DNA from: Flavobacterium sp.
GTDB lineage: Bacteria; Bacteroidota; Bacteroidia; Flavobacteriales; Flavobacteriaceae
NCBI GenBank assembly: GCA_029946065.1
Contig: JAQSDU010000019.1
Coordinates: 62,001 to 126,000, forward strand
Direction of reading: 5' to 3'
DNA: 64,000 nt
Below are positions 1 to 64,000 of this stretch, one piece after another. A model generated the notes under the pieces. The model worked only from the letters and a program-made list of their open reading frames with translations, made no database searches and was not told where the DNA came from. Position 1 is the stretch's first letter, and every line of letters begins with the position of its first letter. The position numbers and the translations under genes are program-made.

Positions 1-71
1 GCGGCGAAAGTTTGGTTTTCGGCCCAGTATTTTTGCCAGTGGGCTTCGATTTCGTTGGGATTGTATTTCAT
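1..71 (-). CDS. leuS: Leucyl-tRNA synthetase, N-terminal fragment (runs off window start)
   Basis: Reverse complement of 1-71 reads ATG AAA TAC AAT CCC... = MKYNPNEIEAHWQKYWAENQTFAA, characteristic LeuRS N-terminus; not in the ORF track because truncated. Confidence 0.88.
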   Translation of the reverse strand, partial: MKYNPNEIEAHWQKYWAENQTFA

Positions 72-85
72 TTTTTGAGTAGCTT

Positions 86-181
86 AGTGCCTGAGTAGCT
101 TAGTGCCTTAGTTTTTAAAACGCGTAGATTTTTTTATTTAGAAAGCGCTCAGGCACTAAGGAACTCAGCTACTCAGGCACT
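86..181. repeat. Tandem 16-mer plus long inverted arm (intergenic palindromic element)
   Basis: TGAGTAGCTTAGTGCC occurs twice in tandem (76-91, 92-107); 86-111 pairs with 156-181 over 26 nt with 2 mismatches. Confidence 0.8.
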
Positions 182-310
182 CTCCATACAAAAAAAATCA
201 ATTCACGCACGCAAATTTACGTTTATTGTACGAAAGTCAAAACTTTGGACGTTATAAACTGTGATTAAACAATTTCTTTATTATTTTTACCGAATAATTA
301 CACGCAAACT

Positions 311-1186
311 ATGAGTTCTTCTTACGAAAAATTTAAAAAACGCAGGATCCTAACCTCTTATTTTTCTGTCGTACTGAGTATTTTTCTGGTGTTATTCCTT
401 TTGGGGTTTTTGGGACTTTTTGTGCTGAATTCCACCAAACTGACCGATAATTTTAAGGAGAAATTTGCAATGACAGTTTTCTTCAAGAACGAAGCCAACG
501 ACAGTGTTATCAAGGCTTTTAACGAAGAATTGAAAACGGCACATTTTGTAAAAACATTTGTTTATGTCGATAAAGAAACTGCTGCAAAAACCCACATGGC
601 TGACATTGGTGAAGATTATATGAGTTTTTTGGGTGCGAATCCGTTGCAGAATTCTTTTGATATTCACCCAAAAGCAGGTTATATCCAAAATGACAGCATT
701 CGCAAAATCGCAGCAAGATTGTCTAAAAATGAATTGGTTTCCGACGTCTATTATGACCAAGCATTCATTGATTTGGTGAATAAAAATATCGATATGATTA
801 GCTTTTATATTTTGTGCATCAGCGGATTTTTGGCCGTGGTTTCGATATTATTGATCAATAGTTCGATGCGCCTTTCTATTTATTCGAATCGCTTTATCAT
901 CAAAACCATGCAAATGGTCGGCGCAACAAAATCATTTATCCGCAAACCATTTATCTGGAGAAGCATTCAATTGGGTATTATTGGTTCACTTTTGGCAGTT
1001 GCCGCTTTAATTGGTGTATTGTTCTATGCCAATGACAACTTGAATGAAGTGGATCTTTTGGACGATCCTTTGATGACTGGATTGGTTTTATTCGGTGTTG
1101 TTGTGGCTGGGGTCTTAATTACTTGGATTTCCACTTTTTTTGCAACACAGCGTTTTCTTAATTTGCGTACAGACGACCTTTATTAG
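311..1186 (+). CDS. ftsX: Cell division protein FtsX-like permease
   Basis: 291 aa, N-terminal TM, extracellular domain, three C-terminal TMs, FtsX-like pattern. Confidence 0.88.
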   Translation: MSSSYEKFKKRRILTSYFSVVLSIFLVLFLLGFLGLFVLNSTKLTDNFKEKFAMTVFFKNEANDSVIKAFNEELKTAHFVKTFVYVDKETAAKTHMADIGEDYMSFLGANPLQNSFDIHPKAGYIQNDSIRKIAARLSKNELVSDVYYDQAFIDLVNKNIDMISFYILCISGFLAVVSILLINSSMRLSIYSNRFIIKTMQMVGATKSFIRKPFIWRSIQLGIIGSLLAVAALIGVLFYANDNLNEVDLLDDPLMTGLVLFGVVVAGVLITWISTFFATQRFLNLRTDDLY

Positions 1187-1213
1187 GCTTTAAGCAATAG
1201 GCCGTAAGCTATA
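1186..1213. repeat. Imperfect tandem 14-mer after ftsX stop
   Basis: GGCTTTAAGCAATA / GGCCGTAAGCTATA. Confidence 0.6.
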
Positions 1214-1237
1214 AGCAACGGCATAATCAAAATAAAA

Positions 1238-1498
1238 ATGAAAAAAAACGACCAACCATCAGCTCCTGTTAAACAGCCTGAATTTCTTTTTGACAAAGTC
1301 AACTACAAAATCCTTTTGATTGGGATAGGTGTAATCGCGCTAGGATTCATCCTGATGTCAGGCGGCGGCAGCGATGATCCGAAAGTTTATAGCGATGCTA
1401 TTTTTAATTTCCGCAGAATTCGGTTGGCGCCGACATTAGTGCTGATCGGATTTGGAATTACGATTTATTCGACGCTTAAAAATCCTAAGAAAGCATAA
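1238..1498 (+). CDS. DUF3098-type small membrane protein
   Basis: 86 aa, two TMs, LMSGGGSDDP motif, between ftsX and uppP. Confidence 0.75.
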   Translation: MKKNDQPSAPVKQPEFLFDKVNYKILLIGIGVIALGFILMSGGGSDDPKVYSDAIFNFRRIRLAPTLVLIGFGITIYSTLKNPKKA

Positions 1499-2302
1499 AT
1501 GGATTATTTTCAAGCCGTCATATTAGCCATCATCGAAGGCATAACCGAATTTTTGCCGATTTCCTCAACCGGACACATGGTCATTGTTTCGTCCTTCATG
1601 GGTATCGCCAAAGACGATTTCACAAAGTTGTTTGAAATCGTTATCCAGTTGGCCGCAATACTTTCTGTGGTTGTGATTTATTGGAAGAAGTTCTTCGATT
1701 TTAAAAGAATTGGGTTTTATGTCAAGCTGATTATCGCTGTTATTCCGGCATTGTTTATCGGTGGACTTTTCAAAAAACATATCGAAGCAATGCTCGAAAC
1801 GCCCGTTGTTATTGCAGTAGTTTTGCTCGCTGGTGGATTTATACTGTTATTCGTTGACAAATGGTTTACCAATCCGGTGATTGAAACGGAAGAAGCTATT
1901 TCCAATAAAAAAGCTTTGACCATCGGTTTTTATCAAACATTAGCCGTGATTTTTCCGGGATTGAGCCGAAGTGCAGCGACTATTATTGGCGGAATGCAAC
2001 AAGGTTTGACTAGAAAAACAGCAGCGGAATTTTCGTTTTTTCTTGCTGTTCCGACCATGCTTGCGGCGACTGTAAAAAGTATTTATGATGTTTATAAAGA
2101 TTCTCCGGAAGTTTTAAACACCAATAATCTTGGTATTCTTGCCGTTGGAAACGTTGTGGCGTTTATTGTGGCATATGCTTCGATTAAATTTTTTATCAAC
2201 TTTTTGACGAAAAACGGGTTTAAAATGTTCGGTTATTACCGCATTGTTTTGGGAATTACATTGTTGCTGATTTACTTCTTTTTCCCATCCAATCAAGTTT
2301 AA
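1499..2302 (+). CDS. uppP: Undecaprenyl-diphosphatase UppP/BacA
   Basis: [18 protein letters not shown] and [10 protein letters not shown] motifs. Confidence 0.96.
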
Positions 2303-3000
2303 TGACAGCCGAAGATTTCCAAAACGGACAAATCCTTTTAATTGACAAACCCTTGCATTGGTCGTCTTTTCAGGCAGTCAACAAGATGAAGTGGGTTTTG
2401 AAAAGCCAACTCGGACTCAAAAAAATTAAAATTGGTCATGCCGGTACTTTAGATCCGCTTGCGACAGGATTATTGATTGTTTGCACCGGAAAATTCACCA
2501 AGCGAATCAGCGAACTGCAAGGCCATGCGAAAGAATATACCGGTACTTTTTTCATTGGTGCAACGACACCTTCTTATGATCTGGAAACAGCAATCAATGC
2601 GACTTTTCCAACGGAACATATCAACGATGTTTTAATTCACGAAACCGTAAAGCAATTTTTAGGGGAAATCGACCAGCAACCGCCCGTATTTTCTGCGATT
2701 AAAAAAGACGGCATACGCTTGTATGAACACGCCAGAAATGGGGAAGAAGTAGAAATCGCTTTCCGTAAAACCACCATCCACGAATTTGAAATTACAAGAA
2801 TTGCGCTGCCGGAAATTGATTTTAGAGTGGTTTGCAGCAAAGGAACTTACATTCGTTCGTTGGCGTTCGATTATGGAAAAGCGCTAGGTTCAGGTTCTCA
2901 TTTAACCGTTTTGCGCCGCACGAAAATTGGTGATTATGATGTAGCAAATGCCATTTTACCGGCTGAATTTGAAAAACAGAATAGTCCTGATGAAGATTAA
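2302..3000 (+). CDS. truB: tRNA pseudouridine(55) synthase TruB
   Basis: IDKPLHWSSFQAVN, GHAGTLDPLATGLL, CSKGTYIRSLAFD motifs. Confidence 0.96.
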   Translation: MTAEDFQNGQILLIDKPLHWSSFQAVNKMKWVLKSQLGLKKIKIGHAGTLDPLATGLLIVCTGKFTKRISELQGHAKEYTGTFFIGATTPSYDLETAINATFPTEHINDVLIHETVKQFLGEIDQQPPVFSAIKKDGIRLYEHARNGEEVEIAFRKTTIHEFEITRIALPEIDFRVVCSKGTYIRSLAFDYGKALGSGSHLTVLRRTKIGDYDVANAILPAEFEKQNSPDED

Positions 3001-3565
3001 ATATGCCTTATTATTTTTATTGATGTGCACTTTTTCATTTGCACAAACCGTGTTTTATGAAGGTAATGATCCAATAAGCAAAGAGAAACCGAACAAGTTT
3101 AAATTGTTAGGATTTACGCATTTTGAACTTTCTACGCCATTAAAGTTTAATCCAGAACGTGAAGATGAAGATGCCGATAATGAAAATCAAAGTTGGTTTA
3201 TTCCAGACGGGCTCAATGCAAAATTTGGGTATGGTATTCACTATGAAGAGGCTATAACGTTAAGTGTACATTCCGGGATTGAATGGGAAATTACCGATAA
3301 ATTAGTCGTCGCGCCGGTATTCGGAAATATTAATTTTAGCCCGTTTATATCTGATGATGCGAAAATTGGACTACAGTTTGGCTATGGAAAAGCCTTTGTG
3401 CTTGGGCGTGGACATTTACAAGGCATGTACAAAAGATTTGCGCTTAGCCTTGAAGCCGGTGATGGATTTGGAATTTTTGCAGAAGTAGTTCAGTATCGGA
3501 TGAATTACAATGGAAACGACAGGATCACAAACCTGAATTTAGGCGTTTCTTATAGATTGTTTTAA
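2990..3565 (+). CDS. Exported outer-membrane-like hypothetical protein
   Basis: Start chosen at ATG 2990 (MKIKYALLFLLMCTFSFAQ signal peptide) rather than track start 2948. Confidence 0.7.
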   Translation: MKIKYALLFLLMCTFSFAQTVFYEGNDPISKEKPNKFKLLGFTHFELSTPLKFNPEREDEDADNENQSWFIPDGLNAKFGYGIHYEEAITLSVHSGIEWEITDKLVVAPVFGNINFSPFISDDAKIGLQFGYGKAFVLGRGHLQGMYKRFALSLEAGDGFGIFAEVVQYRMNYNGNDRITNLNLGVSYRLF

Positions 3566-4158
3566 TGTTCCAGTAACGCTATGATTTCTTTTTGTGTCGA
3601 GATACCTTTATCATGCAAATACCAAAGTTGTAATTCGGTTTTAATAGTTTCGTCAATAACACCGTGTTCTTCTTTATAATTCCTGACCAAATCAATTGCT
3701 TCTTTTGGACGCGGACCGAAATCGGCGATAACTTCATGCGTGATTTTGTCGAGTACAATCAGTTTCGGAATTGACTTTGTGCCATTCGTAAGGAACAAAT
3801 TCATCAATTCAGCATTCGCATCACGGAATACAATCTTCAATTCAATCTTCTCGGAAAGCAATTCCATTTTATGAAAAATAGGAAGCAATTGTGCCGCATC
3901 ACCACACCAACCTTCAGAAATTACGAGCCAGATGTATTGCTTTTTAAGGGTTTTCAGCTTTTCCGAAGTTGCATCTGTAATTGTCAAAGTCTTTTCCAAA
4001 CGGTTCATTCTGGTTTCATTCAAAAGTGTATAATGCAACAGATTTTCCGATTGAATATCGCCTGAAACTTTCCCTTCTGCCAACAAATCTGAAACAATTT
4101 TGCGGTATTCGGCATAAGAATGGCTATTTAACAAACTTTTATCTATAAAGGCTTTCAT
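3562..4158 (-). CDS. Thioredoxin family protein
   Basis: VISEGWCGDAAQLLPIFHKM thioredoxin-like context; start chosen at MKAFIDKSLL (4158). Confidence 0.78.
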   Translation of the reverse strand: MKAFIDKSLLNSHSYAEYRKIVSDLLAEGKVSGDIQSENLLHYTLLNETRMNRLEKTLTITDATSEKLKTLKKQYIWLVISEGWCGDAAQLLPIFHKMELLSEKIELKIVFRDANAELMNLFLTNGTKSIPKLIVLDKITHEVIADFGPRPKEAIDLVRNYKEEHGVIDETIKTELQLWYLHDKGISTQKEIIALLEH

Positions 4159-4233
4159 AATTTCGATAGTTTTGTGGTACAAAATTACCGATTCGTTTTC
4201 AGAAAACTTATTTTTTAAAAAACAGAATATGTC

Positions 4234-4241
4234 TATATTTG
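4234..4241 (+). promoter_or_regulatory. -7 box TATATTTG upstream of pyrH
   Basis: Matches Bacteroidetes TAnnTTTG, 22 nt before pyrH ATG. Confidence 0.6.
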
Positions 4242-4263
4242 CACAACTCAACTAAAAATAGAA

Positions 4264-4971
4264 ATGAAGTACAAAAGAATACTCCTGAAATTAAGCGGCG
4301 AAGCCTTGATGGGCGAAAGACAATATGGAATTGACCCAGCCAGACTCGCTGAATATGCGGAGGAAATTAAACAAATTCACAATAAAGGTGTGCAAATAGC
4401 CATCGTAATTGGTGGCGGTAATATTTTTAGGGGAGTTGCTGGTGCCAGCAATGGTATGGATCGGGTTCAAGGCGATTATATGGGAATGCTCGCCACCGTG
4501 ATTAACGGAATGGCATTACAAGGCGCTCTCGAAGACAAAGGAATGCTTACTCGTTTGCAGACCGCGTTGAAAATTGAGGCGATTGCAGAACCTTATATCA
4601 AAAGAAGAGCCGTTCGTCATTTGGAAAAAGGACGCATCGTCATCTTTGGTGCCGGAACCGGAAATCCATATTTCACTACGGATACCGCAGCGGTTTTAAG
4701 AGGCGTTGAAATTCATGCTGATGTAATTTTGAAAGGCACACGCGTTGATGGCATTTATACTTCCGATCCCGAAAAAAATGCCGACGCAACAAAATTTGAT
4801 TATTTGACGTTTGATGATGTACTGAAAAAAGGATTAAGTGTAATGGACACCACAGCTTTTACACTAAGTCAAGAAAATAAACTGCCGATTGTCGTTTTCG
4901 ATATGAATAAAGAAGGCAATTTGCTGAAGATTTGCGAAGGTGAAAAAATAGGAACAGAAGTAAATGTATAG
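4264..4971 (+). CDS. pyrH: UMP kinase
   Basis: [36 protein letters not shown] motifs. Confidence 0.97.
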
Positions 4972-5034
4972 TGATCAGTGATCAGTGTTCAGTTAGCAGC
5001 CGAACACTAAGAACGCTGAATACTTAACACTAAA
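4969..5034. repeat. Heptamer tandem (GTGATCA-like x4) with imperfect inverted arm
   Basis: GTGATCA GTGATCA GTGTTCA GTTAGCA (4971-4998); right arm reverse-complements as TAGTGTTAAGTATTCAGCGTTC. Confidence 0.65.
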
Positions 5035-5043
5035 CTCAAAAAT

Positions 5044-5607
5044 ATGACTGAAGAAATTGATTTTATATTAGAAAGTACCGAGGAAGCGATGAACAATTCG
5101 ATTGCGCATCTTGAAAAATCTTTCCTCAACATCCGCGCAGGCAAGGCAAGTCCGGCGATGCTCGGAAGTGTTTTTGTTGACTATTATGGGTCAGCGACAC
5201 CACTTTCGCAAGTGGCAAACATCAATGTGCCCGACGCTAGAACGATTACCATCCAGCCATGGGAAAAAAATATGTTGCAGCCAATTGAAAAAGCGATTAT
5301 GGTTGCCAACATCGGTTTTAACCCAATGAACAATGGCGATGTGATCATCATTAGTGTACCGCCACTCACGGAAGAACGCCGTAAAGATTTGGTAAAACAA
5401 GCCAAATCGGAAGCCGAAGACGCCAAAATTGGAATCCGCAATGTGCGTAAAGACGCTAATACCGATATCAAGAAACTAGAAAAAGAAGGCACTTCTGAAG
5501 ACATCTGCAAAACTGCAGAAGACGAAGTGCAAAATCTTACCAACGCTTTTATAAGAAAGGTTGAAGAACATCTTGTGACGAAAGAAGCCGAGATCATGAA
5601 AGTCTGA
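5044..5607 (+). CDS. frr: Ribosome recycling factor
   Basis: LNIRAGKASPAML, TIQPWEKNMLQPIEKAI motifs. Confidence 0.97.
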   Translation: MTEEIDFILESTEEAMNNSIAHLEKSFLNIRAGKASPAMLGSVFVDYYGSATPLSQVANINVPDARTITIQPWEKNMLQPIEKAIMVANIGFNPMNNGDVIIISVPPLTEERRKDLVKQAKSEAEDAKIGIRNVRKDANTDIKKLEKEGTSEDICKTAEDEVQNLTNAFIRKVEEHLVTKEAEIMKV

Positions 5608-5625
5608 CTTTCGTTAAATCCATTT

Positions 5626-5651
5626 AAAATCCGCTATATGCGGATTTTTTT
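5626..5651 (+). terminator. Rho-independent terminator after frr
   Basis: AAAATCCGC-TATAT-GCGGATTTTTTT. Confidence 0.85.
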
Positions 5652-5686
5652 ATTGCTACTTTTGTCTTACAGTATACAAAACCCTG

Positions 5687-8179
5687 ATGAAACAGTTGCT
5701 CGCTTTGATTTTCTTTTTTACGGTTGCTGCACAGGCGCAGTTTGCCGTCAAAGGAATTGTGAAGAATGCCAAAACAGGAGAAGCGCTTCCTTTTGCGAGC
5801 ATTACTTCTGGAAATGACGGAGCAACAATTACAGATGTTGATGGCAAATTTGTCCTACAGACATTTTCTAAAATCACCAATATTTCTATTTCTTATGTCG
5901 GATTTCACGCAGTCAAATTAGACATAATTCCGGCCGAAAAATATTATGTTGTTGATCTCGTTCCCATTATTGAAAATCTCAATGCCGTATTTGTTGACAA
6001 TCCGGCAGACCACATTATAAAGCTAGTAATACGCGAAAAAGAGCATAATAATCCGCAGAAGAAATTATCAAGTTTTCAATTCAAATCGTATAATAAGCTT
6101 ATTATTACCGCCAATCCTGATGCTATTGAAAGCCGCATAGATTCGGTTTTTACAGAAAAAAACGGTAAACGAAAATTTTCTAAAATTGATTCTTCTGCTT
6201 ATAAATTCAGTAAAATAGTTTCGAAAAGGCATCTTTTTCAAACCGAAAAAGTATCGCAATTTCAATTTAGTGATGGTCATTTAAAAGAGAACATACTTGG
6301 CACCAAGATGGCCGGATTTTCACAACCCGTTTATGAAATTATAGCATTCAATCTACAGTCTTTTTCTATTTATGATCAAAGTTATGAACTCTTTGAAACC
6401 AACTATGTAAGCCCGATTACATTGGAAGCTTTTGCGCATTATAAATTCAAATTACTGGATACTGTAAGCATCCAAAACAGAAAGATTTATCTGGTTTATT
6501 TTCGTCCGAAGCGGAAAAAAAAATCAACCGGATTAGAAGGTTTGCTTTATATTGACGCGAAGAATTATGCTCTTGCAAAAGCTGTTATGAGAATTCGTGG
6601 TGTGCTCGACATAAGTGCAATTCACGAGTTTAAGTATCTAGAGAGCGAAAAAATTTGGTTTCCTTCCAATAAAGAATTCAAAATCGTAAAAGGAAAAAAT
6701 GACGAGGACATTAAAATTTTAGGTGAAACCTTAAAATTTGATGGCGACAAGAATGATTCAGACCCCAAAAGACCAAAGCAGGCCTCAGATTTCACTTATT
6801 TGCTTTCCAAATCATATAATTTTGATGCAGAATATAATATTCCGCTAAAAATCAGAAACAGCTCCATCGCTATAGAAATCAAAGACGAAGCCATTAAAAA
6901 AGAAGAAGATTTTTGGGAAAAATACCGAACAGACAGCATTGATGTTAGGAGTCCACAAACCTATTTTGCCCTTGACAGTATCGCCAAAAAAAGAAGAATA
7001 GAACAAAAATTACGCATTGGTCGCAAAATCATTAATGGCTACCTTCCGTTAGGACCTTTAGATTTAGACTTGCGATATTTGCTGAGTTATAACAATTACG
7101 AAGGTTTTCGTGTGGGACTTGGCGGCATTACAAACGAGAAATTTTCAAGAAAATATAAAATAGAAGGCTATAGCGCTTATGGCACGAAAGACGGTGCTTT
7201 TAAATACAATCTTGGTGGTGCAGCACGCATTGGCAAATTTTCGAATACTTGGATGGGCGCTTCCTATACAGATGATGTCCGTGAGATTGCAAGTACTTCG
7301 TTTGCGATTGACAAAAGGGTTTTCAAGATTTATGATCCGCGTCCCATTAACGTCAGTACTTTTTATAATTATTGGAATTATAGGGCATACATCGAAACAA
7401 GAATCATCCCGAAAACAGAAAGCATCTGGCAGTTGGTTTACAGTAAAGTAAATCCAGAATTTGAATATACTTACAATCTTAATGGAAAAGCATACCATGA
7501 ATTTACGATGACTACAGCCATGGTTTCGTTGCAGTGGAATCCGTTTAGCAGTTATATGCAAACACCAACCGGAAGGCTCGAAATCGAAAAAAGGTTTCCA
7601 AAATTCACATTTCAATTTACGCAAGCATTACCACATGTTTTAGACAATGATTTTGAATTTACCAAGATTGACTTTCGTGCAGAATATGAGAAAAAATACC
7701 TAAACGGGCAACGATCCGCATTGCTTATTGAAGCGGGTTATGCCAATGGCGACGTTCCTATTACGCATTTATACAACACTTCGCCGAATAACCTGACCAA
7801 AGAAAAAATCATACAAAGGATTACGCTGAGCGGGAAAAACAGTTTTGAAACGATGTTTTTTAATGAATTTTTCTCAAGCCAATATATTAAACTCCAACTT
7901 AAACACGGTTTTAAAAGGGTTAGCATCTTTAACAAAGTGAAGCCCTCACTGGTGCTGGTAACGCGTATGGCATGGGGCGACATGGAGCATCCCGAAAACC
8001 ACATCGGTATTAACTATAAAACATTGGAAAATGGTTTCTTTGAATCGGGGATCGAATTGAATCAAATCTTCAAAGGATTAGGTCTCACAGGATTTTACCG
8101 TTATGGCCCGAACCAATTGCCGCGATTTGAAGATAATATTGCTGTAAAATTGAGTTTTGTGCTGGATTTGGGACTTTAG
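5687..8179 (+). CDS. DUF5686 / carboxypeptidase-like regulatory domain outer membrane protein
   Basis: Signal peptide, FAVKGIVKNAKTGEALPFASI CarboxypepD-like domain, large beta-barrel-like remainder. Confidence 0.82.
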   Translation: MKQLLALIFFFTVAAQAQFAVKGIVKNAKTGEALPFASITSGNDGATITDVDGKFVLQTFSKITNISISYVGFHAVKLDIIPAEKYYVVDLVPIIENLNAVFVDNPADHIIKLVIREKEHNNPQKKLSSFQFKSYNKLIITANPDAIESRIDSVFTEKNGKRKFSKIDSSAYKFSKIVSKRHLFQTEKVSQFQFSDGHLKENILGTKMAGFSQPVYEIIAFNLQSFSIYDQSYELFETNYVSPITLEAFAHYKFKLLDTVSIQNRKIYLVYFRPKRKKKSTGLEGLLYIDAKNYALAKAVMRIRGVLDISAIHEFKYLESEKIWFPSNKEFKIVKGKNDEDIKILGETLKFDGDKNDSDPKRPKQASDFTYLLSKSYNFDAEYNIPLKIRNSSIAIEIKDEAIKKEEDFWEKYRTDSIDVRSPQTYFALDSIAKKRRIEQKLRIGRKIINGYLPLGPLDLDLRYLLSYNNYEGFRVGLGGITNEKFSRKYKIEGYSAYGTKDGAFKYNLGGAARIGKFSNTWMGASYTDDVREIASTSFAIDKRVFKIYDPRPINVSTFYNYWNYRAYIETRIIPKTESIWQLVYSKVNPEFEYTYNLNGKAYHEFTMTTAMVSLQWNPFSSYMQTPTGRLEIEKRFPKFTFQFTQALPHVLDNDFEFTKIDFRAEYEKKYLNGQRSALLIEAGYANGDVPITHLYNTSPNNLTKEKIIQRITLSGKNSFETMFFNEFFSSQYIKLQLKHGFKRVSIFNKVKPSLVLVTRMAWGDMEHPENHIGINYKTLENGFFESGIELNQIFKGLGLTGFYRYGPNQLPRFEDNIAVKLSFVLDLGL

Positions 8180-8505
8180 TGAGAGGCAACCAATTTCAAT
8201 CCGACAATCGAAGCAATTAATGTCGTAATAAAGAAAATCCTCCAGAAATCAGCCGGTTCTTTAAACAAAAATATTCCGATTAGAACTGTTCCAACGGCCC
8301 CAATTCCTGTCCAAACCGCATAAGCAGTTCCAATTGGTAATGTTTGGGAAGCTTTATACAACAAAGTCATGCTGATAGCGAGGCAAATGAAAAATCCAAT
8401 AAACCATAGGGTAGCGATTGTTCCTGAACTTTCTTTGGCTTTGCCGAGACAGGTTGCAAAACCCACTTCGAAGAGACCGCCGATGATGAGCGATATCCAG
8501 TTCAT
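8176..8505 (-). CDS. SMR-family multidrug efflux transporter (SugE-like)
   Basis: 109 aa, four TMs, GTAYAVWTGIGAVGTVLIGI motif. Confidence 0.9.
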   Translation of the reverse strand: MNWISLIIGGLFEVGFATCLGKAKESSGTIATLWFIGFFICLAISMTLLYKASQTLPIGTAYAVWTGIGAVGTVLIGIFLFKEPADFWRIFFITTLIASIVGLKLVASH

Positions 8506-8891
8506 CAGAAATTAATATTGGTCAATTTATAACCGATTCCGAAGGTCCAGATTTGCTTGTTTTTGGCATCATAACCGTAATATGGCGTAATGAACATCCA
8601 TCGTTTGTATTCAATAATTGGAGAAACGGCAAGTCTTGGCATCGCTTTACTGTCCATAACAATTAATGATGGAACTGCACCAATACCCATTTTAAAATTT
8701 TTTGTGAATTTGTATTTAAGGCTTGGCCCACCAACATTAATGCCTAACGTTTTGCTGCCATAGGAAACGCCGATCATCCCGTCGAAGCCGCTTTCTATTT
8801 TAGATTCTGGTTTAGGTGTTTGCTTTTCTTGGGCAAAAATCCCGATTGAAGAAAAAAGCAAACCAATCAATATAATTTTCATTAAACGCAT
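8505..8891 (-). CDS. Small exported hypothetical protein
   Basis: Signal peptide; beta-strand-rich. Confidence 0.6.
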   Translation of the reverse strand: MRLMKIILIGLLFSSIGIFAQEKQTPKPESKIESGFDGMIGVSYGSKTLGINVGGPSLKYKFTKNFKMGIGAVPSLIVMDSKAMPRLAVSPIIEYKRWMFITPYYGYDAKNKQIWTFGIGYKLTNINF

Positions 8892-8903
8892 CTTACAAAT
8901 AAA

Positions 8904-11165
8904 TTATGGTTTGATGATAAGTACAGATGGAATGTTACTGAGCCATGTGCTTTGTGAATTCACTAGTTTTTTCCAGCTTTCAAGGCTGATAATCATGATA
9001 TCCTGCTGCTCTAAAAATCCTTTTTTCATTGTGCGGTCTTGCATCATTGAAATAAAATTTGGAGTTTTCGCTTCGATCGCATCAATTTTTTCGTAAACGG
9101 TTTTGGTGTTTTTTATCGCTTCGTTTGGATCAACGAAAGTAATTCTGGAGCCATTGTTAAAAATCAATTTTTCGGCGAAATCAATCAAAAACGCATCATC
9201 TGGGTTGAAAATCGGAATGAAAACGCGGTTGAGCTGCTGCAAATCTTTATCAACCAAAATCCCAACAGGCATTTTGCTTTTGGCGATAATCTGTCGCGTT
9301 CTTTCATCAAAAGGAGAATTTTCAAACAAGCCTTCCTTTCCTATAAATTTATCGATCAAACGATCCGGATTGATGATTCTTGTTGTATAGCCCAAGACTT
9401 TTCCTAGCAAAGTGCCTTCAAAAATAGATTGTCCCAAGCCGACAAGCAATAAATCGTAATCGCCGTGGTTGGCCATTTCAACGATATCCGTATCGATGTC
9501 ATTGGAAGCTTTGAACAATGTTACGACTTCCTGATTCAAGTTTTCCGATTCTGCTAAAATAGGGGCGAAGCTCTTTTTTTCTTGTTCTTCAAGATCAAAA
9601 GTATGCAATTCGTTGCTCAATGTGAGGTGCATTGCCGTAACAATTGCTTCCGTATTTTGTTTTTTTACTAAACTATTTGCCAATCGCAATAGCGCTTTCC
9701 CTCTTTCGGAATTTCCAAAAGAAATGAGGATTTTGTATTTGCCTTCAGTGTCAATTTCTTCTGGCAGGTTTTCGTCTTTCGTCTTGAATATAAAATTGAT
9801 TAAATCGAGTGCTGGCCCGGTCATGAACGTCGTTACTAATGCCATGATCACCATCATTGTAAACACTTTATCCGAAAGCACACCCAACTCCAAACCAATA
9901 TTTAGTACAATCAGTTCCATAAGACCGCGGGTGTTCATCAGGGCACCAATCATGAGGCTGTCTTTCCACGATTGTCCGACGAATTTTGCTGCGATGGCAC
10001 TTCCGAGGAATTTTCCAACTACAGCAACGATAATTATAAGACCTGTGATTTCCCACATTTCTGGCGTGTCAAGCAATCCCAATTTGGTTTTTAATCCGGT
10101 AAAGACAAAAAATAAGGGCAACAAAACAATAACGGATACATCTTCTACTTTTTCTATGATTATAGCACGGAATTTTGCGTTGTCTGGCATTATAGCGCCC
10201 GCCATAAAAGCGCCGAAAAGGGCATGGATTCCGATAATTTCAGTTGTATATGCCGAAATAATCAGCGTTAATAAAAAAATGGCTACGACAGGTTTGCTCA
10301 GACTTTGTCGCGAATTTTTTAAGGTGCCGACCCTCTGAAGAAATGGGCGTACAACTTTTAGCATCAGGAAAACATAGGCAATTGCCATTCCGATTACATA
10401 CAGCGAACTTACAAGAGATCCTGCTTTAACAATTGCAATTACGGTAGCCAAAATACACCATGCAGTAATGTCATCGGCGGCGGCACACGTAATGACAATA
10501 GTACCAAGTTTAGTCCTGTGAATGCCTCGTTCCTGAACGATTCTGGCCAAAACAGGAAAAGCAGTGATGCTCATGGCGATTCCCATAAACAATGCAAATG
10601 ACGTAAAAGCCACACCCACCGGTGCCAGAAAGCTATAGGTGAAATAGGCAAGTGTAATTCCCAATGTAAAAGGGAAAATGATACTTGCATGACTGATGAC
10701 TACAGCTTCCTTTGCCTTATTTTTTAGCGCTTTTAGGTCGAGTTCCATGCCAATCACAAACATAAAAAGGATCAATCCAAGCTGACTGAACAATTTTAAA
10801 TTGCCCATTGAAGTGGTGGGGAACAAATTATGGAAAAAGTCAGGAAAATACAATCCGACGAGTGATGGTCCGAGTATAATTCCGGCGATCATCTCGCCAA
10901 TAACCGAAGGCTGACCGATTTTCCGGAAAAACCATCCGAAAATTCGCGCCACTAAAATGATCGTGATAATTTGAAGCAGCAAAAGCGCTAATGGCTCTTG
11001 GGCACTTTTTACAAGAAAATCTGTCCACGGACCATTACTGACAACTTTATTGGCCGCCACTTGCGATGTTTCAAGGAATTTTCCTTTGTGCAGTATAACG
11101 TAAATCAATGCCGAAAAACCGCTGAGCATCAATATATAAAAAATGGAATTCTTTAAATTTTTCAT
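8904..11165 (-). CDS. Cation:proton antiporter (Kef/NhaS-type) with C-terminal USP-like domain
   Basis: IGEMIAGIILGPSLVG, AADDITAWCIL, MNTRGLMELIVLNIG motifs; start chosen at MKNLKNSIF (11165). Confidence 0.88.
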   Translation of the reverse strand: MKNLKNSIFYILMLSGFSALIYVILHKGKFLETSQVAANKVVSNGPWTDFLVKSAQEPLALLLLQIITIILVARIFGWFFRKIGQPSVIGEMIAGIILGPSLVGLYFPDFFHNLFPTTSMGNLKLFSQLGLILFMFVIGMELDLKALKNKAKEAVVISHASIIFPFTLGITLAYFTYSFLAPVGVAFTSFALFMGIAMSITAFPVLARIVQERGIHRTKLGTIVITCAAADDITAWCILATVIAIVKAGSLVSSLYVIGMAIAYVFLMLKVVRPFLQRVGTLKNSRQSLSKPVVAIFLLTLIISAYTTEIIGIHALFGAFMAGAIMPDNAKFRAIIIEKVEDVSVIVLLPLFFVFTGLKTKLGLLDTPEMWEITGLIIIVAVVGKFLGSAIAAKFVGQSWKDSLMIGALMNTRGLMELIVLNIGLELGVLSDKVFTMMVIMALVTTFMTGPALDLINFIFKTKDENLPEEIDTEGKYKILISFGNSERGKALLRLANSLVKKQNTEAIVTAMHLTLSNELHTFDLEEQEKKSFAPILAESENLNQEVVTLFKASNDIDTDIVEMANHGDYDLLLVGLGQSIFEGTLLGKVLGYTTRIINPDRLIDKFIGKEGLFENSPFDERTRQIIAKSKMPVGILVDKDLQQLNRVFIPIFNPDDAFLIDFAEKLIFNNGSRITFVDPNEAIKNTKTVYEKIDAIEAKTPNFISMMQDRTMKKGFLEQQDIMIISLESWKKLVNSQSTWLSNIPSVLIIKP

Positions 11166-11357
11166 GGTTCTATTGTTTCGGATTGACGAAAAAACACAAT
11201 ACAAATATGCGAAACCAAATATATAAATTATTCAGGCAAAAAAATTCATAACTTAAAATTAATACTGGTGTATTTTCTTACTTTTATAAAAATAATTACA
11301 TTATTTTTTTTTGCTTAGAATTACATACGCAACAGCTATAAAATGCTACGGTTTATT

Positions 11358-11365
11358 TACCTTTG
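11358..11365 (+). promoter_or_regulatory. -7 box TACCTTTG upstream of MMPL transporter gene
   Basis: TAnnTTTG match 18 nt before ATG 11384. Confidence 0.6.
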
Positions 11366-11383
11366 CAACCATTTTAATACTGT

Positions 11384-13732
11384 ATGAAACACAAAGTGAA
11401 AGTTGGATTTTGGGAAACTATCGCCCGAATCATACTGAAAAACCGGATACTTATTTTAGGAATCATTGCCGCCATAACCATTTTCCTTGGTTTGCAGTGG
11501 AAAAACCTTGGTATGACTTATACCGAGGCGAACCTGCTTCCAAAAAAACACATCGTCAACCAACAATACGAAGAATTTTTAAGTCGTTTTGGCGAAGAAG
11601 GCAATCTAATCGTCATCGGTTTTAAAGACGAGACTTTTTTCACGCCAAAAGCTTTTGCTGCATGGAACGATCTGATGACAGGCCTAAAAAGTGCCAAAGA
11701 AGTCGAACTGGTCGTGTCTATCAATGACCTTAAAACTTTACAGAAAGATACGATTAACGAAAAATTCGAACTCGTTCCATTTATCGATGCGAAGCAAACC
11801 GTAAACGCCGATTATCTAAAACAGAAAAAAAACGAACTTTTTAAAAAGTTGCCGTTTTATGAAGGATTGTTGTTCAATAAACAATCGGGAAGCATTCGCT
11901 CGGCGGTTTATCTCGACAAAAAAGTCGTGAATACCGCCGATCGAAAGACTTTTATTATCGAAAATTTAGTTCCGAAAATCGAAAAATTCGAAAAAACTAC
12001 CGGAATTGATTTGCGCGTTTCAGGAATGCCGTACATCAGAACAATCAACGCCGAAAACATGAAAGGGGAAATCGGACTTTTTATTGGTGCGGCTTTGCTA
12101 ACGGTTTCGTTGATATTTTTCTTTTTTTTTCGTTCCTTTCGGGCGACATTTATTTCGATTTTTATTTTGTTGTTTGGCGTCATGTGGTCGTTCGGAACGC
12201 TTGGTTTGTTTCACTACAAAATCACGATTTTAACCGCGATTATTCCGCCGCTGATCATCGTAATTGGTATCACCAATTGTATTTTTCTTATCAATAAATA
12301 CCAACAAGAAATCAAAATTCATCACAACCAAGCAAAGGCTTTACAGCGAGTGATTTCTAAAATCGGCGTTTCCACTTTAATGACGAACCTTACGACAGCG
12401 GCTGGTTTTGCTACGTTTATGATTACCGGAAACGATTTGCTTTTTGAATTCGGATTGGTGACTTCTTTGAACGTTATTTCGGTTTATTTACTCACATTGG
12501 TTGTCGTGCCGATTGTATATAGTTTTATGTCGGTGCCAAAAGAAAAGCACTTGTATCACCTTAGCAAAACTTACATTTCCTCGCTTTTAGATTGGGTCGA
12601 GAAAATCGTAATAACCAAAAGATCGGTCATTTATTCCATCTACGGATTGCTATTGATTTTCAGTCTGATTGGTGTTTTGCAAATGAAAGTTTCGGGAAGT
12701 CTTATCGGTGAAATGCCAAAAAGCGCATCGTTTTTTAAAGACATTACTTTTTATGAAAAGGAATTTCATGGTGTGATGCCGCTTGAAATCATGATTAATA
12801 CAAAACGCAAAAAAGGCGTGATGAAATTGTCGACCATGAAAAAAATGGACGAACTGCAACAAACAATTACGCAGATTCCGGAATTATCGCCACCAGTATC
12901 CATCGTAAATCTTGTAAAGTATTCCAAACAGGCCTATTACAACGGCAATCCAGAATATTACGATTTACCCACTTCACAAGAGCAAGGTTTTATATTTTCG
13001 TATGCTAAAAATGCCACGAAAAATTCGAAAGACAATCTGATGAAAAGCTACGTTGACTCGACCGGACAATACGCACGAATCACAACTTTCATGAAAGACA
13101 TCGGCACACAGGAAATGGCAAAAGTAGAAGCCAAAATTCGCAAAAAAACCGACGAAATTTTTCCGAAAGACCGTTTTGAAGTAACGCTTACGGGGAAAGC
13201 GCTCGTTTTCCAAAAAGGCACTTCGTATCTTATTGACAACTTAATTGAGTCGCTAATTTTTGCCATTTTGATGATTGCTGGTTTGATGGCCTACTTGTTT
13301 CGTTCGTTTAAAATGGTAATGGCATCTGTAATTACGAATGTTTTGCCGCTTTGCATCACATCTGGATTAATGGGTTATTTTGAAATTCCGCTCAAGCCAT
13401 CGACAATATTGGTTTTTAGTATAGCATTTGGGATTTCGGTGGACAATGCAATTCAATTTATGGCAAAATACCGTCATGATTTATTGGCGAACAATGGAAA
13501 AGTCAAGAAATCGGTATTTAGTGCATTGCGCGAAACGGGTATCAGTACTTTTTATACTTCAGTGGTTTTGATTTTTGGATTTGCAATTTTTACTTTGTCC
13601 AGTTTTAGTGGTACGATTGCGCTGGGCGGATTGATTTCATGTACTTTATTGTTTGCGATGTTTGCGAATTTGCTTGTGCTTCCTGCTTTGGTTTTGACTT
13701 TTGAGAAGAAGAAAGCCAAGAATGAAGTTTAG
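11384..13732 (+). CDS. MMPL/RND-family transporter
   Basis: 782 aa, twelve-TM RND layout with two large loops; FGISVDNAIQFMAKYRHDL. Confidence 0.9.
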   Translation: MKHKVKVGFWETIARIILKNRILILGIIAAITIFLGLQWKNLGMTYTEANLLPKKHIVNQQYEEFLSRFGEEGNLIVIGFKDETFFTPKAFAAWNDLMTGLKSAKEVELVVSINDLKTLQKDTINEKFELVPFIDAKQTVNADYLKQKKNELFKKLPFYEGLLFNKQSGSIRSAVYLDKKVVNTADRKTFIIENLVPKIEKFEKTTGIDLRVSGMPYIRTINAENMKGEIGLFIGAALLTVSLIFFFFFRSFRATFISIFILLFGVMWSFGTLGLFHYKITILTAIIPPLIIVIGITNCIFLINKYQQEIKIHHNQAKALQRVISKIGVSTLMTNLTTAAGFATFMITGNDLLFEFGLVTSLNVISVYLLTLVVVPIVYSFMSVPKEKHLYHLSKTYISSLLDWVEKIVITKRSVIYSIYGLLLIFSLIGVLQMKVSGSLIGEMPKSASFFKDITFYEKEFHGVMPLEIMINTKRKKGVMKLSTMKKMDELQQTITQIPELSPPVSIVNLVKYSKQAYYNGNPEYYDLPTSQEQGFIFSYAKNATKNSKDNLMKSYVDSTGQYARITTFMKDIGTQEMAKVEAKIRKKTDEIFPKDRFEVTLTGKALVFQKGTSYLIDNLIESLIFAILMIAGLMAYLFRSFKMVMASVITNVLPLCITSGLMGYFEIPLKPSTILVFSIAFGISVDNAIQFMAKYRHDLLANNGKVKKSVFSALRETGISTFYTSVVLIFGFAIFTLSSFSGTIALGGLISCTLLFAMFANLLVLPALVLTFEKKKAKNEV

Positions 13733-13781
13733 CCACAAAGGTTTTGGTTAATTTAACGATTCAGTTCAGGTGTCGCACTGA

Positions 13782-13852
13782 CCTAGCCCCGATAGGAGCA
13801 AATATCCTTTTTTGCCGGGGTTCGGCTAAAAAGATATTGCGGATAGCGGGAA
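13782..13852 (+). ncRNA. Structured intergenic element, copy 1 (possible Flavo-1-like)
   Basis: CCTAGCCCCGATAG...ATATCCTTTTTTGCC-GGGGTTC-GGCTAAAAAGATAT...GGATAGCGGGAA. Confidence 0.6.
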
Positions 13853-13860
13853 TAGCTTCT

Positions 13861-13884
13861 GATTGCTTCGTTCCTCGCAATGAC
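13861..13884. repeat. GATTGCTTCGTTCCTCGCAATGAC intergenic repeat
   Basis: Short palindromic ATTGC/GCAAT word resembling widely seen interspersed sequence TCATTGCGAGGAACGAAGCAATC. Confidence 0.5.
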
Positions 13885-13901
13885 ATTTCAAACAATTCCA
13901 C

Positions 13902-13909
13902 TATATTTG
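13902..13909 (+). promoter_or_regulatory. -7 box TATATTTG upstream of asnS
   Basis: TAnnTTTG match. Confidence 0.6.
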
Positions 13910-13951
13910 CGCTTCGATTGAAAAATCTAAAATCTGAAATCTACAATTAAG

Positions 13952-15397
13952 ATGAAACATACAAAGATTAAAAACCTGCTCAACAGCACAACGACACTAC
14001 AAGAAGTGAACGCAAAAGGATGGGTTCGCACATTTAGGAACAACCAGTTTATTGCGCTAAATGACGGCTCAACGATCAATAATATCCAGTGTGTTGTAGA
14101 TTTTGAAAATACGCCTGAAACTACTTTAAAAAGAATCACGACCGGTGCCGCCATTTCTGTAATTGGCGAATTGGTAGAAAGCAAAGGTGCCGGACAAAAA
14201 TATGAAATTCAGGTAAAATCTCTTGAAATTCTTGGCGATTCTGATGCCGAGAAATTCCCGATGCAACCGAAAAAACATTCACTGGAATTCCTTCGTGAAA
14301 ATGCTCATTTGCGTGTGCGTACGAATGCTTTTGGTGCAATCATGAGAATCCGTTCTGTTTTGGCATTTGCCGTTCATAAATATTTTCAGGAAAAAGGTTT
14401 TGTATATGTAAACACGCCAATCATTACCGGTGCCGATGCCGAAGGCGCAGGCGAAATGTTCCAGGTGACTTCGTTGCCTTTGGATAAATTGCCTAAAACC
14501 GAAGATGGAGACATCAATTATAAAGAAGATTTTTTCGGAAAGCATACCAATTTAACCGTTTCCGGACAATTGGAAGGGGAGACTTTTGCGATGGCTTTGG
14601 GCCAGATTTATACGTTTGGACCGACATTCCGTGCAGAAAACTCAAATACGTCACGTCACTTGGCGGAATTTTGGATGATTGAGCCGGAAGTGGCATTCAA
14701 TGATTTGGACGATAATATGGATTTGGCGGAAGATTTTATTCAGTACGTCATCAAACATGTTTTAGACAATTGTCAAGACGACTTAAAATTCCTTGAAGGC
14801 AGATTGCTTGAAGAAGAAAAATCAAAACCACAAGCCGACCGCAGCGAAATGACATTGTTGGAGAAACTGAATTTCGTTCTCGATAACAATTTCAAACGGG
14901 TATCTTACACCGAAGCGATTGATATCCTTAGAAATTCTACACCGAATAAAAAGAAGAAATTCCAGTACATCATTGAAGAATGGGGCGCCGATTTACAGTC
15001 GGAGCACGAACGTTTCCTTGTTGAAAAACACTTTAAATGTCCAGTGATTTTGTTTGATTATCCAGCTAACATCAAGGCGTTTTATATGCGTTTGAACGAT
15101 AATACGGCGCCAGGAAGAGAAACAGTTCGCGCAATGGACATACTGTTTCCTGGTATTGGCGAAATTGTTGGTGGCTCGCAACGGGAAGAACGTTATGACG
15201 TTTTGGTGGAAAAAATGAAAAAAATAGGAATCGACGAAGAAGAATTGTGGTGGTATTTGGATACGCGCCGTTTCGGTTCTGCTGTGCATTCGGGCTTTGG
15301 ACTTGGCTTTGAAAGGTTGGTGCTTTTTGTAACCGGAATGACGAATATCCGAGATGTGATTCCGTTTCCGAGAACACCGGGAAGTGCAGAATTTTAA
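13952..15397 (+). CDS. asnS: Asparaginyl-tRNA synthetase
   Basis: [68 protein letters not shown]. Confidence 0.97.
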
Positions 15398-15503
15398 TGG
15401 TTATTTGTGGATTGGGTTATTTGTTAATTCGAAATTTCGTAAATTTGAATGAATCCGGTTCTAAGATCAAATAACCGAATTACCATTTCAACAAATAAAC
15501 CAT
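15398..15503. repeat. Intergenic inverted repeat between asnS and rpoN
   Basis: TGGTTATTTGTGGATTGGGTTATTTG (left) vs reverse complement of right arm TGGTTTATTTGTTGAAATGG. Confidence 0.6.
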
Positions 15504-16968
15504 GTTAAAGCAGTTCCTTAATCTCAAACTCTCTCAGAAATTATCTCCACAGCAAATACAGCTGATGAAGTTAATTCAACTGCCAACGCAGGCATTTGAA
15601 CAACGTTTGTTGGAGGAAATGAACGAAAATCCCGCGCTTGAAACCGGAAAAGAGGAAGAAGATTACGAGAAAGACGAATTCGACAACGAAGATTACGACG
15701 ATTATGACGAATCGGAATCCGACAGAATCGATGCCGAAGACATCAACATCGACGAATACCTGAGTAACGACGAAACACCAGATTATAAAACTCAGGCCAA
15801 TAATTACAGCGATGACGACGACGACCGTGAAACACCGTTTGCTGCGCCAGTGAGCTTTCATCAGGATTTAATCAATCAACTCAATACTTTTATACTTAAC
15901 GATCAAGAGCGCGAAATTGCCGAATTCCTTGTTGGAAGCATTGACGATATGGGCTATATCCGGCGAAGTATTCCTGATATGGTAGATGATATGGCGTTCA
16001 CCCAAGCCATTTATACCGACGAGAAAATGGTGGAAAGAATGCTGCATGTTATTCACGAATTGGAGCCTTCAGGCGTTGGCGCACGCGACTTACAAGAATG
16101 TCTGTTGCTGCAATTGAAACACAAAACACCAACGGAATATGTAGCGTTGGCGACCAATATCATTGAACAGCAATTTGATGCGTTTACAAAAAAACACTAC
16201 GATAAGTTACTTCAGAAATATGCCGTTTCGAATGAGCAGCTCAAAAAAGCCATACACGAAATTGAAAAACTCAACCCGAAACCGGGCGGTTCCTTTACCG
16301 GAAACAATCGCGTCACAGAAAATGTCGTTCCGGATTTCGCAATAAGAATTGTTGACGGCGAATTGGAATTGACACTGAATGGTAGGAATGCACCATCACT
16401 TCACGTTTCCAAAGATTACCAAGAAATGATGCAGACCTATAAAGTTTCCCGCGACAAGTCAACACAGCAGAAAGAAGCCGTGCAGTTCATTAAACAAAAA
16501 CTCGATTCTGCCAAATGGTTCATCGATGCCATCAGACAGCGACAGGAAACGTTGTTTGTAACGATGAATGCCATTATGCATTATCAAGAAGAATATTTCC
16601 TCGATGGCGATGAGACGAAGATGAAACCGATGATCCTTAAAGATATTGCCGATTTAGTAGGACTTGATATTTCAACGGTTTCGCGCGTTGCCAACAGTAA
16701 ATATGTCGAAACACCTTATGGCACGAAACTCATCAAGGAATTCTTTTCCGAAGCGATGAAAAACGACCAAGGCGAAGATGTTTCTACACTCGAAATCAAG
16801 AAAATTCTGCAAGATGTGATTGGCGAAGAAGACAAGCACAGGCCGCTTCCAGATGATCAATTGGCTGATATTTTGAAAGAAAGAGGCTATCCGATTGCAA
16901 GACGAACGATTGCAAAATACCGCGAACAGCTTGATATTCCGGTGGCAAGAATGAGAAAGAAAATGTAG
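15502..16968 (+). CDS. rpoN: RNA polymerase sigma-54 factor
   Basis: N-terminal QKLSPQQIQLMKLIQLP, C-terminal RPLPDDQLADILKERGYPIARRTIAKYREQLDIPVARMRKK (RpoN box). Confidence 0.97.
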   Translation: MLKQFLNLKLSQKLSPQQIQLMKLIQLPTQAFEQRLLEEMNENPALETGKEEEDYEKDEFDNEDYDDYDESESDRIDAEDINIDEYLSNDETPDYKTQANNYSDDDDDRETPFAAPVSFHQDLINQLNTFILNDQEREIAEFLVGSIDDMGYIRRSIPDMVDDMAFTQAIYTDEKMVERMLHVIHELEPSGVGARDLQECLLLQLKHKTPTEYVALATNIIEQQFDAFTKKHYDKLLQKYAVSNEQLKKAIHEIEKLNPKPGGSFTGNNRVTENVVPDFAIRIVDGELELTLNGRNAPSLHVSKDYQEMMQTYKVSRDKSTQQKEAVQFIKQKLDSAKWFIDAIRQRQETLFVTMNAIMHYQEEYFLDGDETKMKPMILKDIADLVGLDISTVSRVANSKYVETPYGTKLIKEFFSEAMKNDQGEDVSTLEIKKILQDVIGEEDKHRPLPDDQLADILKERGYPIARRTIAKYREQLDIPVARMRKKM

Positions 16969-17009
16969 CAGCCGAAGGCAAATTCCAAGAAATAATTCCA
17001 AATCTCATT

Positions 17010-17615
17010 TTGAATAAAATACTGCCTTTATTTTCGTACCTGTTTCACCCGCTGTTTATTTCGGTGTATGCAGTTTTGGTATTTTTCTTTTTTGGGCACA
17101 GTTACTTTTCTTATCCGCAGATTTATCTGGTTGTCATCCAGATCGTCATCATTACGATTTTTATTCCGATTACTTTTTATTACTTCCTTTTGTCATTGGG
17201 AAAAGTCGATTCTGTGATGCTTTCGCAGACATCGCAACGCAAAATTCCTTTGTTGATTCACGCCGTTTTATTGTTTATTCTGATTAAAAAAAGCATTACG
17301 ATTGCCGATTTTCCGGAACTGTATTTTTTCTTTTTGGCGAGTTTAATCAGCACTTTTCTTGCTTTGATTATGGTTTTTTTGAAGTTTAAGGTTAGTCTTC
17401 ACATGATTGGTACTACGGCACTGACCGTTTTTACCATCGGTGTAAGCCTACATTATCACACAAGATTAATTGTCGTAATTTTTATACTGATTATGGCTAA
17501 CGGACTGGTTGCGTCATCGCGTCTTGCCATGAATGCACACACTAGGACAGAACTTGTTTTTGGAAGTATTATTGGAATTTTGCCACAAGCAGCTTTGCTG
17601 TATTTTTGGTTATAA
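17010..17615 (+). CDS. Multi-pass membrane protein (PAP2-like/unknown), TTG start
   Basis: 201 aa, about six TMs; TTG at 17010. Confidence 0.6.
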   Translation: MNKILPLFSYLFHPLFISVYAVLVFFFFGHSYFSYPQIYLVVIQIVIITIFIPITFYYFLLSLGKVDSVMLSQTSQRKIPLLIHAVLLFILIKKSITIADFPELYFFFLASLISTFLALIMVFLKFKVSLHMIGTTALTVFTIGVSLHYHTRLIVVIFILIMANGLVASSRLAMNAHTRTELVFGSIIGILPQAALLYFWL

Positions 17616-18308
17616 AATATAGAACATCAGCCCTAAATTCAGCGTTCGCATATCAATTGCTTTTCCATCGATTTTTGCCGATTTGAATATTGGGTTCATA
17701 CCGTAAAAGCCATAAAAATTCCACGTATTATAACCAAAAGACAAGTACGGGCCATATTGTAATTTGTTAAAATCGGCATTATTGGTTATCGTAACATCTG
17801 TGTCTCCAACATATTTTGTCTTATTGTAAAGCAGGTAACGAATTTTGAAACCAGTATAAATTCTCCAAAATTGATGGCTTTCGAAAGTAGAATTCCGCCA
17901 TCGAATTTCCAATGGAACGTCAAGGAAAAGCTGTTCCATTTTGTTGCGAGAATAGCTTGCTCCGTCCACAATTTCATAGTTGACAACACCGGCAGTTTTC
18001 GTAACCTTCATGTTTTGATGGTATTTGTTGTAGGAAAGCCCCAAGCCGGCAGCGATGGCCCAAGTGCGGTTTTTATTGATGGGCATATCGCGCAAAAAAC
18101 CAAAATTCAAGCTTGTTGACAAACCATTTTGCACGAGTCCAGGTGGTTTCTTCTGCAATAAATTGATCGTGATTCCAAAATAAAACTGGTCTTCTCGATA
18201 CAGCGAATCGACAGCCGTAAACAGCGAATCTTGTTTTACCACGGGTAGTTTTTCTTGTGAAAAAACATTTAGAACGACAAAAAGCAATAAGATATTGAGA
18301 AACCGCAT
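17610..18308 (-). CDS. Outer membrane beta-barrel protein, PorT-like
   Basis: Signal peptide; FGITINLLQKKPPGLVQNGLSTSLNFGFLRDMPINKNRTWAIAAGLGLSYNKY barrel pattern. Confidence 0.6.
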   Translation of the reverse strand: MRFLNILLLFVVLNVFSQEKLPVVKQDSLFTAVDSLYREDQFYFGITINLLQKKPPGLVQNGLSTSLNFGFLRDMPINKNRTWAIAAGLGLSYNKYHQNMKVTKTAGVVNYEIVDGASYSRNKMEQLFLDVPLEIRWRNSTFESHQFWRIYTGFKIRYLLYNKTKYVGDTDVTITNNADFNKLQYGPYLSFGYNTWNFYGFYGMNPIFKSAKIDGKAIDMRTLNLGLMFYIL

Positions 18309-18373
18309 GTTGATTATTTGTGGTCTAAAATTACTAAAAAAAGCGCAGTTTTAGTTGCATTCTATTCCCGGAT

Positions 18374-18829
18374 TTATGGCTGCAACGATTTTTCAAAGCA
18401 AATGCTATTGTCAACACCGGTATATTGTCCGTAGTTTGGAATAATGTGGTAATTGCATTTTTTATATAAAGCGATGGCTTCCGGCTGTTTGATTCCGGTT
18501 TCGAGTATGCATTTTTCAAAATTCATTTCGACCGCCCATTTTTCAAGCTCCGACAAGATTTGTCCGGCTATTCCTTTGCCGCGATTTTCTGGCTGTACCC
18601 ACATGCGTTTGACTTCCATCGCAACGGCATCATATTTTCGGATGGCACCACAGCCAACGAGGCAGTTATTTTCGTATGCCACTAGGCAATGCTTAATCGT
18701 ATCCGTTTTATTCAATTGGGCATAAAAAGCGTGGTCTTCGCCGTCACGGATTTTCAAATCAGCATCGAGAAAACGCACCAAATAAAGGAAATCGAGGTTT
18801 TCAGAATTGGTTCTTATAATCGTAATCAT
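18374..18829 (-). CDS. GNAT family N-acetyltransferase
   Basis: VKRMWVQPENRGKGIAGQILSELEKWA motif A. Confidence 0.92.
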   Translation of the reverse strand: MITIIRTNSENLDFLYLVRFLDADLKIRDGEDHAFYAQLNKTDTIKHCLVAYENNCLVGCGAIRKYDAVAMEVKRMWVQPENRGKGIAGQILSELEKWAVEMNFEKCILETGIKQPEAIALYKKCNYHIIPNYGQYTGVDNSICFEKSLQP

Positions 18830-18834
18830 TGGAT

Positions 18835-18862
18835 TTTTGAATTTGAGATTTTGAATTTGAGA
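18835..18862. repeat. Perfect tandem 14-mer TTTTGAATTTGAGA x2
   Basis: Seen directly. Confidence 0.8.
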
Positions 18863-18963
18863 TTTTCTTCGGTTATTGCACCATGGTGCCGATGGTTCTT
18901 TTGTTCCTAATTTATGAAAATATTTGTTTTATTATTTTTAATGATCGGAATAAAAATAAGAAA

Positions 18964-18993
18964 TAAAAAACCACAAGCGTGAACTTGTGGTTT
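18964..18993 (-). terminator. Terminator of the arabinose operon
   Basis: Minus strand AAACCACAAG-TTCACG-CTTGTGGTTTTTTA. Confidence 0.85.
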
Positions 18994-19019
18994 AAAATTT
19001 AAGAAGGGATGTGCTGTTT

Positions 19020-20720
19020 TTACCAGAATTTTACATACAAAGCGGCAACTACCATTACGGTTACAACAATCAATGCCATTGTTGAAGGCGCTACTTTGAA
19101 CATGGCCCTGTCTAATTGGAAAGCTTTCGGATTGATTTTCGGTCCGAAAAGGCTTACTACAATCATCGATAACAAAGTAAAGACGAATGACCAGCCCATG
19201 CAAATTAGGAATGGGATTTCGTAACCTCCTTTTCCATTTGGAAATGCAGTATATAATAATGTTTCATTTCCGAAAAGTGCCGGTGCATAATTATTGAAAA
19301 GTACAGAAAGGAAAAATCCGGTTAGGATACCAACAATTGCCGCAGCACCCGTTGTGCGTTTCCAGAACATTCCAAGGATGAACATTGCGAACACTCCAGG
19401 GCTGATAAATCCGGTATATTTCTGGATGAAAGTAAAACCACCTTCACCACCAATACCTAGTAAATCTTTCCAAGTCAAAAGTATAGACAATAACATTGCC
19501 GCTACGATTGTGATACGGCCGATATTGACCATTTTCTTTTCGGAAGCTTCTTTGTTGATGTATTTTTTGTAAATATCTAATGTAAAAATCGTTGAGATAC
19601 TGTTTGCTTTTCCTGCAAGGGAAGCTACAATCGCAGCCGTTAATGCGGCCAGCGAAAGTCCTTTTAATCCTGATGGCAAAAATCCTAAAATCGCAGAATA
19701 TGCGTTGTCGGCATTAAAATGTCCACCCGGTGCCATTTCTGTTTGCAAACCTCCGTTTTGGTACAATACATAAGCAGCAATACCCGGAAGCATTACGATA
19801 ATAGGCATCGCCAGTTTCATAAATCCGGCAAAAAGTATTCCGGTACGGGCGGTCTTCAAATCGGCACCCAAAGCCCTTTGTGTGATATATTGGTTGCAAC
19901 CCCAATAGTTCAAATTCACGATCCATTGTCCCGCAAAATACATTGCAATTCCTGGAAGCATTAAATATTTATTAATGTCTGCTTGTGATGAATTCGCCGT
20001 TGGCTTTTCAAGAATCATGTGAAAATGCTCTGGAGCAGATTTCATCATTTGCGTGAAACCGGCAAGTGCGTCCTGACCCAATCCGAATTGCTCACTTACC
20101 AAAGTCAATGCGATATAAGTCGTTGCCAAACCACCAATAATCAAAACGACAACCTGAATTACATCGGTATAACCAATTACTTTCATTCCACCAAGGGTAA
20201 TAACGAGCGCAAATAAAGCCATTACAATGATAATTAAGTGGAAATTACCACCGCCGGCAATATTGTCAATCGCTAAAGCGCCAAGGAATAGAATGGAAGT
20301 AAGGTTAACAAATACATATAAGAACAACCAAAAGATGGCCATAATAAGACTTACGGATGCATTGTACCGCGTTTCAAGAAATTGCGGCATCGTAAAAATT
20401 TTGTTTTTCAAATACACAGGAATAAACCAAACTGCCACGATGATAAGTACGATTGCTGCAACCCATTCGTAGGCTGCCACGGCGATACCAACAACGAAAC
20501 CATTGCCGCTCATCCCTATAAATTGCTCTGCCGAAATGTTCGATGCAATAAGCGAAGCACCAATCGCCCACCAAGTTAGCGATCCTTCTGCAAGGAAAAA
20601 TGCCTTAGAATCTGAAGAGCCTTTGTCTTTTTTACTCCTATAAATCCAATAGCCATAACCCGCCACAAGGAAGAAATAAACAATAAAAATAATGTAGTCA
20701 ATCGTCGAAAATTTGCCCAT
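19020..20720 (-). CDS. Sodium:solute symporter (SSS/SGLT family), probable sugar transporter
   Basis: ASLIASNISAEQFIGMSGNGF; fourteen-TM SSS pattern; co-directional with araADB. Confidence 0.92.
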   Translation of the reverse strand: MGKFSTIDYIIFIVYFFLVAGYGYWIYRSKKDKGSSDSKAFFLAEGSLTWWAIGASLIASNISAEQFIGMSGNGFVVGIAVAAYEWVAAIVLIIVAVWFIPVYLKNKIFTMPQFLETRYNASVSLIMAIFWLFLYVFVNLTSILFLGALAIDNIAGGGNFHLIIIVMALFALVITLGGMKVIGYTDVIQVVVLIIGGLATTYIALTLVSEQFGLGQDALAGFTQMMKSAPEHFHMILEKPTANSSQADINKYLMLPGIAMYFAGQWIVNLNYWGCNQYITQRALGADLKTARTGILFAGFMKLAMPIIVMLPGIAAYVLYQNGGLQTEMAPGGHFNADNAYSAILGFLPSGLKGLSLAALTAAIVASLAGKANSISTIFTLDIYKKYINKEASEKKMVNIGRITIVAAMLLSILLTWKDLLGIGGEGGFTFIQKYTGFISPGVFAMFILGMFWKRTTGAAAIVGILTGFFLSVLFNNYAPALFGNETLLYTAFPNGKGGYEIPFLICMGWSFVFTLLSMIVVSLFGPKINPKAFQLDRAMFKVAPSTMALIVVTVMVVAALYVKFW

Positions 20721-20780
20721 AATGCTGGTTTGGTTGGTTAAAAGTAAAGTCGGTACGGTTAGTTCCCGACGTGATTATTG

Positions 20781-22271
20781 CTATTTGTATGCGATGTCAT
20801 TCCATCGTATTTCATTCCTGAACTGGTCGAGTTTCGTGTCTTTTCCTATCGCTAAAAATTCAATATCGGCCATATCGGCAAAATCCTGAATCACTTCAGC
20901 GGATAAATTTTGACTATAAACTGTGTGGTGTGCACCTCCTCCATAAATCCATGCTGCACAACCTGTTTTCATATCTGGAAGCGGTTTCCATAAAACCCTT
21001 GCTACTGGGAGATTTGGTAATTCATGCTGTGGTTCAACGGCTTCGACTTCATTAATCAGTAATCTAAAACGATTACCCATATCGATCAAAGAAGCGTTTA
21101 TTGCCGGTCCGCCTGCAACGTTGAACACCAATCGCGCTGGATCTGCTTTTCCACCTATTCCCAAAGGATGCACTTCGAGGCTTGGTTTTGTACTCGCTAA
21201 TGATGCGTCAATTTCGAGCATGTGTGACCCTAAAACGAGTGAGTTGTTCGGATCGAAATGGTAGGTATAATCTTCCATAAAACCATTTCCGCCTTCTAAT
21301 CCGCTTCCCATTACTTTGAAAGCACGCACCAAAGCGGCCGTTTTCCAGTCGCCTTCGCCGGCAAAACCATAACCGTCAGCCAACAATCGCTGTACTGCTA
21401 ATCCCGGTAATTGCACCATGCCATGCAAGTCTTCAAATGTGTCCGAAAACCCTTTGAAGTTTCCATCTTCTAAAAATTTGCGCAAGCCTAACTCGATCCT
21501 TGCTGCTTCATAAACCGATGCATGGTTTTCTCCACCGCGGCGCAAGTTATCACTAATGGTATATATGTTTTCATACTCCCCTACCAGTTTTTCGATATCG
21601 ATATCGTTAACGTCGTTAATAAGGGCTACCAAGTCGCCGATTCCATAAGTATTTACAGCGAAACCGAACTTCAATTCGGCTTCCACCTTATCACCATCGG
21701 TTACAGCTACATAACGCATATTATCGCCAAAACGAGCAAATTTAGCACCCTGCCAGTCGAACCAACCAGCTGCCGCACGTGTCCACCCGCCGATTTGCGA
21801 AAGGGCTTCCGGATCTTGCCAATGCCCTACGACCACTTTTCTATTTTTGCGCATACGAGAAACCATAAAACCGAATTCGCGGTCACCATGGGCACTTTGG
21901 TTAAGGTTCATGAAATCCATGTCGATAGAACTCCATGGAATATCACGGTTGTATTGGGTGTGTAAGTGCAAAAGTGGTTTTTTAAGGATGCTGAGACCAC
22001 GGATCCACATTTTAGCCGGTGAAAAGGTATGCATCCAAGTAATCACACCGATTACATTTTCGGCAGAATTGGCTGCTAATAAAGTTTCGTATATTTCTTC
22101 CGTTGTTTTTACGGTTGGTTTATAAACTACGCGAACCGGAATTTGTCCGGCGCTGTCAAGACCTGCAGCAATTGCTTTTGAGTGTTCTGCAACAAGATTC
22201 AAAGTCTCTTCGCCATACAAATGTTGGCTTCCGGTAATGAACCAGACTTCTAACGTTTTTAAGTTTATCAT
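20781..22271 (-). CDS. araA: L-arabinose isomerase
   Basis: [39 protein letters not shown] motifs. Confidence 0.97.
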
Positions 22272-22298
22272 ATTTTCTGTTGTAAGGTAGGTTTGTAT

Positions 22299-22997
22299 TT
22301 ATTGGCCGTAATAAGAATCCGGGCCGTGTTTGCGTTCGTAGTGTTTTTTGACGAGTGCCTCTTTTAATTTCGGTGCTTGCGGATTGATTTGCTCGGTGAG
22401 TAATGCCATTTGGGCAACACTTTCGAGAACAGCGCTGTTATAAACCGCTTTTTCAGGTGTTTTTCCCCAAGTGAAAGGTGCGTGGTTCCCAACCAGTATC
22501 ATTTCTACTTCTTCGTAACTCAGGTTTTTATCTTTAAAGCAATTCATGATTTGAAAACCGGTTTCATGTTCATAATTGCCTTTGATCATTTCATCATCCA
22601 TCGGTGGCGCGCATGGCACATCAACAGTCAAATGATCCGCATGTGTAGTTCCAAAAATCGGTATGTCACGTTGTGCTTGTGCCCAAGCTGTTGCAAAAGT
22701 GGAATGCGTGTGAACGATTCCGTTGATATTCGACCAATGTTTGTATAAAACGGCGTGGGTTTTTGTATCTGATGACGGACGCAAATCGCCTTCGACAGTA
22801 TTGCCATCAAAGTCCACAATCACCATTTTTTCGGGTGTAAGGTCTTCATAAGGAACGCCGCTGGGTTTAATAGCAAATACGCCAAGAGAACGGTCGGCGG
22901 CACTTACATTGCCGAAAGTAAACAACACCAAACCTAATTTTGGCAATTGCATATTCGCATCGTAAGCACTTTGTTTGATGTGTTGGTATTGGCTCAT
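22299..22997 (-). CDS. araD: L-ribulose-5-phosphate 4-epimerase
   Basis: HTHSTFATAWAQA, HADHLTVDVPCAPPM, NHAPFTWG motifs. Confidence 0.97.
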   Translation of the reverse strand: MSQYQHIKQSAYDANMQLPKLGLVLFTFGNVSAADRSLGVFAIKPSGVPYEDLTPEKMVIVDFDGNTVEGDLRPSSDTKTHAVLYKHWSNINGIVHTHSTFATAWAQAQRDIPIFGTTHADHLTVDVPCAPPMDDEMIKGNYEHETGFQIMNCFKDKNLSYEEVEMILVGNHAPFTWGKTPEKAVYNSAVLESVAQMALLTEQINPQAPKLKEALVKKHYERKHGPDSYYGQ

Positions 22998-24709
22998 GCG
23001 GTTACCGTGTTGTGTTGTGGTTTAGCAGTTTTGGCGTCGATTTCCTTTGCAATAAAATCGCCAAGTGTTTTGTATTGGTTGTAGCGATTTCTATAAACGG
23101 CTGCCTTGTCTTTGTTTGGAAAATATTCTACATCGAAACCGCGGCCCATGGCTTCCATAGCCGCTTCCACATTCGGATAAATTCCAGCTACAACTGCTGC
23201 AAACATCGAAGCGCCGAGTGCACATGTATGCTTGAATTGGTGAATTCTGATGGGCATTTCTAAAACGTCTGCCATCATTTGCATAACGAAAGGCGATTTT
23301 TTGGCGACACCGCCGATGCCGATGATTCCTTTTACCGGAATGCCTTCTTCGACAAAACGATCTACGATACTTTTGGCTCCGAAACAAGTCGCTTCTGCCA
23401 AAGAACGGAACATTCTTGGCGCATCTGTCCCTAAATTTAATCCAGAGATAGCACCTTTTAAACTTTGATTCGCATCAGGTGTTCTTCTTCCGTTGAACCA
23501 GTCGATGGCGAGTTCATTCGTGGTTTCTATTGGTAATAATGCAGCTTGGCGGCTCAATTCAGGAATGATCATTTCTGCAATTTCTTCTTTTAAAGCTGCG
23601 GCTGTTGCCGAATCTATGATTGTCGATTGGGAAAGTAAATTTTCCAAAGGCCATGTCAATATATTTTTAAACCAAGCATACGTATCTCCGAAAGCGGATT
23701 GACCAGCTTCAAGACCAACCATGCCCGGAATTACCGAACCGTTAACTTGTCCGCAGATGCCTTTTACCAATTTTCCTTCAATGTCTTCATTCGGCGCTAC
23801 GAGGATATCACAAGTGGAAGTACCCATGACTTTACTCAAATGATACGGTTCAATTTGTCCGCCGACGGCACCCATGTGGGCATCAAAAGCGCCTACGCCA
23901 ACGACGACATCCGTTGACAAACCTAGTCTTTCCGCCCATTCCGGACTTAAATGACCTGCAGCAACATCGGAAGTGTAAGTATCTTTGAATAATTTATCTG
24001 TGATTCCTTCCAGTATTGGATCTAAAGAAGAGAAGAAGCTATCTGGCGGCAAACCATCAAATTCTTCTGCCCATAATGCTTTATGTCCCGCTGCGCAACG
24101 GCTGCGTTTGATGGCGTTTACATCATTTCCACCAGTTAGTAAGAACGGAATCCAATCGCAGTGTTCTACCCAAGAATGCATGGCGTTTTTCACGGCGGAA
24201 TCAGTGCGTAAGATACGGAGCATTTTTGCCCAAAACCATTCAGAAGAATAAATTCCGCCTACATATTTCAAATAATTAGTGTCGAAATTGGCCGCATGTG
24301 CATTGATTTCCGCAGCTTCATTGATGGCAGTATGGTCTTTCCAAAGCACGAACATTGCGTGTGGATTTTCGGCGAATTCAGGGTTTAAAGCCAAAGGTGT
24401 TCCGGTTTTATCCACAGCAACAGGGGTTGAGCCTGTAGTGTCAACGGAAAGGCCTTTTATGTTTTTAGCGGCAACTTCGCCACCTGCAATTTTAATGCAA
24501 TCTTTTATGGTAATTTCAAGTCCTTCGATGTAATCGAGTGGGTGCTGCCTGAACTGATTTTCAGCGGGTTTGCAGTATAAGCCTTTCTGCCAACGCGGAT
24601 AATAATATACAGAAGATGCGATTTCCTCGCCATTCGCAGCATTAATAATTACTGAGCGAACAGAATCTGAGCCATAATCAACTCCAATTACAAATTGGTC
24701 CTTAGTCAT
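22994..24709 (-). CDS. araB: Ribulokinase
   Basis: FGGY kinase; VDYGSDSVRSVI, MGTSTCDILVAP, ATCFGAKSIVDRF motifs; 4-nt overlap with araD. Confidence 0.96.
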   Translation of the reverse strand: MTKDQFVIGVDYGSDSVRSVIINAANGEEIASSVYYYPRWQKGLYCKPAENQFRQHPLDYIEGLEITIKDCIKIAGGEVAAKNIKGLSVDTTGSTPVAVDKTGTPLALNPEFAENPHAMFVLWKDHTAINEAAEINAHAANFDTNYLKYVGGIYSSEWFWAKMLRILRTDSAVKNAMHSWVEHCDWIPFLLTGGNDVNAIKRSRCAAGHKALWAEEFDGLPPDSFFSSLDPILEGITDKLFKDTYTSDVAAGHLSPEWAERLGLSTDVVVGVGAFDAHMGAVGGQIEPYHLSKVMGTSTCDILVAPNEDIEGKLVKGICGQVNGSVIPGMVGLEAGQSAFGDTYAWFKNILTWPLENLLSQSTIIDSATAAALKEEIAEMIIPELSRQAALLPIETTNELAIDWFNGRRTPDANQSLKGAISGLNLGTDAPRMFRSLAEATCFGAKSIVDRFVEEGIPVKGIIGIGGVAKKSPFVMQMMADVLEMPIRIHQFKHTCALGASMFAAVVAGIYPNVEAAMEAMGRGFDVEYFPNKDKAAVYRNRYNQYKTLGDFIAKEIDAKTAKPQHNTVTA

Positions 24710-24726
24710 AAGATGAAATATTAATA

Positions 24727-24743
24727 AGTGTCAAAATAACACT
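24727..24743. promoter_or_regulatory. Inverted repeat AGTGT-N7-ACACT upstream of araB
   Basis: AGTGTCAAAATAACACT, 17 bp upstream of araB start. Confidence 0.45.
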
Positions 24744-24900
24744 AATTTTTTCATAAAAACAAGTCTGCTAATAAAAAAGTAAAAAAATTAATAAATCGGC
24801 AATCAGAGGTTTAAATTTTAACATATCTGCATCATTTTGTACTTTTCGGCAAATCTTAGGCTTATATAAAACCATTAACTTCAGATTACTAAAATAATAA

Positions 24901-24913
24901 ATGTAAATTACAT
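24901..24913. promoter_or_regulatory. Palindrome ATGTAA-A-TTACAT
   Basis: Seen directly, upstream of MFS gene. Confidence 0.45.
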
Positions 24914-24948
24914 ACTTATAAAAATTTCGTTTTATTGTCAGCAAGATT

Positions 24949-24956
24949 TACCTTTG
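24949..24956 (+). promoter_or_regulatory. -7 box TACCTTTG four bases before the MFS start codon
   Basis: TAnnTTTG match. Confidence 0.5.
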
Positions 24957-24960
24957 CCAG

Positions 24961-26091
24961 ATGACATATCCTCCAAAGATCATCCGCACCACCGTAGCCG
25001 CCATGTTTTTTATGGCCGGTTTATGTTTTTCGAGCTGGGCATCGAGGATTGCAACCATTCAGCAAAAACTCTCGCTTTCCGATGCTGCTTTGGGCGGCGT
25101 ATTGCTGTCGTTGCCGGTTGGATTGATGCTGTCATTGCCCTTATCGGGTTGGGCAGTGAACAAAATTGGTAGCAGGAAAGTATTGGCTGCAGCGCTTTCT
25201 TTATATGGATTAATGCTCATTACGTTGGGATTTGTAAACGATGTAATCTCGTTAATTGCCTGTCTGATTTTATTCGGAATGGCGAGCAATGCGACAAATA
25301 TTTCAGTCAATACACAGGCTGTTGCCACCGAGGCTTTGTATGCAAAACCCATTATGGCTTCTTTTCACGGATTGTGGAGCCTTGCAGGATTTATCGGTGC
25401 GGGAATTGGGACATTTATGATTGCAAAAGATATTGCTCCGGCACCGCATTTCATCATTATCGCGGTAGCGACTATTATAGCCGTTATCATCAGTTGGAAA
25501 TATTTGCACAACGACCACAGCCGCTCCAATTCGGGTTCGGCTTTTGTTATGCCCGACAAAACTTTAATTACTTTGGGATTAATTGCTTTTTGTTCAATGG
25601 TTGTTGAAGGCGGTATGTTCGACTGGAGCGTTGTTTATTTCAAAAAAGTGGTACAACCCGACGAAGATTGGATCGGAATGGGTTTTACCGCTTGCATGTG
25701 TATGATGGCAGGTGGAAGATTTGTCGCGGATGCATTTTCGGCAAAATTTGGACTTAAAAGAACTTTGCAAGTTAGCGGCACTTTAAGCGCAATCGGATTA
25801 TTAATCGCCGTTGTTTTTCCAACCTTATGGACTGCAATTATCGGATTTATGTTTGTCGGTGCCGGAATTTCGTCGGTCGTGCCGATGGTTTATAGTGCTG
25901 CCGGAAAATCAATAACAATGCAACCCGGACCAGCTATTGCGGCTGTTTCTACCATTAGCTTTATTGGATTTCTGATTGGTCCACCTGTAATTGGCGTTTT
26001 GGCCGGCATCTTTAGTCTTAAAATTTCATTTGTGTTTTTAGCCGGAATGGCTTCGTTAGTCGTCATTTTTTCAACAAAAGCTAAACTGTAG
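24961..26091 (+). CDS. Major facilitator superfamily transporter
   Basis: 376 aa, twelve-TM MFS pattern, GWAVNKIGSRKV loop. Confidence 0.9.
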   Translation: MTYPPKIIRTTVAAMFFMAGLCFSSWASRIATIQQKLSLSDAALGGVLLSLPVGLMLSLPLSGWAVNKIGSRKVLAAALSLYGLMLITLGFVNDVISLIACLILFGMASNATNISVNTQAVATEALYAKPIMASFHGLWSLAGFIGAGIGTFMIAKDIAPAPHFIIIAVATIIAVIISWKYLHNDHSRSNSGSAFVMPDKTLITLGLIAFCSMVVEGGMFDWSVVYFKKVVQPDEDWIGMGFTACMCMMAGGRFVADAFSAKFGLKRTLQVSGTLSAIGLLIAVVFPTLWTAIIGFMFVGAGISSVVPMVYSAAGKSITMQPGPAIAAVSTISFIGFLIGPPVIGVLAGIFSLKISFVFLAGMASLVVIFSTKAKL

Positions 26092-26133
26092 CGCATTAAT
26101 TTATCATATTCGCTTTTTCGAAAGGTTTTTTTA

Positions 26134-26151
26134 TTACATTTATAAATGTAA
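26134..26151. promoter_or_regulatory. Perfect 18-bp palindrome TTACATTTATAAATGTAA upstream of GH97 gene
   Basis: Seen directly, ends 17 bp before ATG 26169. Confidence 0.5.
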
Positions 26152-26168
26152 TTTAAACACTTATAACA

Positions 26169-28091
26169 ATGCGCAACTATTATTCCGCCATTTTACTATT
26201 GCTAGTGACTTTCGGTTTCGCTTCAGATCCAAAAAACAATACAACTATTACAAGCCCGGATAAAACTTTAAAAGTCGATTTCGGTGTCAACAACAAAAAT
26301 CAGGCTTATTATTTGGTTCGAAAGAACAACCAGACTATAATCGACACTTCTCTTTTGGGAATTATCCGAAAAGACGCCGATTTCTTCCAATTTCTCAAAG
26401 TCATTTCAATTGCTAAAACGCAAAAAATAACAGATGCTTATCGGATGCTTCAAGGTAAAAAAAGTATGATTGAATATACTGCCAATCAGAAAATTTTACA
26501 TTTACAAAATAAAAACAGGCAAAAAATAGACATTGTTTTCAATGTTTCCGATGACGGATTTGCTTTTCGATACCAATTTCCCGAAACTACGGCAGACGTA
26601 AAATTCATAACTGAAGAAATGTCGTCTTACAACTTCAAAACGTCGGCGAAAGCTTGGCTGCAACCTATGGCCAAAGCCAAAACCGGCTGGGAACACACCA
26701 ATCCATCGTATGAAGAAAATTACCAAATGGGTGTTCCCGTTAACGCAATTTCCACAATTGGCGAAGGATGGGTTTATCCCGCATTGTTCAATGATGGCGA
26801 TGTTTGGGCGGCGATTTCAGAAACCAATTTAGGCAGCAATTACTGCGGAAGCCATTTAAAATATGATGAAAATCTAAAGGCGATGAAAGTCACCTTTCCG
26901 CAAATCGAAGAAGTTTTCACCAACGGCGCATTAAATCCGGAAGCCAAATTACCTTGGGAAACACCGTGGCGCATCGTAGTTGTTGGCGATCTAAATACGG
27001 TTACCAACTCCACGTTAGGAACAGATTTGGCTGCAAAAGCGATTACAACCAACACTTCTTACATAAAACCTGGAATAGCATCGTGGAGTTGGGCAATTTT
27101 AAAGGACGATTCCGTCAATTACGAAACTAGTAAACAATTCATCGATTATGCACACGACATGCGTTGGTCATATTGTCTTATCGACGCCGATTGGGATCGA
27201 AAAATTGGAATTGAAAAAATTAAGGAACTCGTCGCTTACGCAAAAGTCAAAAACGTAAAACTCATCTTGTGGTACAATTCGTCGGGCGATTGGAATACGG
27301 TGCAATACACGCCAAAAAACAAATTTCTCACACCGGAAAGCCGCGATGCCGAATTTAAAATGTTGCACGATATTGGTATTGCAGGCGTAAAGATTGATTT
27401 CTTTGGTGGCGACGGACAATCGATGATTGCTTATTACCATGAGATATTGAAATCGGCAGGAAAACATGAAATTCTCGTAAATTTTCATGGTGCGACCTTG
27501 CCAAGGGGTTGGCAAAGAACTTATCCAAATTTAATGACAATGGAAGCAATCAAAGGATTCGAGTTCATCACTTTTTTTCAGGAAGTCGCCGATTTGGCAC
27601 CGAGTCATTGTGCTACGTTGCCATTCACACGCAATTTATTTGATCCGATGGATTTTACGCCGATGGCTTTGGATAAAATCCCTAACATCAACCGTCGTTC
27701 AACAAGCGGTTTTGAATTGGCGTTGCCGACACTTTTCTTATCTGGAATCCAACATTTGGCGGAAATCCCAGAAGGCATGGCGAAAATGCCGGATTATGTT
27801 GTGGATTATTTAAAAGACATTCCGACCGCTTGGGATGAATCGAAATTGCTCGCTGGTTTTCCCGGAAAAGAGGTCGTTATGGCGCGTAGAAAAGGCACAA
27901 CTTGGTTCATCACTGGGATCAATGGCGAAAATACCGCCAAAGAACTTACGATAGATTTAAGTTTTATAAAAGCGAATCAAGGTTTTATGATTACTGATGG
28001 AAGCGATGCATTGTTTTTAAAAACTTCTGTAAAACCTGAAAAGATGATTGTAAAATTCAAAGCTTTTGGCGGATTTGTGATGAAGTTTTAA
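26169..28091 (+). CDS. Glycoside hydrolase family 97 protein (alpha-glucosidase/alpha-galactosidase)
   Basis: Signal peptide; YCLIDADWDRKIG, GVKIDFFGGDGQ, VNFHGATLPRGWQRTYPNLMTMEAIKGFE. Confidence 0.93.
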   Translation: MRNYYSAILLLLVTFGFASDPKNNTTITSPDKTLKVDFGVNNKNQAYYLVRKNNQTIIDTSLLGIIRKDADFFQFLKVISIAKTQKITDAYRMLQGKKSMIEYTANQKILHLQNKNRQKIDIVFNVSDDGFAFRYQFPETTADVKFITEEMSSYNFKTSAKAWLQPMAKAKTGWEHTNPSYEENYQMGVPVNAISTIGEGWVYPALFNDGDVWAAISETNLGSNYCGSHLKYDENLKAMKVTFPQIEEVFTNGALNPEAKLPWETPWRIVVVGDLNTVTNSTLGTDLAAKAITTNTSYIKPGIASWSWAILKDDSVNYETSKQFIDYAHDMRWSYCLIDADWDRKIGIEKIKELVAYAKVKNVKLILWYNSSGDWNTVQYTPKNKFLTPESRDAEFKMLHDIGIAGVKIDFFGGDGQSMIAYYHEILKSAGKHEILVNFHGATLPRGWQRTYPNLMTMEAIKGFEFITFFQEVADLAPSHCATLPFTRNLFDPMDFTPMALDKIPNINRRSTSGFELALPTLFLSGIQHLAEIPEGMAKMPDYVVDYLKDIPTAWDESKLLAGFPGKEVVMARRKGTTWFITGINGENTAKELTIDLSFIKANQGFMITDGSDALFLKTSVKPEKMIVKFKAFGGFVMKF

Positions 28092-28135
28092 TAATCTGCA
28101 ACCGACAGCAAAGAGTAAATTAATTACAATTCAAC

Positions 28136-28171
28136 AAAAAAAGAGCTGTCATTGTTGGCAGCTCTTTTTTT
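28136..28171 (+). terminator. Terminator after GH97 gene (A/T tracts on both sides)
   Basis: AAAAAAAGAGCTG-TCATTGTTGG-CAGCTCTTTTTTT. Confidence 0.88.
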
Positions 28172-28189
28172 ATAAAGTATTTTTCTTTC

Positions 28190-28948
28190 CTATTTTTCTT
28201 TTGTTTCTTTATTCGCTTTCGCAATATATTTTTCCAATGCCATGGTCATCGATGGTGCTTCCGGCGATGGCGCCATGATATCGACTCTCAATCCATGCTC
28301 CAAAGCTTCTTTTTGCGTAGTGCTTCCGAAAACAGCAATCCTTGTATTGTTCTGCTCGAAATCAGGAAAATTCATAAACAATGATTTGATTCCGGTCGGG
28401 CTAAAAAACGCCAAAACATCATAGTAAACATCTGCTAAATCAGACAAATCACTCATAACGGTTTTGTAAAAAGTAGCCTGCGTCCAATCGACTTTCAGGT
28501 TGTTCAAAACCATCGGCGCGTCGGCATTGAGTTGGTCGGAAGCTGGTAAAAGGAATTTTTCTTCTTTGTATTTTTTGATCAGCGGCGACATATCGACAAA
28601 ATCTTTCTGTCCGACATATATCTTACGTTTTCTGTAAACGACGTATTTCTGTAAATAGAATGCAATTGCTTCCGATTGACAGAAATATTTCAATCCTTCT
28701 GGAATTTTGTAACGCATCTCTTCGGCCACACGAAAAAAGTGGTCAATAGAATTCTTGCTTGTTAATATAATCGCCGTGTAGTTGTTGAGGTCAATTTTTT
28801 GAAGCCTGACATCTTTCGCATTAACACCTTCGACATGTATAAAAGGCCTGAAATCAATTTTTACTTTATGCTTTTGCTGCAGTTCAAAGTAAGGTGAATT
28901 TTCTACTTTAGGCTCAGGTTGTGACACCAAAATTGTTTTCACTTTCAT
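28190..28948 (-). CDS. hemD: Uroporphyrinogen-III synthase
   Basis: TAIILTSKNSIDHFF, ALAFFSPTGIKSLF-like, FGSTTQKEALEHGLRVDIMAPSPEAPSM. Confidence 0.85.
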   Translation of the reverse strand: MKVKTILVSQPEPKVENSPYFELQQKHKVKIDFRPFIHVEGVNAKDVRLQKIDLNNYTAIILTSKNSIDHFFRVAEEMRYKIPEGLKYFCQSEAIAFYLQKYVVYRKRKIYVGQKDFVDMSPLIKKYKEEKFLLPASDQLNADAPMVLNNLKVDWTQATFYKTVMSDLSDLADVYYDVLAFFSPTGIKSLFMNFPDFEQNNTRIAVFGSTTQKEALEHGLRVDIMAPSPEAPSMTMALEKYIAKANKETKEK

Positions 28949-28967
28949 ATTTGATATTTTCTTAATG

Positions 28968-29645
28968 CTAACTTCTTGTAAACCAATAATACATGAAATA
29001 ATAGGGCCCTATTTCAAGTGCGCAAAGATACAAAATAAAATAAAACAACTTGCTGAATATTAAATTTTGATAAATTTTCAATGAATTTAGATAAGTTAAC
29101 AGGTTTGTTATTAAAATGGCAGCAATAACGACGTAAAAAAAGATAATTGATATTGAGTCATTATAAAACAGTATAATATTGATAGGCAAAAGTACAATTC
29201 CGGAGTAAGTGCGGTAACTAACTTTTTGCAAATTAAACTGTTCTGCGAAATCCTCGATGTTGAAAGAAGTTGAAATGATTTTCTCGACGAGGTATTTCGC
29301 CAAAATAAAAACACCTAACAACGTAAAAATCCTGATAAAAAGAATGTAATCGGTTTTTGAATAGTATGAAACAACGTGGCTATCGGAATAACTCAATAGC
29401 AGTTGTATAAAAAAAGCAAATGACAACAACTGCACCAAAAATAACATGATATTGAACCAGCTCATCATTTCGCTTTCACGGTAAATCTTGATGTATTTAT
29501 TGGAAAATGCGAGTTTCGAAAAATCGCTAAAACGACTTTCAAAAACGTTTTTGGTCAAAGCAATCAACGCAAAGCTCAGTACGAATAAAACCGTAGCCCA
29601 ATCCTTGGCAGCAAAAGCCCTTGCGTTAAATAGAATATCCGTCAT
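28968..29645 (-). CDS. DUF4271 membrane protein
   Basis: Multi-TM, adjacent to hemD as usual in flavobacteria; start chosen at MTDILFNARAF. Confidence 0.75.
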   Translation of the reverse strand: MTDILFNARAFAAKDWATVLFVLSFALIALTKNVFESRFSDFSKLAFSNKYIKIYRESEMMSWFNIMLFLVQLLSFAFFIQLLLSYSDSHVVSYYSKTDYILFIRIFTLLGVFILAKYLVEKIISTSFNIEDFAEQFNLQKVSYRTYSGIVLLPINIILFYNDSISIIFFYVVIAAILITNLLTYLNSLKIYQNLIFSKLFYFILYLCALEIGPYYFMYYWFTRS

Positions 29646-29716
29646 ACATCGCAAAATTACTATTTTTTATTTGACGGTTTTATAAATTAATTAAGATTCG
29701 GCATCCATAAAAAGAT

Positions 29717-29724
29717 TATTTTTG
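29717..29724 (+). promoter_or_regulatory. -7 box TATTTTTG
   Basis: TAnnTTTG match; overlaps the track start (29722), arguing for the downstream ATG. Confidence 0.55.
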
Positions 29725-29745
29725 CGTTGTAATATAAAGATTTCC

Positions 29746-30471
29746 ATGAACGACGGCATAGTTATAATTCCAACCTATAACGAAATTGAAAATATCGAAT
29801 CCATTATCAGGGCAGTGTTTTCGCTACAAAAGCCGTTCGACATCCTGATTGTTGATGATAATTCTCCAGACAAAACTGCTAGAAAAGTCATCGAATTGCA
29901 ACAAGAATTTCAGGAAAGGCTATTTTTAGAATCACGGGAGAAAAAATCCGGACTTGGAACCGCTTATGTGCACGGCTTCAAATGGGCGATTGCAAAAGGC
30001 TATGCCTATATTTTCGAAATGGATGCCGATTTCTCGCACAATCCGAATGATCTCGAAAAATTATACGATTGCTGCCATTTCGGAAAAGGTGACGTGGCGA
30101 TTGGCTCCAGATATGTTACCGGTGTGAATGTCGTGAATTGGCCGTTGGGACGCGTACTGATGTCTTATTTTGCTTCGGTTTATGTAAGAATGATTACAGG
30201 AATGAAAATCCAGGATGCGACTGCCGGATTCATGTGTTACAAAAAAGAAGTACTCGAAGGCATCAATCTAGACAAGATCAAATTCATCGGATATGCATTT
30301 CAGATTGAAATGAAATACAGGGCTTATGCCAAAAAATATAATATTATTGAAGTCCCTATTATTTTTACCGACAGGACAAAAGGGCAATCCAAAATGAGTA
30401 ATTCTATCATAAAAGAAGCCGTTTTGGGCGTCATTACACTGAGAATCAGAAAGTTTTTTAACAGGTTATAG
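29746..30471 (+). CDS. Polyprenol monophosphomannose synthase-like glycosyltransferase (GT2)
   Basis: VIIPTYNEIENI, ILIVDDNSPDKT, EMDADFSHNP, GSRYV motifs; start at ATG 29746. Confidence 0.9.
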   Translation: MNDGIVIIPTYNEIENIESIIRAVFSLQKPFDILIVDDNSPDKTARKVIELQQEFQERLFLESREKKSGLGTAYVHGFKWAIAKGYAYIFEMDADFSHNPNDLEKLYDCCHFGKGDVAIGSRYVTGVNVVNWPLGRVLMSYFASVYVRMITGMKIQDATAGFMCYKKEVLEGINLDKIKFIGYAFQIEMKYRAYAKKYNIIEVPIIFTDRTKGQSKMSNSIIKEAVLGVITLRIRKFFNRL

Positions 30472-30481
30472 TAAAGGAAAA

Positions 30482-31822
30482 ATGAAACGGATTTTAATCA
30501 AGAATGCCAAAATTGTCAACGAGGGGGTCATTTTTGAGGGCGATGTATTAATAGAAGACAGCATCATTGCTGAAATTGCAGAAAGCATCAGCGCAAAATC
30601 TTCCACAACAAAAATTATCGATGCCGGAGGGAATTACCTAATTCCGGGCGCAATTGATGATCAAGTGCATTTTCGGGAACCGGGATTGACGCACAAAGGT
30701 GATATTGCTTCCGAATCAAGAGCGGCAGTTGCGGGTGGAATCACGTCGTTTATCGAACAACCAAATACGGTTCCAAATGCTGTGACACAGGAATTATTGG
30801 AACAGAAATATGCCATTGCCGCCGAAAAGTCTTATGCGAATTATTCGTTTATGATGGGTGGAACAAACGATAATCTGGAGGAAATTCTCAAAACCAATCC
30901 GAAAAACGTTGCCGGGCTCAAATTGTTTTTAGGTTCGTCAACAGGGAATATGCTCGTTGACAATGAAGCGGCTTTAGAAAAGATTTTCTCTTCTACGCCA
31001 TTGCTAATCGCGGTGCATTGTGAAGACGAAACCACTATTAAAAACAATCTAGAAAAATACAAAGCGGAATATGGCGACGATATTCCAGTAAAATTCCATC
31101 ACTTGATCAGAAGTGAAGAAGCTTGTTATATTTCGTCTTCAAAAGCGATTGCTTTGGCGAAAAAAACCGGAGCAAGACTACATGTTTTTCATGTTTCGAC
31201 TGCAAAAGAAGTGGATCTGTTCACGAATAAAATCCCGCTAGAAGACAAAAAGATTACCGCTGAAGTCTGCATCCATCATTTGTGGTTTACGAATGAAGAT
31301 TACGATACCAAAGGCAATTTCATCAAGTGGAATCCAGCAGTAAAAACCGCAAACGACCGCAAAGTCTTATGGGAGGCTTTGTTAGACGATAGGATAGACG
31401 TGATTGCAACCGATCACGCACCGCATACTTTGGAAGAAAAACAGCAATCGTATTTAAAAGCACCTTCTGGCGGACCGTTAGTACAACATGCTGTCGTGGC
31501 GATGTTCGAAGCTTTTCGTCAGGGAAAAATTTCTGTCGAGAAAATCGTCGAGAAAATGGCGCACAATCCTGCGAAAATCTTCAAGATTGAAAAGCGCGGT
31601 TTTATCCGTGAAGGCTATTTTGCCGATTTGGTTATTGTGGATGCGAACTTGCCGTGGAATGTTAAAAAAGAGAATATTTTGTACAAATGTGGTTGGTCGC
31701 CTTTTGAAGGGTATAGCTTTAAATCGAGAATTACGCATACATTTGTGAACGGACAATTGGTTTATAATAATTTTAAGGTCAAAGACATACAATGCGGCGA
31801 GCGTTTGCTTTTTGATCGATAA
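30482..31822 (+). CDS. Dihydroorotase
   Basis: IPGAIDDQVHFREPGLTHKGDI, IATDHAPHT motifs. Confidence 0.92.
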   Translation: MKRILIKNAKIVNEGVIFEGDVLIEDSIIAEIAESISAKSSTTKIIDAGGNYLIPGAIDDQVHFREPGLTHKGDIASESRAAVAGGITSFIEQPNTVPNAVTQELLEQKYAIAAEKSYANYSFMMGGTNDNLEEILKTNPKNVAGLKLFLGSSTGNMLVDNEAALEKIFSSTPLLIAVHCEDETTIKNNLEKYKAEYGDDIPVKFHHLIRSEEACYISSSKAIALAKKTGARLHVFHVSTAKEVDLFTNKIPLEDKKITAEVCIHHLWFTNEDYDTKGNFIKWNPAVKTANDRKVLWEALLDDRIDVIATDHAPHTLEEKQQSYLKAPSGGPLVQHAVVAMFEAFRQGKISVEKIVEKMAHNPAKIFKIEKRGFIREGYFADLVIVDANLPWNVKKENILYKCGWSPFEGYSFKSRITHTFVNGQLVYNNFKVKDIQCGERLLFDR

Positions 31823-31832
31823 TCAGCTTATA

Positions 31833-32309
31833 ATGAAACGATTTTTATTATTTTTCGCAGCAGCAATATTGGCATCAGCTTGTAACAATAGTGTTATTGA
31901 GAAGCCGGACAATCTCATCAGTAAAGATAAAATGGTAGATGTTATTTATGATATGGCGTTGCTTCAGGCGATGAAATTGGACAATCCGGTTTTTTTAGAG
32001 CAGCACAACTTAACTCCGGCAACTTATATCTATAAGAAGTATAAAATCGATAGCGTACAGTTTGCACAAAATGACCGTTATTATGCTTCGATGTTGACGA
32101 CTTACAAAGAGATTTACCAAAAAGTCAATGACCGTTTGGAGAAAAACGAAAAGAAAACAGATTCCCTTTTAAAATTGAAACCTGAAACCGAAAAAATTAT
32201 TGCCAAGAAAACAGACACTGTTAAGAAAGACGATGTGAAGTTGGACAAAGAAAAATTGCGGAAAGTAAAGCGTGCGATGTTTCAATCTAAAATTCCTTCT
32301 GAAAAATAA
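31833..32309 (+). CDS. DUF4296 lipoprotein
   Basis: MKRFLLFFAAAILASAC lipobox; start chosen at 31833. Confidence 0.75.
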   Translation: MKRFLLFFAAAILASACNNSVIEKPDNLISKDKMVDVIYDMALLQAMKLDNPVFLEQHNLTPATYIYKKYKIDSVQFAQNDRYYASMLTTYKEIYQKVNDRLEKNEKKTDSLLKLKPETEKIIAKKTDTVKKDDVKLDKEKLRKVKRAMFQSKIPSEK

Positions 32310-33292
32310 ACAGCAGTTGTTTTTATCGCTTCTTCTATCGGAATAAATGCATATCCAAAAGTGGTTTTTATTTTTTCGTTGCTGTATAAAGTTTTGCTGT
32401 GTAAAGATTTTGCCGTCGCTTTAGAAAATTTTCTTTTCGTTCCACTAAGCCTTGAAAGCAACCAATCCAATCGCCATAAAATTTCGGTTAATCCTTTTTG
32501 AGCATATTTGTGTGGTGGTTTTACCTGCAATCCGATAGCGATTTTGGTGAGTAATTTTTCAAATGAAATATTTTCGCCGACAAGGATAAATTTTTCGCCA
32601 TTAGTGTCGCTTTCCATCAACAAAATCATGATTTTTACTACATCTTCAACGGCCACAAATCCTGTGTTTCCTTTGGTGTAATAAGGCATTCCTTTTTTTA
32701 CTTTGGAGAAAATAACGCCGCTACTTTCGTTTGGTTTGCAAGGACCAATGATTACGCCCGGATTTACAATCACAACATTTAACCCTTCTTGTTGGGCGCG
32801 CCATACTTCCATTTCAGCGCCATACTTTGATATGGCATAGTCGCTGTGGTTTTTTTCCGGATTCCATTCGGTTGTTTCTGAAATCGTATTTTCATGCTCC
32901 TGTAAATCGCCCAAAGCTGCGATGGAACTTACAAAACATAGTTTTTTAACGGCATTTACAAGCGACAAATTGACCACATTCGCTGTCCCTTCGATATTGG
33001 TTTTGCGTAAAATTTCCTCGTCATTGGGATCGAATGAAACCAAAGCCGCACAATGGTAAACGAAATCAACATCCGCGAAAGCGTTTTCCATCTGCGGAAT
33101 ATCGGTAATGTCACCTTCAAACCATTCGATTTTTTCGAAAAGCGATTCTTTTTTGTAGTGTTTAAAAATCGATTTTACAAACTCAATTTTCGCCGAGTTA
33201 CGGTACAAAGCACGTACTTTCTGCTCTTTTTCAAGAAGATGCAGTAGTAAATGCGAGCCTACAAAACCTGTTGCGCCGGTGACTAAAATCAT
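32282..33292 (-). CDS. NAD-dependent epimerase/dehydratase (extended SDR)
   Basis: ILVTGATGFVGSHLLLHLL, YAISKYGAE motifs. Confidence 0.92.
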   Translation of the reverse strand: MILVTGATGFVGSHLLLHLLEKEQKVRALYRNSAKIEFVKSIFKHYKKESLFEKIEWFEGDITDIPQMENAFADVDFVYHCAALVSFDPNDEEILRKTNIEGTANVVNLSLVNAVKKLCFVSSIAALGDLQEHENTISETTEWNPEKNHSDYAISKYGAEMEVWRAQQEGLNVVIVNPGVIIGPCKPNESSGVIFSKVKKGMPYYTKGNTGFVAVEDVVKIMILLMESDTNGEKFILVGENISFEKLLTKIAIGLQVKPPHKYAQKGLTEILWRLDWLLSRLSGTKRKFSKATAKSLHSKTLYSNEKIKTTFGYAFIPIEEAIKTTAVYFSEGILD

Positions 33293-33332
33293 TTGCTAAA
33301 GTTACTCATTTAACTTTATTAATATTGATAAG

Positions 33333-33369
33333 AATTTTCAAATTATCTAATTTGCTAATTTTCAAATTA
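33333..33369. repeat. Direct repeat AATTTTCAAATTA x2
   Basis: 33333-33345 and 33357-33369 identical. Confidence 0.7.
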
Positions 33370-33372
33370 GGT

Positions 33373-33380
33373 TATCTTTG
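33373..33380 (+). promoter_or_regulatory. -7 box TATCTTTG upstream of tyrS
   Basis: TAnnTTTG match. Confidence 0.6.
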
Positions 33381-33397
33381 CGCAAATTATTATCAAA

Positions 33398-34696
33398 ATG
33401 AAGAATTTAGTTGAAGAATTGCGCTGGCGCGGATTGTACCACGACAGTATGCCTGGAACCGAAGAACAATTGTTGAAGGAATCGACGACGGCATATATCG
33501 GATTTGATCCAACGGCTGATTCACTGCATATTGGAAGCATGGTGCAAATCATTCTTTTGGTACATTTGAGGCGTTTTGGTCACCAACCGATTGCTTTGGT
33601 AGGCGGAGCAACCGGAATGATTGGCGATCCTTCGGGGAAGTCGGACGAACGAAATTTGTTGAATGAAGAAACGCTCAACAAAAATGTTGAAGGCATTAAA
33701 TCGGTGTTGTCACGATTTTTGGATTTTGATTCAAAAGACAGCAACGCACCATTAATGGTGAACAATTACGACTGGATGAAAACATTTTCATTCATTGATT
33801 TTGCGCGGGAAGTAGGTAAAAGAATCACCGTCAATTATATGATGGCGAAGGATTCTGTGAAGAAGAGACTTTCGGGCGAAGGCGAAGGGATGTCGTTTAC
33901 TGAATTTACGTACCAATTAATTCAAGGCTACGATTTTTATCATTTGCACAAAGAATACAACTGCGTTTTGCAAATGGGCGGATCCGATCAATGGGGTAAT
34001 ATCACCACCGGAACGGAACTCGTGCGTCGTATGAATCCGAACACGGAAGCAAAAGCTTTTGCACTCACAACCCCTTTGATTACAAAATCTGACGGCTCTA
34101 AATTCGGAAAAAGCGAAGGAGGCAATGTATGGCTAACGGCAGACAAAACTTCGGTTTATAAATTTTATCAATTTTGGCTCAATACTTCTGATGAAGATGC
34201 CGAAAAATACATCAAGATTTTTACGTTCTTGGACAAGGAGACGATTGACAATTTGATTGCGGAACATAAAGAAGCGCCGCACTTGCGTGTTTTGCAGCGT
34301 AAATTAGCAGAAGAAATTACGACTTTCGTGCATTCGGCAGCCGATTTGGAAAAGGCGATAAAGGCATCGAATATTTTGTTCGGAAATGCATCTGCAGAAG
34401 ATTTGAAACAATTGGATACAGCGACTTTCTTGGAAGTTTTTGAAGGTGTTCCGCAAGCGGAAATAGCTAAAGCCGATATCGAAAACGGCTTGGATATCGT
34501 TACGGTTTTGAATGAAAAATCAGGATTTTTAAAATCGAATGGTGAGGCAAGACGTGCTTTGGCGGAGAATTCTATTGCAGTAAATAAAGAGAAAGTGACG
34601 GAAGAATTTAAACTTTCAACGAAAGACTTGATTAATAATCAATTTGTATTGTTACAACGTGGCAAGAAGAATTATTTTATTATTCGTGTGTTTTAA
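33398..34696 (+). CDS. tyrS: Tyrosyl-tRNA synthetase
   Basis: [42 protein letters not shown] motifs. Confidence 0.97.
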
Positions 34697-34717
34697 CAAT
34701 AGGATTTTTAAATATAT

Positions 34718-34752
34718 AAAACCCGTTAAGATTCGTTTTAGCGGGTTTTTTT
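34718..34752 (+). terminator. Terminator after tyrS, overlapping stop of convergent gene
   Basis: AAAACCCGTTAAGATTCGTTTTAGCGGGTTTTTTT. Confidence 0.85.
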
Positions 34753-35437
34753 AATCGAAATTGATTTCCGCTTTTTCGGAAGAAAACGTGCCTCCAAGAA
34801 AAGTATCGTCTTTCATTATTTTGTCAAATTCAGCTTTAGCTTTTTCGAAATCACCTTCGACAGTCAAGTGTGCGTAGTATTTTCGCAGATTGACAATAAG
34901 CGTCAAGAAATGCGGAAATCCCTGATCAACATAGCCTTGGTGGTTCATTTTTCGGTTGGGTTGGTTTTTATTCCAATAGAAAATTTGCGTGAATTCCCAG
35001 TGCTGGCCCGGACTTAAAGTAAACAACGAATTGCGCAGCAGCGTTTCGTCGGGATTTGTTGGTATGACTGTGTCTTCAATGTTTGCTTCAGCAGGTGGCG
35101 CTCCTAAGTAGTATTTGACGGTGTTATGTTCTTTTTCTTTGGTAAGAAATGCCGCGACTATTTTGTCTTCTTGATGCACGCTGAAAGTCAAATTGTTTAA
35201 TTCCGGATCATTAAAATAAAAGCGTACTGTTGCATCACTAATATTTTTGAGATGGTAAGTAACTGTAAATTTACGTTCGTTGAGACTATCGGTTTTAGCG
35301 ATTTTACTATCGTGCTGAAAATTTATTACCGAAGTTGTGTCAGAAAATGTGATGTGCTCAATTTTTACTTCCAAAGTATTTTGAGCGAATACATTTGACA
35401 TCAATATGATGAAAGTAATGGAGAAGAAGTGTTTCAT
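34751..35437 (-). CDS. Exported hypothetical protein
   Basis: Signal peptide MKHFFSITFIILMSNVFAQ. Confidence 0.7.
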   Translation of the reverse strand: MKHFFSITFIILMSNVFAQNTLEVKIEHITFSDTTSVINFQHDSKIAKTDSLNERKFTVTYHLKNISDATVRFYFNDPELNNLTFSVHQEDKIVAAFLTKEKEHNTVKYYLGAPPAEANIEDTVIPTNPDETLLRNSLFTLSPGQHWEFTQIFYWNKNQPNRKMNHQGYVDQGFPHFLTLIVNLRKYYAHLTVEGDFEKAKAEFDKIMKDDTFLGGTFSSEKAEINFD

Positions 35438-35467
35438 AAATGAAGTAACACTGAAATTTACAAATTA

Positions 35468-36448
35468 TTACAAAACCATCAAATTGCAACCACGAATATC
35501 CGAATTGTCAAATCGCCCTAAGACTTCAAACGAATTATTGTTGTATTTCTTGCCTAAATCTTGCGTTGCAATAAAGGAACACGAATTGATATTCGCCAGA
35601 TCAATCACGTTGATGCCGCCGGTTTTTCCGTTTTCGACATACGTCAGCGCGTCTTCGGTATCTCGGATTTGGATTTGCATCCAGTTGGGGCATTCAAAGA
35701 TGCCGTTTCCGAGCGAATAAGCCTGTGAAAGCAATTCTGTCATCCCATATTCAGAATGGATACTGGGAACCCCGAATCCGTCACATAGGGTGTTGTGCAA
35801 TTCTTCGCGGATCATTTCTTTGCGTTTGCCTTTCATGCCGCCGGTTTCCATGATGATGGTGTTTTTGAGCATGAACTGTTGCTTTTCGATAAGATCGAGC
35901 AACGCATAAGTAACGCCGATCAGGATTGTATTTTGCCCTGAATTATCGAGCTTTACTAATTTTGCTATGAGTTCTTCGTAATTGTGCAGGTAAAATCCGC
36001 TGTCGGGATTGTTAGATATTTCGATTAGATCTTTCACCATATAAATCAACGAAGAACCTTCACGTTCGAGATAGGATGGAAGCAATGCCAAAACTACATA
36101 ATCTTCGATATTACCATAAAATTCGGCAAAAGCTTGGCGGTAACTTTCTTCGTAAAAAGTGAGATCGGTAATTAAATGACGACTAGCAATCATTCCGGTT
36201 GTACCGCTGCTGGTGAAAGTTTCCTGAACTTCATTTTCATTGGAAACTACATCGTGACTTTTAAAGAATTGTATGGGCAGGAATGGAATTTGCTGGATTG
36301 CTTTTACGGATTCCTTTTTGACTTTCAGCAAATCGCAGAACTCCTGATAGACTTTGTTGTTGTCGTATTGGAAGCGAAAAACTTTGAGTGCAGTTTTCTC
36401 GAATTGCTTGTGGGAAGCGATGGTGAATATGTCGGAATGGGTAAGCAA
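35468..36448 (-). CDS. LuxE-like acyl-protein synthetase/acyltransferase
   Basis: ETFTSSGTTGMIASRH, SEYGMTELLSQAYS motifs of LuxE-type ANL enzymes. Confidence 0.82.
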   Translation of the reverse strand: MLTHSDIFTIASHKQFEKTALKVFRFQYDNNKVYQEFCDLLKVKKESVKAIQQIPFLPIQFFKSHDVVSNENEVQETFTSSGTTGMIASRHLITDLTFYEESYRQAFAEFYGNIEDYVVLALLPSYLEREGSSLIYMVKDLIEISNNPDSGFYLHNYEELIAKLVKLDNSGQNTILIGVTYALLDLIEKQQFMLKNTIIMETGGMKGKRKEMIREELHNTLCDGFGVPSIHSEYGMTELLSQAYSLGNGIFECPNWMQIQIRDTEDALTYVENGKTGGINVIDLANINSCSFIATQDLGKKYNNNSFEVLGRFDNSDIRGCNLMVL

Positions 36449-36476
36449 GGATTTTTTTTACAAAAGTAATTAAAAT

Positions 36477-36504
36477 AAAAAAGCATCCCGTTAAGGATGC
36501 TTTT
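36477..36504. terminator. Terminator hairpin
   Basis: AAAAAAGCATCC-CGTTAA-GGATGCTTTT. Confidence 0.82.
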
Positions 36505-36524
36505 CTTTATAAAATAAAAACTAA

Positions 36525-38471
36525 TTATCTGATAACTAATTTTCTTGTAGCAGTGTTGCCATCTTCAGTAATCTTAACGATATAAACGCCACCTTTAAGG
36601 CTTGACACGTTTACTTCGCTTGTAACAGTTTTTGTATTTAGAACCACTTTGCCTAATACATCATAAACTACAACCGCTTTTTCAGCATTTGCTGAAGTTT
36701 CGATGAATAATTTACCGTTGGTTACTGGGTTTGGATATACTTTTAGGCCTGCAATGTTAGAGTTGTTTATTCCTAAATTAGTGCCAGTTACTTCTTCCCA
36801 TGTAGTACCGATTCTTAATGCATCGATTTGTAAAGAAGGCGTTTCTGTAGCACTATCTTGTCTAAAGAAAAACTTGTTGATTGTGGCTAAATCTGTAGCA
36901 GTGTGTGTGTCTGTTATAGTAGCTGTAGGTTCTGGAGATCCAACAACTGGATTGATCCAAAGGTTAACCGAATCATCAGCAGCATCAGCACCAAAAGTAT
37001 AAGCTACAACAACAAAGTAAGTTTGGCCAGTTTGGTAAGCATCTGGAGTCCAGGTTGTATTTGCTGCATTAGCAGTCCTAACTTCAACACCAAAATTAAA
37101 ATTGGTATCATCAACTTGCTTAGTCCATAAAGTTGCTCCGAATGTAGTTGTGCTTGATCCAAGACCAGCAAAATAACCACCATTAGGATCAGTTACACCA
37201 GTCATTGAACTTATATTCGTTAGGAAAGAGTAATAAACGGTACCACTTGTTACATCACTTGTAGTCAAGAAAGTATCGATTCCGCTTCCGGCAAAAGAGA
37301 TAGAGTTTCCAACTTCAGCCAACCCTGTATAACTAAGATTTCCTGCTGTTGTCAAAATATCATCACCAGTATTTATGTTAGCCCAGTTTGTTTGTCCTCC
37401 TAAAGCGGCACCTTCAGCATAAGCAAATTGCTCAGAAAAAGGTAGTGCAACACCTGTAGGTGGTGGCGTACAGTTTGGAGAAGTTACATTAACAGTAAGG
37501 TTACAGTCACCGCCATTAGCAGTAAAAACAAGATTAGTGCCTTCGCTTAATCCTGTAATAATGATATTTCCAGAAGCAGTAGTGCTTGGATTGTCTCCGC
37601 CTATAGTTCCTGAATCGGCGTTAAGATTGTATGTGCCTGTCGCACCTCCTATAAAAGGAATTGTTACAGTGTAAGTATCAGTTCCTCCAGTAATAGCATC
37701 GCAAACTTTTGTAGCAGCTTGAAAAGCCAAAGGACATGTTGGAGGAGGTGTATTACCAAACCAACCAGCATCTACATATAAACCATCAATAGTGATGTTT
37801 TGTGTTAATGCAAATTGACGTAGATAAACACCAGCAATTGTAGCTAAACCACCACCTGAAGCAGTAGCTTCAGCAGTTCCAGCGGCAGCTTCAGTAGAAG
37901 GAACTCCTGAGGTTTCTACCCATAGGCTAACAGAGCCTGCAACCGCAACATCATATTTTACAATAATTAAGTAGGTAGTATTTAAATCAAAATCAGTTGT
38001 TCCATAGGTACCAGTTGATGTATTTGATACGCCAAAGTTAATCTTGTCTGGAGTAGTTGAAGGGCGTACGAAAATTCTTGCAGCAAAATTTGTAGTGCCA
38101 TTTCCTAAACTTGTAAAATAGCCGCCAGTAGCAATATCGCTTGGAGAACTTACATTTACTAAAAACGAATAATACAGAGTTCCAGAAGTAACACTTGCAG
38201 CAAACGGTTTGTTAACATCTTCGCCTGTATTATCAAGTAATGCAGCGTTTCCTTCAGCTGATGCGGTTATTCCAGTTAATCCTGAATAGCCTGCATAAGA
38301 TAAACCATTTGATGCACCAACATCAATAGAATTAGTGCCTGCTCCACTCTGTGCTGTCCACCCATTATCAATGAGTAAAGCACCGTCGGCATAATTTAAG
38401 TTATCAGTAAATACCTGACCAAATGACACAGTAGTTAATGCTAACAATAGTAAAGTGTAAAGTTTTTTCAT
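36525..38471 (-). CDS. T9SS type A sorting domain-containing exported protein with two related N-terminal/central modules
   Basis: Signal peptide; C-terminal KVYPNPVTNGKLFIETS...VYDVLGKVV...GVYIVKITEDGNTATRKLVIR. Confidence 0.88.
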   Translation of the reverse strand: MKKLYTLLLLALTTVSFGQVFTDNLNYADGALLIDNGWTAQSGAGTNSIDVGASNGLSYAGYSGLTGITASAEGNAALLDNTGEDVNKPFAASVTSGTLYYSFLVNVSSPSDIATGGYFTSLGNGTTNFAARIFVRPSTTPDKINFGVSNTSTGTYGTTDFDLNTTYLIIVKYDVAVAGSVSLWVETSGVPSTEAAAGTAEATASGGGLATIAGVYLRQFALTQNITIDGLYVDAGWFGNTPPPTCPLAFQAATKVCDAITGGTDTYTVTIPFIGGATGTYNLNADSGTIGGDNPSTTASGNIIITGLSEGTNLVFTANGGDCNLTVNVTSPNCTPPPTGVALPFSEQFAYAEGAALGGQTNWANINTGDDILTTAGNLSYTGLAEVGNSISFAGSGIDTFLTTSDVTSGTVYYSFLTNISSMTGVTDPNGGYFAGLGSSTTTFGATLWTKQVDDTNFNFGVEVRTANAANTTWTPDAYQTGQTYFVVVAYTFGADAADDSVNLWINPVVGSPEPTATITDTHTATDLATINKFFFRQDSATETPSLQIDALRIGTTWEEVTGTNLGINNSNIAGLKVYPNPVTNGKLFIETSANAEKAVVVYDVLGKVVLNTKTVTSEVNVSSLKGGVYIVKITEDGNTATRKLVIR

Positions 38472-38499
38472 TTCTTAGTTTTTAATAAAAATTATTGTG

Positions 38500-38507
38500 C
38501 AAAGATA
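38500..38507 (-). promoter_or_regulatory. -7 box TATCTTTG for the T9SS cargo gene
   Basis: Minus-strand TAnnTTTG match. Confidence 0.6.
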
Positions 38508-38515
38508 ACAAGTAA

Positions 38516-38535
38516 TTTGTTTTATCTAAAACAAA
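38516..38535. promoter_or_regulatory. Perfect inverted repeat TTTGTTTT-ATCT-AAAACAAA
   Basis: 8-bp arms, 4-bp spacer, 8 bp upstream of the -7 box. Confidence 0.6.
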
Positions 38536-38578
38536 CCATGTGAAAAAAACATTAAATTGTAACAAATAAAAATAATAA

Positions 38579-38905
38579 TTACTTGACAATCAGTTTTCTT
38601 GTGGCGGTAGTTTCGCCTTCCTTGATCTTGATGATGTAAACGCCAGGAGATAATGTAGAGATGTTCAACTCTTTATTGGCTGTCTTTTGTTCGAAAACCA
38701 ATTTGCCTAAAACATCAAAAATAGCGATTTCTTTTTCCAATGAAGTTTTGGAAGTAATATAAATCTTACCATTACTCACCGGGTTTGGGTAGAAACTCAA
38801 TTCCGTGGTACTAGGTTGCAACGGTTTGTTTTCCTGAGCTTGGGCGCCAACAGTAAAAAAACAACACAACAGTAAGATAATATAAAAGTAGTTTTTTGGC
38901 ATCAT
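38579..38905 (-). CDS. Minimal T9SS type A sorting-domain protein (signal peptide plus CTD)
   Basis: 108 aa: MMPKNYFYIILLLCCFFTVGAQAQ then FYPNPVSNGKIYI...GVYIIKIKEGETTATRKLIVK. Confidence 0.85.
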   Translation of the reverse strand: MMPKNYFYIILLLCCFFTVGAQAQENKPLQPSTTELSFYPNPVSNGKIYITSKTSLEKEIAIFDVLGKLVFEQKTANKELNISTLSPGVYIIKIKEGETTATRKLIVK

Positions 38906-38954
38906 TGGGATTTGATTTTGTAAATGTATAAAAAATATTTCAAAAGTAATGCCA

Positions 38955-38996
38955 AAAATAATCCCCGTTTCCTAAATTTTTCAGAAAACGGGGATT
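38955..38996 (-). terminator. Terminator hairpin downstream of the beta-helix lipoprotein gene
   Basis: AATCCCCGTTT...AAAACGGGGATT with T-rich tract on minus strand. Confidence 0.8.
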
Positions 38997-39019
38997 GTTG
39001 ATTTTATAAGGTTTTTTAC

Positions 39020-40219
39020 TTAGAAACCAGCAGTCCAACCAGCAGCCCATGTTGGGGCTCCAATACCGTTTCCAGCGCCTGTTGCAGCACCTTCAGTAAA
39101 TACAGCAGTTACATCTACAGTAGCACCAACTGTTTCTGGCGCTACGACAGTAAGCGTTCCTTTAGATTTTGCAGCAACGTCTGCAATGAAGTTTACATTG
39201 GTAGCTTTTAGGCTTCCAGCAGCGATATTGGCAACAGTTTCATCATTTTCAACATTGAAACCTTGTTTCCAGCTGCTCAATACAACATTGGTAAAAATTC
39301 CTCTTGTACCTCTTCTCAATTTTAAACCATTGTTCTCTGTATAAACAGTCGCGTCAGCAGTACTTCCGGCACCAATTAAAGTAAGGTTGGTAATTGTTGG
39401 GTTTGAGATTGGTGTATTAGCAAATCCAAATTCGTAGTTGTCTGCTTCAATACCTCTGTTTCCTTTACCAAAATCTAATTTACCATACCAGTTGGTATTG
39501 GTTCCATTCCAACCTTCAGTCCAGTCAAATTGATCGTCTTCGTTACCAATTGAAACCAAGTTTGAAGTGTTTACTGTACCTCCAAAAAATTCAAATCCGT
39601 CATCAGCACCGTGAAATGCTTGTACATATTCAAATGTTGTTCCAGAACCAACACCAAATAATGATACACCGTTGAATTCTTTTGTAGCACTAAATGAAGC
39701 ACCAGCATATTCAACTCTTAAATATTTTATTGAACCAGAATTATCGTTAGCGATAGTTCCACCATAAGTTAAACCTGCAACTTCTGATGAAGCTGTAGCA
39801 GTACCACCGGAAACATCATTAATTGGTGCTTTTCCACAAATTACAAGTCCACCCCAATCTCCAGCAGCTTTCGTTGCCAATCCACTTGTCATTACTACTG
39901 GGTTTGAAGCAGTTCCGTTGACGTTGATTTTTCCACCTTGAGCAACAGCAATATAAGAAGATGTTCCGTTAATTCCTTCAATAACTGTTCCTGCAGGAAT
40001 TGTTAAAGTTGCTGTTTCTTTTACAATAAGTGCGCCTGTTAATTTGTAAACAGTGTTGGCATTAAGTATTACTTCACCATCTTCAATATTTCCTTGAAAG
40101 TTATTGGCATCCAATTGAAATGTAGAAGAAGAAGAACTGTCGTCAGAGGATGAACATCCCGTAAGTATTGTTGCTGTTACAGCAAAAATTCCGAATAATT
40201 TTACGATTGATTTTTTCAT
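39020..40219 (-). CDS. Lipoprotein with parallel beta-helix-like repeats
   Basis: Lipobox TATILTGCSSSDDSSSSS; VIEGINGTSSYIAVAQGGKINVNGTASNPVVMTS beta-helix pattern. Confidence 0.78.
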   Translation of the reverse strand: MKKSIVKLFGIFAVTATILTGCSSSDDSSSSSTFQLDANNFQGNIEDGEVILNANTVYKLTGALIVKETATLTIPAGTVIEGINGTSSYIAVAQGGKINVNGTASNPVVMTSGLATKAAGDWGGLVICGKAPINDVSGGTATASSEVAGLTYGGTIANDNSGSIKYLRVEYAGASFSATKEFNGVSLFGVGSGTTFEYVQAFHGADDGFEFFGGTVNTSNLVSIGNEDDQFDWTEGWNGTNTNWYGKLDFGKGNRGIEADNYEFGFANTPISNPTITNLTLIGAGSTADATVYTENNGLKLRRGTRGIFTNVVLSSWKQGFNVENDETVANIAAGSLKATNVNFIADVAAKSKGTLTVVAPETVGATVDVTAVFTEGAATGAGNGIGAPTWAAGWTAGF

Positions 40220-40247
40220 TGTATTTATTTTAAAAATTTAATTTTTG

Positions 40248-40255
40248 CAAAGGTG
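40248..40255 (-). promoter_or_regulatory. Weak -7 box CACCTTTG of lipoprotein gene
   Basis: Partial TAnnTTTG match. Confidence 0.4.
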
Positions 40256-40277
40256 GGGCAACTTTAGAAACGCAATG

Positions 40278-40321
40278 TTAATTCAATGTCAAGGTTAGCT
40301 TAATTTAAGTTTACTTGCGTT
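40278..40321. promoter_or_regulatory. Four 11-bp phased repeats TTAATTCAATG/TCAAGGTTAGC/TTAATTTAAGT/TTACTTGCGTT
   Basis: TTAA-like cores at 40278, 40289, 40300, 40311. Confidence 0.6.
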
Positions 40322-40363
40322 AATGTTTTCTAAAAGGAACGCCCGTTGTTAGTACGTTTCTTG

Positions 40364-43114
40364 TTAAAATTGATAATTGATATTTAAACTTAATGTCAGT
40401 CCTTTTTTGTAGGATAGCACATTTACATCGCCTGAATTATTTTCTTGAACTCTGTTGATTGTTGGGTCTAGAATATTTTTCACGACCAATCCAAGTCCGA
40501 TTTGTTTATTCAACTTTGATTTGGCAATAAAATCTAATGAGCCGAAAGCTTTGTCAACCTGATTGCCCATATCGTTAGTTCCGATGGAGTAGATTCGGTC
40601 TGAAAAATAGGTATAAGCTAGTGTAGTCATGAAGTTACTTTGTTTTTCATTCCACTCGTTTAAGTAAGAAATGTCAGCATTTAGTAACAAATCAGAAGCG
40701 CCCGTAAGTCCGGTTTCTTTTTCGGTAAAAGCTACATTATAAGCGGTCTCTTTTGCGACTTTAACATCGCTTAATTTTTGGTTGGTATATAAATAAGAAG
40801 CATTAATACCGGCAGACAATTTTTTAGCATTGCTTTCGCCGAAATTAAAAATTTGCTTTCTATATTCGACTTCTCCACCCGCAACATAACCATAATCACC
40901 TGTGTTAATGTAGGAAACGTCATTTGTTGAAGAAAGAATTGTAACTTCATTAATTGGGTTTTGGATGTATTTTCCAAAAGCAGTGAATGAAATGAGTTCT
41001 TCGCTTTTCGGGAACATTTCCCATTTTATATCCACATTATAGTCGTCTGAGGCATACAAATCTGGATTTCCAAATTTCGCTTCATTCACTTCTTCATATA
41101 CAAAAAGTGCTCTTTCTTTAAATTGTGGTAAAGTATAGGTTTTACTGAATCCGAATCGCAAATTTTGTTTTTCGTTCAATTCATACTTCAAAGTTAAACT
41201 TGGTAGAAATGCAAATTTATCCAATTGGTCATCATCCCCATTAGGATCCAAAGAAGTATTCCATGCTACTTTTTGAATTATAGATTCGGCCCTTAAACCT
41301 AAAACGCCACTCAATTTATTGAATTTGTATTCGGTATTTACATAACCGCCGTTTATCATTAAATCGCCATTATAAAATTGTGGCTTGGTGGCATTTGGTA
41401 CTTGTGAACCACCTTTGAATGTTGAAATTTCAAAATAATCGTTTGCAAAATTTTGTTGGTTGTAAAACAAATCCAAATTATTAGGATCAACGATAGTATT
41501 GGTTACGGCGCTGCTGGCTTTGAAGTTAAATTGTGTAGCTTCAAAATCACGTTTTTTTGACCTTCCAGAATATCCTACCGTTATTTTTCCTTTGTAATCG
41601 CCTTCGGCTGTTTTAACAATTTTATAGTCTACAGATGCGTTTACTGCCAATTCATCTTCTTTTAAGTTTTGAAAATATCGGTGGTTATCTGCAGCAGAAA
41701 TACTAGAAAGCACATAGCCAGTTGGTTCTTTTCTAAAAGTATTTTGCGCCCTATCTGGTTGTTTGCCGGTAATTGTGTTGTATGAAACACCCCAATTTAA
41801 TTTAGACCGCTCGCTTAACTGATGATCACCTAACAATTGATTGATCCACAAGCTGTTTTTGTCATATTTAAAACGGCGAATCAAGCCATTACCGTCGTTA
41901 GCAATATCAACAATATATCCGGTATATTCTTCGGTAGATTGTCCGCTTGTATTGATGAAAAGTGTATTAAAATTAAGCTTATTGTTGGCGTTTATTTTAT
42001 AGCCAACATTACCCATTGCTGTCGTATTGGTGTTATAGCTTACAAGGGTGTATTTTTGATAATCTCTGTTGATAACACCACTCCCGTTAACGCCACCTTT
42101 TGCAGTTCCGTCGCTTCTTGAAGAATAATCATTGTCGAAACCAACGGTTGCAAATAAGTTTAATTTTCCTTCTTCACCAACATTAAAAGATTTTCCGCCA
42201 GCAAGGTTAAACGAACCTGCAATCGGATTTTTTGATTCGGTTTGCAGCGAATTGAATTTGTAACTTGTAAGCGCATTGCTCGGAATAGTAACATTGCTAA
42301 ATCCAGAACTGCTCGGTCCTTTTTGAAGTCTAAAATCATCTTCTGAAAGCGCGTTTGTATTCACTTTTGAGCCAACATCTAATTTTAAAAATCCTTTACC
42401 TTTGTAATCTTTAGATACAATGTCAACATTTCCGCCAGCAAAATCGCCATACAATTTACTGTTATATACTTTATCAATGCCAATTGATTCGACAATATCG
42501 GTTGTAAAAATCTCTAGGTTTAGATTCTTTTTTCCCGGATCATTTGATGGAACTGGCAATCCGTTCATAGTGGTTGAGTTATAACGGTCACCCAATCCTC
42601 TAACGAAAATATTCCCCGAACCTTCTTGTTTGGTGATTCCGGTAGTTTTGGTTACGGCAGTAGCCACATCGCTAACGCCTTTTCTCGACATTTCTTGGGC
42701 GCCAATGCTTTGCTTAATTTGAACAGCATTTTTTTGGTCCAATAAAAGGGCTGATTCTTTTTCCTTGTTTACCGTTGTTGTCAGTACTACATCTTGAAGC
42801 GTGACACTACCTGAGCCGATAGTTTTGTTAATTTCAAGGGTTTCGTTCGCTTTTATAGTAAACGGAAATTCCAGTGTTTCATAGCCAACAAAACTGATTA
42901 CAAGAACATGGTCGCCGGCTTCGACATTTAAACTGTATTTTCCTTCGATGTCTGTAGTAGTGCCAACACTTGTACCTTTTAACATTACATTGGCGAAGGG
43001 CAGCGCCTCATTATTTGAATCTTTATCCGAAATAATGCCGGAAACCGTACCTTTGTTTTGTGCGAACGACGCAGCAAAGATGAACAACGTGATCAATAAT
43101 AATTTGAGTTTCAT
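40364..43114 (-). CDS. TonB-dependent receptor with N-terminal carboxypeptidase-like domain
   Basis: GTVSGIISDKDSNNEALPFANVMLKGTSVGTTTDIEGKYSLN, plug GSGNIFVRGLGDRYNSTTMNGLPVPS, C-terminal NINYQF; start chosen at MKLKLLL. Confidence 0.93.
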   Translation of the reverse strand: MKLKLLLITLFIFAASFAQNKGTVSGIISDKDSNNEALPFANVMLKGTSVGTTTDIEGKYSLNVEAGDHVLVISFVGYETLEFPFTIKANETLEINKTIGSGSVTLQDVVLTTTVNKEKESALLLDQKNAVQIKQSIGAQEMSRKGVSDVATAVTKTTGITKQEGSGNIFVRGLGDRYNSTTMNGLPVPSNDPGKKNLNLEIFTTDIVESIGIDKVYNSKLYGDFAGGNVDIVSKDYKGKGFLKLDVGSKVNTNALSEDDFRLQKGPSSSGFSNVTIPSNALTSYKFNSLQTESKNPIAGSFNLAGGKSFNVGEEGKLNLFATVGFDNDYSSRSDGTAKGGVNGSGVINRDYQKYTLVSYNTNTTAMGNVGYKINANNKLNFNTLFINTSGQSTEEYTGYIVDIANDGNGLIRRFKYDKNSLWINQLLGDHQLSERSKLNWGVSYNTITGKQPDRAQNTFRKEPTGYVLSSISAADNHRYFQNLKEDELAVNASVDYKIVKTAEGDYKGKITVGYSGRSKKRDFEATQFNFKASSAVTNTIVDPNNLDLFYNQQNFANDYFEISTFKGGSQVPNATKPQFYNGDLMINGGYVNTEYKFNKLSGVLGLRAESIIQKVAWNTSLDPNGDDDQLDKFAFLPSLTLKYELNEKQNLRFGFSKTYTLPQFKERALFVYEEVNEAKFGNPDLYASDDYNVDIKWEMFPKSEELISFTAFGKYIQNPINEVTILSSTNDVSYINTGDYGYVAGGEVEYRKQIFNFGESNAKKLSAGINASYLYTNQKLSDVKVAKETAYNVAFTEKETGLTGASDLLLNADISYLNEWNEKQSNFMTTLAYTYFSDRIYSIGTNDMGNQVDKAFGSLDFIAKSKLNKQIGLGLVVKNILDPTINRVQENNSGDVNVLSYKKGLTLSLNINYQF

Positions 43115-43135
43115 TTTATGTTGTTTAATTTTTTG

Positions 43136-43143
43136 CAAAGGAA
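43136..43143 (-). promoter_or_regulatory. Weak -7 box TTCCTTTG of TonB-receptor gene
   Basis: Partial TAnnTTTG match. Confidence 0.4.
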
Positions 43144-43165
43144 CTGTTGTTTTGTAAAGTTTCCG

Positions 43166-43187
43166 TTAATCGGCCGTTACGTTTAGG
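43166..43187. promoter_or_regulatory. Two 11-bp phased repeats TTAATCGGCCG/TTACGTTTAGG
   Basis: Cores at 43166 and 43177. Confidence 0.55.
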
Positions 43188-43217
43188 TGTTCTTAATATT
43201 ATCAAAATGTTAAGCAA

Positions 43218-43250
43218 TTAAATTACAGTTAACGGCTGTTTACCGAAGTG
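43218..43250. promoter_or_regulatory. Three 11-bp phased repeats TTAAATTACAG/TTAACGGCTGT/TTACCGAAGTG
   Basis: Cores at 43218, 43229, 43240. Confidence 0.55.
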
Positions 43251-43296
43251 TTTTATATTTACATTTACAATCGCAAATCATATAAATTTTGCAATT

Positions 43297-43980
43297 ATGA
43301 AGAAAAAAGACATCAAGATTCTTTTGGTTGACGATGAACTCGACATCCTCGAAATTGTAGGGTATAACTTGGCACAAGAAGGTTATCAGATCATCACAGC
43401 CGTGAATGGTAGGGAAGCGGTCGCAAAAGCTAAAAAAGAATTACCCCAACTCATCATTATGGATGTCATGATGCCCGAAATGGACGGAATGGAGGCAACA
43501 GAACTCATCCGAAAAATGCCGGAACTGCAAAATGTCATTATCACTTTCCTTACAGCAAGGAGCGAAGATTACTCGCAAGTTGCCGGTTTTGATGCCGGTG
43601 CCGACGATTATATTACCAAACCGATCAAGCCAAAACTGCTCGTTAGCAAGGTAAAAGCACTGTTGCGAAGATTAAAAGGGGAAGAACAAAATTCAGACAC
43701 ACTCAACGTTGGCGGCATCGAAATCAACCGCGAAGAATATAAAATCATCAAAGACGGTGTCGAGATTATTTTGCCAAGAAAAGAATTTGAACTGTTTTAC
43801 TTACTCGCATCAAAACCCGGAAAAGTATTCAAACGCGAAGAGATTCTCGATAAAGTTTGGGGCAATGAAGTGATAGTCGGCGGCAGAACTATTGACGTGC
43901 ATATCAGAAAACTAAGAGAAAAAATCGGTGACGACTTTTTTAAAACCATTAAAGGAGTTGGTTATAAATTTGAGGTTTAA
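43297..43980 (+). CDS. OmpR/PhoB-family response regulator
   Basis: Receiver LLVDDELDILEI, IIMDVMMPEMDGMEA, ADDYITKP; winged helix GGRTIDVHIRKLREKIGDDFFKTIKGVGYKFEV. Confidence 0.95.
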   Translation: MKKKDIKILLVDDELDILEIVGYNLAQEGYQIITAVNGREAVAKAKKELPQLIIMDVMMPEMDGMEATELIRKMPELQNVIITFLTARSEDYSQVAGFDAGADDYITKPIKPKLLVSKVKALLRRLKGEEQNSDTLNVGGIEINREEYKIIKDGVEIILPRKEFELFYLLASKPGKVFKREEILDKVWGNEVIVGGRTIDVHIRKLREKIGDDFFKTIKGVGYKFEV

Positions 43981-44040
43981 TGATTTTATAGTGCCAAAAA
44001 CTTTTCACCTTTGTAACTTTGGTACTTTGCAACTTCAAAA

Positions 44041-45096
44041 ATGAGCCTAAACTTTAAAAAAACATACAAGTTTGCCATAAAATCGGCGTTATACATCACG
44101 CTGTTTGCTACTGGTTTTGTATCCATTTTGGGTTATTTTTTCTTTAAACCATCGCAAAATAACCTGATTGCATTTGCGCTCGCATTTGCGTTTTCGCTTT
44201 ACATTTTTTCGTTTTTTGTCATTCAATACCGCGTTGAGGTTTTTATTTACAGGCGTGTGAAGAAAATTTATGATGACGTGTCATTTTTGGAAGCCAGCTC
44301 TTTTCGCAAACAGCCAATTACAACCGATATGGCGACATTGACCAAAGAAGTCAAGAAATTCGCCACCGACAAGAAAATGGAGATCGAAACACTAAAAGTC
44401 CGCGAGGAATACCGCCGCGAATTTTTAGGCAATGTGTCGCATGAACTTAAAACGCCATTATTTACGGTACAAGGCTATCTTTTAACGTTGCTAGACGGCG
44501 CGATGAACGACAAAACCATTCGAAAAAAATACTTACAAAGGGCTGAAAAAGGTGTCGAAAGACTTATTTTTATCGTACAGGATTTAGACATGATTACCAA
44601 ACTCGAATCGGGCGATTTGAACCTCACAGTTTCTAAATTTAATATTGTTGAAGTGGTGCAAAATGTCTTCGATTTACTCGAAATGGAAGCAGAAAAGAAA
44701 AACATCATCTTAACTTTCGACAACAAATATGCCAAGCCGATTATGGTTTTTGGGGATCAGGAAAAAATCCAGCAAGTCATTACGAATCTTGTAGTGAACT
44801 CTATTAAATATGGTAGAAATGACGGTTCAACAGAAGTCGGTATCGAAGATATTGCCAATAATAAAGTAATTGTGCGTGTTAATGACAACGGCGAAGGTAT
44901 CGAGAAGCACCATTTGTCAAGACTTTTTGAAAGGTTTTATCGTGTTGACAAAAGCGGCGCAAGGGCAGAAGGCGGCTCCGGTCTCGGATTGTCGATTGTC
45001 AAACACATTATAGAAGCACATGACGAGAAAATTTATATCGAAAGCCAATATGGCAGCGGCTCAGAATTTTCATTCACCATCGAAAAGGCGGAATAA
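44041..45096 (+). CDS. PhoR-like sensor histidine kinase
   Basis: FLGNVSHELKTPLFTVQGYL (H box), NLVVNSIKYG (N box), GSGLGLSIVKHIIEAH (G box). Confidence 0.95.
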   Translation: MSLNFKKTYKFAIKSALYITLFATGFVSILGYFFFKPSQNNLIAFALAFAFSLYIFSFFVIQYRVEVFIYRRVKKIYDDVSFLEASSFRKQPITTDMATLTKEVKKFATDKKMEIETLKVREEYRREFLGNVSHELKTPLFTVQGYLLTLLDGAMNDKTIRKKYLQRAEKGVERLIFIVQDLDMITKLESGDLNLTVSKFNIVEVVQNVFDLLEMEAEKKNIILTFDNKYAKPIMVFGDQEKIQQVITNLVVNSIKYGRNDGSTEVGIEDIANNKVIVRVNDNGEGIEKHHLSRLFERFYRVDKSGARAEGGSGLGLSIVKHIIEAHDEKIYIESQYGSGSEFSFTIEKAE

Positions 45097-46134
45097 CAGA
45101 TGCCAGTCGATGGTATTTTCGATTACTGAAAATCCGGAATAGACCTCTGCTTCCCATAAGTTTTCCATCTTAAACTTGTTTTGTTTTGCAAAAGGAACAA
45201 TGCCTCTTTCCTTTAATTTTTTGGCAAGATATTCTTGTTCATACTGTCCTGGTGTTGGAATAAAAAATGCTTTTTTGCCTAATTGTGCCAAATCCATAAT
45301 CGTAGTATAGCCCGAACGGCAAAGCACTAATTTACTTTCGTTAAACGTTTTTTCAAGTTGTTCAGAATTCATGAAATTGTAGTATTTCACGTTGTCTTTG
45401 ATCGTTGATAGCTGTTCTGCTTCGATTATTCCGCTAATAAAAACCACTTTTCCATTAAACTGCATTAGTTCGGTTTTTATCTTCTCTTCAAGCATTGTTC
45501 TTTGTGGTTCAGGTCCAGACAAAATGACCATTAAATCATATTTCTGAGGGATATTCAATTTCCTGATACGGCTCAACGGACCGATATATTTGATCTTTAA
45601 ATTTGTTTTTTTAAGATGGCCGAGTTTTCCGGTCAGGTTGGGTTTTTTTTCAAAATCAGGCACCCAACATTCGTGGAATTTTTTGATGATGAACTGGTGC
45701 ATTTCACTGGTTAGTTTTGAAGTATTTCCAGTAAGAACATTGAGCTGGTGCGTAATAAAAACAGATGGAATCTTTTTGCTGCGAACGCCCAAACGGTTGT
45801 CAGAAATAATGCCGTCAAGCTGATGTTCCGAAATCCATTGGTTGACAGTCCGTTTTTCATTCAAAATAGCAGTAACCATTTTTGGGAGTCCGGCAATCAT
45901 TTTCCATTTAAAATTACGGCCGTTTTTGGCATAAGTAATTTCGTATGATGGTAATTCGATAGACTTCAGGTGTGGAAACTCTTTTTTCAGCATTTCCAAA
46001 GCGGCTCCATCCGAGGCCAGAATCGGGCGAAATCCTTCCGCTTCCAATGCACGGATTATCGGAATACAACGGGTGGCGTGTCCTAAACCCCAATTTAAAG
46101 GGGCGACTAGAATGTTTTTAGGAGTAGTTCTCAA
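45070..46134 (-). CDS. MurG-like glycosyltransferase
   Basis: APLNWGLGHATRCIPIIRALE; CRSGYTTIMDLAQLGKKAFFIPTPGQYEQEYLA. Confidence 0.85.
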   Translation of the reverse strand: MRTTPKNILVAPLNWGLGHATRCIPIIRALEAEGFRPILASDGAALEMLKKEFPHLKSIELPSYEITYAKNGRNFKWKMIAGLPKMVTAILNEKRTVNQWISEHQLDGIISDNRLGVRSKKIPSVFITHQLNVLTGNTSKLTSEMHQFIIKKFHECWVPDFEKKPNLTGKLGHLKKTNLKIKYIGPLSRIRKLNIPQKYDLMVILSGPEPQRTMLEEKIKTELMQFNGKVVFISGIIEAEQLSTIKDNVKYYNFMNSEQLEKTFNESKLVLCRSGYTTIMDLAQLGKKAFFIPTPGQYEQEYLAKKLKERGIVPFAKQNKFKMENLWEAEVYSGFSVIENTIDWHLLFRLFDGE

Positions 46135-46278
46135 TACTTTTGTTTTTCTTTGCGATCATTTTTATTAAATCTCGCAAAGCCAAAAAGCCGCAAAGATTGT
46201 CAAATTCTAAAAGCTAAAGATAAAACTATTTGAGGTATTTTATATTTCCGTAATTTTACCAAAATATTAAACAATATC

Positions 46279-46953
46279 GTGGGAAGTAAAAATAAATTAA
46301 AAAGATTCAAGGAAAACGAGACATTCGAAAATGTTTTTCAACCGACAAGAGAAGAAGTTACAGGAGGGCTATTTCCGCTAAAAGGAAAATGGAATACCGA
46401 TTTTTTCAAAAATAACCATCCGCTTGTCTTAGAATTAGGCTGCGGAAAAGGAGAATATTCTGTCGGTTTAGCCGAAAAATATCCAAACAAAAATTTCATC
46501 GGAATAGACGTCAAAGGTGCGCGTTTCTGGCGTGGTGCGAAAACTGCCGTAGAGGACGGAATGCGCAATGTCGCTTTTATTCGCACGCAAATTGAACTGC
46601 TCGATTACGTTTTCGCCGAAAATGAAGTCGATGAAATTTGGATCACTTTTCCTGATCCACAAATCAAATACAAGCGCACCAAACATAGGATGACGAATGG
46701 TGAATTTCTACAACTTTATAAAAAAGTTTTAAAGGAAGGCGGCGTCATGAATCTCAAAACCGACAGCGAATTCATGCACGGTTATACTTTGGGTGTGCTG
46801 CACGGCGAAGGCCATGAAGTGTTGTATGCCAACCATAACATATATAAGAATGAAGGCAGTCCGGAGGAAGTGACCGGTATCCAGACTTTTTACGAAAAGC
46901 AATATTTGGAAGTTAATAAGGCGATTACGTATATTCGATTCAAAATAAAGTAA
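46279..46953 (+). CDS. trmB: tRNA (guanine-N7-)-methyltransferase, GTG start
   Basis: LELGCGKGEYSVGLAEKYPNKNFIGIDVKGARFWRGAKTA, WITFPDPQIKYKRTKHRM. Confidence 0.95.
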   Translation: MGSKNKLKRFKENETFENVFQPTREEVTGGLFPLKGKWNTDFFKNNHPLVLELGCGKGEYSVGLAEKYPNKNFIGIDVKGARFWRGAKTAVEDGMRNVAFIRTQIELLDYVFAENEVDEIWITFPDPQIKYKRTKHRMTNGEFLQLYKKVLKEGGVMNLKTDSEFMHGYTLGVLHGEGHEVLYANHNIYKNEGSPEEVTGIQTFYEKQYLEVNKAITYIRFKIK

Positions 46954-46954
46954 A

Positions 46955-47590
46955 ATGGGTTATGCGTTGCCGCTTTTTCTCGGATTCATAACGTCGTCGG
47001 TTGGTATAATTCCACCAGGATTAATCAATATGACTGCAGCGAAAGTCAGCCTTAACGAAGGAAGAACGAGGGCTTTGGTGTTTGCGGCGGGTGCGACATT
47101 GGTAATTTTGATACAGACATTGGTGGCGGTGCTTTTTGCAAGATATATCGATAATAATCCGCAAATCGTAATTCTTTTAAGAGAGGTCGGATTGGCTATT
47201 TTTCTGATTTTGACTATTTATTTTTTCTGGTGGGCGAACCGTCCGAAACCTGTTAAGGAAGTAGAAAAACTACATAGTAAAAAAAGTCGTTTTTTTCTTG
47301 GAATGCTGCTTTCGGCTTTGAATTTTTTTCCAATTCCGTTTTATGTTTTTGTGAGCGTGACCCTGGCGACTTACAACTGGTTTTTCTTTGACAAGCCTTT
47401 TATTTATACATTTGTAATGGGTTCCGGACTCGGTGCATTCGCTGCTTTTTACTGTTATATCGCTTTTTTTAAGACGATGGAAAACAAATCAAAATTTCTA
47501 TTAAAAAACATGAATTATATTATCGGTACGATAACTGCCTTGGTTTCGATATTGTCACTTATTAACATTCTTGAGTTTTATTACGGGTAG
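46955..47590 (+). CDS. LysE-family transporter
   Basis: Multi-TM; SSVGIIPPGLINMTAAKVSLNEGRTRALVFAAGATLVI. Confidence 0.8.
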   Translation: MGYALPLFLGFITSSVGIIPPGLINMTAAKVSLNEGRTRALVFAAGATLVILIQTLVAVLFARYIDNNPQIVILLREVGLAIFLILTIYFFWWANRPKPVKEVEKLHSKKSRFFLGMLLSALNFFPIPFYVFVSVTLATYNWFFFDKPFIYTFVMGSGLGAFAAFYCYIAFFKTMENKSKFLLKNMNYIIGTITALVSILSLINILEFYYG

Positions 47591-47691
47591 TGTACGATGA
47601 GAAAATTTAAAGGCATTGACGGATTAAGAGTTATTAAAACTTTTCTTAATTTTTTTAATGCTTTTATGGTTCAAAAAAATACGGTTGTAAA

Positions 47692-48033
47692 ATGGTAAAA
47701 ATTCCGAATCCGGCTAACGACAATTTCTTCGAAAAAGTTTACGCGATAGCAAGGCAAATTCCTTATGGGAAAGTCACTTCTTATGGGGCAATTGCAAAAG
47801 CTATAGGCTCCGCACAATCTGCAAGAATGGTCGGATGGGCGATGAACGGCGCGCATAACCGAGAAGATGTTCCAGCACACCGCGTTGTCAATCGCTTTGG
47901 ACTACTCACCGGAAAACATCATTTTGACGGTACGAATTTAATGCAACAATTGCTCGAGAATGAAGGAATTGAAGTGACTGACAATCAGGTTGTTGATTTT
48001 GAAAAGCATTTTTGGATGCCCGAGGTGCAGTAG
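47692..48033 (+). CDS. MGMT-family alkyltransferase-like protein (PAHR, no active-site Cys)
   Basis: IPYGKVTSYGAIAKAIG, VPAHRVVNRFGLLTG. Confidence 0.9.
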   Translation: MVKIPNPANDNFFEKVYAIARQIPYGKVTSYGAIAKAIGSAQSARMVGWAMNGAHNREDVPAHRVVNRFGLLTGKHHFDGTNLMQQLLENEGIEVTDNQVVDFEKHFWMPEVQ

Positions 48034-48172
48034 GTAGTATTCAGTAATGGGAGGGAAGTATTGTAAACGCAATCATACCATCAACAAATCCAATACAATT
48101 CCTTTACATTCACAACTTTTCGTATTATCTTTGTAATCTGAATTTAGTCTTAATAAGACAACAGAAAACAAT

Positions 48173-49306
48173 ATGAAATTAGACAGAAAAGAAATCCTCA
48201 AAGCACTAGAAACCATCACGGTTGCAGGCGAAGGAAAAAATATGGTCGAAAGCGGTGCCATTGCCAATGTGCTCACGTTCGGAGATGAAGTCGTTGTTGA
48301 TTTATTGCTCCATTCACCGGCGATGCACATCAAAAAACGCGCAGAAGACGACATCCGCAAGGCGATTTTGGAAAAAGTATCCGCCGAAGCGAAAATCAAA
48401 ATCAACACCAAAGTCGAGACACCCGAAAAACCCAACGAAATCAAAGGAAAATCCATTCCCGGAATCAAGAATATCATTGCGGTAGCTTCCGGAAAAGGCG
48501 GCGTCGGAAAATCAACAGTAACCGCTAATCTAGCCGTAACATTGGCAAAAATGGGCTTTTCTGTCGGTATTCTCGATGCAGATATTTATGGGCCATCAAT
48601 GCCAATCATGTTCGATGTTGAATCTGCGAAGCCAATATCCGTTAATGTTGATGGCAAATCAAAAATGAAACCCATCGAAAGCTACGAAGTCAAAATCCTC
48701 TCCATAGGATTCTTTACCGCACCAAGCCAAGCCGTTATCTGGCGAGGACCAATGGCTTCAAAAGCATTAAACCAGATGATTTTTGATGCCGATTGGGGCG
48801 AACTCGATTTCATGCTCATCGATTTACCGCCGGGAACTGGCGACATCCATTTGTCGATCATGCAATCGCTTCCAATTACCGGCGCCGTTGTTGTAAGCAC
48901 GCCGCAAGCCGTAGCTTTAGCCGATGCAAAAAAAGGTGTTTCGATGTTCTTATCGGAAAGCATCAATGTTCCCGTTTTGGGAATCATAGAAAACATGGCC
49001 TATTTCACGCCCGAAGAATTACCAGAAAACAAATATTATATCTTCGGCAAAGAAGGCGCGCAAAATCTCGCCGCAGATCTTGGGGTTCCATTTCTAGGCG
49101 AAGTGCCAATCGTACAATCCATCCGCGAAGCTGGCGATTACGGTCGTCCCGCAGCCTTGCAAACCGCTTCAGTTATCGAAGGCGTTTTCGAAGAGATTAC
49201 TAGAAATGTCGTTCAAGAAACGGTTAACCGAAATGAAAATTTACCCGCAACCGAAGCCATCAAGATTACAACAATGGCGGGCTGTTCGGCAGTGAAGAAG
49301 AATTAG
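48173..49306 (+). CDS. Mrp/NBP35-type ATP-binding Fe-S carrier protein
   Basis: N-terminal MIP18-like domain, ASGKGGVGKSTVTANLAVTLA Walker A. Confidence 0.93.
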   Translation: MKLDRKEILKALETITVAGEGKNMVESGAIANVLTFGDEVVVDLLLHSPAMHIKKRAEDDIRKAILEKVSAEAKIKINTKVETPEKPNEIKGKSIPGIKNIIAVASGKGGVGKSTVTANLAVTLAKMGFSVGILDADIYGPSMPIMFDVESAKPISVNVDGKSKMKPIESYEVKILSIGFFTAPSQAVIWRGPMASKALNQMIFDADWGELDFMLIDLPPGTGDIHLSIMQSLPITGAVVVSTPQAVALADAKKGVSMFLSESINVPVLGIIENMAYFTPEELPENKYYIFGKEGAQNLAADLGVPFLGEVPIVQSIREAGDYGRPAALQTASVIEGVFEEITRNVVQETVNRNENLPATEAIKITTMAGCSAVKKN

Positions 49307-49385
49307 ATAATTTGATAATGAGAAAATTAGATAATGAGAAAATGTATAAATTTTCTAATTTTCTAATTTTCTAATTGATACATTA
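49304..49385. repeat. Tandem TTAGATAATGAGAAAA / TTTTCTAA word repeat with inverted arms
   Basis: Left AATTAGATAATTTGATAATGAGAAAATTAGATAATGAGAAAAT; right ATTTTCTAATTTTCTAATTTTCTAATT. Confidence 0.7.
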
Positions 49386-49390
49386 GTAAT

Positions 49391-49630
49391 ATGACAACAG
49401 AAGAATTAACACAAAACGTCGAAAAAGCGCTCGAAGAAATCCGTCCGTTCCTAAATTCCGACGGCGGTGACATCAAGCTCATCGGTATCGAAAACGACAA
49501 ACATGTCACCGTTCGCCTTGAAGGCGCTTGCATCAGTTGCAGCGTCAACCAAATGACACTCAAGGCCGGCGTGGAAACGACCATCAAGAAATTCGCACCG
49601 CAAATCGAAACGGTTGTGAATATTTCCTAG
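49391..49630 (+). CDS. NifU C-terminal-domain (NFU) Fe-S scaffold
   Basis: IRPFLNSDGGDIKLIGIE...LEGACISCSVNQMTLKAGVE, CxxC. Confidence 0.94.
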   Translation: MTTEELTQNVEKALEEIRPFLNSDGGDIKLIGIENDKHVTVRLEGACISCSVNQMTLKAGVETTIKKFAPQIETVVNIS

Positions 49631-49702
49631 TGTAGTAATTGTTTTAGGGCGTTTCCTTGTTGTGGAACTTGTAAATTCACGACAAATTTCCTGCAACAAC
49701 AA

Positions 49703-49772
49703 CGTCGGGCTTTCGGCTTAATCTTTTCCCCTCTAAAGAAGCGGGAAAAAGGATACCGCCTCAATCCCTAAC
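49703..49772 (-). ncRNA. Structured intergenic element, copy 3 (GGG/CCC subtype)
   Basis: Minus strand GTTAGGGATTGAGGCGGTATCCTTTTTCCC...GGGGAAAAGATTAAGCCGAAAGCCCGACG. Confidence 0.55.
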
Positions 49773-49800
49773 GCAGAACAGACGAGAAAGAAGAATACCT

Positions 49801-49825
49801 GACAGCCACCGGCTGTCCTCCTTTT
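49801..49825 (+). terminator. Short hairpin GACAGCC-ACC-GGCTGTC followed by pyrimidine tract
   Basis: GACAGCCACCGGCTGTCCTCCTTTT. Confidence 0.5.
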
Positions 49826-49850
49826 AATTTCAAATCTAACGCGTAAACCA

Positions 49851-49908
49851 GTCAAAAGTCAAAGTCGGCAAATTCTTCCTTTCGACTTTTAACTTTCAAC
49901 TTTGAGAC
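49851..49908. repeat. GTCAAAAGTCAAAGTCG / CGACTTTTAACTTTCAAC inverted word repeat
   Basis: Arms near-complementary, allowing G:U pairs. Confidence 0.6.
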
Positions 49909-49916
49909 TTTAATTC

Positions 49917-50972
49917 ATGATAGAAACAGACATACTCATCATCGGCGCAGGTCCAACCGGACTCTTTGCTGTATTTGAAGCAGGATTGCTAAAACTCAAA
50001 TGCCATATCATTGATGCCTTGCCACAGTCGGGCGGACAATTATCTGAGTTGTATCCGAAAAAGCCAATCTTCGATATTCCTGGTTTTCCGGAAGTTTTGG
50101 CTGGCGATTTGGTAACCAATTTAATGGAGCAAATCAAGCAATTCCAACCCGGATTTACTTTGGGCGAACGCGCAGAAACCATAGAACACCTCGAAGACGG
50201 AACGTTCATCGTTACAACCAACCTCGGCACAAAACACCACGCCAATTCCATAGCAATTGCTGGCGGTTTGGGCAGCTTTGAACCAAGGAAGCCACTCATA
50301 GAAGATATTGAATTTTATGAAAACAAAGGCGTGAAATATTTCATTAAGGATCCGGAGCAATTCCGCAACAAAAGAGTCGTGATTGCCGGCGGCGGTGATT
50401 CGGCTTTAGATTGGAGTATTTTTCTTTCCAATGTCGCTTCCGAAGTAACATTAATCCACAGAAGAAACGAATTTCGCGGCGCATTGGATTCTGTTGACAA
50501 AGTGCAAGAACTCAAAAACGAAGGCAAAATAAAATTGATTACTCCGGCAGAAGTTGTCGGACTCAATGGCGCAGAACATTTAGAATCTGTCGATACTGAA
50601 GATGACAAAGGAGCACATCGCAAAATTGAAACCGATTATTTTATTCCGCTTTTCGGACTATCTCCAAAACTTGGTCCGATAGCCAATTGGGGACTCGAAA
50701 TTGAAAAAAATGCAATCAAAGTCAACAACGCTTTAGATTACCAAACTAATATTCCAGGTATTTACGCGATCGGCGATGTCAATACCTATCCCGGAAAATT
50801 AAAATTGATCCTTTGTGGTTTCCACGAAGCGACTTTAATGTGTCAAAGCATTTACCAACGAATGAATCCGGGCAAGAAATATGTAATGAAGTATACCACG
50901 GTTTCTGGCGTTGATGGTTTTGACGGTACACGAAAAGAAGCCGAAAAACAAGTTGTAAAGTCAATAGATTAA
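49917..50972 (+). CDS. NAD(P)/FAD oxidoreductase, thioredoxin-reductase-like ferredoxin-NADP reductase
   Basis: DILIIGAGPTGLFAVFEAGLLKLKCHIIDALPQSGGQLSELYP; VVIAGGGDSALDW; IYAIGDVNTYPGKLKLI. Confidence 0.93.
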   Translation: MIETDILIIGAGPTGLFAVFEAGLLKLKCHIIDALPQSGGQLSELYPKKPIFDIPGFPEVLAGDLVTNLMEQIKQFQPGFTLGERAETIEHLEDGTFIVTTNLGTKHHANSIAIAGGLGSFEPRKPLIEDIEFYENKGVKYFIKDPEQFRNKRVVIAGGGDSALDWSIFLSNVASEVTLIHRRNEFRGALDSVDKVQELKNEGKIKLITPAEVVGLNGAEHLESVDTEDDKGAHRKIETDYFIPLFGLSPKLGPIANWGLEIEKNAIKVNNALDYQTNIPGIYAIGDVNTYPGKLKLILCGFHEATLMCQSIYQRMNPGKKYVMKYTTVSGVDGFDGTRKEAEKQVVKSID

Positions 50973-51538
50973 TGAAACTGAATCATCCTGCGTTGACCGA
51001 TTTGTTGCAAAAAGCATATTCTGCCGAAAAGGCTGCCGCTTTTGCTTATCAAGGGCATGCGGGTTCAGTGAAAGATGTTTCTGAAAAGGCAGCAATTCGC
51101 CAGATTGAAATAGACGAATGGTTTCACAGAAAAGAAGTACTTCAAATCATGAATGTTTATGATATTCCGGTTTCTAAATGGTACGAGTTTAAATTTTATA
51201 TCATTGGAAAAATCATTTCAGGAAGTTGCTATGTAATTGGGTGGTTCATGCCTTTTTATTTTGCCGGAAGGCTCGAAAGCGGAAATGTTTGCGAATATTT
51301 TAGGATAAAACAGTATTTCAACTCACTTGGCATTAAAGAACATGATCTTCTGTTTTATGAAATGGGAATGAAGGAAAAAGAACATGAAATCTATTTCTTA
51401 GCGCATATAAAGACCAATAAATTCCTTCCGTTTTATGAAAAGTACTTTTCGTGGGGAAATAATTCGAGTTTCAATAACATCGACCTTGACAAGAAATATC
51501 CGGTAGAACATTCAGATCATTATTGTAAAAGAGAATAA
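50972..51538 (+). CDS. COQ7-like/ferritin-like diiron protein
   Basis: Helical; AEKAAAFAYQGH, EWFH (ExxH), CEYFR, EKEH (ExxH) diiron-ligand pattern. Confidence 0.72.
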   Translation: MKLNHPALTDLLQKAYSAEKAAAFAYQGHAGSVKDVSEKAAIRQIEIDEWFHRKEVLQIMNVYDIPVSKWYEFKFYIIGKIISGSCYVIGWFMPFYFAGRLESGNVCEYFRIKQYFNSLGIKEHDLLFYEMGMKEKEHEIYFLAHIKTNKFLPFYEKYFSWGNNSSFNNIDLDKKYPVEHSDHYCKRE

Positions 51539-51539
51539 A

Positions 51540-51863
51540 ATGGCACAAGACATTATCATTAAAATTACTGACCGCGAAGGCACTATTCACGAACTACAAG
51601 CACCAACTGATATGTCCATGAACATCATGGAACTCTGCAAAGCCTATGATCTACCTGTTGAAGGCACTTGTGGCGGCATGGCGATGTGCGCTTCTTGTCA
51701 ATGTTACGTGCTCAACGATGTACCGTTGCCGGAAATGGGTGATGAGGAAAAAGCGATGTTGTCTGAAGCTTTTTATGTAAAATCCAACAGCCGATTAGGT
51801 TGTCAAATCCCAATTAAGGAAGCGTTCGACGGACTAGAACTAGAACTCGCTCCGGAGTATTAA
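51540..51863 (+). CDS. 2Fe-2S ferredoxin
   Basis: EGTCGGMAMCASCQCYV (CX5CX2C) plus LGCQIP. Confidence 0.95.
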   Translation: MAQDIIIKITDREGTIHELQAPTDMSMNIMELCKAYDLPVEGTCGGMAMCASCQCYVLNDVPLPEMGDEEKAMLSEAFYVKSNSRLGCQIPIKEAFDGLELELAPEY

Positions 51864-51909
51864 AAAGTAAGTTGTAATTCGCACACAACATTTAACTATC
51901 TACAGAAAA

Positions 51910-52635
51910 CTACTCCTGCAAAAGAGCGTTCGCAACGGGAAATAACAACTCTACAAATTTAGCATACGCCAATTGCGAAGGATGCAATCCGTCTGAAGCG
52001 ACGAGTGTGGTGTTGTCCAATCCTTGTCTTGTAATGGGTGTAATGTCAATGAATTTTACACCATTCTGCTCAGCATAATTTTTAGCAAAGGCATTATATT
52101 GGTCAATTTCCGAAGAAATCTGTGCCTGATTTCCTGTGCTCATGCCGTAAGGTGTATAAGCATAATCCGGTATCGAAACTACAATTACGTGGTTTTTATC
52201 GCCTTTCGCCAAGTTTATGGCTGTATTGAGCAATTCAGGAAATTCCTGCTCATATATTGAAAAGGCTTTCTGTTGGTATTGGTTGTTGACGCCAATTAAG
52301 AGCGTCACCAAGTCATAATCATTAGGTAATCCAACTTGTGCAATTGTCGTTTTTAAATTGGTGGTTGTCCAGCCCGTTTGCGCCACTATTTTGAGGTTAT
52401 AATTGGCGTCGATGCTTCCGGCGAGCATTGTTTTCAATTGTTCCGGAAAACGACAAGTTTCACAAACACTTTGTCCAATTGTATAACTGTCTCCTAAAGC
52501 AAGATATTTAATGGTTCGCGCCGTAGGTTGTGTTATTGGTGGAACGTAGGCAGATTCGCTGTCGTCAATGCCGCCCGAGCAAGATACCAAAAGCAAAACG
52601 AAAAGCAGCTTTGCACATTTTTTAAGTAAGTTCAT
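51910..52635 (-). CDS. SGNH/GDSL-family lipoprotein esterase
   Basis: MNLLKKCAKLLFVLLLVSC lipobox; LALGDSYTIGQ; LLIGVNNQ; SDGLHPSQLAY; start chosen at 52635. Confidence 0.88.
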   Translation of the reverse strand: MNLLKKCAKLLFVLLLVSCSGGIDDSESAYVPPITQPTARTIKYLALGDSYTIGQSVCETCRFPEQLKTMLAGSIDANYNLKIVAQTGWTTTNLKTTIAQVGLPNDYDLVTLLIGVNNQYQQKAFSIYEQEFPELLNTAINLAKGDKNHVIVVSIPDYAYTPYGMSTGNQAQISSEIDQYNAFAKNYAEQNGVKFIDITPITRQGLDNTTLVASDGLHPSQLAYAKFVELLFPVANALLQE

Positions 52636-52685
52636 CTTTATATGTTTTACTAAGAAATACCTACGCAAAATAATAGTTTTCAGTT

Positions 52686-53468
52686 TTATGCGGGTTCCAT
52701 TTTCAGTGCAATTTTCTCTTGAATGGCATTCCACAAACCGATGCGTTTTTCAAGAGCTAAAACAGAAATTTCTTCGACTTCCTTCCATTTTGCAGCATTG
52801 TTACCGCAAAGTGTGCTGACCATTTCCAAGGCTTTCGGACCGTGATCGTCGGCATCTAATTCGATATGCCTTTCAAAATAATAAATCAGTTTGTCGAGAT
52901 TGGTTTCCGGAAAATTAGACTTGAAGTTTTTCAGGATTTCTGTAAACATCGCCGGAATCAAATCTTCTCTTCCAAAGGTAAATGCTGCGGCAATTTGGTG
53001 CGGTTTTCCTTCTTCGATGACACGGAACGTAAAATCTAGGAAAGCTTTGATGTCGGGATGTAAACGGCTGTTTTTGATCGAAACAAAAATATTTTGCATG
53101 CTGATGACATTTTTCAAAAAAGCATCCAATTGCGTTGTATCGGCTTTTAAATCCTGCATGGCTTCGACATACATTTCAAAATGGCTTTGTCTTCTACCGT
53201 CAAGCGTAAGATCACTTTCTTCCGCCAGAACGATTTCATTAATAAGATAACGTGTTTCTGGATTCTCGGAAGCAAACCATGGCGTAGTTGTGCAAGTAAG
53301 CTTGGATTGTAAGGCTTTCAATAGGGACATGAAATCCCAAACGGCATAGACATGGCTTTCAAGAAAGCAATTCAAATCGTCAAGTGTCTGGATTTTTTGG
53401 TACAAAGTATGCTGCAGCAACTGGTCTTTCTGCGTTTCGATACGGCTGTTGATGTAATCAGTATTCAT
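52686..53468 (-). CDS. DUF3050 (heme-oxygenase-like fold) protein
   Basis: YAVWDFMSLLKALQ; AAAFTFGREDLIPAMF; YYFERHIELDADDHG. Confidence 0.82.
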   Translation of the reverse strand: MNTDYINSRIETQKDQLLQHTLYQKIQTLDDLNCFLESHVYAVWDFMSLLKALQSKLTCTTTPWFASENPETRYLINEIVLAEESDLTLDGRRQSHFEMYVEAMQDLKADTTQLDAFLKNVISMQNIFVSIKNSRLHPDIKAFLDFTFRVIEEGKPHQIAAAFTFGREDLIPAMFTEILKNFKSNFPETNLDKLIYYFERHIELDADDHGPKALEMVSTLCGNNAAKWKEVEEISVLALEKRIGLWNAIQEKIALKMEPA

Positions 53469-53491
53469 AGCGTGAATTTTTTCGTAAAAGT

Positions 53492-53523
53492 AAAAAAGCT
53501 TCCCAGAAACAGGAAGCTTTTTG
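53492..53523 (-). terminator. Terminator-like hairpin between acyl-CoA dehydrogenase and DUF3050 genes
   Basis: Minus CAAAAAGCTTCC-TGTTTCTG-GGAAGCTTTTTTA; it lies upstream of the acyl-CoA dehydrogenase 3' end and downstream of DUF3050 start, so target transcript is ambiguous. Confidence 0.6.
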
Positions 53524-53548
53524 TATTGATTTTAGTTATTGTTTAATA

Positions 53549-54727
53549 CTATTTAAAAGCCGAAATCCCCGTGATGTCCATTCCGGTAATCAATAAATGG
53601 ATGTCATGCGTGCCTTCGTAAGTAATTACAGATTCTAAGTTCATACTGTGGCGCATTATAGAATATTCACCAGTGATGCCCATTCCACCCAATATTTGTC
53701 TGGCTTCTCTTGCAATGTGAATGGCCATATCAACGTTGTTTCTTTTCGCCATAGAAATTTGTGCTGATGTCGCGCGACCTTCGTTTCTCAAAACGCCTAA
53801 TCTCCAAGTAAGCAATTGTGCTTTAGTGATTTCGGTGATCATTTCGGCGAGTTTTTTCTGCTGCAATTGCATTCCGGCTATAGGTTTGTCAAATTGAATT
53901 CTTTCTTTGGCATAACGCAAAGCCGTATCATAACAGTCCATTGCTGCTCCGATTGCGCCCCAAGCGATGCCATATCTTGCAGAATCAAGGCAGCCAAGCG
54001 GTGCACCCAATCCTGATTTGTTAGGTAGTAAATTTTCTTTTGGTACTTTGACGTTATCGAAAATCAATTCGCCAGTTGCAGAGGCACGAAGTGACCATTT
54101 GTTGTGTGTTTCAGGAGTAGTGAAGCCTTCCATGCCGCGTTCAACGATCAATCCGTGGATACGTCCGCTTTCGTCTTTTGCCCAAACGACAGCGATGTCT
54201 GCGAAAGGTGCGTTGGAAATCCACATTTTGGCGCCGTTCAATAGATAATGGTCGCCCATGTCTTTAAAGTTTGTCGTCATTCCGCCTGGATTCGAACCGT
54301 GATCTGGTTCTGTTAAACCGAAACAACCGATGAACTCGCCTGTTGCTAATTTTGGTAGGTATTTCACTCTTTGTTCTTCGTTGCCGTATTTCCAGATTGG
54401 GTACATTACGAGTGAAGATTGCACTGATGAAGTCGAACGAACGCCAGAATCACCTCTTTCAATTTCTTGCATGATGAGTCCATAGGAAATCTGGTCAAGT
54501 CCTGCGCCGCCGTATTCTTCTGGGATATATGGGCCAAAACCACCAATTTCACCAAGGCCTTTGATGATTTGCTTTGGGAATTCTGCTCTTTGTGCATAAT
54601 CCTCAATGATGGGTGATACTTCACGTTTTACCCAAGCACGTGCGGCATCGCGCACTAATTTGTGCTCTTCGGTCAGTAAATCATCTAACAAATAGTAATC
54701 CGGCGATTGGAATAAATCTGGTTTCAT
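53549..54727 (-). CDS. Acyl-CoA dehydrogenase (glutaryl-CoA dehydrogenase-like)
   Basis: GCFGLTEPDHGSNPGGMTT; RQILGGMGITGEYSIMRHSMNLESVITYEGTHDIHLLI. Confidence 0.92.
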   Translation of the reverse strand: MKPDLFQSPDYYLLDDLLTEEHKLVRDAARAWVKREVSPIIEDYAQRAEFPKQIIKGLGEIGGFGPYIPEEYGGAGLDQISYGLIMQEIERGDSGVRSTSSVQSSLVMYPIWKYGNEEQRVKYLPKLATGEFIGCFGLTEPDHGSNPGGMTTNFKDMGDHYLLNGAKMWISNAPFADIAVVWAKDESGRIHGLIVERGMEGFTTPETHNKWSLRASATGELIFDNVKVPKENLLPNKSGLGAPLGCLDSARYGIAWGAIGAAMDCYDTALRYAKERIQFDKPIAGMQLQQKKLAEMITEITKAQLLTWRLGVLRNEGRATSAQISMAKRNNVDMAIHIAREARQILGGMGITGEYSIMRHSMNLESVITYEGTHDIHLLITGMDITGISAFK

Positions 54728-54752
54728 AACAAGCTTTTTGGTTTAATGGTGG

Positions 54753-54760
54753 CAAATTTA
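54753..54760 (-). promoter_or_regulatory. -7 box TAAATTTG of acyl-CoA dehydrogenase gene
   Basis: Minus-strand TAnnTTTG match. Confidence 0.55.
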
Positions 54761-54930
54761 CAGAAAGAAATTTAACAATCCCGTGAACGAATGTTATAAT
54801 TTCAATCGAATTCGTAAAATTATTTTGAAAATGGGAATAAAAATTGTGAATATGGAAAATAAGAATAAGGTTGTCTGTATTGGGGAAAGTTTCCAGTCTT
54901 TTAAAGGCTAGAAGTTTTCAAAATAAGCGG

Positions 54931-55638
54931 TTACATTTTCAAATAAAAATCTTTTGTCAAGGCAATATATTCTGGGGTGTAATTGTGGCGTGAAATCTCA
55001 ATGATAAGTTCGTCAATAGGGAAATCTTCAGTTTTATTTCTGCTGAAAGCCATTAGACTTCTTTTAATTTCAGAAGTTGCGGTGCCTTTTGTATGGGTAA
55101 TTTTCATCGGATACAATTCAGCTTCGAATGCTAAATCCAGAAATTTCTTTTCTTCTTTGTATGGAATGATAACGGCGAAAATACCGTTTTCGGAAAGCAG
55201 TAAATCAACAGCTTCGATTAAATGCTCAAACGGCAATGCGTCCTGAAATCTCGCCTGGTCACGTTGTTCGTTTCCGGTGAAATAATCCTCAGAAAAGAAC
55301 GGTGGATTGGAAATAATGAGGTCGTATTCATCTTCGGGTTCTTCAATAAATTCATCCAACCCAGCGTGGAAACAGAAAAGACGGTCGCCCCAAGGAGAAT
55401 TTTCGAAATTCTCTACGCATTGTTCGTAGGCATTTTCGTCGATTTCCAAGGCATCAATTTGTTCGGCAGAAGTTCGTTGGGCTAACATTAATGACAAAAT
55501 TCCGGTGCCGGTGCCAATATCTAAAACAGAAAAAGGATTGTTGTATATTGGTGTCCACGCGCCAAGTAAAACACTGTCTGTGCCGATTTTCATCGCACAT
55601 TTGTCTTGTTCAACTGAAAATTGCTTGAATTGGAACAA
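54931..55638 (-). CDS. tRNA1(Val) (adenine-N6)-methyltransferase-like
   Basis: VLDIGTGTGILSLMLAQR; LIISNPPFF (NPPF). Confidence 0.9.
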   Translation of the reverse strand: MFQFKQFSVEQDKCAMKIGTDSVLLGAWTPIYNNPFSVLDIGTGTGILSLMLAQRTSAEQIDALEIDENAYEQCVENFENSPWGDRLFCFHAGLDEFIEEPEDEYDLIISNPPFFSEDYFTGNEQRDQARFQDALPFEHLIEAVDLLLSENGIFAVIIPYKEEKKFLDLAFEAELYPMKITHTKGTATSEIKRSLMAFSRNKTEDFPIDELIIEISRHNYTPEYIALTKDFYLKM

Positions 55639-55645
55639 ATTGATT

Positions 55646-55780
55646 AATAATTAATAATGATGGTGTGTTGAACTTATGTGCCCTAGCCCCGATAGTAGTG
55701 GAAATCCTTTTGTGAAACGCAGTGGAGCAAAAGATTGAAACGGATAGCGGGAAATTGCTCCTAAAAAAATTATTAATTAT
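55646..55780. repeat. Inverted arms AATAATTAATAAT / ATTATTAATTATT enclosing element copy 2
   Basis: 13-bp perfect inverted repeat flanking 55682-55753. Confidence 0.6.
55682..55753 (+). ncRNA. Structured intergenic element, copy 2
   Basis: CCTAGCCCCGATAGTAGTGGAAATCCTTTTG...CAAAAGATTGAAACGGATAGCGGGAA. Confidence 0.6.
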
Positions 55781-55793
55781 TCACTGTTAATTA

Positions 55794-56318
55794 TCAAAGA
55801 TACATTTCGAGTAAGCCTTCCGGTAAATTCATAATAACCTTTTTGTTTTCACGGTCAATCTTCACCAAAAAATGATCAATCATTGGAACAAGTATTTCGA
55901 CTTCGCCATTCAAAACTTCAAAAAGCGGTTGGGCAGACGAATCATTCACGGCGTGTATTATTCCGAAAACGCCTAAACGTTTGTCTTCAATTTCAAATCC
56001 GATGACTTCGTGAAAGTAGAATTTGTTGCCGCTAAGTTTCGGCAGCATTTTTAAGGGAAGGTAAACGGCGTTGCCAATAACAGCATCGGCGTCTTCCTCG
56101 GTGTTCATGTCTTCAAAACGAACGCGAAGAAAGTCGTTTTTGTGCAGGGAACTATTTTCAATAAAAAAAGGAACCAGATGTTTGCCGCATTCGACAAACA
56201 CTGATTCCAAATTTTCGTATAACTCGGGTTCGTCGGTATCTAAATAGATAAGGACTTCACCTTTGAAACTGAATTTTTTTGCGATTTTACCTAAATAGAA
56301 ACAATCTTCTTTACGCAT
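55794..56318 (-). CDS. rimM: Ribosome maturation factor RimM
   Basis: YLGKIAKKFSFKGEVLIYLDTDEPELY; NLPEGLLEMYL. Confidence 0.94.
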   Translation of the reverse strand: MRKEDCFYLGKIAKKFSFKGEVLIYLDTDEPELYENLESVFVECGKHLVPFFIENSSLHKNDFLRVRFEDMNTEEDADAVIGNAVYLPLKMLPKLSGNKFYFHEVIGFEIEDKRLGVFGIIHAVNDSSAQPLFEVLNGEVEILVPMIDHFLVKIDRENKKVIMNLPEGLLEMYL

Positions 56319-56333
56319 GAACCGCTGGAAAAA

Positions 56334-56948
56334 TTAAGCCTGAGTTTCTTCGTTGTTTTCTTCAGCAGCAGGAGCTTCTTCAGTTGCAGGAGCTTCTTCA
56401 ACGGCTTGAGTTTCCTCAGCAGCTACTTCAGCAACTTCTTCTGTTTCTTCAACTTCAGGTGCATTTGCAGCAGCTTCAGCAGCGATAGCATCGGCTTCAG
56501 CTTGAGCCGCAGTGGCTAAACGTTTTGCGTTAACAGCTTGTTCTGCTTTCAAAGCTTTTGCTTTAGCATCTGATTGTGCTTTAGTCAAACCTTCTTTTTT
56601 AGCATCAACTTTACCTGCTTTTTGGTCTAACCAGTCAGCCAATTTAGCATCAGCCTGCTCCTGGGTCAACGCTCCTTTGCGAACGCCTCCGTCAAGGTGG
56701 TGTTTCAACAACGCTCCTTTATAAGAAAGGATTGCTCTTGCGGTATCAGTTGGTTGTGCGCCATTGTGTAACCATTGAACAGCACTGTCAAGGTTAAGAT
56801 CGATGGTTGCAGGATTGGTGTTTGGATTGTAAGTACCGATTTTTTCAAGGTATTTACCATCTCTTTTTGAGCGTGCATCAGCAGCTACTACCCAGTAAAA
56901 AGGTTTTCCTTTTTTACCGTGTCTTTGTAATCTAATTTTTACAGACAT
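56334..56948 (-). CDS. rpsP: 30S ribosomal protein S16 with long Ala/Glu-rich C-terminal extension
   Basis: MSVKIRLQRHGKKGKPFYWVVAADARSKRDGKYLEKIGTYNP. Confidence 0.97.
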   Translation of the reverse strand: MSVKIRLQRHGKKGKPFYWVVAADARSKRDGKYLEKIGTYNPNTNPATIDLNLDSAVQWLHNGAQPTDTARAILSYKGALLKHHLDGGVRKGALTQEQADAKLADWLDQKAGKVDAKKEGLTKAQSDAKAKALKAEQAVNAKRLATAAQAEADAIAAEAAANAPEVEETEEVAEVAAEETQAVEEAPATEEAPAAEENNEETQA

Positions 56949-56966
56949 AATCTAAGATTAAATTTT

Positions 56967-56981
56967 GAGGTACACGACCTC
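56967..56981 (-). promoter_or_regulatory. Hairpin GAGGT-N5-ACCTC in rpsP leader
   Basis: Lies between the -7 box (56997-57004) and the rpsP start codon. Confidence 0.45.
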
Positions 56982-56996
56982 GATTAATTAAGGGTG

Positions 56997-57004
56997 CAAA
57001 GATA
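56997..57004 (-). promoter_or_regulatory. -7 box TATCTTTG of rpsP
   Basis: Minus-strand TAnnTTTG match. Confidence 0.6.
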
Positions 57005-57180
57005 CACTTTTTTTCGATTGTTGCTAATTCGCTTCTGATTTTTAATGTATTATTGTTTGCACTATTCGTTAAATATTTCAAATTACCGAGAAATTATTCA
57101 ATTTTCTTTAGCATATTTCGTTTTAAAAACTATTTTTGTATCCAAAATACATCAACTACCCAATCTTAATTTATATTTTA

Positions 57181-57729
57181 ATGAAAAAGTTTTTCTCAAT
57201 TTTTATATTAACAGTAGCTTTTTGGTCATGTGAATCAGATGTGAAATTTAGCGACCCAGGTTTTCAGGGAAGAAAAGATAATTATGCTTGGAGAGCCGAT
57301 GTAACAACTGCTCACTTTGAAGCTACTGATCCTGCTACCGATCCAAGTGAAGGTTATTTGATTATTTCTGCATATAAAGGACTTGAAGTTGTTTCTTTAA
57401 AAATGCCTTTTAGAATCGATCAAGGTATCACAAAATTCAACCCTGAGATTTTCACTTTAGGACCAACAGCAGATGTTAGCGATGATATTTTTGTTAGTTA
57501 TGAATATGAAGACGGAGGATTTGCTTTGGTCTATGCAACCGATCCTGGCGAATATCCTGATGGTGATAGTGTAGGCAATGCTGGAATTACGATTAATGAG
57601 TATGATACAACGGAACATACTGTGTCAGGAACATTCAAGTTTAACGCTAAATATACAGGAACAAGCACAATCGTTAACGATAATGTAAATTTCCAAGAAG
57701 GCGTTTTCTATCACATACCTCTACAATAA
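57181..57729 (+). CDS. Putative lipoprotein of unknown function
   Basis: MKKFFSIFILTVAFWSCES lipobox; start chosen at 57181. Confidence 0.7.
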   Translation: MKKFFSIFILTVAFWSCESDVKFSDPGFQGRKDNYAWRADVTTAHFEATDPATDPSEGYLIISAYKGLEVVSLKMPFRIDQGITKFNPEIFTLGPTADVSDDIFVSYEYEDGGFALVYATDPGEYPDGDSVGNAGITINEYDTTEHTVSGTFKFNAKYTGTSTIVNDNVNFQEGVFYHIPLQ

Positions 57730-57752
57730 TAAAAAATATTTTTTTATATCAT

Positions 57753-57780
57753 AAAAACCATCCAATTTGGATGGTTTTTT
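57753..57780 (+). terminator. Terminator
   Basis: AAAAACCATCC-AATTT-GGATGGTTTTTT. Confidence 0.85.
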
Positions 57781-57795
57781 ACTTAAAGAAAGAAA

Positions 57796-59010
57796 ATGAT
57801 AGCGCCCCCAATCCCTCAAAATGAAATTTTTAGGCTTAAAGCTTTAAAAGAGTATTCGATTCTTGACACATTGCCCGAAGAGGAATATGATGATATCACC
57901 AGGTTGGCGTCTCAAATTTGCGGAACGTCCATTTCTACGATTACGCTCATCGATGAAAAACGACAATGGTTCAAATCAAAAGTAGGTCTCACTTCGTCAG
58001 AAAGCAATAGGAAAGATGCTTTTTGCGCCCATGCGATTATCGATCCAGATGACATATTTACGATAAAAGATTCCAGGCTTGACGAACGATTTCACGATAA
58101 TCCGCTGGTTGTGGGAGAACCTCATGTGATTTTTTACACCGGTGTACCGTTAGTAAGCCCGGACGGTTTTGCGTTGGGTACTTTATGTGTCATCGACGAT
58201 AAGCCGAAAGAACTGGACGCTGAACAACTTGCCACATTAAAAGCACTTTCCAACCAGGTAGTAAGTCTCTTTGAGCTCCGAAAAAGCAAAATGCTGCTCG
58301 AAAAATTCACAAAAGATCTTGAAACCAGAAATCTTGAATTGGAAAAATTCGCAAATGTAGCAGCACATGATATCAAATCGCCGCTTAATAATATTTCCAG
58401 CCTAACGCAGATTTTACTTTCCGATTATTCTGACAAATTAGATGATGAGGCTAAAATGCTCATGGAAATGCTCGATGTTTCTTCCAATACTTTGCGCAAT
58501 CTTGTTGATGGAATTTTGGAACACAGCAAAAGTGATGCTGTTCTCGTTGAAAAAAGATCTGTTTTCAGTTTGGAAGCGCTTGTAGACGAAACGGTTGTGC
58601 TGCTTGATAATGATAAACAATATAATTTCAAGAAGATATTTGAAGATAAAACCGTCTATACCAACAGGGTAGCTTTGCAACAAATCCTGATCAACCTTAT
58701 TGCCAATGCCATAAAATACAATGACAAGACTACGGTCGAAATTGAAATTGGCTTCTCCGAATCAGAAGAATACTACGAATTTTTCATCAAAGACAACGGG
58801 CCAGGTATTGCAGATGAAAATCTTGAGAAAATTTTTAATATCTTCGAAGTACTGACCTCAGAAGACCGTTTTGGGAATCGTGGGAGCGGTATTGGCTTGT
58901 CTACCGTTAAAAAACTTGTTGAAGGTCTTGGTGGAAAAATTACAATCGACGCTACAATTGGAGCAGGAACTGTTTTTTATTTTACGATTACCAAGTTTAA
59001 CTTTCTTTAA
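57796..59010 (+). CDS. GAF-domain sensor histidine kinase
   Basis: N-terminal GAF (FCAHAII...GVPLVSPDGFALGTLCVID), VAAHDIKSPLNNISSL H box, GSGIGLSTVKKLVEGLGG. Confidence 0.93.
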   Translation: MIAPPIPQNEIFRLKALKEYSILDTLPEEEYDDITRLASQICGTSISTITLIDEKRQWFKSKVGLTSSESNRKDAFCAHAIIDPDDIFTIKDSRLDERFHDNPLVVGEPHVIFYTGVPLVSPDGFALGTLCVIDDKPKELDAEQLATLKALSNQVVSLFELRKSKMLLEKFTKDLETRNLELEKFANVAAHDIKSPLNNISSLTQILLSDYSDKLDDEAKMLMEMLDVSSNTLRNLVDGILEHSKSDAVLVEKRSVFSLEALVDETVVLLDNDKQYNFKKIFEDKTVYTNRVALQQILINLIANAIKYNDKTTVEIEIGFSESEEYYEFFIKDNGPGIADENLEKIFNIFEVLTSEDRFGNRGSGIGLSTVKKLVEGLGGKITIDATIGAGTVFYFTITKFNFL

Positions 59011-59229
59011 ATCTCAGAAACCCAATAAATCTCAATTTATTAAGCTTCAAACGGCGCTGTTTTGAATATAGCTCACGAAGCATCTGACGGATATTATTTT
59101 AGATTTTGTAATTAGGTATTTCTGCTATTCGGTTTTATTTTATATTTTTTTTAACTTACAAATAACTTAGCGCATAGTGCTTTACAATTTTATTAAGCCT
59201 ATATTTGTTGTAATTAATAAATAGTACAT

Positions 59230-59649
59230 ATGAATATTTTTGTTGGAAGCCTTCCATTCAGTATTGAGGAAGCAGATTTAAGAGAATCTTTCGAGGCTTA
59301 CGGAGCCGTTGACACAGTAAAAATCATTACTGACAAGTTCACAGGAAGAAGTAAAGGTTTTGGCTTTGTTGAGATGCCAAATGATGATGAAGCACAAAAA
59401 GCTATTGACGAATTGAATGGAGCTACTGTTCAGGGTCGTGCAATTGTTGTTAATAAATCAGAACCGAAACCAGAAGGAGAAAGACGTAGTTTTGGTGGCA
59501 GCGGCGGTGGAAATCGTGGCGGTGGCGGAGGTTACGGCGGAGGAAGCAACCGTTCAGGCGGTGGTGGTGGCTACGGCGACAACCGCGGTGGCGGAGGTGG
59601 ATACAAAGGTGGCGATAGCCGCGGTGGTGGAAACAGAGGCGGATATTAA
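59230..59649 (+). CDS. RRM RNA-binding protein with glycine-rich RGG tail
   Basis: NIFVGSLPFSIEEADLRESF (RNP2), KGFGFVEM (RNP1), G/R/Y-rich tail. Confidence 0.95.
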   Translation: MNIFVGSLPFSIEEADLRESFEAYGAVDTVKIITDKFTGRSKGFGFVEMPNDDEAQKAIDELNGATVQGRAIVVNKSEPKPEGERRSFGGSGGGNRGGGGGYGGGSNRSGGGGGYGDNRGGGGGYKGGDSRGGGNRGGY

Positions 59650-59726
59650 TCCCCAATTCACCGGATTTGATCCAACAATTGGCATAATGTACTGTTAGAC
59701 GATAACACTATTTTTTTACCACATAT

Positions 59727-59761
59727 AAAAACCATTCTTCAACCGGAGAATGGTTTTTTTG
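59727..59761 (+). terminator. Terminator after RRM gene
   Basis: AAAACCATTCT-TCAACCG-GAGAATGGTTTTTTT. Confidence 0.85.
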
Positions 59762-60012
59762 TTTGTGTTACTGGCTGCGGGTGTAAGGATTTCATTTTTA
59801 TTAAAGGCAGGAATATAAATCTGCGATAATTCCGCTAAAAGCGATTAATCGGTATAATTCCCATGTAAAAATCTGAGAATTTGCGGTCAAAATAATGAAG
59901 GCAATAATAGTTGCTTTGTTGATAACTTCCCGCTTATTTTTCTACAGAAAAAACTATTTTTGAATAACCAATTTGCGGATAACTTTACTTTGCAAAACCT
60001 TCAAAATCAACT

Positions 60013-63000
60013 ATGTATTTAATCTTCGATACCGAAACTACCGGATTGCCAAAGCGTTGGGACGCACCCATCAGCGACTCTTCCAACTGGCCGCGCTGCA
60101 TACAAATTGCCTGGCAGTTGCACGATGAATACGGTGCGCTTATCGAACATCAAGACTATCTCGTAAAACCCGAAGGTTTCAATATTCCGTATGATGCAGA
60201 GCGGATTCACGGAATTTCAACCGAATTGGCCCAAGCCGAAGGAATTCCGCTCAGCGAAGTCCTCGAAAAGTTTAATGCCGTTTTAGCAAAAGCAAAATTC
60301 ATCGTCGGGCAAAATTTAGGTTTCGACGTGAACATCATGGGAGCTGAATTTTACCGTTTGGGTGTCGGTTCGAAAATGACACAAATGCCGGTTTTGGATA
60401 CATGTACAGAAGTCACCGCTTCTTTATTGCAGCTTCCGGGCGGACGTGGCGGAAAATTCAAATTGCCAACATTAACAGAATTGCACCAATATCTTTTCAA
60501 CGTTCCTTTTTCAGAAGCACATAACGCGACTGCCGATGTTGAAGCCACAACAAGATGTTTCCTCGAACTCGTGCGCCGTGGCAATTATACCGAAGAACAA
60601 CTCGACGTTCCAGCAGGATATCTAAGGGATTTTCAGGAACACAATAAACATGAAATCCCGTTAATTGGATTAAAACATATCAATTTAAAAGCGGCTTCAG
60701 AAGCGATTCGCGAGCAATTCAAAAAAGCGCAGGAAGTTCAAATTCCGATTACAAAACAAACCCAGCAAAGCCTTGTTGATGTTGACTTCGTTCACTTGCA
60801 CAACCATACCCAGTTTTCGGTTTTGCAATCGACAATTAGCGTGGCGGCTTTGGTGAAAGCGACGGTTCAGAATAAAATGCCCGCCGTTGCCATTACCGAT
60901 CATGCAAATTTAATGGGGGCTTTTCATTTTGTACGAGACATCCTTTACCACAATAAATCGGTGGAGGCCAAAAATAAAGCCGCTGTTGAAAATGGCGATG
61001 AACCCACTGAAAAAGAAATAAAACCTATTGTTGGTTGTGAATTTTTTGTCTGCGAAGACCATAAAGACAAAACCCGAAAAGACAACGGTTATCAGATAGT
61101 TTTTCTGGCGAAGAACAAGAAAGGCTATCACAATTTGGCAAAAATGTCTTCTATCGCTTATACGGAAGGATTTTATTATGTGCCGCGAATCGACAAAAAT
61201 ATCATCCATAAATACAAAGAAGATTTAATCGTCCTTTCGGGGAATTTATATGGAGAAATTCCAAATAAGCTCCTGAATATCGGCGAAAACCAAGCTGAAG
61301 AGGCCTTGCTTTGGTGGAAAAATGAGTTTGGAACGGATTTGTACCTTGAACTAATGCGCCACAATCAGGAAGACGAAAATCGCGTTAATGCTGGATTGGT
61401 GACTTTGGCCCGAAAGCACAACGTCAAATTAATCGCTTCCAACAATACGTTTTACATCGATAAAGAAAATGCTAACGCACACGATATTTTGCTTTGCGTA
61501 CGCGACGGCGAAAAACAAGGAACACCAATTGGTCGTGGTCGCGGTTATCGTTTCGGATTGCCAAATCAGGAATATTACTTCAAGTCAGGTGCCGAAATGA
61601 AAGCACTTTTTCACGATTTGCCTGAGGCAATTGCTAACGTTTCCGAAATTGTCGATAAGATTGAAATTTACAATCTCGCCCGCGAAGTGCTGCTTCCGAA
61701 ATTTGAAATCCCGAACGCTTTTTTAGTCGAAGAAGATATTGCCGACAAAGGCAAACGCGGCGAAAATAAATTCCTGCACCACTTGACTTACGAAGGTGCA
61801 AAAAGGCGTTATGCCGAAATCACCGACGAAATAAAAGAACGCATCGATTTTGAATTGCTTACAATTGAAAATTCCGGTTATCCGGGTTATTTTCTTATCG
61901 TTCAGGATTTTATCGCCGAAGCCCGAAAAATGGGTGTTTCTGTGGGGCCAGGTCGTGGTTCTGCAGCAGGTTCTGTGGTCGCTTATTGCCTCGGTATTAC
62001 CAATATCGACCCCTTATTGTACAACTTGCTTTTTGAGCGCTTCTTGAATCCGGATCGTGTATCACTTCCCGATATTGATATCGATTTTGACGACGAAGGC
62101 AGGAGTAAGGTTATGGATTATGTAATCAATAAATATGGTAAAAAGCAGGTAGCCCAAATTGTAACTTACGGAACAATGGCTGCAAAATCAGCTATTCGTG
62201 ATACAGCACGTGTTTTGGATTTACCACTTTTTGAAGCAGATAAAATTGCCAAATTGATACCGTTGAATTTGAACCTTGCTAAGATTTTTTCCTATGACGA
62301 CGCCAAATTAAAAGCGGCTTTGCGTCCGGAAGAATTTGATAAAGTCAAGGAATTGATTGCTTTGGCGAAAATGAATGATTTGGGCGGAGAAACACTACAA
62401 CAAGCACAAGTTCTTGAAGGAAATCTGCGAAATACCGGCATTCATGCTTGTGGAGTGATTATTACGCCTGACGATATTACGAATTTCGTTCCGGTGGGTA
62501 CCGCAAAGGATTCCGATTTATTTGTAACGCAGTTTGACAACTCTGTGGTTGAAAGTGCTGGTCTTTTGAAAATGGACTTTTTGGGATTGAAGACCCTTAC
62601 ACTCATAAAAGACACGGTCAAATTAGTCAAATACCGCACCGGAAAAGACATCGATCCAGACGCTTTTCCGATAGATGATTTAAAGACTTATGAACTCTTT
62701 CAGCGAGGAGAAACAGTCGGGATTTTTCAGTATGAGTCTGCCGGAATGCAAAAATACATGAAGGAGCTAAAGCCAACGGTTTTTGGCGATTTGATTGCCA
62801 TGAATGCATTGTATCGTCCGGGACCAATTGCTTATATTCCAAGCTTCATCAAACGTAAAAATGGCGAGGAGGAAATCGTTTATGACCTTGATGCTTGCGA
62901 AGAATTACTTAAAGATACCTACGGCATCACCGTTTATCAAGAGCAGGTAATGCTTTTGTCACAAAAACTCGCCGATTTTTCCAAAGGGGATGCCGACGTT

Positions 63001-64000
63001 TTGCGTAAGGCGATGGGAAAAAAACAGAAAGACGTTCTCGATAAAATGAAGCCTAAATTCATTGGTCAGGCCGAAGCCAAAGGCCATGATGCGACAAGAC
63101 TAGAGAAAATCTGGAAAGACTGGGAAGCTTTTGCGGAATATGCGTTCAACAAATCACACTCGACTTGCTATGCCTGGATTGCCTACCAAACCGCTTATCT
63201 GAAAGCCAATTATCCAGCAGAATATATGGCGGCAGTTTTGTCCAATAACATGAATGATATCAAACAGGTTTCGTTTTTTATGGAAGAATGCAAGCGTATG
63301 GGATTACAGGTTTTGGGGCCAGATGTAAATGAGTCATTTTATAAATTTACGGTAAACGACAGTTATGCGGTGCGTTTTGGAATGGGCGCCATAAAAGGCG
63401 TAGGTTCTGGAGCAGTGGCTACAATTGTTGAAAACAGAAAAGATGCTAAATACAAATCGATTTTTGATTTGGCAAAGCGCATTGATTTGCGTGCTGCGAA
63501 TAAAAAAGCTTTTGAAAACTTAGCGTTGGCAGGTGGTTTCGATTCGTTCACGGGAACACATCGGGCGCAATATTTTCATGATGAAGGCGACGGAATTACG
63601 TTCCTTGAGAAAGCAGTGCGATACGGTTCTAAATTTCAAGAAAATGAAAATTCCTCTCAGGTAAGTTTATTTGGAGAAGCTAGCGAAGTTCAGATTGCAG
63701 AGCCTATTGTGCCGCCTTGCGAAGATTGGAATACGATGGAAAAACTCGCTAAAGAGAAAGAAGTTGTTGGGATTTATATTTCCGGACATCCGCTTGACGA
63801 TTATAAATTTGAAATGCAATATTTCTGTAATGCCAAGTTGGAAGCGCTGAAAAATCTTGAGATGCACGTTAACAAAAGCCTGACTTTTGGAGGTATCATT
63901 ACCAATGTGCAGCATCGAACGGCGAAAAACGGTAAAGGCTGGGCTTCGTTTATGCTCGAAGGATATGACGAAAGTTATGAGTTTAGAATTTTTGGGGAAG
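60013..64000 (+). CDS. dnaE: DNA polymerase III alpha subunit with N-terminal DEDD exonuclease (partial, runs off window end)
   Basis: MYLIFDTETTGLPKRW, AHNATADVEAT (exonuclease); FVHLHNHTQFSVLQ (PHP), GRGSAAGSVVAYCLGI, PDIDIDFDD (polymerase); frame open to 64000 and absent from the ORF track. Confidence 0.95.
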   Translation, partial: MYLIFDTETTGLPKRWDAPISDSSNWPRCIQIAWQLHDEYGALIEHQDYLVKPEGFNIPYDAERIHGISTELAQAEGIPLSEVLEKFNAVLAKAKFIVGQNLGFDVNIMGAEFYRLGVGSKMTQMPVLDTCTEVTASLLQLPGGRGGKFKLPTLTELHQYLFNVPFSEAHNATADVEATTRCFLELVRRGNYTEEQLDVPAGYLRDFQEHNKHEIPLIGLKHINLKAASEAIREQFKKAQEVQIPITKQTQQSLVDVDFVHLHNHTQFSVLQSTISVAALVKATVQNKMPAVAITDHANLMGAFHFVRDILYHNKSVEAKNKAAVENGDEPTEKEIKPIVGCEFFVCEDHKDKTRKDNGYQIVFLAKNKKGYHNLAKMSSIAYTEGFYYVPRIDKNIIHKYKEDLIVLSGNLYGEIPNKLLNIGENQAEEALLWWKNEFGTDLYLELMRHNQEDENRVNAGLVTLARKHNVKLIASNNTFYIDKENANAHDILLCVRDGEKQGTPIGRGRGYRFGLPNQEYYFKSGAEMKALFHDLPEAIANVSEIVDKIEIYNLAREVLLPKFEIPNAFLVEEDIADKGKRGENKFLHHLTYEGAKRRYAEITDEIKERIDFELLTIENSGYPGYFLIVQDFIAEARKMGVSVGPGRGSAAGSVVAYCLGITNIDPLLYNLLFERFLNPDRVSLPDIDIDFDDEGRSKVMDYVINKYGKKQVAQIVTYGTMAAKSAIRDTARVLDLPLFEADKIAKLIPLNLNLAKIFSYDDAKLKAALRPEEFDKVKELIALAKMNDLGGETLQQAQVLEGNLRNTGIHACGVIITPDDITNFVPVGTAKDSDLFVTQFDNSVVESAGLLKMDFLGLKTLTLIKDTVKLVKYRTGKDIDPDAFPIDDLKTYELFQRGETVGIFQYESAGMQKYMKELKPTVFGDLIAMNALYRPGPIAYIPSFIKRKNGEEEIVYDLDACEELLKDTYGITVYQEQVMLLSQKLADFSKGDADVLRKAMGKKQKDVLDKMKPKFIGQAEAKGHDATRLEKIWKDWEAFAEYAFNKSHSTCYAWIAYQTAYLKANYPAEYMAAVLSNNMNDIKQVSFFMEECKRMGLQVLGPDVNESFYKFTVNDSYAVRFGMGAIKGVGSGAVATIVENRKDAKYKSIFDLAKRIDLRAANKKAFENLALAGGFDSFTGTHRAQYFHDEGDGITFLEKAVRYGSKFQENENSSQVSLFGEASEVQIAEPIVPPCEDWNTMEKLAKEKEVVGIYISGHPLDDYKFEMQYFCNAKLEALKNLEMHVNKSLTFGGIITNVQHRTAKNGKGWASFMLEGYDESYEFRIFGE

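Follow-up and report, generated by a model that had tools for sequence, protein, structure and literature searches.

The window, that is, the whole 64-kb stretch of DNA analysed, carries a response regulator gene and a sensor kinase gene on the plus strand and, divergent from them, a receptor gene and a lipoprotein gene:

39020–40219, minus strand: lipoprotein, ortholog of the low-phosphate lipoprotein FII (Fjoh_0546), assigned by its position downstream of the receptor gene
40364–43114, minus strand: TonB-dependent receptor with a carboxypeptidase-regulatory domain (Pfam), ortholog of Fjoh_0545, a neighbour of phoB in almost every orthologous locus examined
43297–43980, plus strand: phoB, response regulator of the OmpR/PhoB family (Pfam Response_reg and Trans_reg_C), positional ortholog of Fjoh_0544 PhoB
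44041–45096, plus strand: phoR, sensor histidine kinase (HisKA and HATPase_c), with PnpS and PhoR as best NCBIfam matches, below their cut-offs

No Pfam family was found in the lipoprotein. The product of 43297–43980 has the receiver plus winged-helix (Trans_reg_C) architecture and, among 36 matches to the Bacteroides PhoB model in this genome, it ranked first, yet below the curated cut-off; against the NCBIfam PhoB models TIGR02154 and NF053854 it scored 210.2 of 296.2 and 204.8 of 270 bits, and the equivalog cut-offs were not reached. It was named PhoB because of its position and its orthology to Fjoh_0544, and not from the NCBIfam PhoB models. By position, the orthologous locus in F. johnsoniae is the phoBR/PUSIV cluster (Fjoh_0541–0549; PMC8115612), which has the same set of genes, for PhoB, PhoR, the TonB receptor, lipoprotein FII and a glycosyltransferase. 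In F. johnsoniae the receptor, the lipoprotein, phoB and the glycosyltransferase are all induced by low phosphate. The log2 fold changes upon phosphate depletion are 3.1 for phoB (Fjoh_0544), 8.0 for the receptor (Fjoh_0545), 9.9 for the lipoprotein (Fjoh_0546) and 11.6 for Fjoh_4889, which lies outside the cluster and resembles a lipoprotein paralog subfamily; the study is one of expression only, and the term Pho box occurs 0 times in its text (PMC8115612). From these orthologs, induction of the downstream genes by phosphate starvation is predicted here also.

Both minus-strand genes are preceded by an element close to the -7 consensus of the Bacteroidota primary sigma factor, TAnnTTTG (PMC2483708), and by short repeats upstream of it. 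In the receptor promoter, CAAAGGAA at 43136–43143 is followed by a 22-bp gap and then by TTAATCGGCCG (43166–43176) and TTACGTTTAGG (43177–43187); on the coding (minus) strand this reads GTAACGGCCGA, TTAACGGAAAC and TTTACAAAACAACAG in succession, then TTCCTTTG. About 9 bp separate TTTACA from the -7 octamer. The features of this promoter, with offsets counted from TTTG and conservation counted among Flavobacterium orthologs, are:

43136–43143, minus strand: putative -7 element of the receptor gene, TTCCTTTG on the coding strand, one mismatch to TAnnTTTG
43154–43158, minus strand: putative proximal Pho half-site TTTAC, offset -18, T[TC]AC in most orthologs
43165–43169, minus strand: putative Pho half-site TTAAC, offset -29; T, second A and C in 29/29, first A in 28/29
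43176–43180, minus strand: putative Pho half-site GTAAC, offset -40; TAA in 29/29, C in 21/29
43198–43201, minus strand: putative upstream in-phase half-site TAAT, offset -62; T in 29/29, AA in 27–28/29
43209–43212, minus strand: putative upstream in-phase half-site TAAC, offset -73; C in 28/29

In the lipoprotein promoter, CAAAGGTG at 40248–40255 is followed by a gap of the same 22 bp and by TTAATTCAATG starting at 40278, and the coding (minus) strand reads GTAAACTTAAA, TTAAGCTAACC, TTGACATTGAA and TTAACATTGCG in succession, then N15 and CACCTTTG:

40248–40255, minus strand: putative -7 element of the lipoprotein gene, CACCTTTG on the coding strand, one mismatch to TAnnTTTG
40277–40281, minus strand: putative Pho half-site TTAAC, offset -29; TAA in 22–25/25, C in 21/25
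40288–40291, minus strand: putative Pho half-site TGAC, offset -40
40299–40302, minus strand: putative Pho half-site TAAG, offset -51; TAA in 23–25/25
40310–40313, minus strand: putative weak in-phase half-site TAAA, offset -62, poorly conserved in orthologs

The strings, 22-bp gaps and coordinates given for both promoters in the preliminary description were exact. The repeats that it listed are real and its list was incomplete, the receptor promoter having in addition TTTAC at 43154–43158, TAAT at 43198–43201 and TAAC at 43209–43212. It had further proposed a shared string, GTTAAT-N5-GTyAnGnTTAG, of which the TAAC-like cores are conserved in orthologs while the extra GTyAnGnTTAG similarity is not.

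Within the 64-kb window, TAAC pairs at a distance of 11 bp occurred twice when both strands were counted, like other spacings, which is not significant by count and would fit a chance resemblance of two A/T-rich promoters in one window. Therefore the claim needed testing on other genomes. At the default threshold and with paralogs counted, 97 of 100 related genomes gave a match to the receptor gene; its best orthologs adjoin a divergent gene for the same response regulator and are followed by the same lipoprotein gene. When 29 receptor promoters were aligned on TTTG, sharp information peaks appeared at -73, -62, -40, -29 and -18, each separated from the others by a multiple of 11; the position of the boxes at -18/-29/-40 relative to the core promoter element is fixed across orthologs. 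Conservation of the repeats at this offset in related flavobacteria, for which the preliminary description had proposed a search, was found: two TAACs 11 bp apart stand upstream of receptor orthologs in 25 of 29 Flavobacterium genomes and at 52 of 80 named loci, with 0 pairs at spacing 10 or 12. Markov-shuffled controls for the 25/29 count gave a mean of 0.42 and a maximum of 3 (500 trials). The 80 loci come from Flavobacterium, Winogradskyella, Polaribacter, Tenacibaculum, Myroides, Aequorivita, Sphingobacterium and others, F. johnsoniae not being among them; in their 150 nt upstream, the distance between TAACs was 11 in 67 cases, 10 in 0 and 12 in 0, with more peaks at 22 and 33. Orthologous promoters are related and not independent, so that Fisher values computed on them exaggerate the significance; the zero counts at neighbouring spacings are unaffected by kinship. 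The 11-bp TAAC pattern is thus, as sequence comparison goes, far beyond chance across orthologs; conservation over 29 Flavobacterium-related genomes and many genera refutes a chance resemblance, to which we assign a negligible probability.

The repeats recur about once per helical turn in promoters that are A/T-rich, and so they might be a structural feature, such as curvature or an UP-like element, and no specific operator. Against this, the C at offset -26 in the core never varies (29/29), no pairs are spaced by 10 or 12, and a TAAC pair at 11 bp was present in only 1 of 208 other intergenic upstream regions of the same genome. Moreover, within 76 nt upstream of the -7 box in the receptor promoters, 89 of the 98 TAACs fall into a single phase modulo 11, counted from that box. 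We regard a structural feature as highly improbable; it was rejected, together with chance, on the 1 of 208 background promoters, the 89/98 phase and the shuffled mean of 0.42 out of 29. At the -7 elements, TTTGC stands in 29/29 orthologous receptor promoters (the alignment being anchored on it) and TTTG in 25/25 lipoprotein promoters (likewise anchored on TTTG). Upstream of TTTGC in the receptor promoters TT, and not TA, is kept, which is consistent with dependence on an activator.

The lipoprotein array is more degenerate: strict TAAC pairs were found in 4 of 27 orthologous promoters and TAAY pairs in 16 of 27, and the case could therefore not be built on the lipoprotein promoter alone. Among the TAACs of the lipoprotein promoters, 32 of 47 stand in the same modulo-11 phase as those of the receptor promoters.

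Other carriers of the repeat were sought in the whole genome. A loose pattern search was dropped, as it returned mostly background and control counts exceeded the real ones; it was replaced by a sequence-only profile, R1, built from 37 receptor and lipoprotein promoters and anchored, in which matches below about 17 bits were taken as noise unless supported by orthology. The top R1 match outside the locus (22.9 bits; TTGACATTAAC, TTAACATTCAC and TTAACATTGGCAGAATACCTTTGC in succession) lies directly upstream of what is presumably a DUF47 gene, followed by what we take to be a Pit-type phosphate transporter gene. The TTAACAATGGCTTAACATT repeat recurs among 28 copies of the DUF47-Pit promoter, all but one of them from other genomes; 23 of the 28 have the 11-bp repeat, and the 130 nt upstream contain 24 TAAC pairs at 11 bp and 0 at 10 or 12. 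The pst operon is a classical PhoB target. In noncoding DNA around 30 pstC loci of the class Bacteroidia, 23 TAAC pairs had the 11-bp spacing, whereas other spacings averaged 0.54, and among 256 tetramers TTAA and TAAC/GTTA were the most enriched at 11 bp. Binding of the pstC promoter by B. fragilis PhoB has been observed by EMSA (PMC3547664).

Paralogs of the receptor and lipoprotein genes were also found to carry boxes. On contig C15, a receptor paralog next to a lipoprotein-like gene has TTAATTTTAAG followed by TTAAC 34 nt from the end of TTTG, a distance identical to that in the lipoprotein promoter. This second TonB-receptor gene, with TTACATATTG-TTAATTTTAAG-TTAAC at the lipoprotein-type offset from the -7 box (C15:21780–21890; L031, 3780–3890), adjoins a large protein with a lipoprotein-FII-like domain, and from its sequence it is a candidate second low-phosphate locus. 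Nine members of one lipoprotein paralog group, which corresponds to Fjoh_4889 by relative genome position, have three to four in-phase boxes with the last exactly at -18 from TTTG. Another lipoprotein-FII paralog subfamily (L236–L244) is without boxes and would be useful as a negative control for expression.

Several other places were inspected. An R1 match at C4:64304 (16.8 bits) is probably a false positive, lying in a conserved noncoding stretch whose TTATCAA/TTTTCAAC repeats resemble a replication origin; this stretch (C4:64150–64400, L167) has TTAAC repeats and several TTATCAA/TTTTCAAC motifs, and is present in three other Flavobacterium genomes (L155, L159 and L160). This genome has no PhoX (PF05787), and PhoX homologs elsewhere gave scattered matches only. 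Two contig ends of Flavobacterium limi (L143 and L150) bear near-identical three-box arrays, TCATAAC..GATAAC..TTTAC, possibly a repeated element with a Pho-like promoter. In the window, no TAAC pair at 11 bp was found upstream (46135–46280) of the glycosyltransferase gene (45070–46134, minus strand), whose F. johnsoniae ortholog Fjoh_0541 is low-phosphate-induced; its induction may be indirect or the site degenerate. Two T9SS-sorted proteins are encoded downstream of the lipoprotein gene (36525–38905, minus strand), and such a pair was seen upstream of neither.

The regulator gene itself is preceded by a further set of boxes:

43218–43244, plus strand: boxes TTAAA-N6-TTAAC-N6-TTACC with 11-bp spacing, between phoB and the receptor gene

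Upstream of phoB, TTAAAT(T/A)A..GTTAAC/GTAAAC is conserved in most of 28 genomes. The orientation of the boxes is ambiguous because TTAA and GTTAAC are palindromic, and their spacing to the putative -7 element of phoB is unlike that in the other promoters. From sequence, they are probably the site of phoB autoregulation.

Direct repeats of this kind are known from other phyla. The Bacillus subtilis PhoP box consists of TTAACA-type direct repeats. The Pho box of cyanobacterial SphR consists of CTTAACCT repeats with 3-bp linkers (PMC1906773). Like the array described here, both have a TTAA(C) core repeated head-to-tail with an 11-bp period upstream of phosphate-starvation genes; phylum and regulator are different, and the Flavobacterium array is locked to the Bacteroidota -7 element of the TAnnTTTG type and is found at TonB receptor and lipoprotein genes besides Pit and Pst. 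The pho box of E. coli PhoB, CTGTCAT, is made of two 11-bp units of 7 conserved and 4 variable positions (PMC4415409, PMC1906773) and precedes the -10 element by about 10 bp (PMC1906773). It is similar in having at least two 11-bp direct repeats at a similar distance to the core promoter element, and differs in its core (TGTCA versus TAAC here) and in unit number, with up to five or six in-phase units here. Closest in taxonomy is PhoP of Riemerella anatipestifer, which belongs to the same order, Flavobacteriales: the most conserved motif bases by DAP-seq are TTTAACA, and EMSA showed that the protein binds the promoter of its own gene and that of a TonB-receptor gene (PMC9603813). The two cases have in common the half-site core, autoregulation and a TonB receptor as target. 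The Riemerella study describes 583 PhoP peaks, mostly away from phosphate genes, with only 50 genes with upstream sites changed in expression in the phoP mutant; the text consulted mentions no 11-bp array tied to a -7 box, and the affected genes it highlights are not those of phosphate uptake (PMC9603813). The likeness is one of motifs, Riemerella PhoP being a possible ortholog of the 43297–43980 product.

A genuine OmpR-family operator could also be read by another response regulator, with an indirect phosphate response. The genome has five other full-length or nearly full-length matches to the PhoB model (141–185 bits), TTAA-type repeats are common to OmpR-family regulators, and the Riemerella PhoP motif was likened to that of ArcA (PMC9603813). 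The boxes stand, though, at phoB itself, at the adjacent receptor and lipoprotein genes and at Pit and pst, which is the classical PhoB target set, and we consider another regulator unlikely. The response regulator at 43297–43980 is likely the ligand of the boxes. The preliminary description had proposed an OmpR/PhoB-type operator with a TTAA core read by the neighbouring PhoB-like regulator, and the ortholog, Pit, pst and paralog comparisons support that proposal at the level of sequence. Weighing against it are the scores of the regulator below the PhoB cut-offs, the glycosyltransferase gene with no TAAC pair at 11 bp upstream, the degenerate lipoprotein array and the many Riemerella PhoP peaks away from phosphate genes. 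We hold with high confidence that the repeats are a Pho box at which PhoB would activate transcription. What the DNA itself shows is that the repeats exist, in which phase they stand, that they are conserved and that other genes of phosphate uptake have them too.

The Pho box proposed is an array of 5–7-bp half-sites with the core (T)TAAC, which follow one another head-to-tail with an 11-bp period and keep a constant phase to the -7 element. For PhoB binding, polymerase recruitment and the start sites we infer the following course. Upon phosphate starvation PhoR would phosphorylate PhoB, and PhoB dimers or larger tandem assemblies would fill the array from about the -33 region upstream. As E. 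coli PhoB would suggest by analogy, the boxes at -18/-29 over the -33 region would let PhoB recruit RNA polymerase with the Bacteroidota primary sigma factor to the weak -7 boxes, and the receptor and lipoprotein genes would be switched on. The boxes between the divergent phoB and receptor genes would probably autoregulate phoB too. A further, speculative possibility, which we rate as rather doubtful, is that the phoB-receptor intergenic region is covered from end to end by an unbroken array of five to six PhoB half-sites in a locked phase, where a single cooperative PhoB assembly would both activate the receptor gene and autoregulate phoB, and that the grammar of the array (fixed 11-bp phase, variable box number) would set induction strength in a Bacteroidia-wide Pho regulon.

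The type of operator is known already: 11-bp PhoB/PhoP boxes have been described, Bacillus and cyanobacteria have TTAAC cores, and the half-site has been published for Riemerella. It appears to be new that the operator is defined for Flavobacterium, that its offset to the -7 element is fixed and that it recurs at pst and pit over Bacteroidia; no Pho box for Flavobacterium or the class Bacteroidia was found in the non-subscription literature searched. Bacteroidota are major in the phosphorus turnover of soil, rhizosphere and sea, and have unusual uptake genes. Being short and specific, the operator sites lend themselves as DNA targets to tests of binding and of promoter activity, and they separate direct from indirect targets in published transcriptomes. 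Since the 11-base-spaced signal recurs at phosphate-uptake genes across Bacteroidia, it allows predictions of which of their genes react to a shortage of phosphate, and its fixed offset to the -7 element makes such low-phosphate genes predictable from sequence alone.
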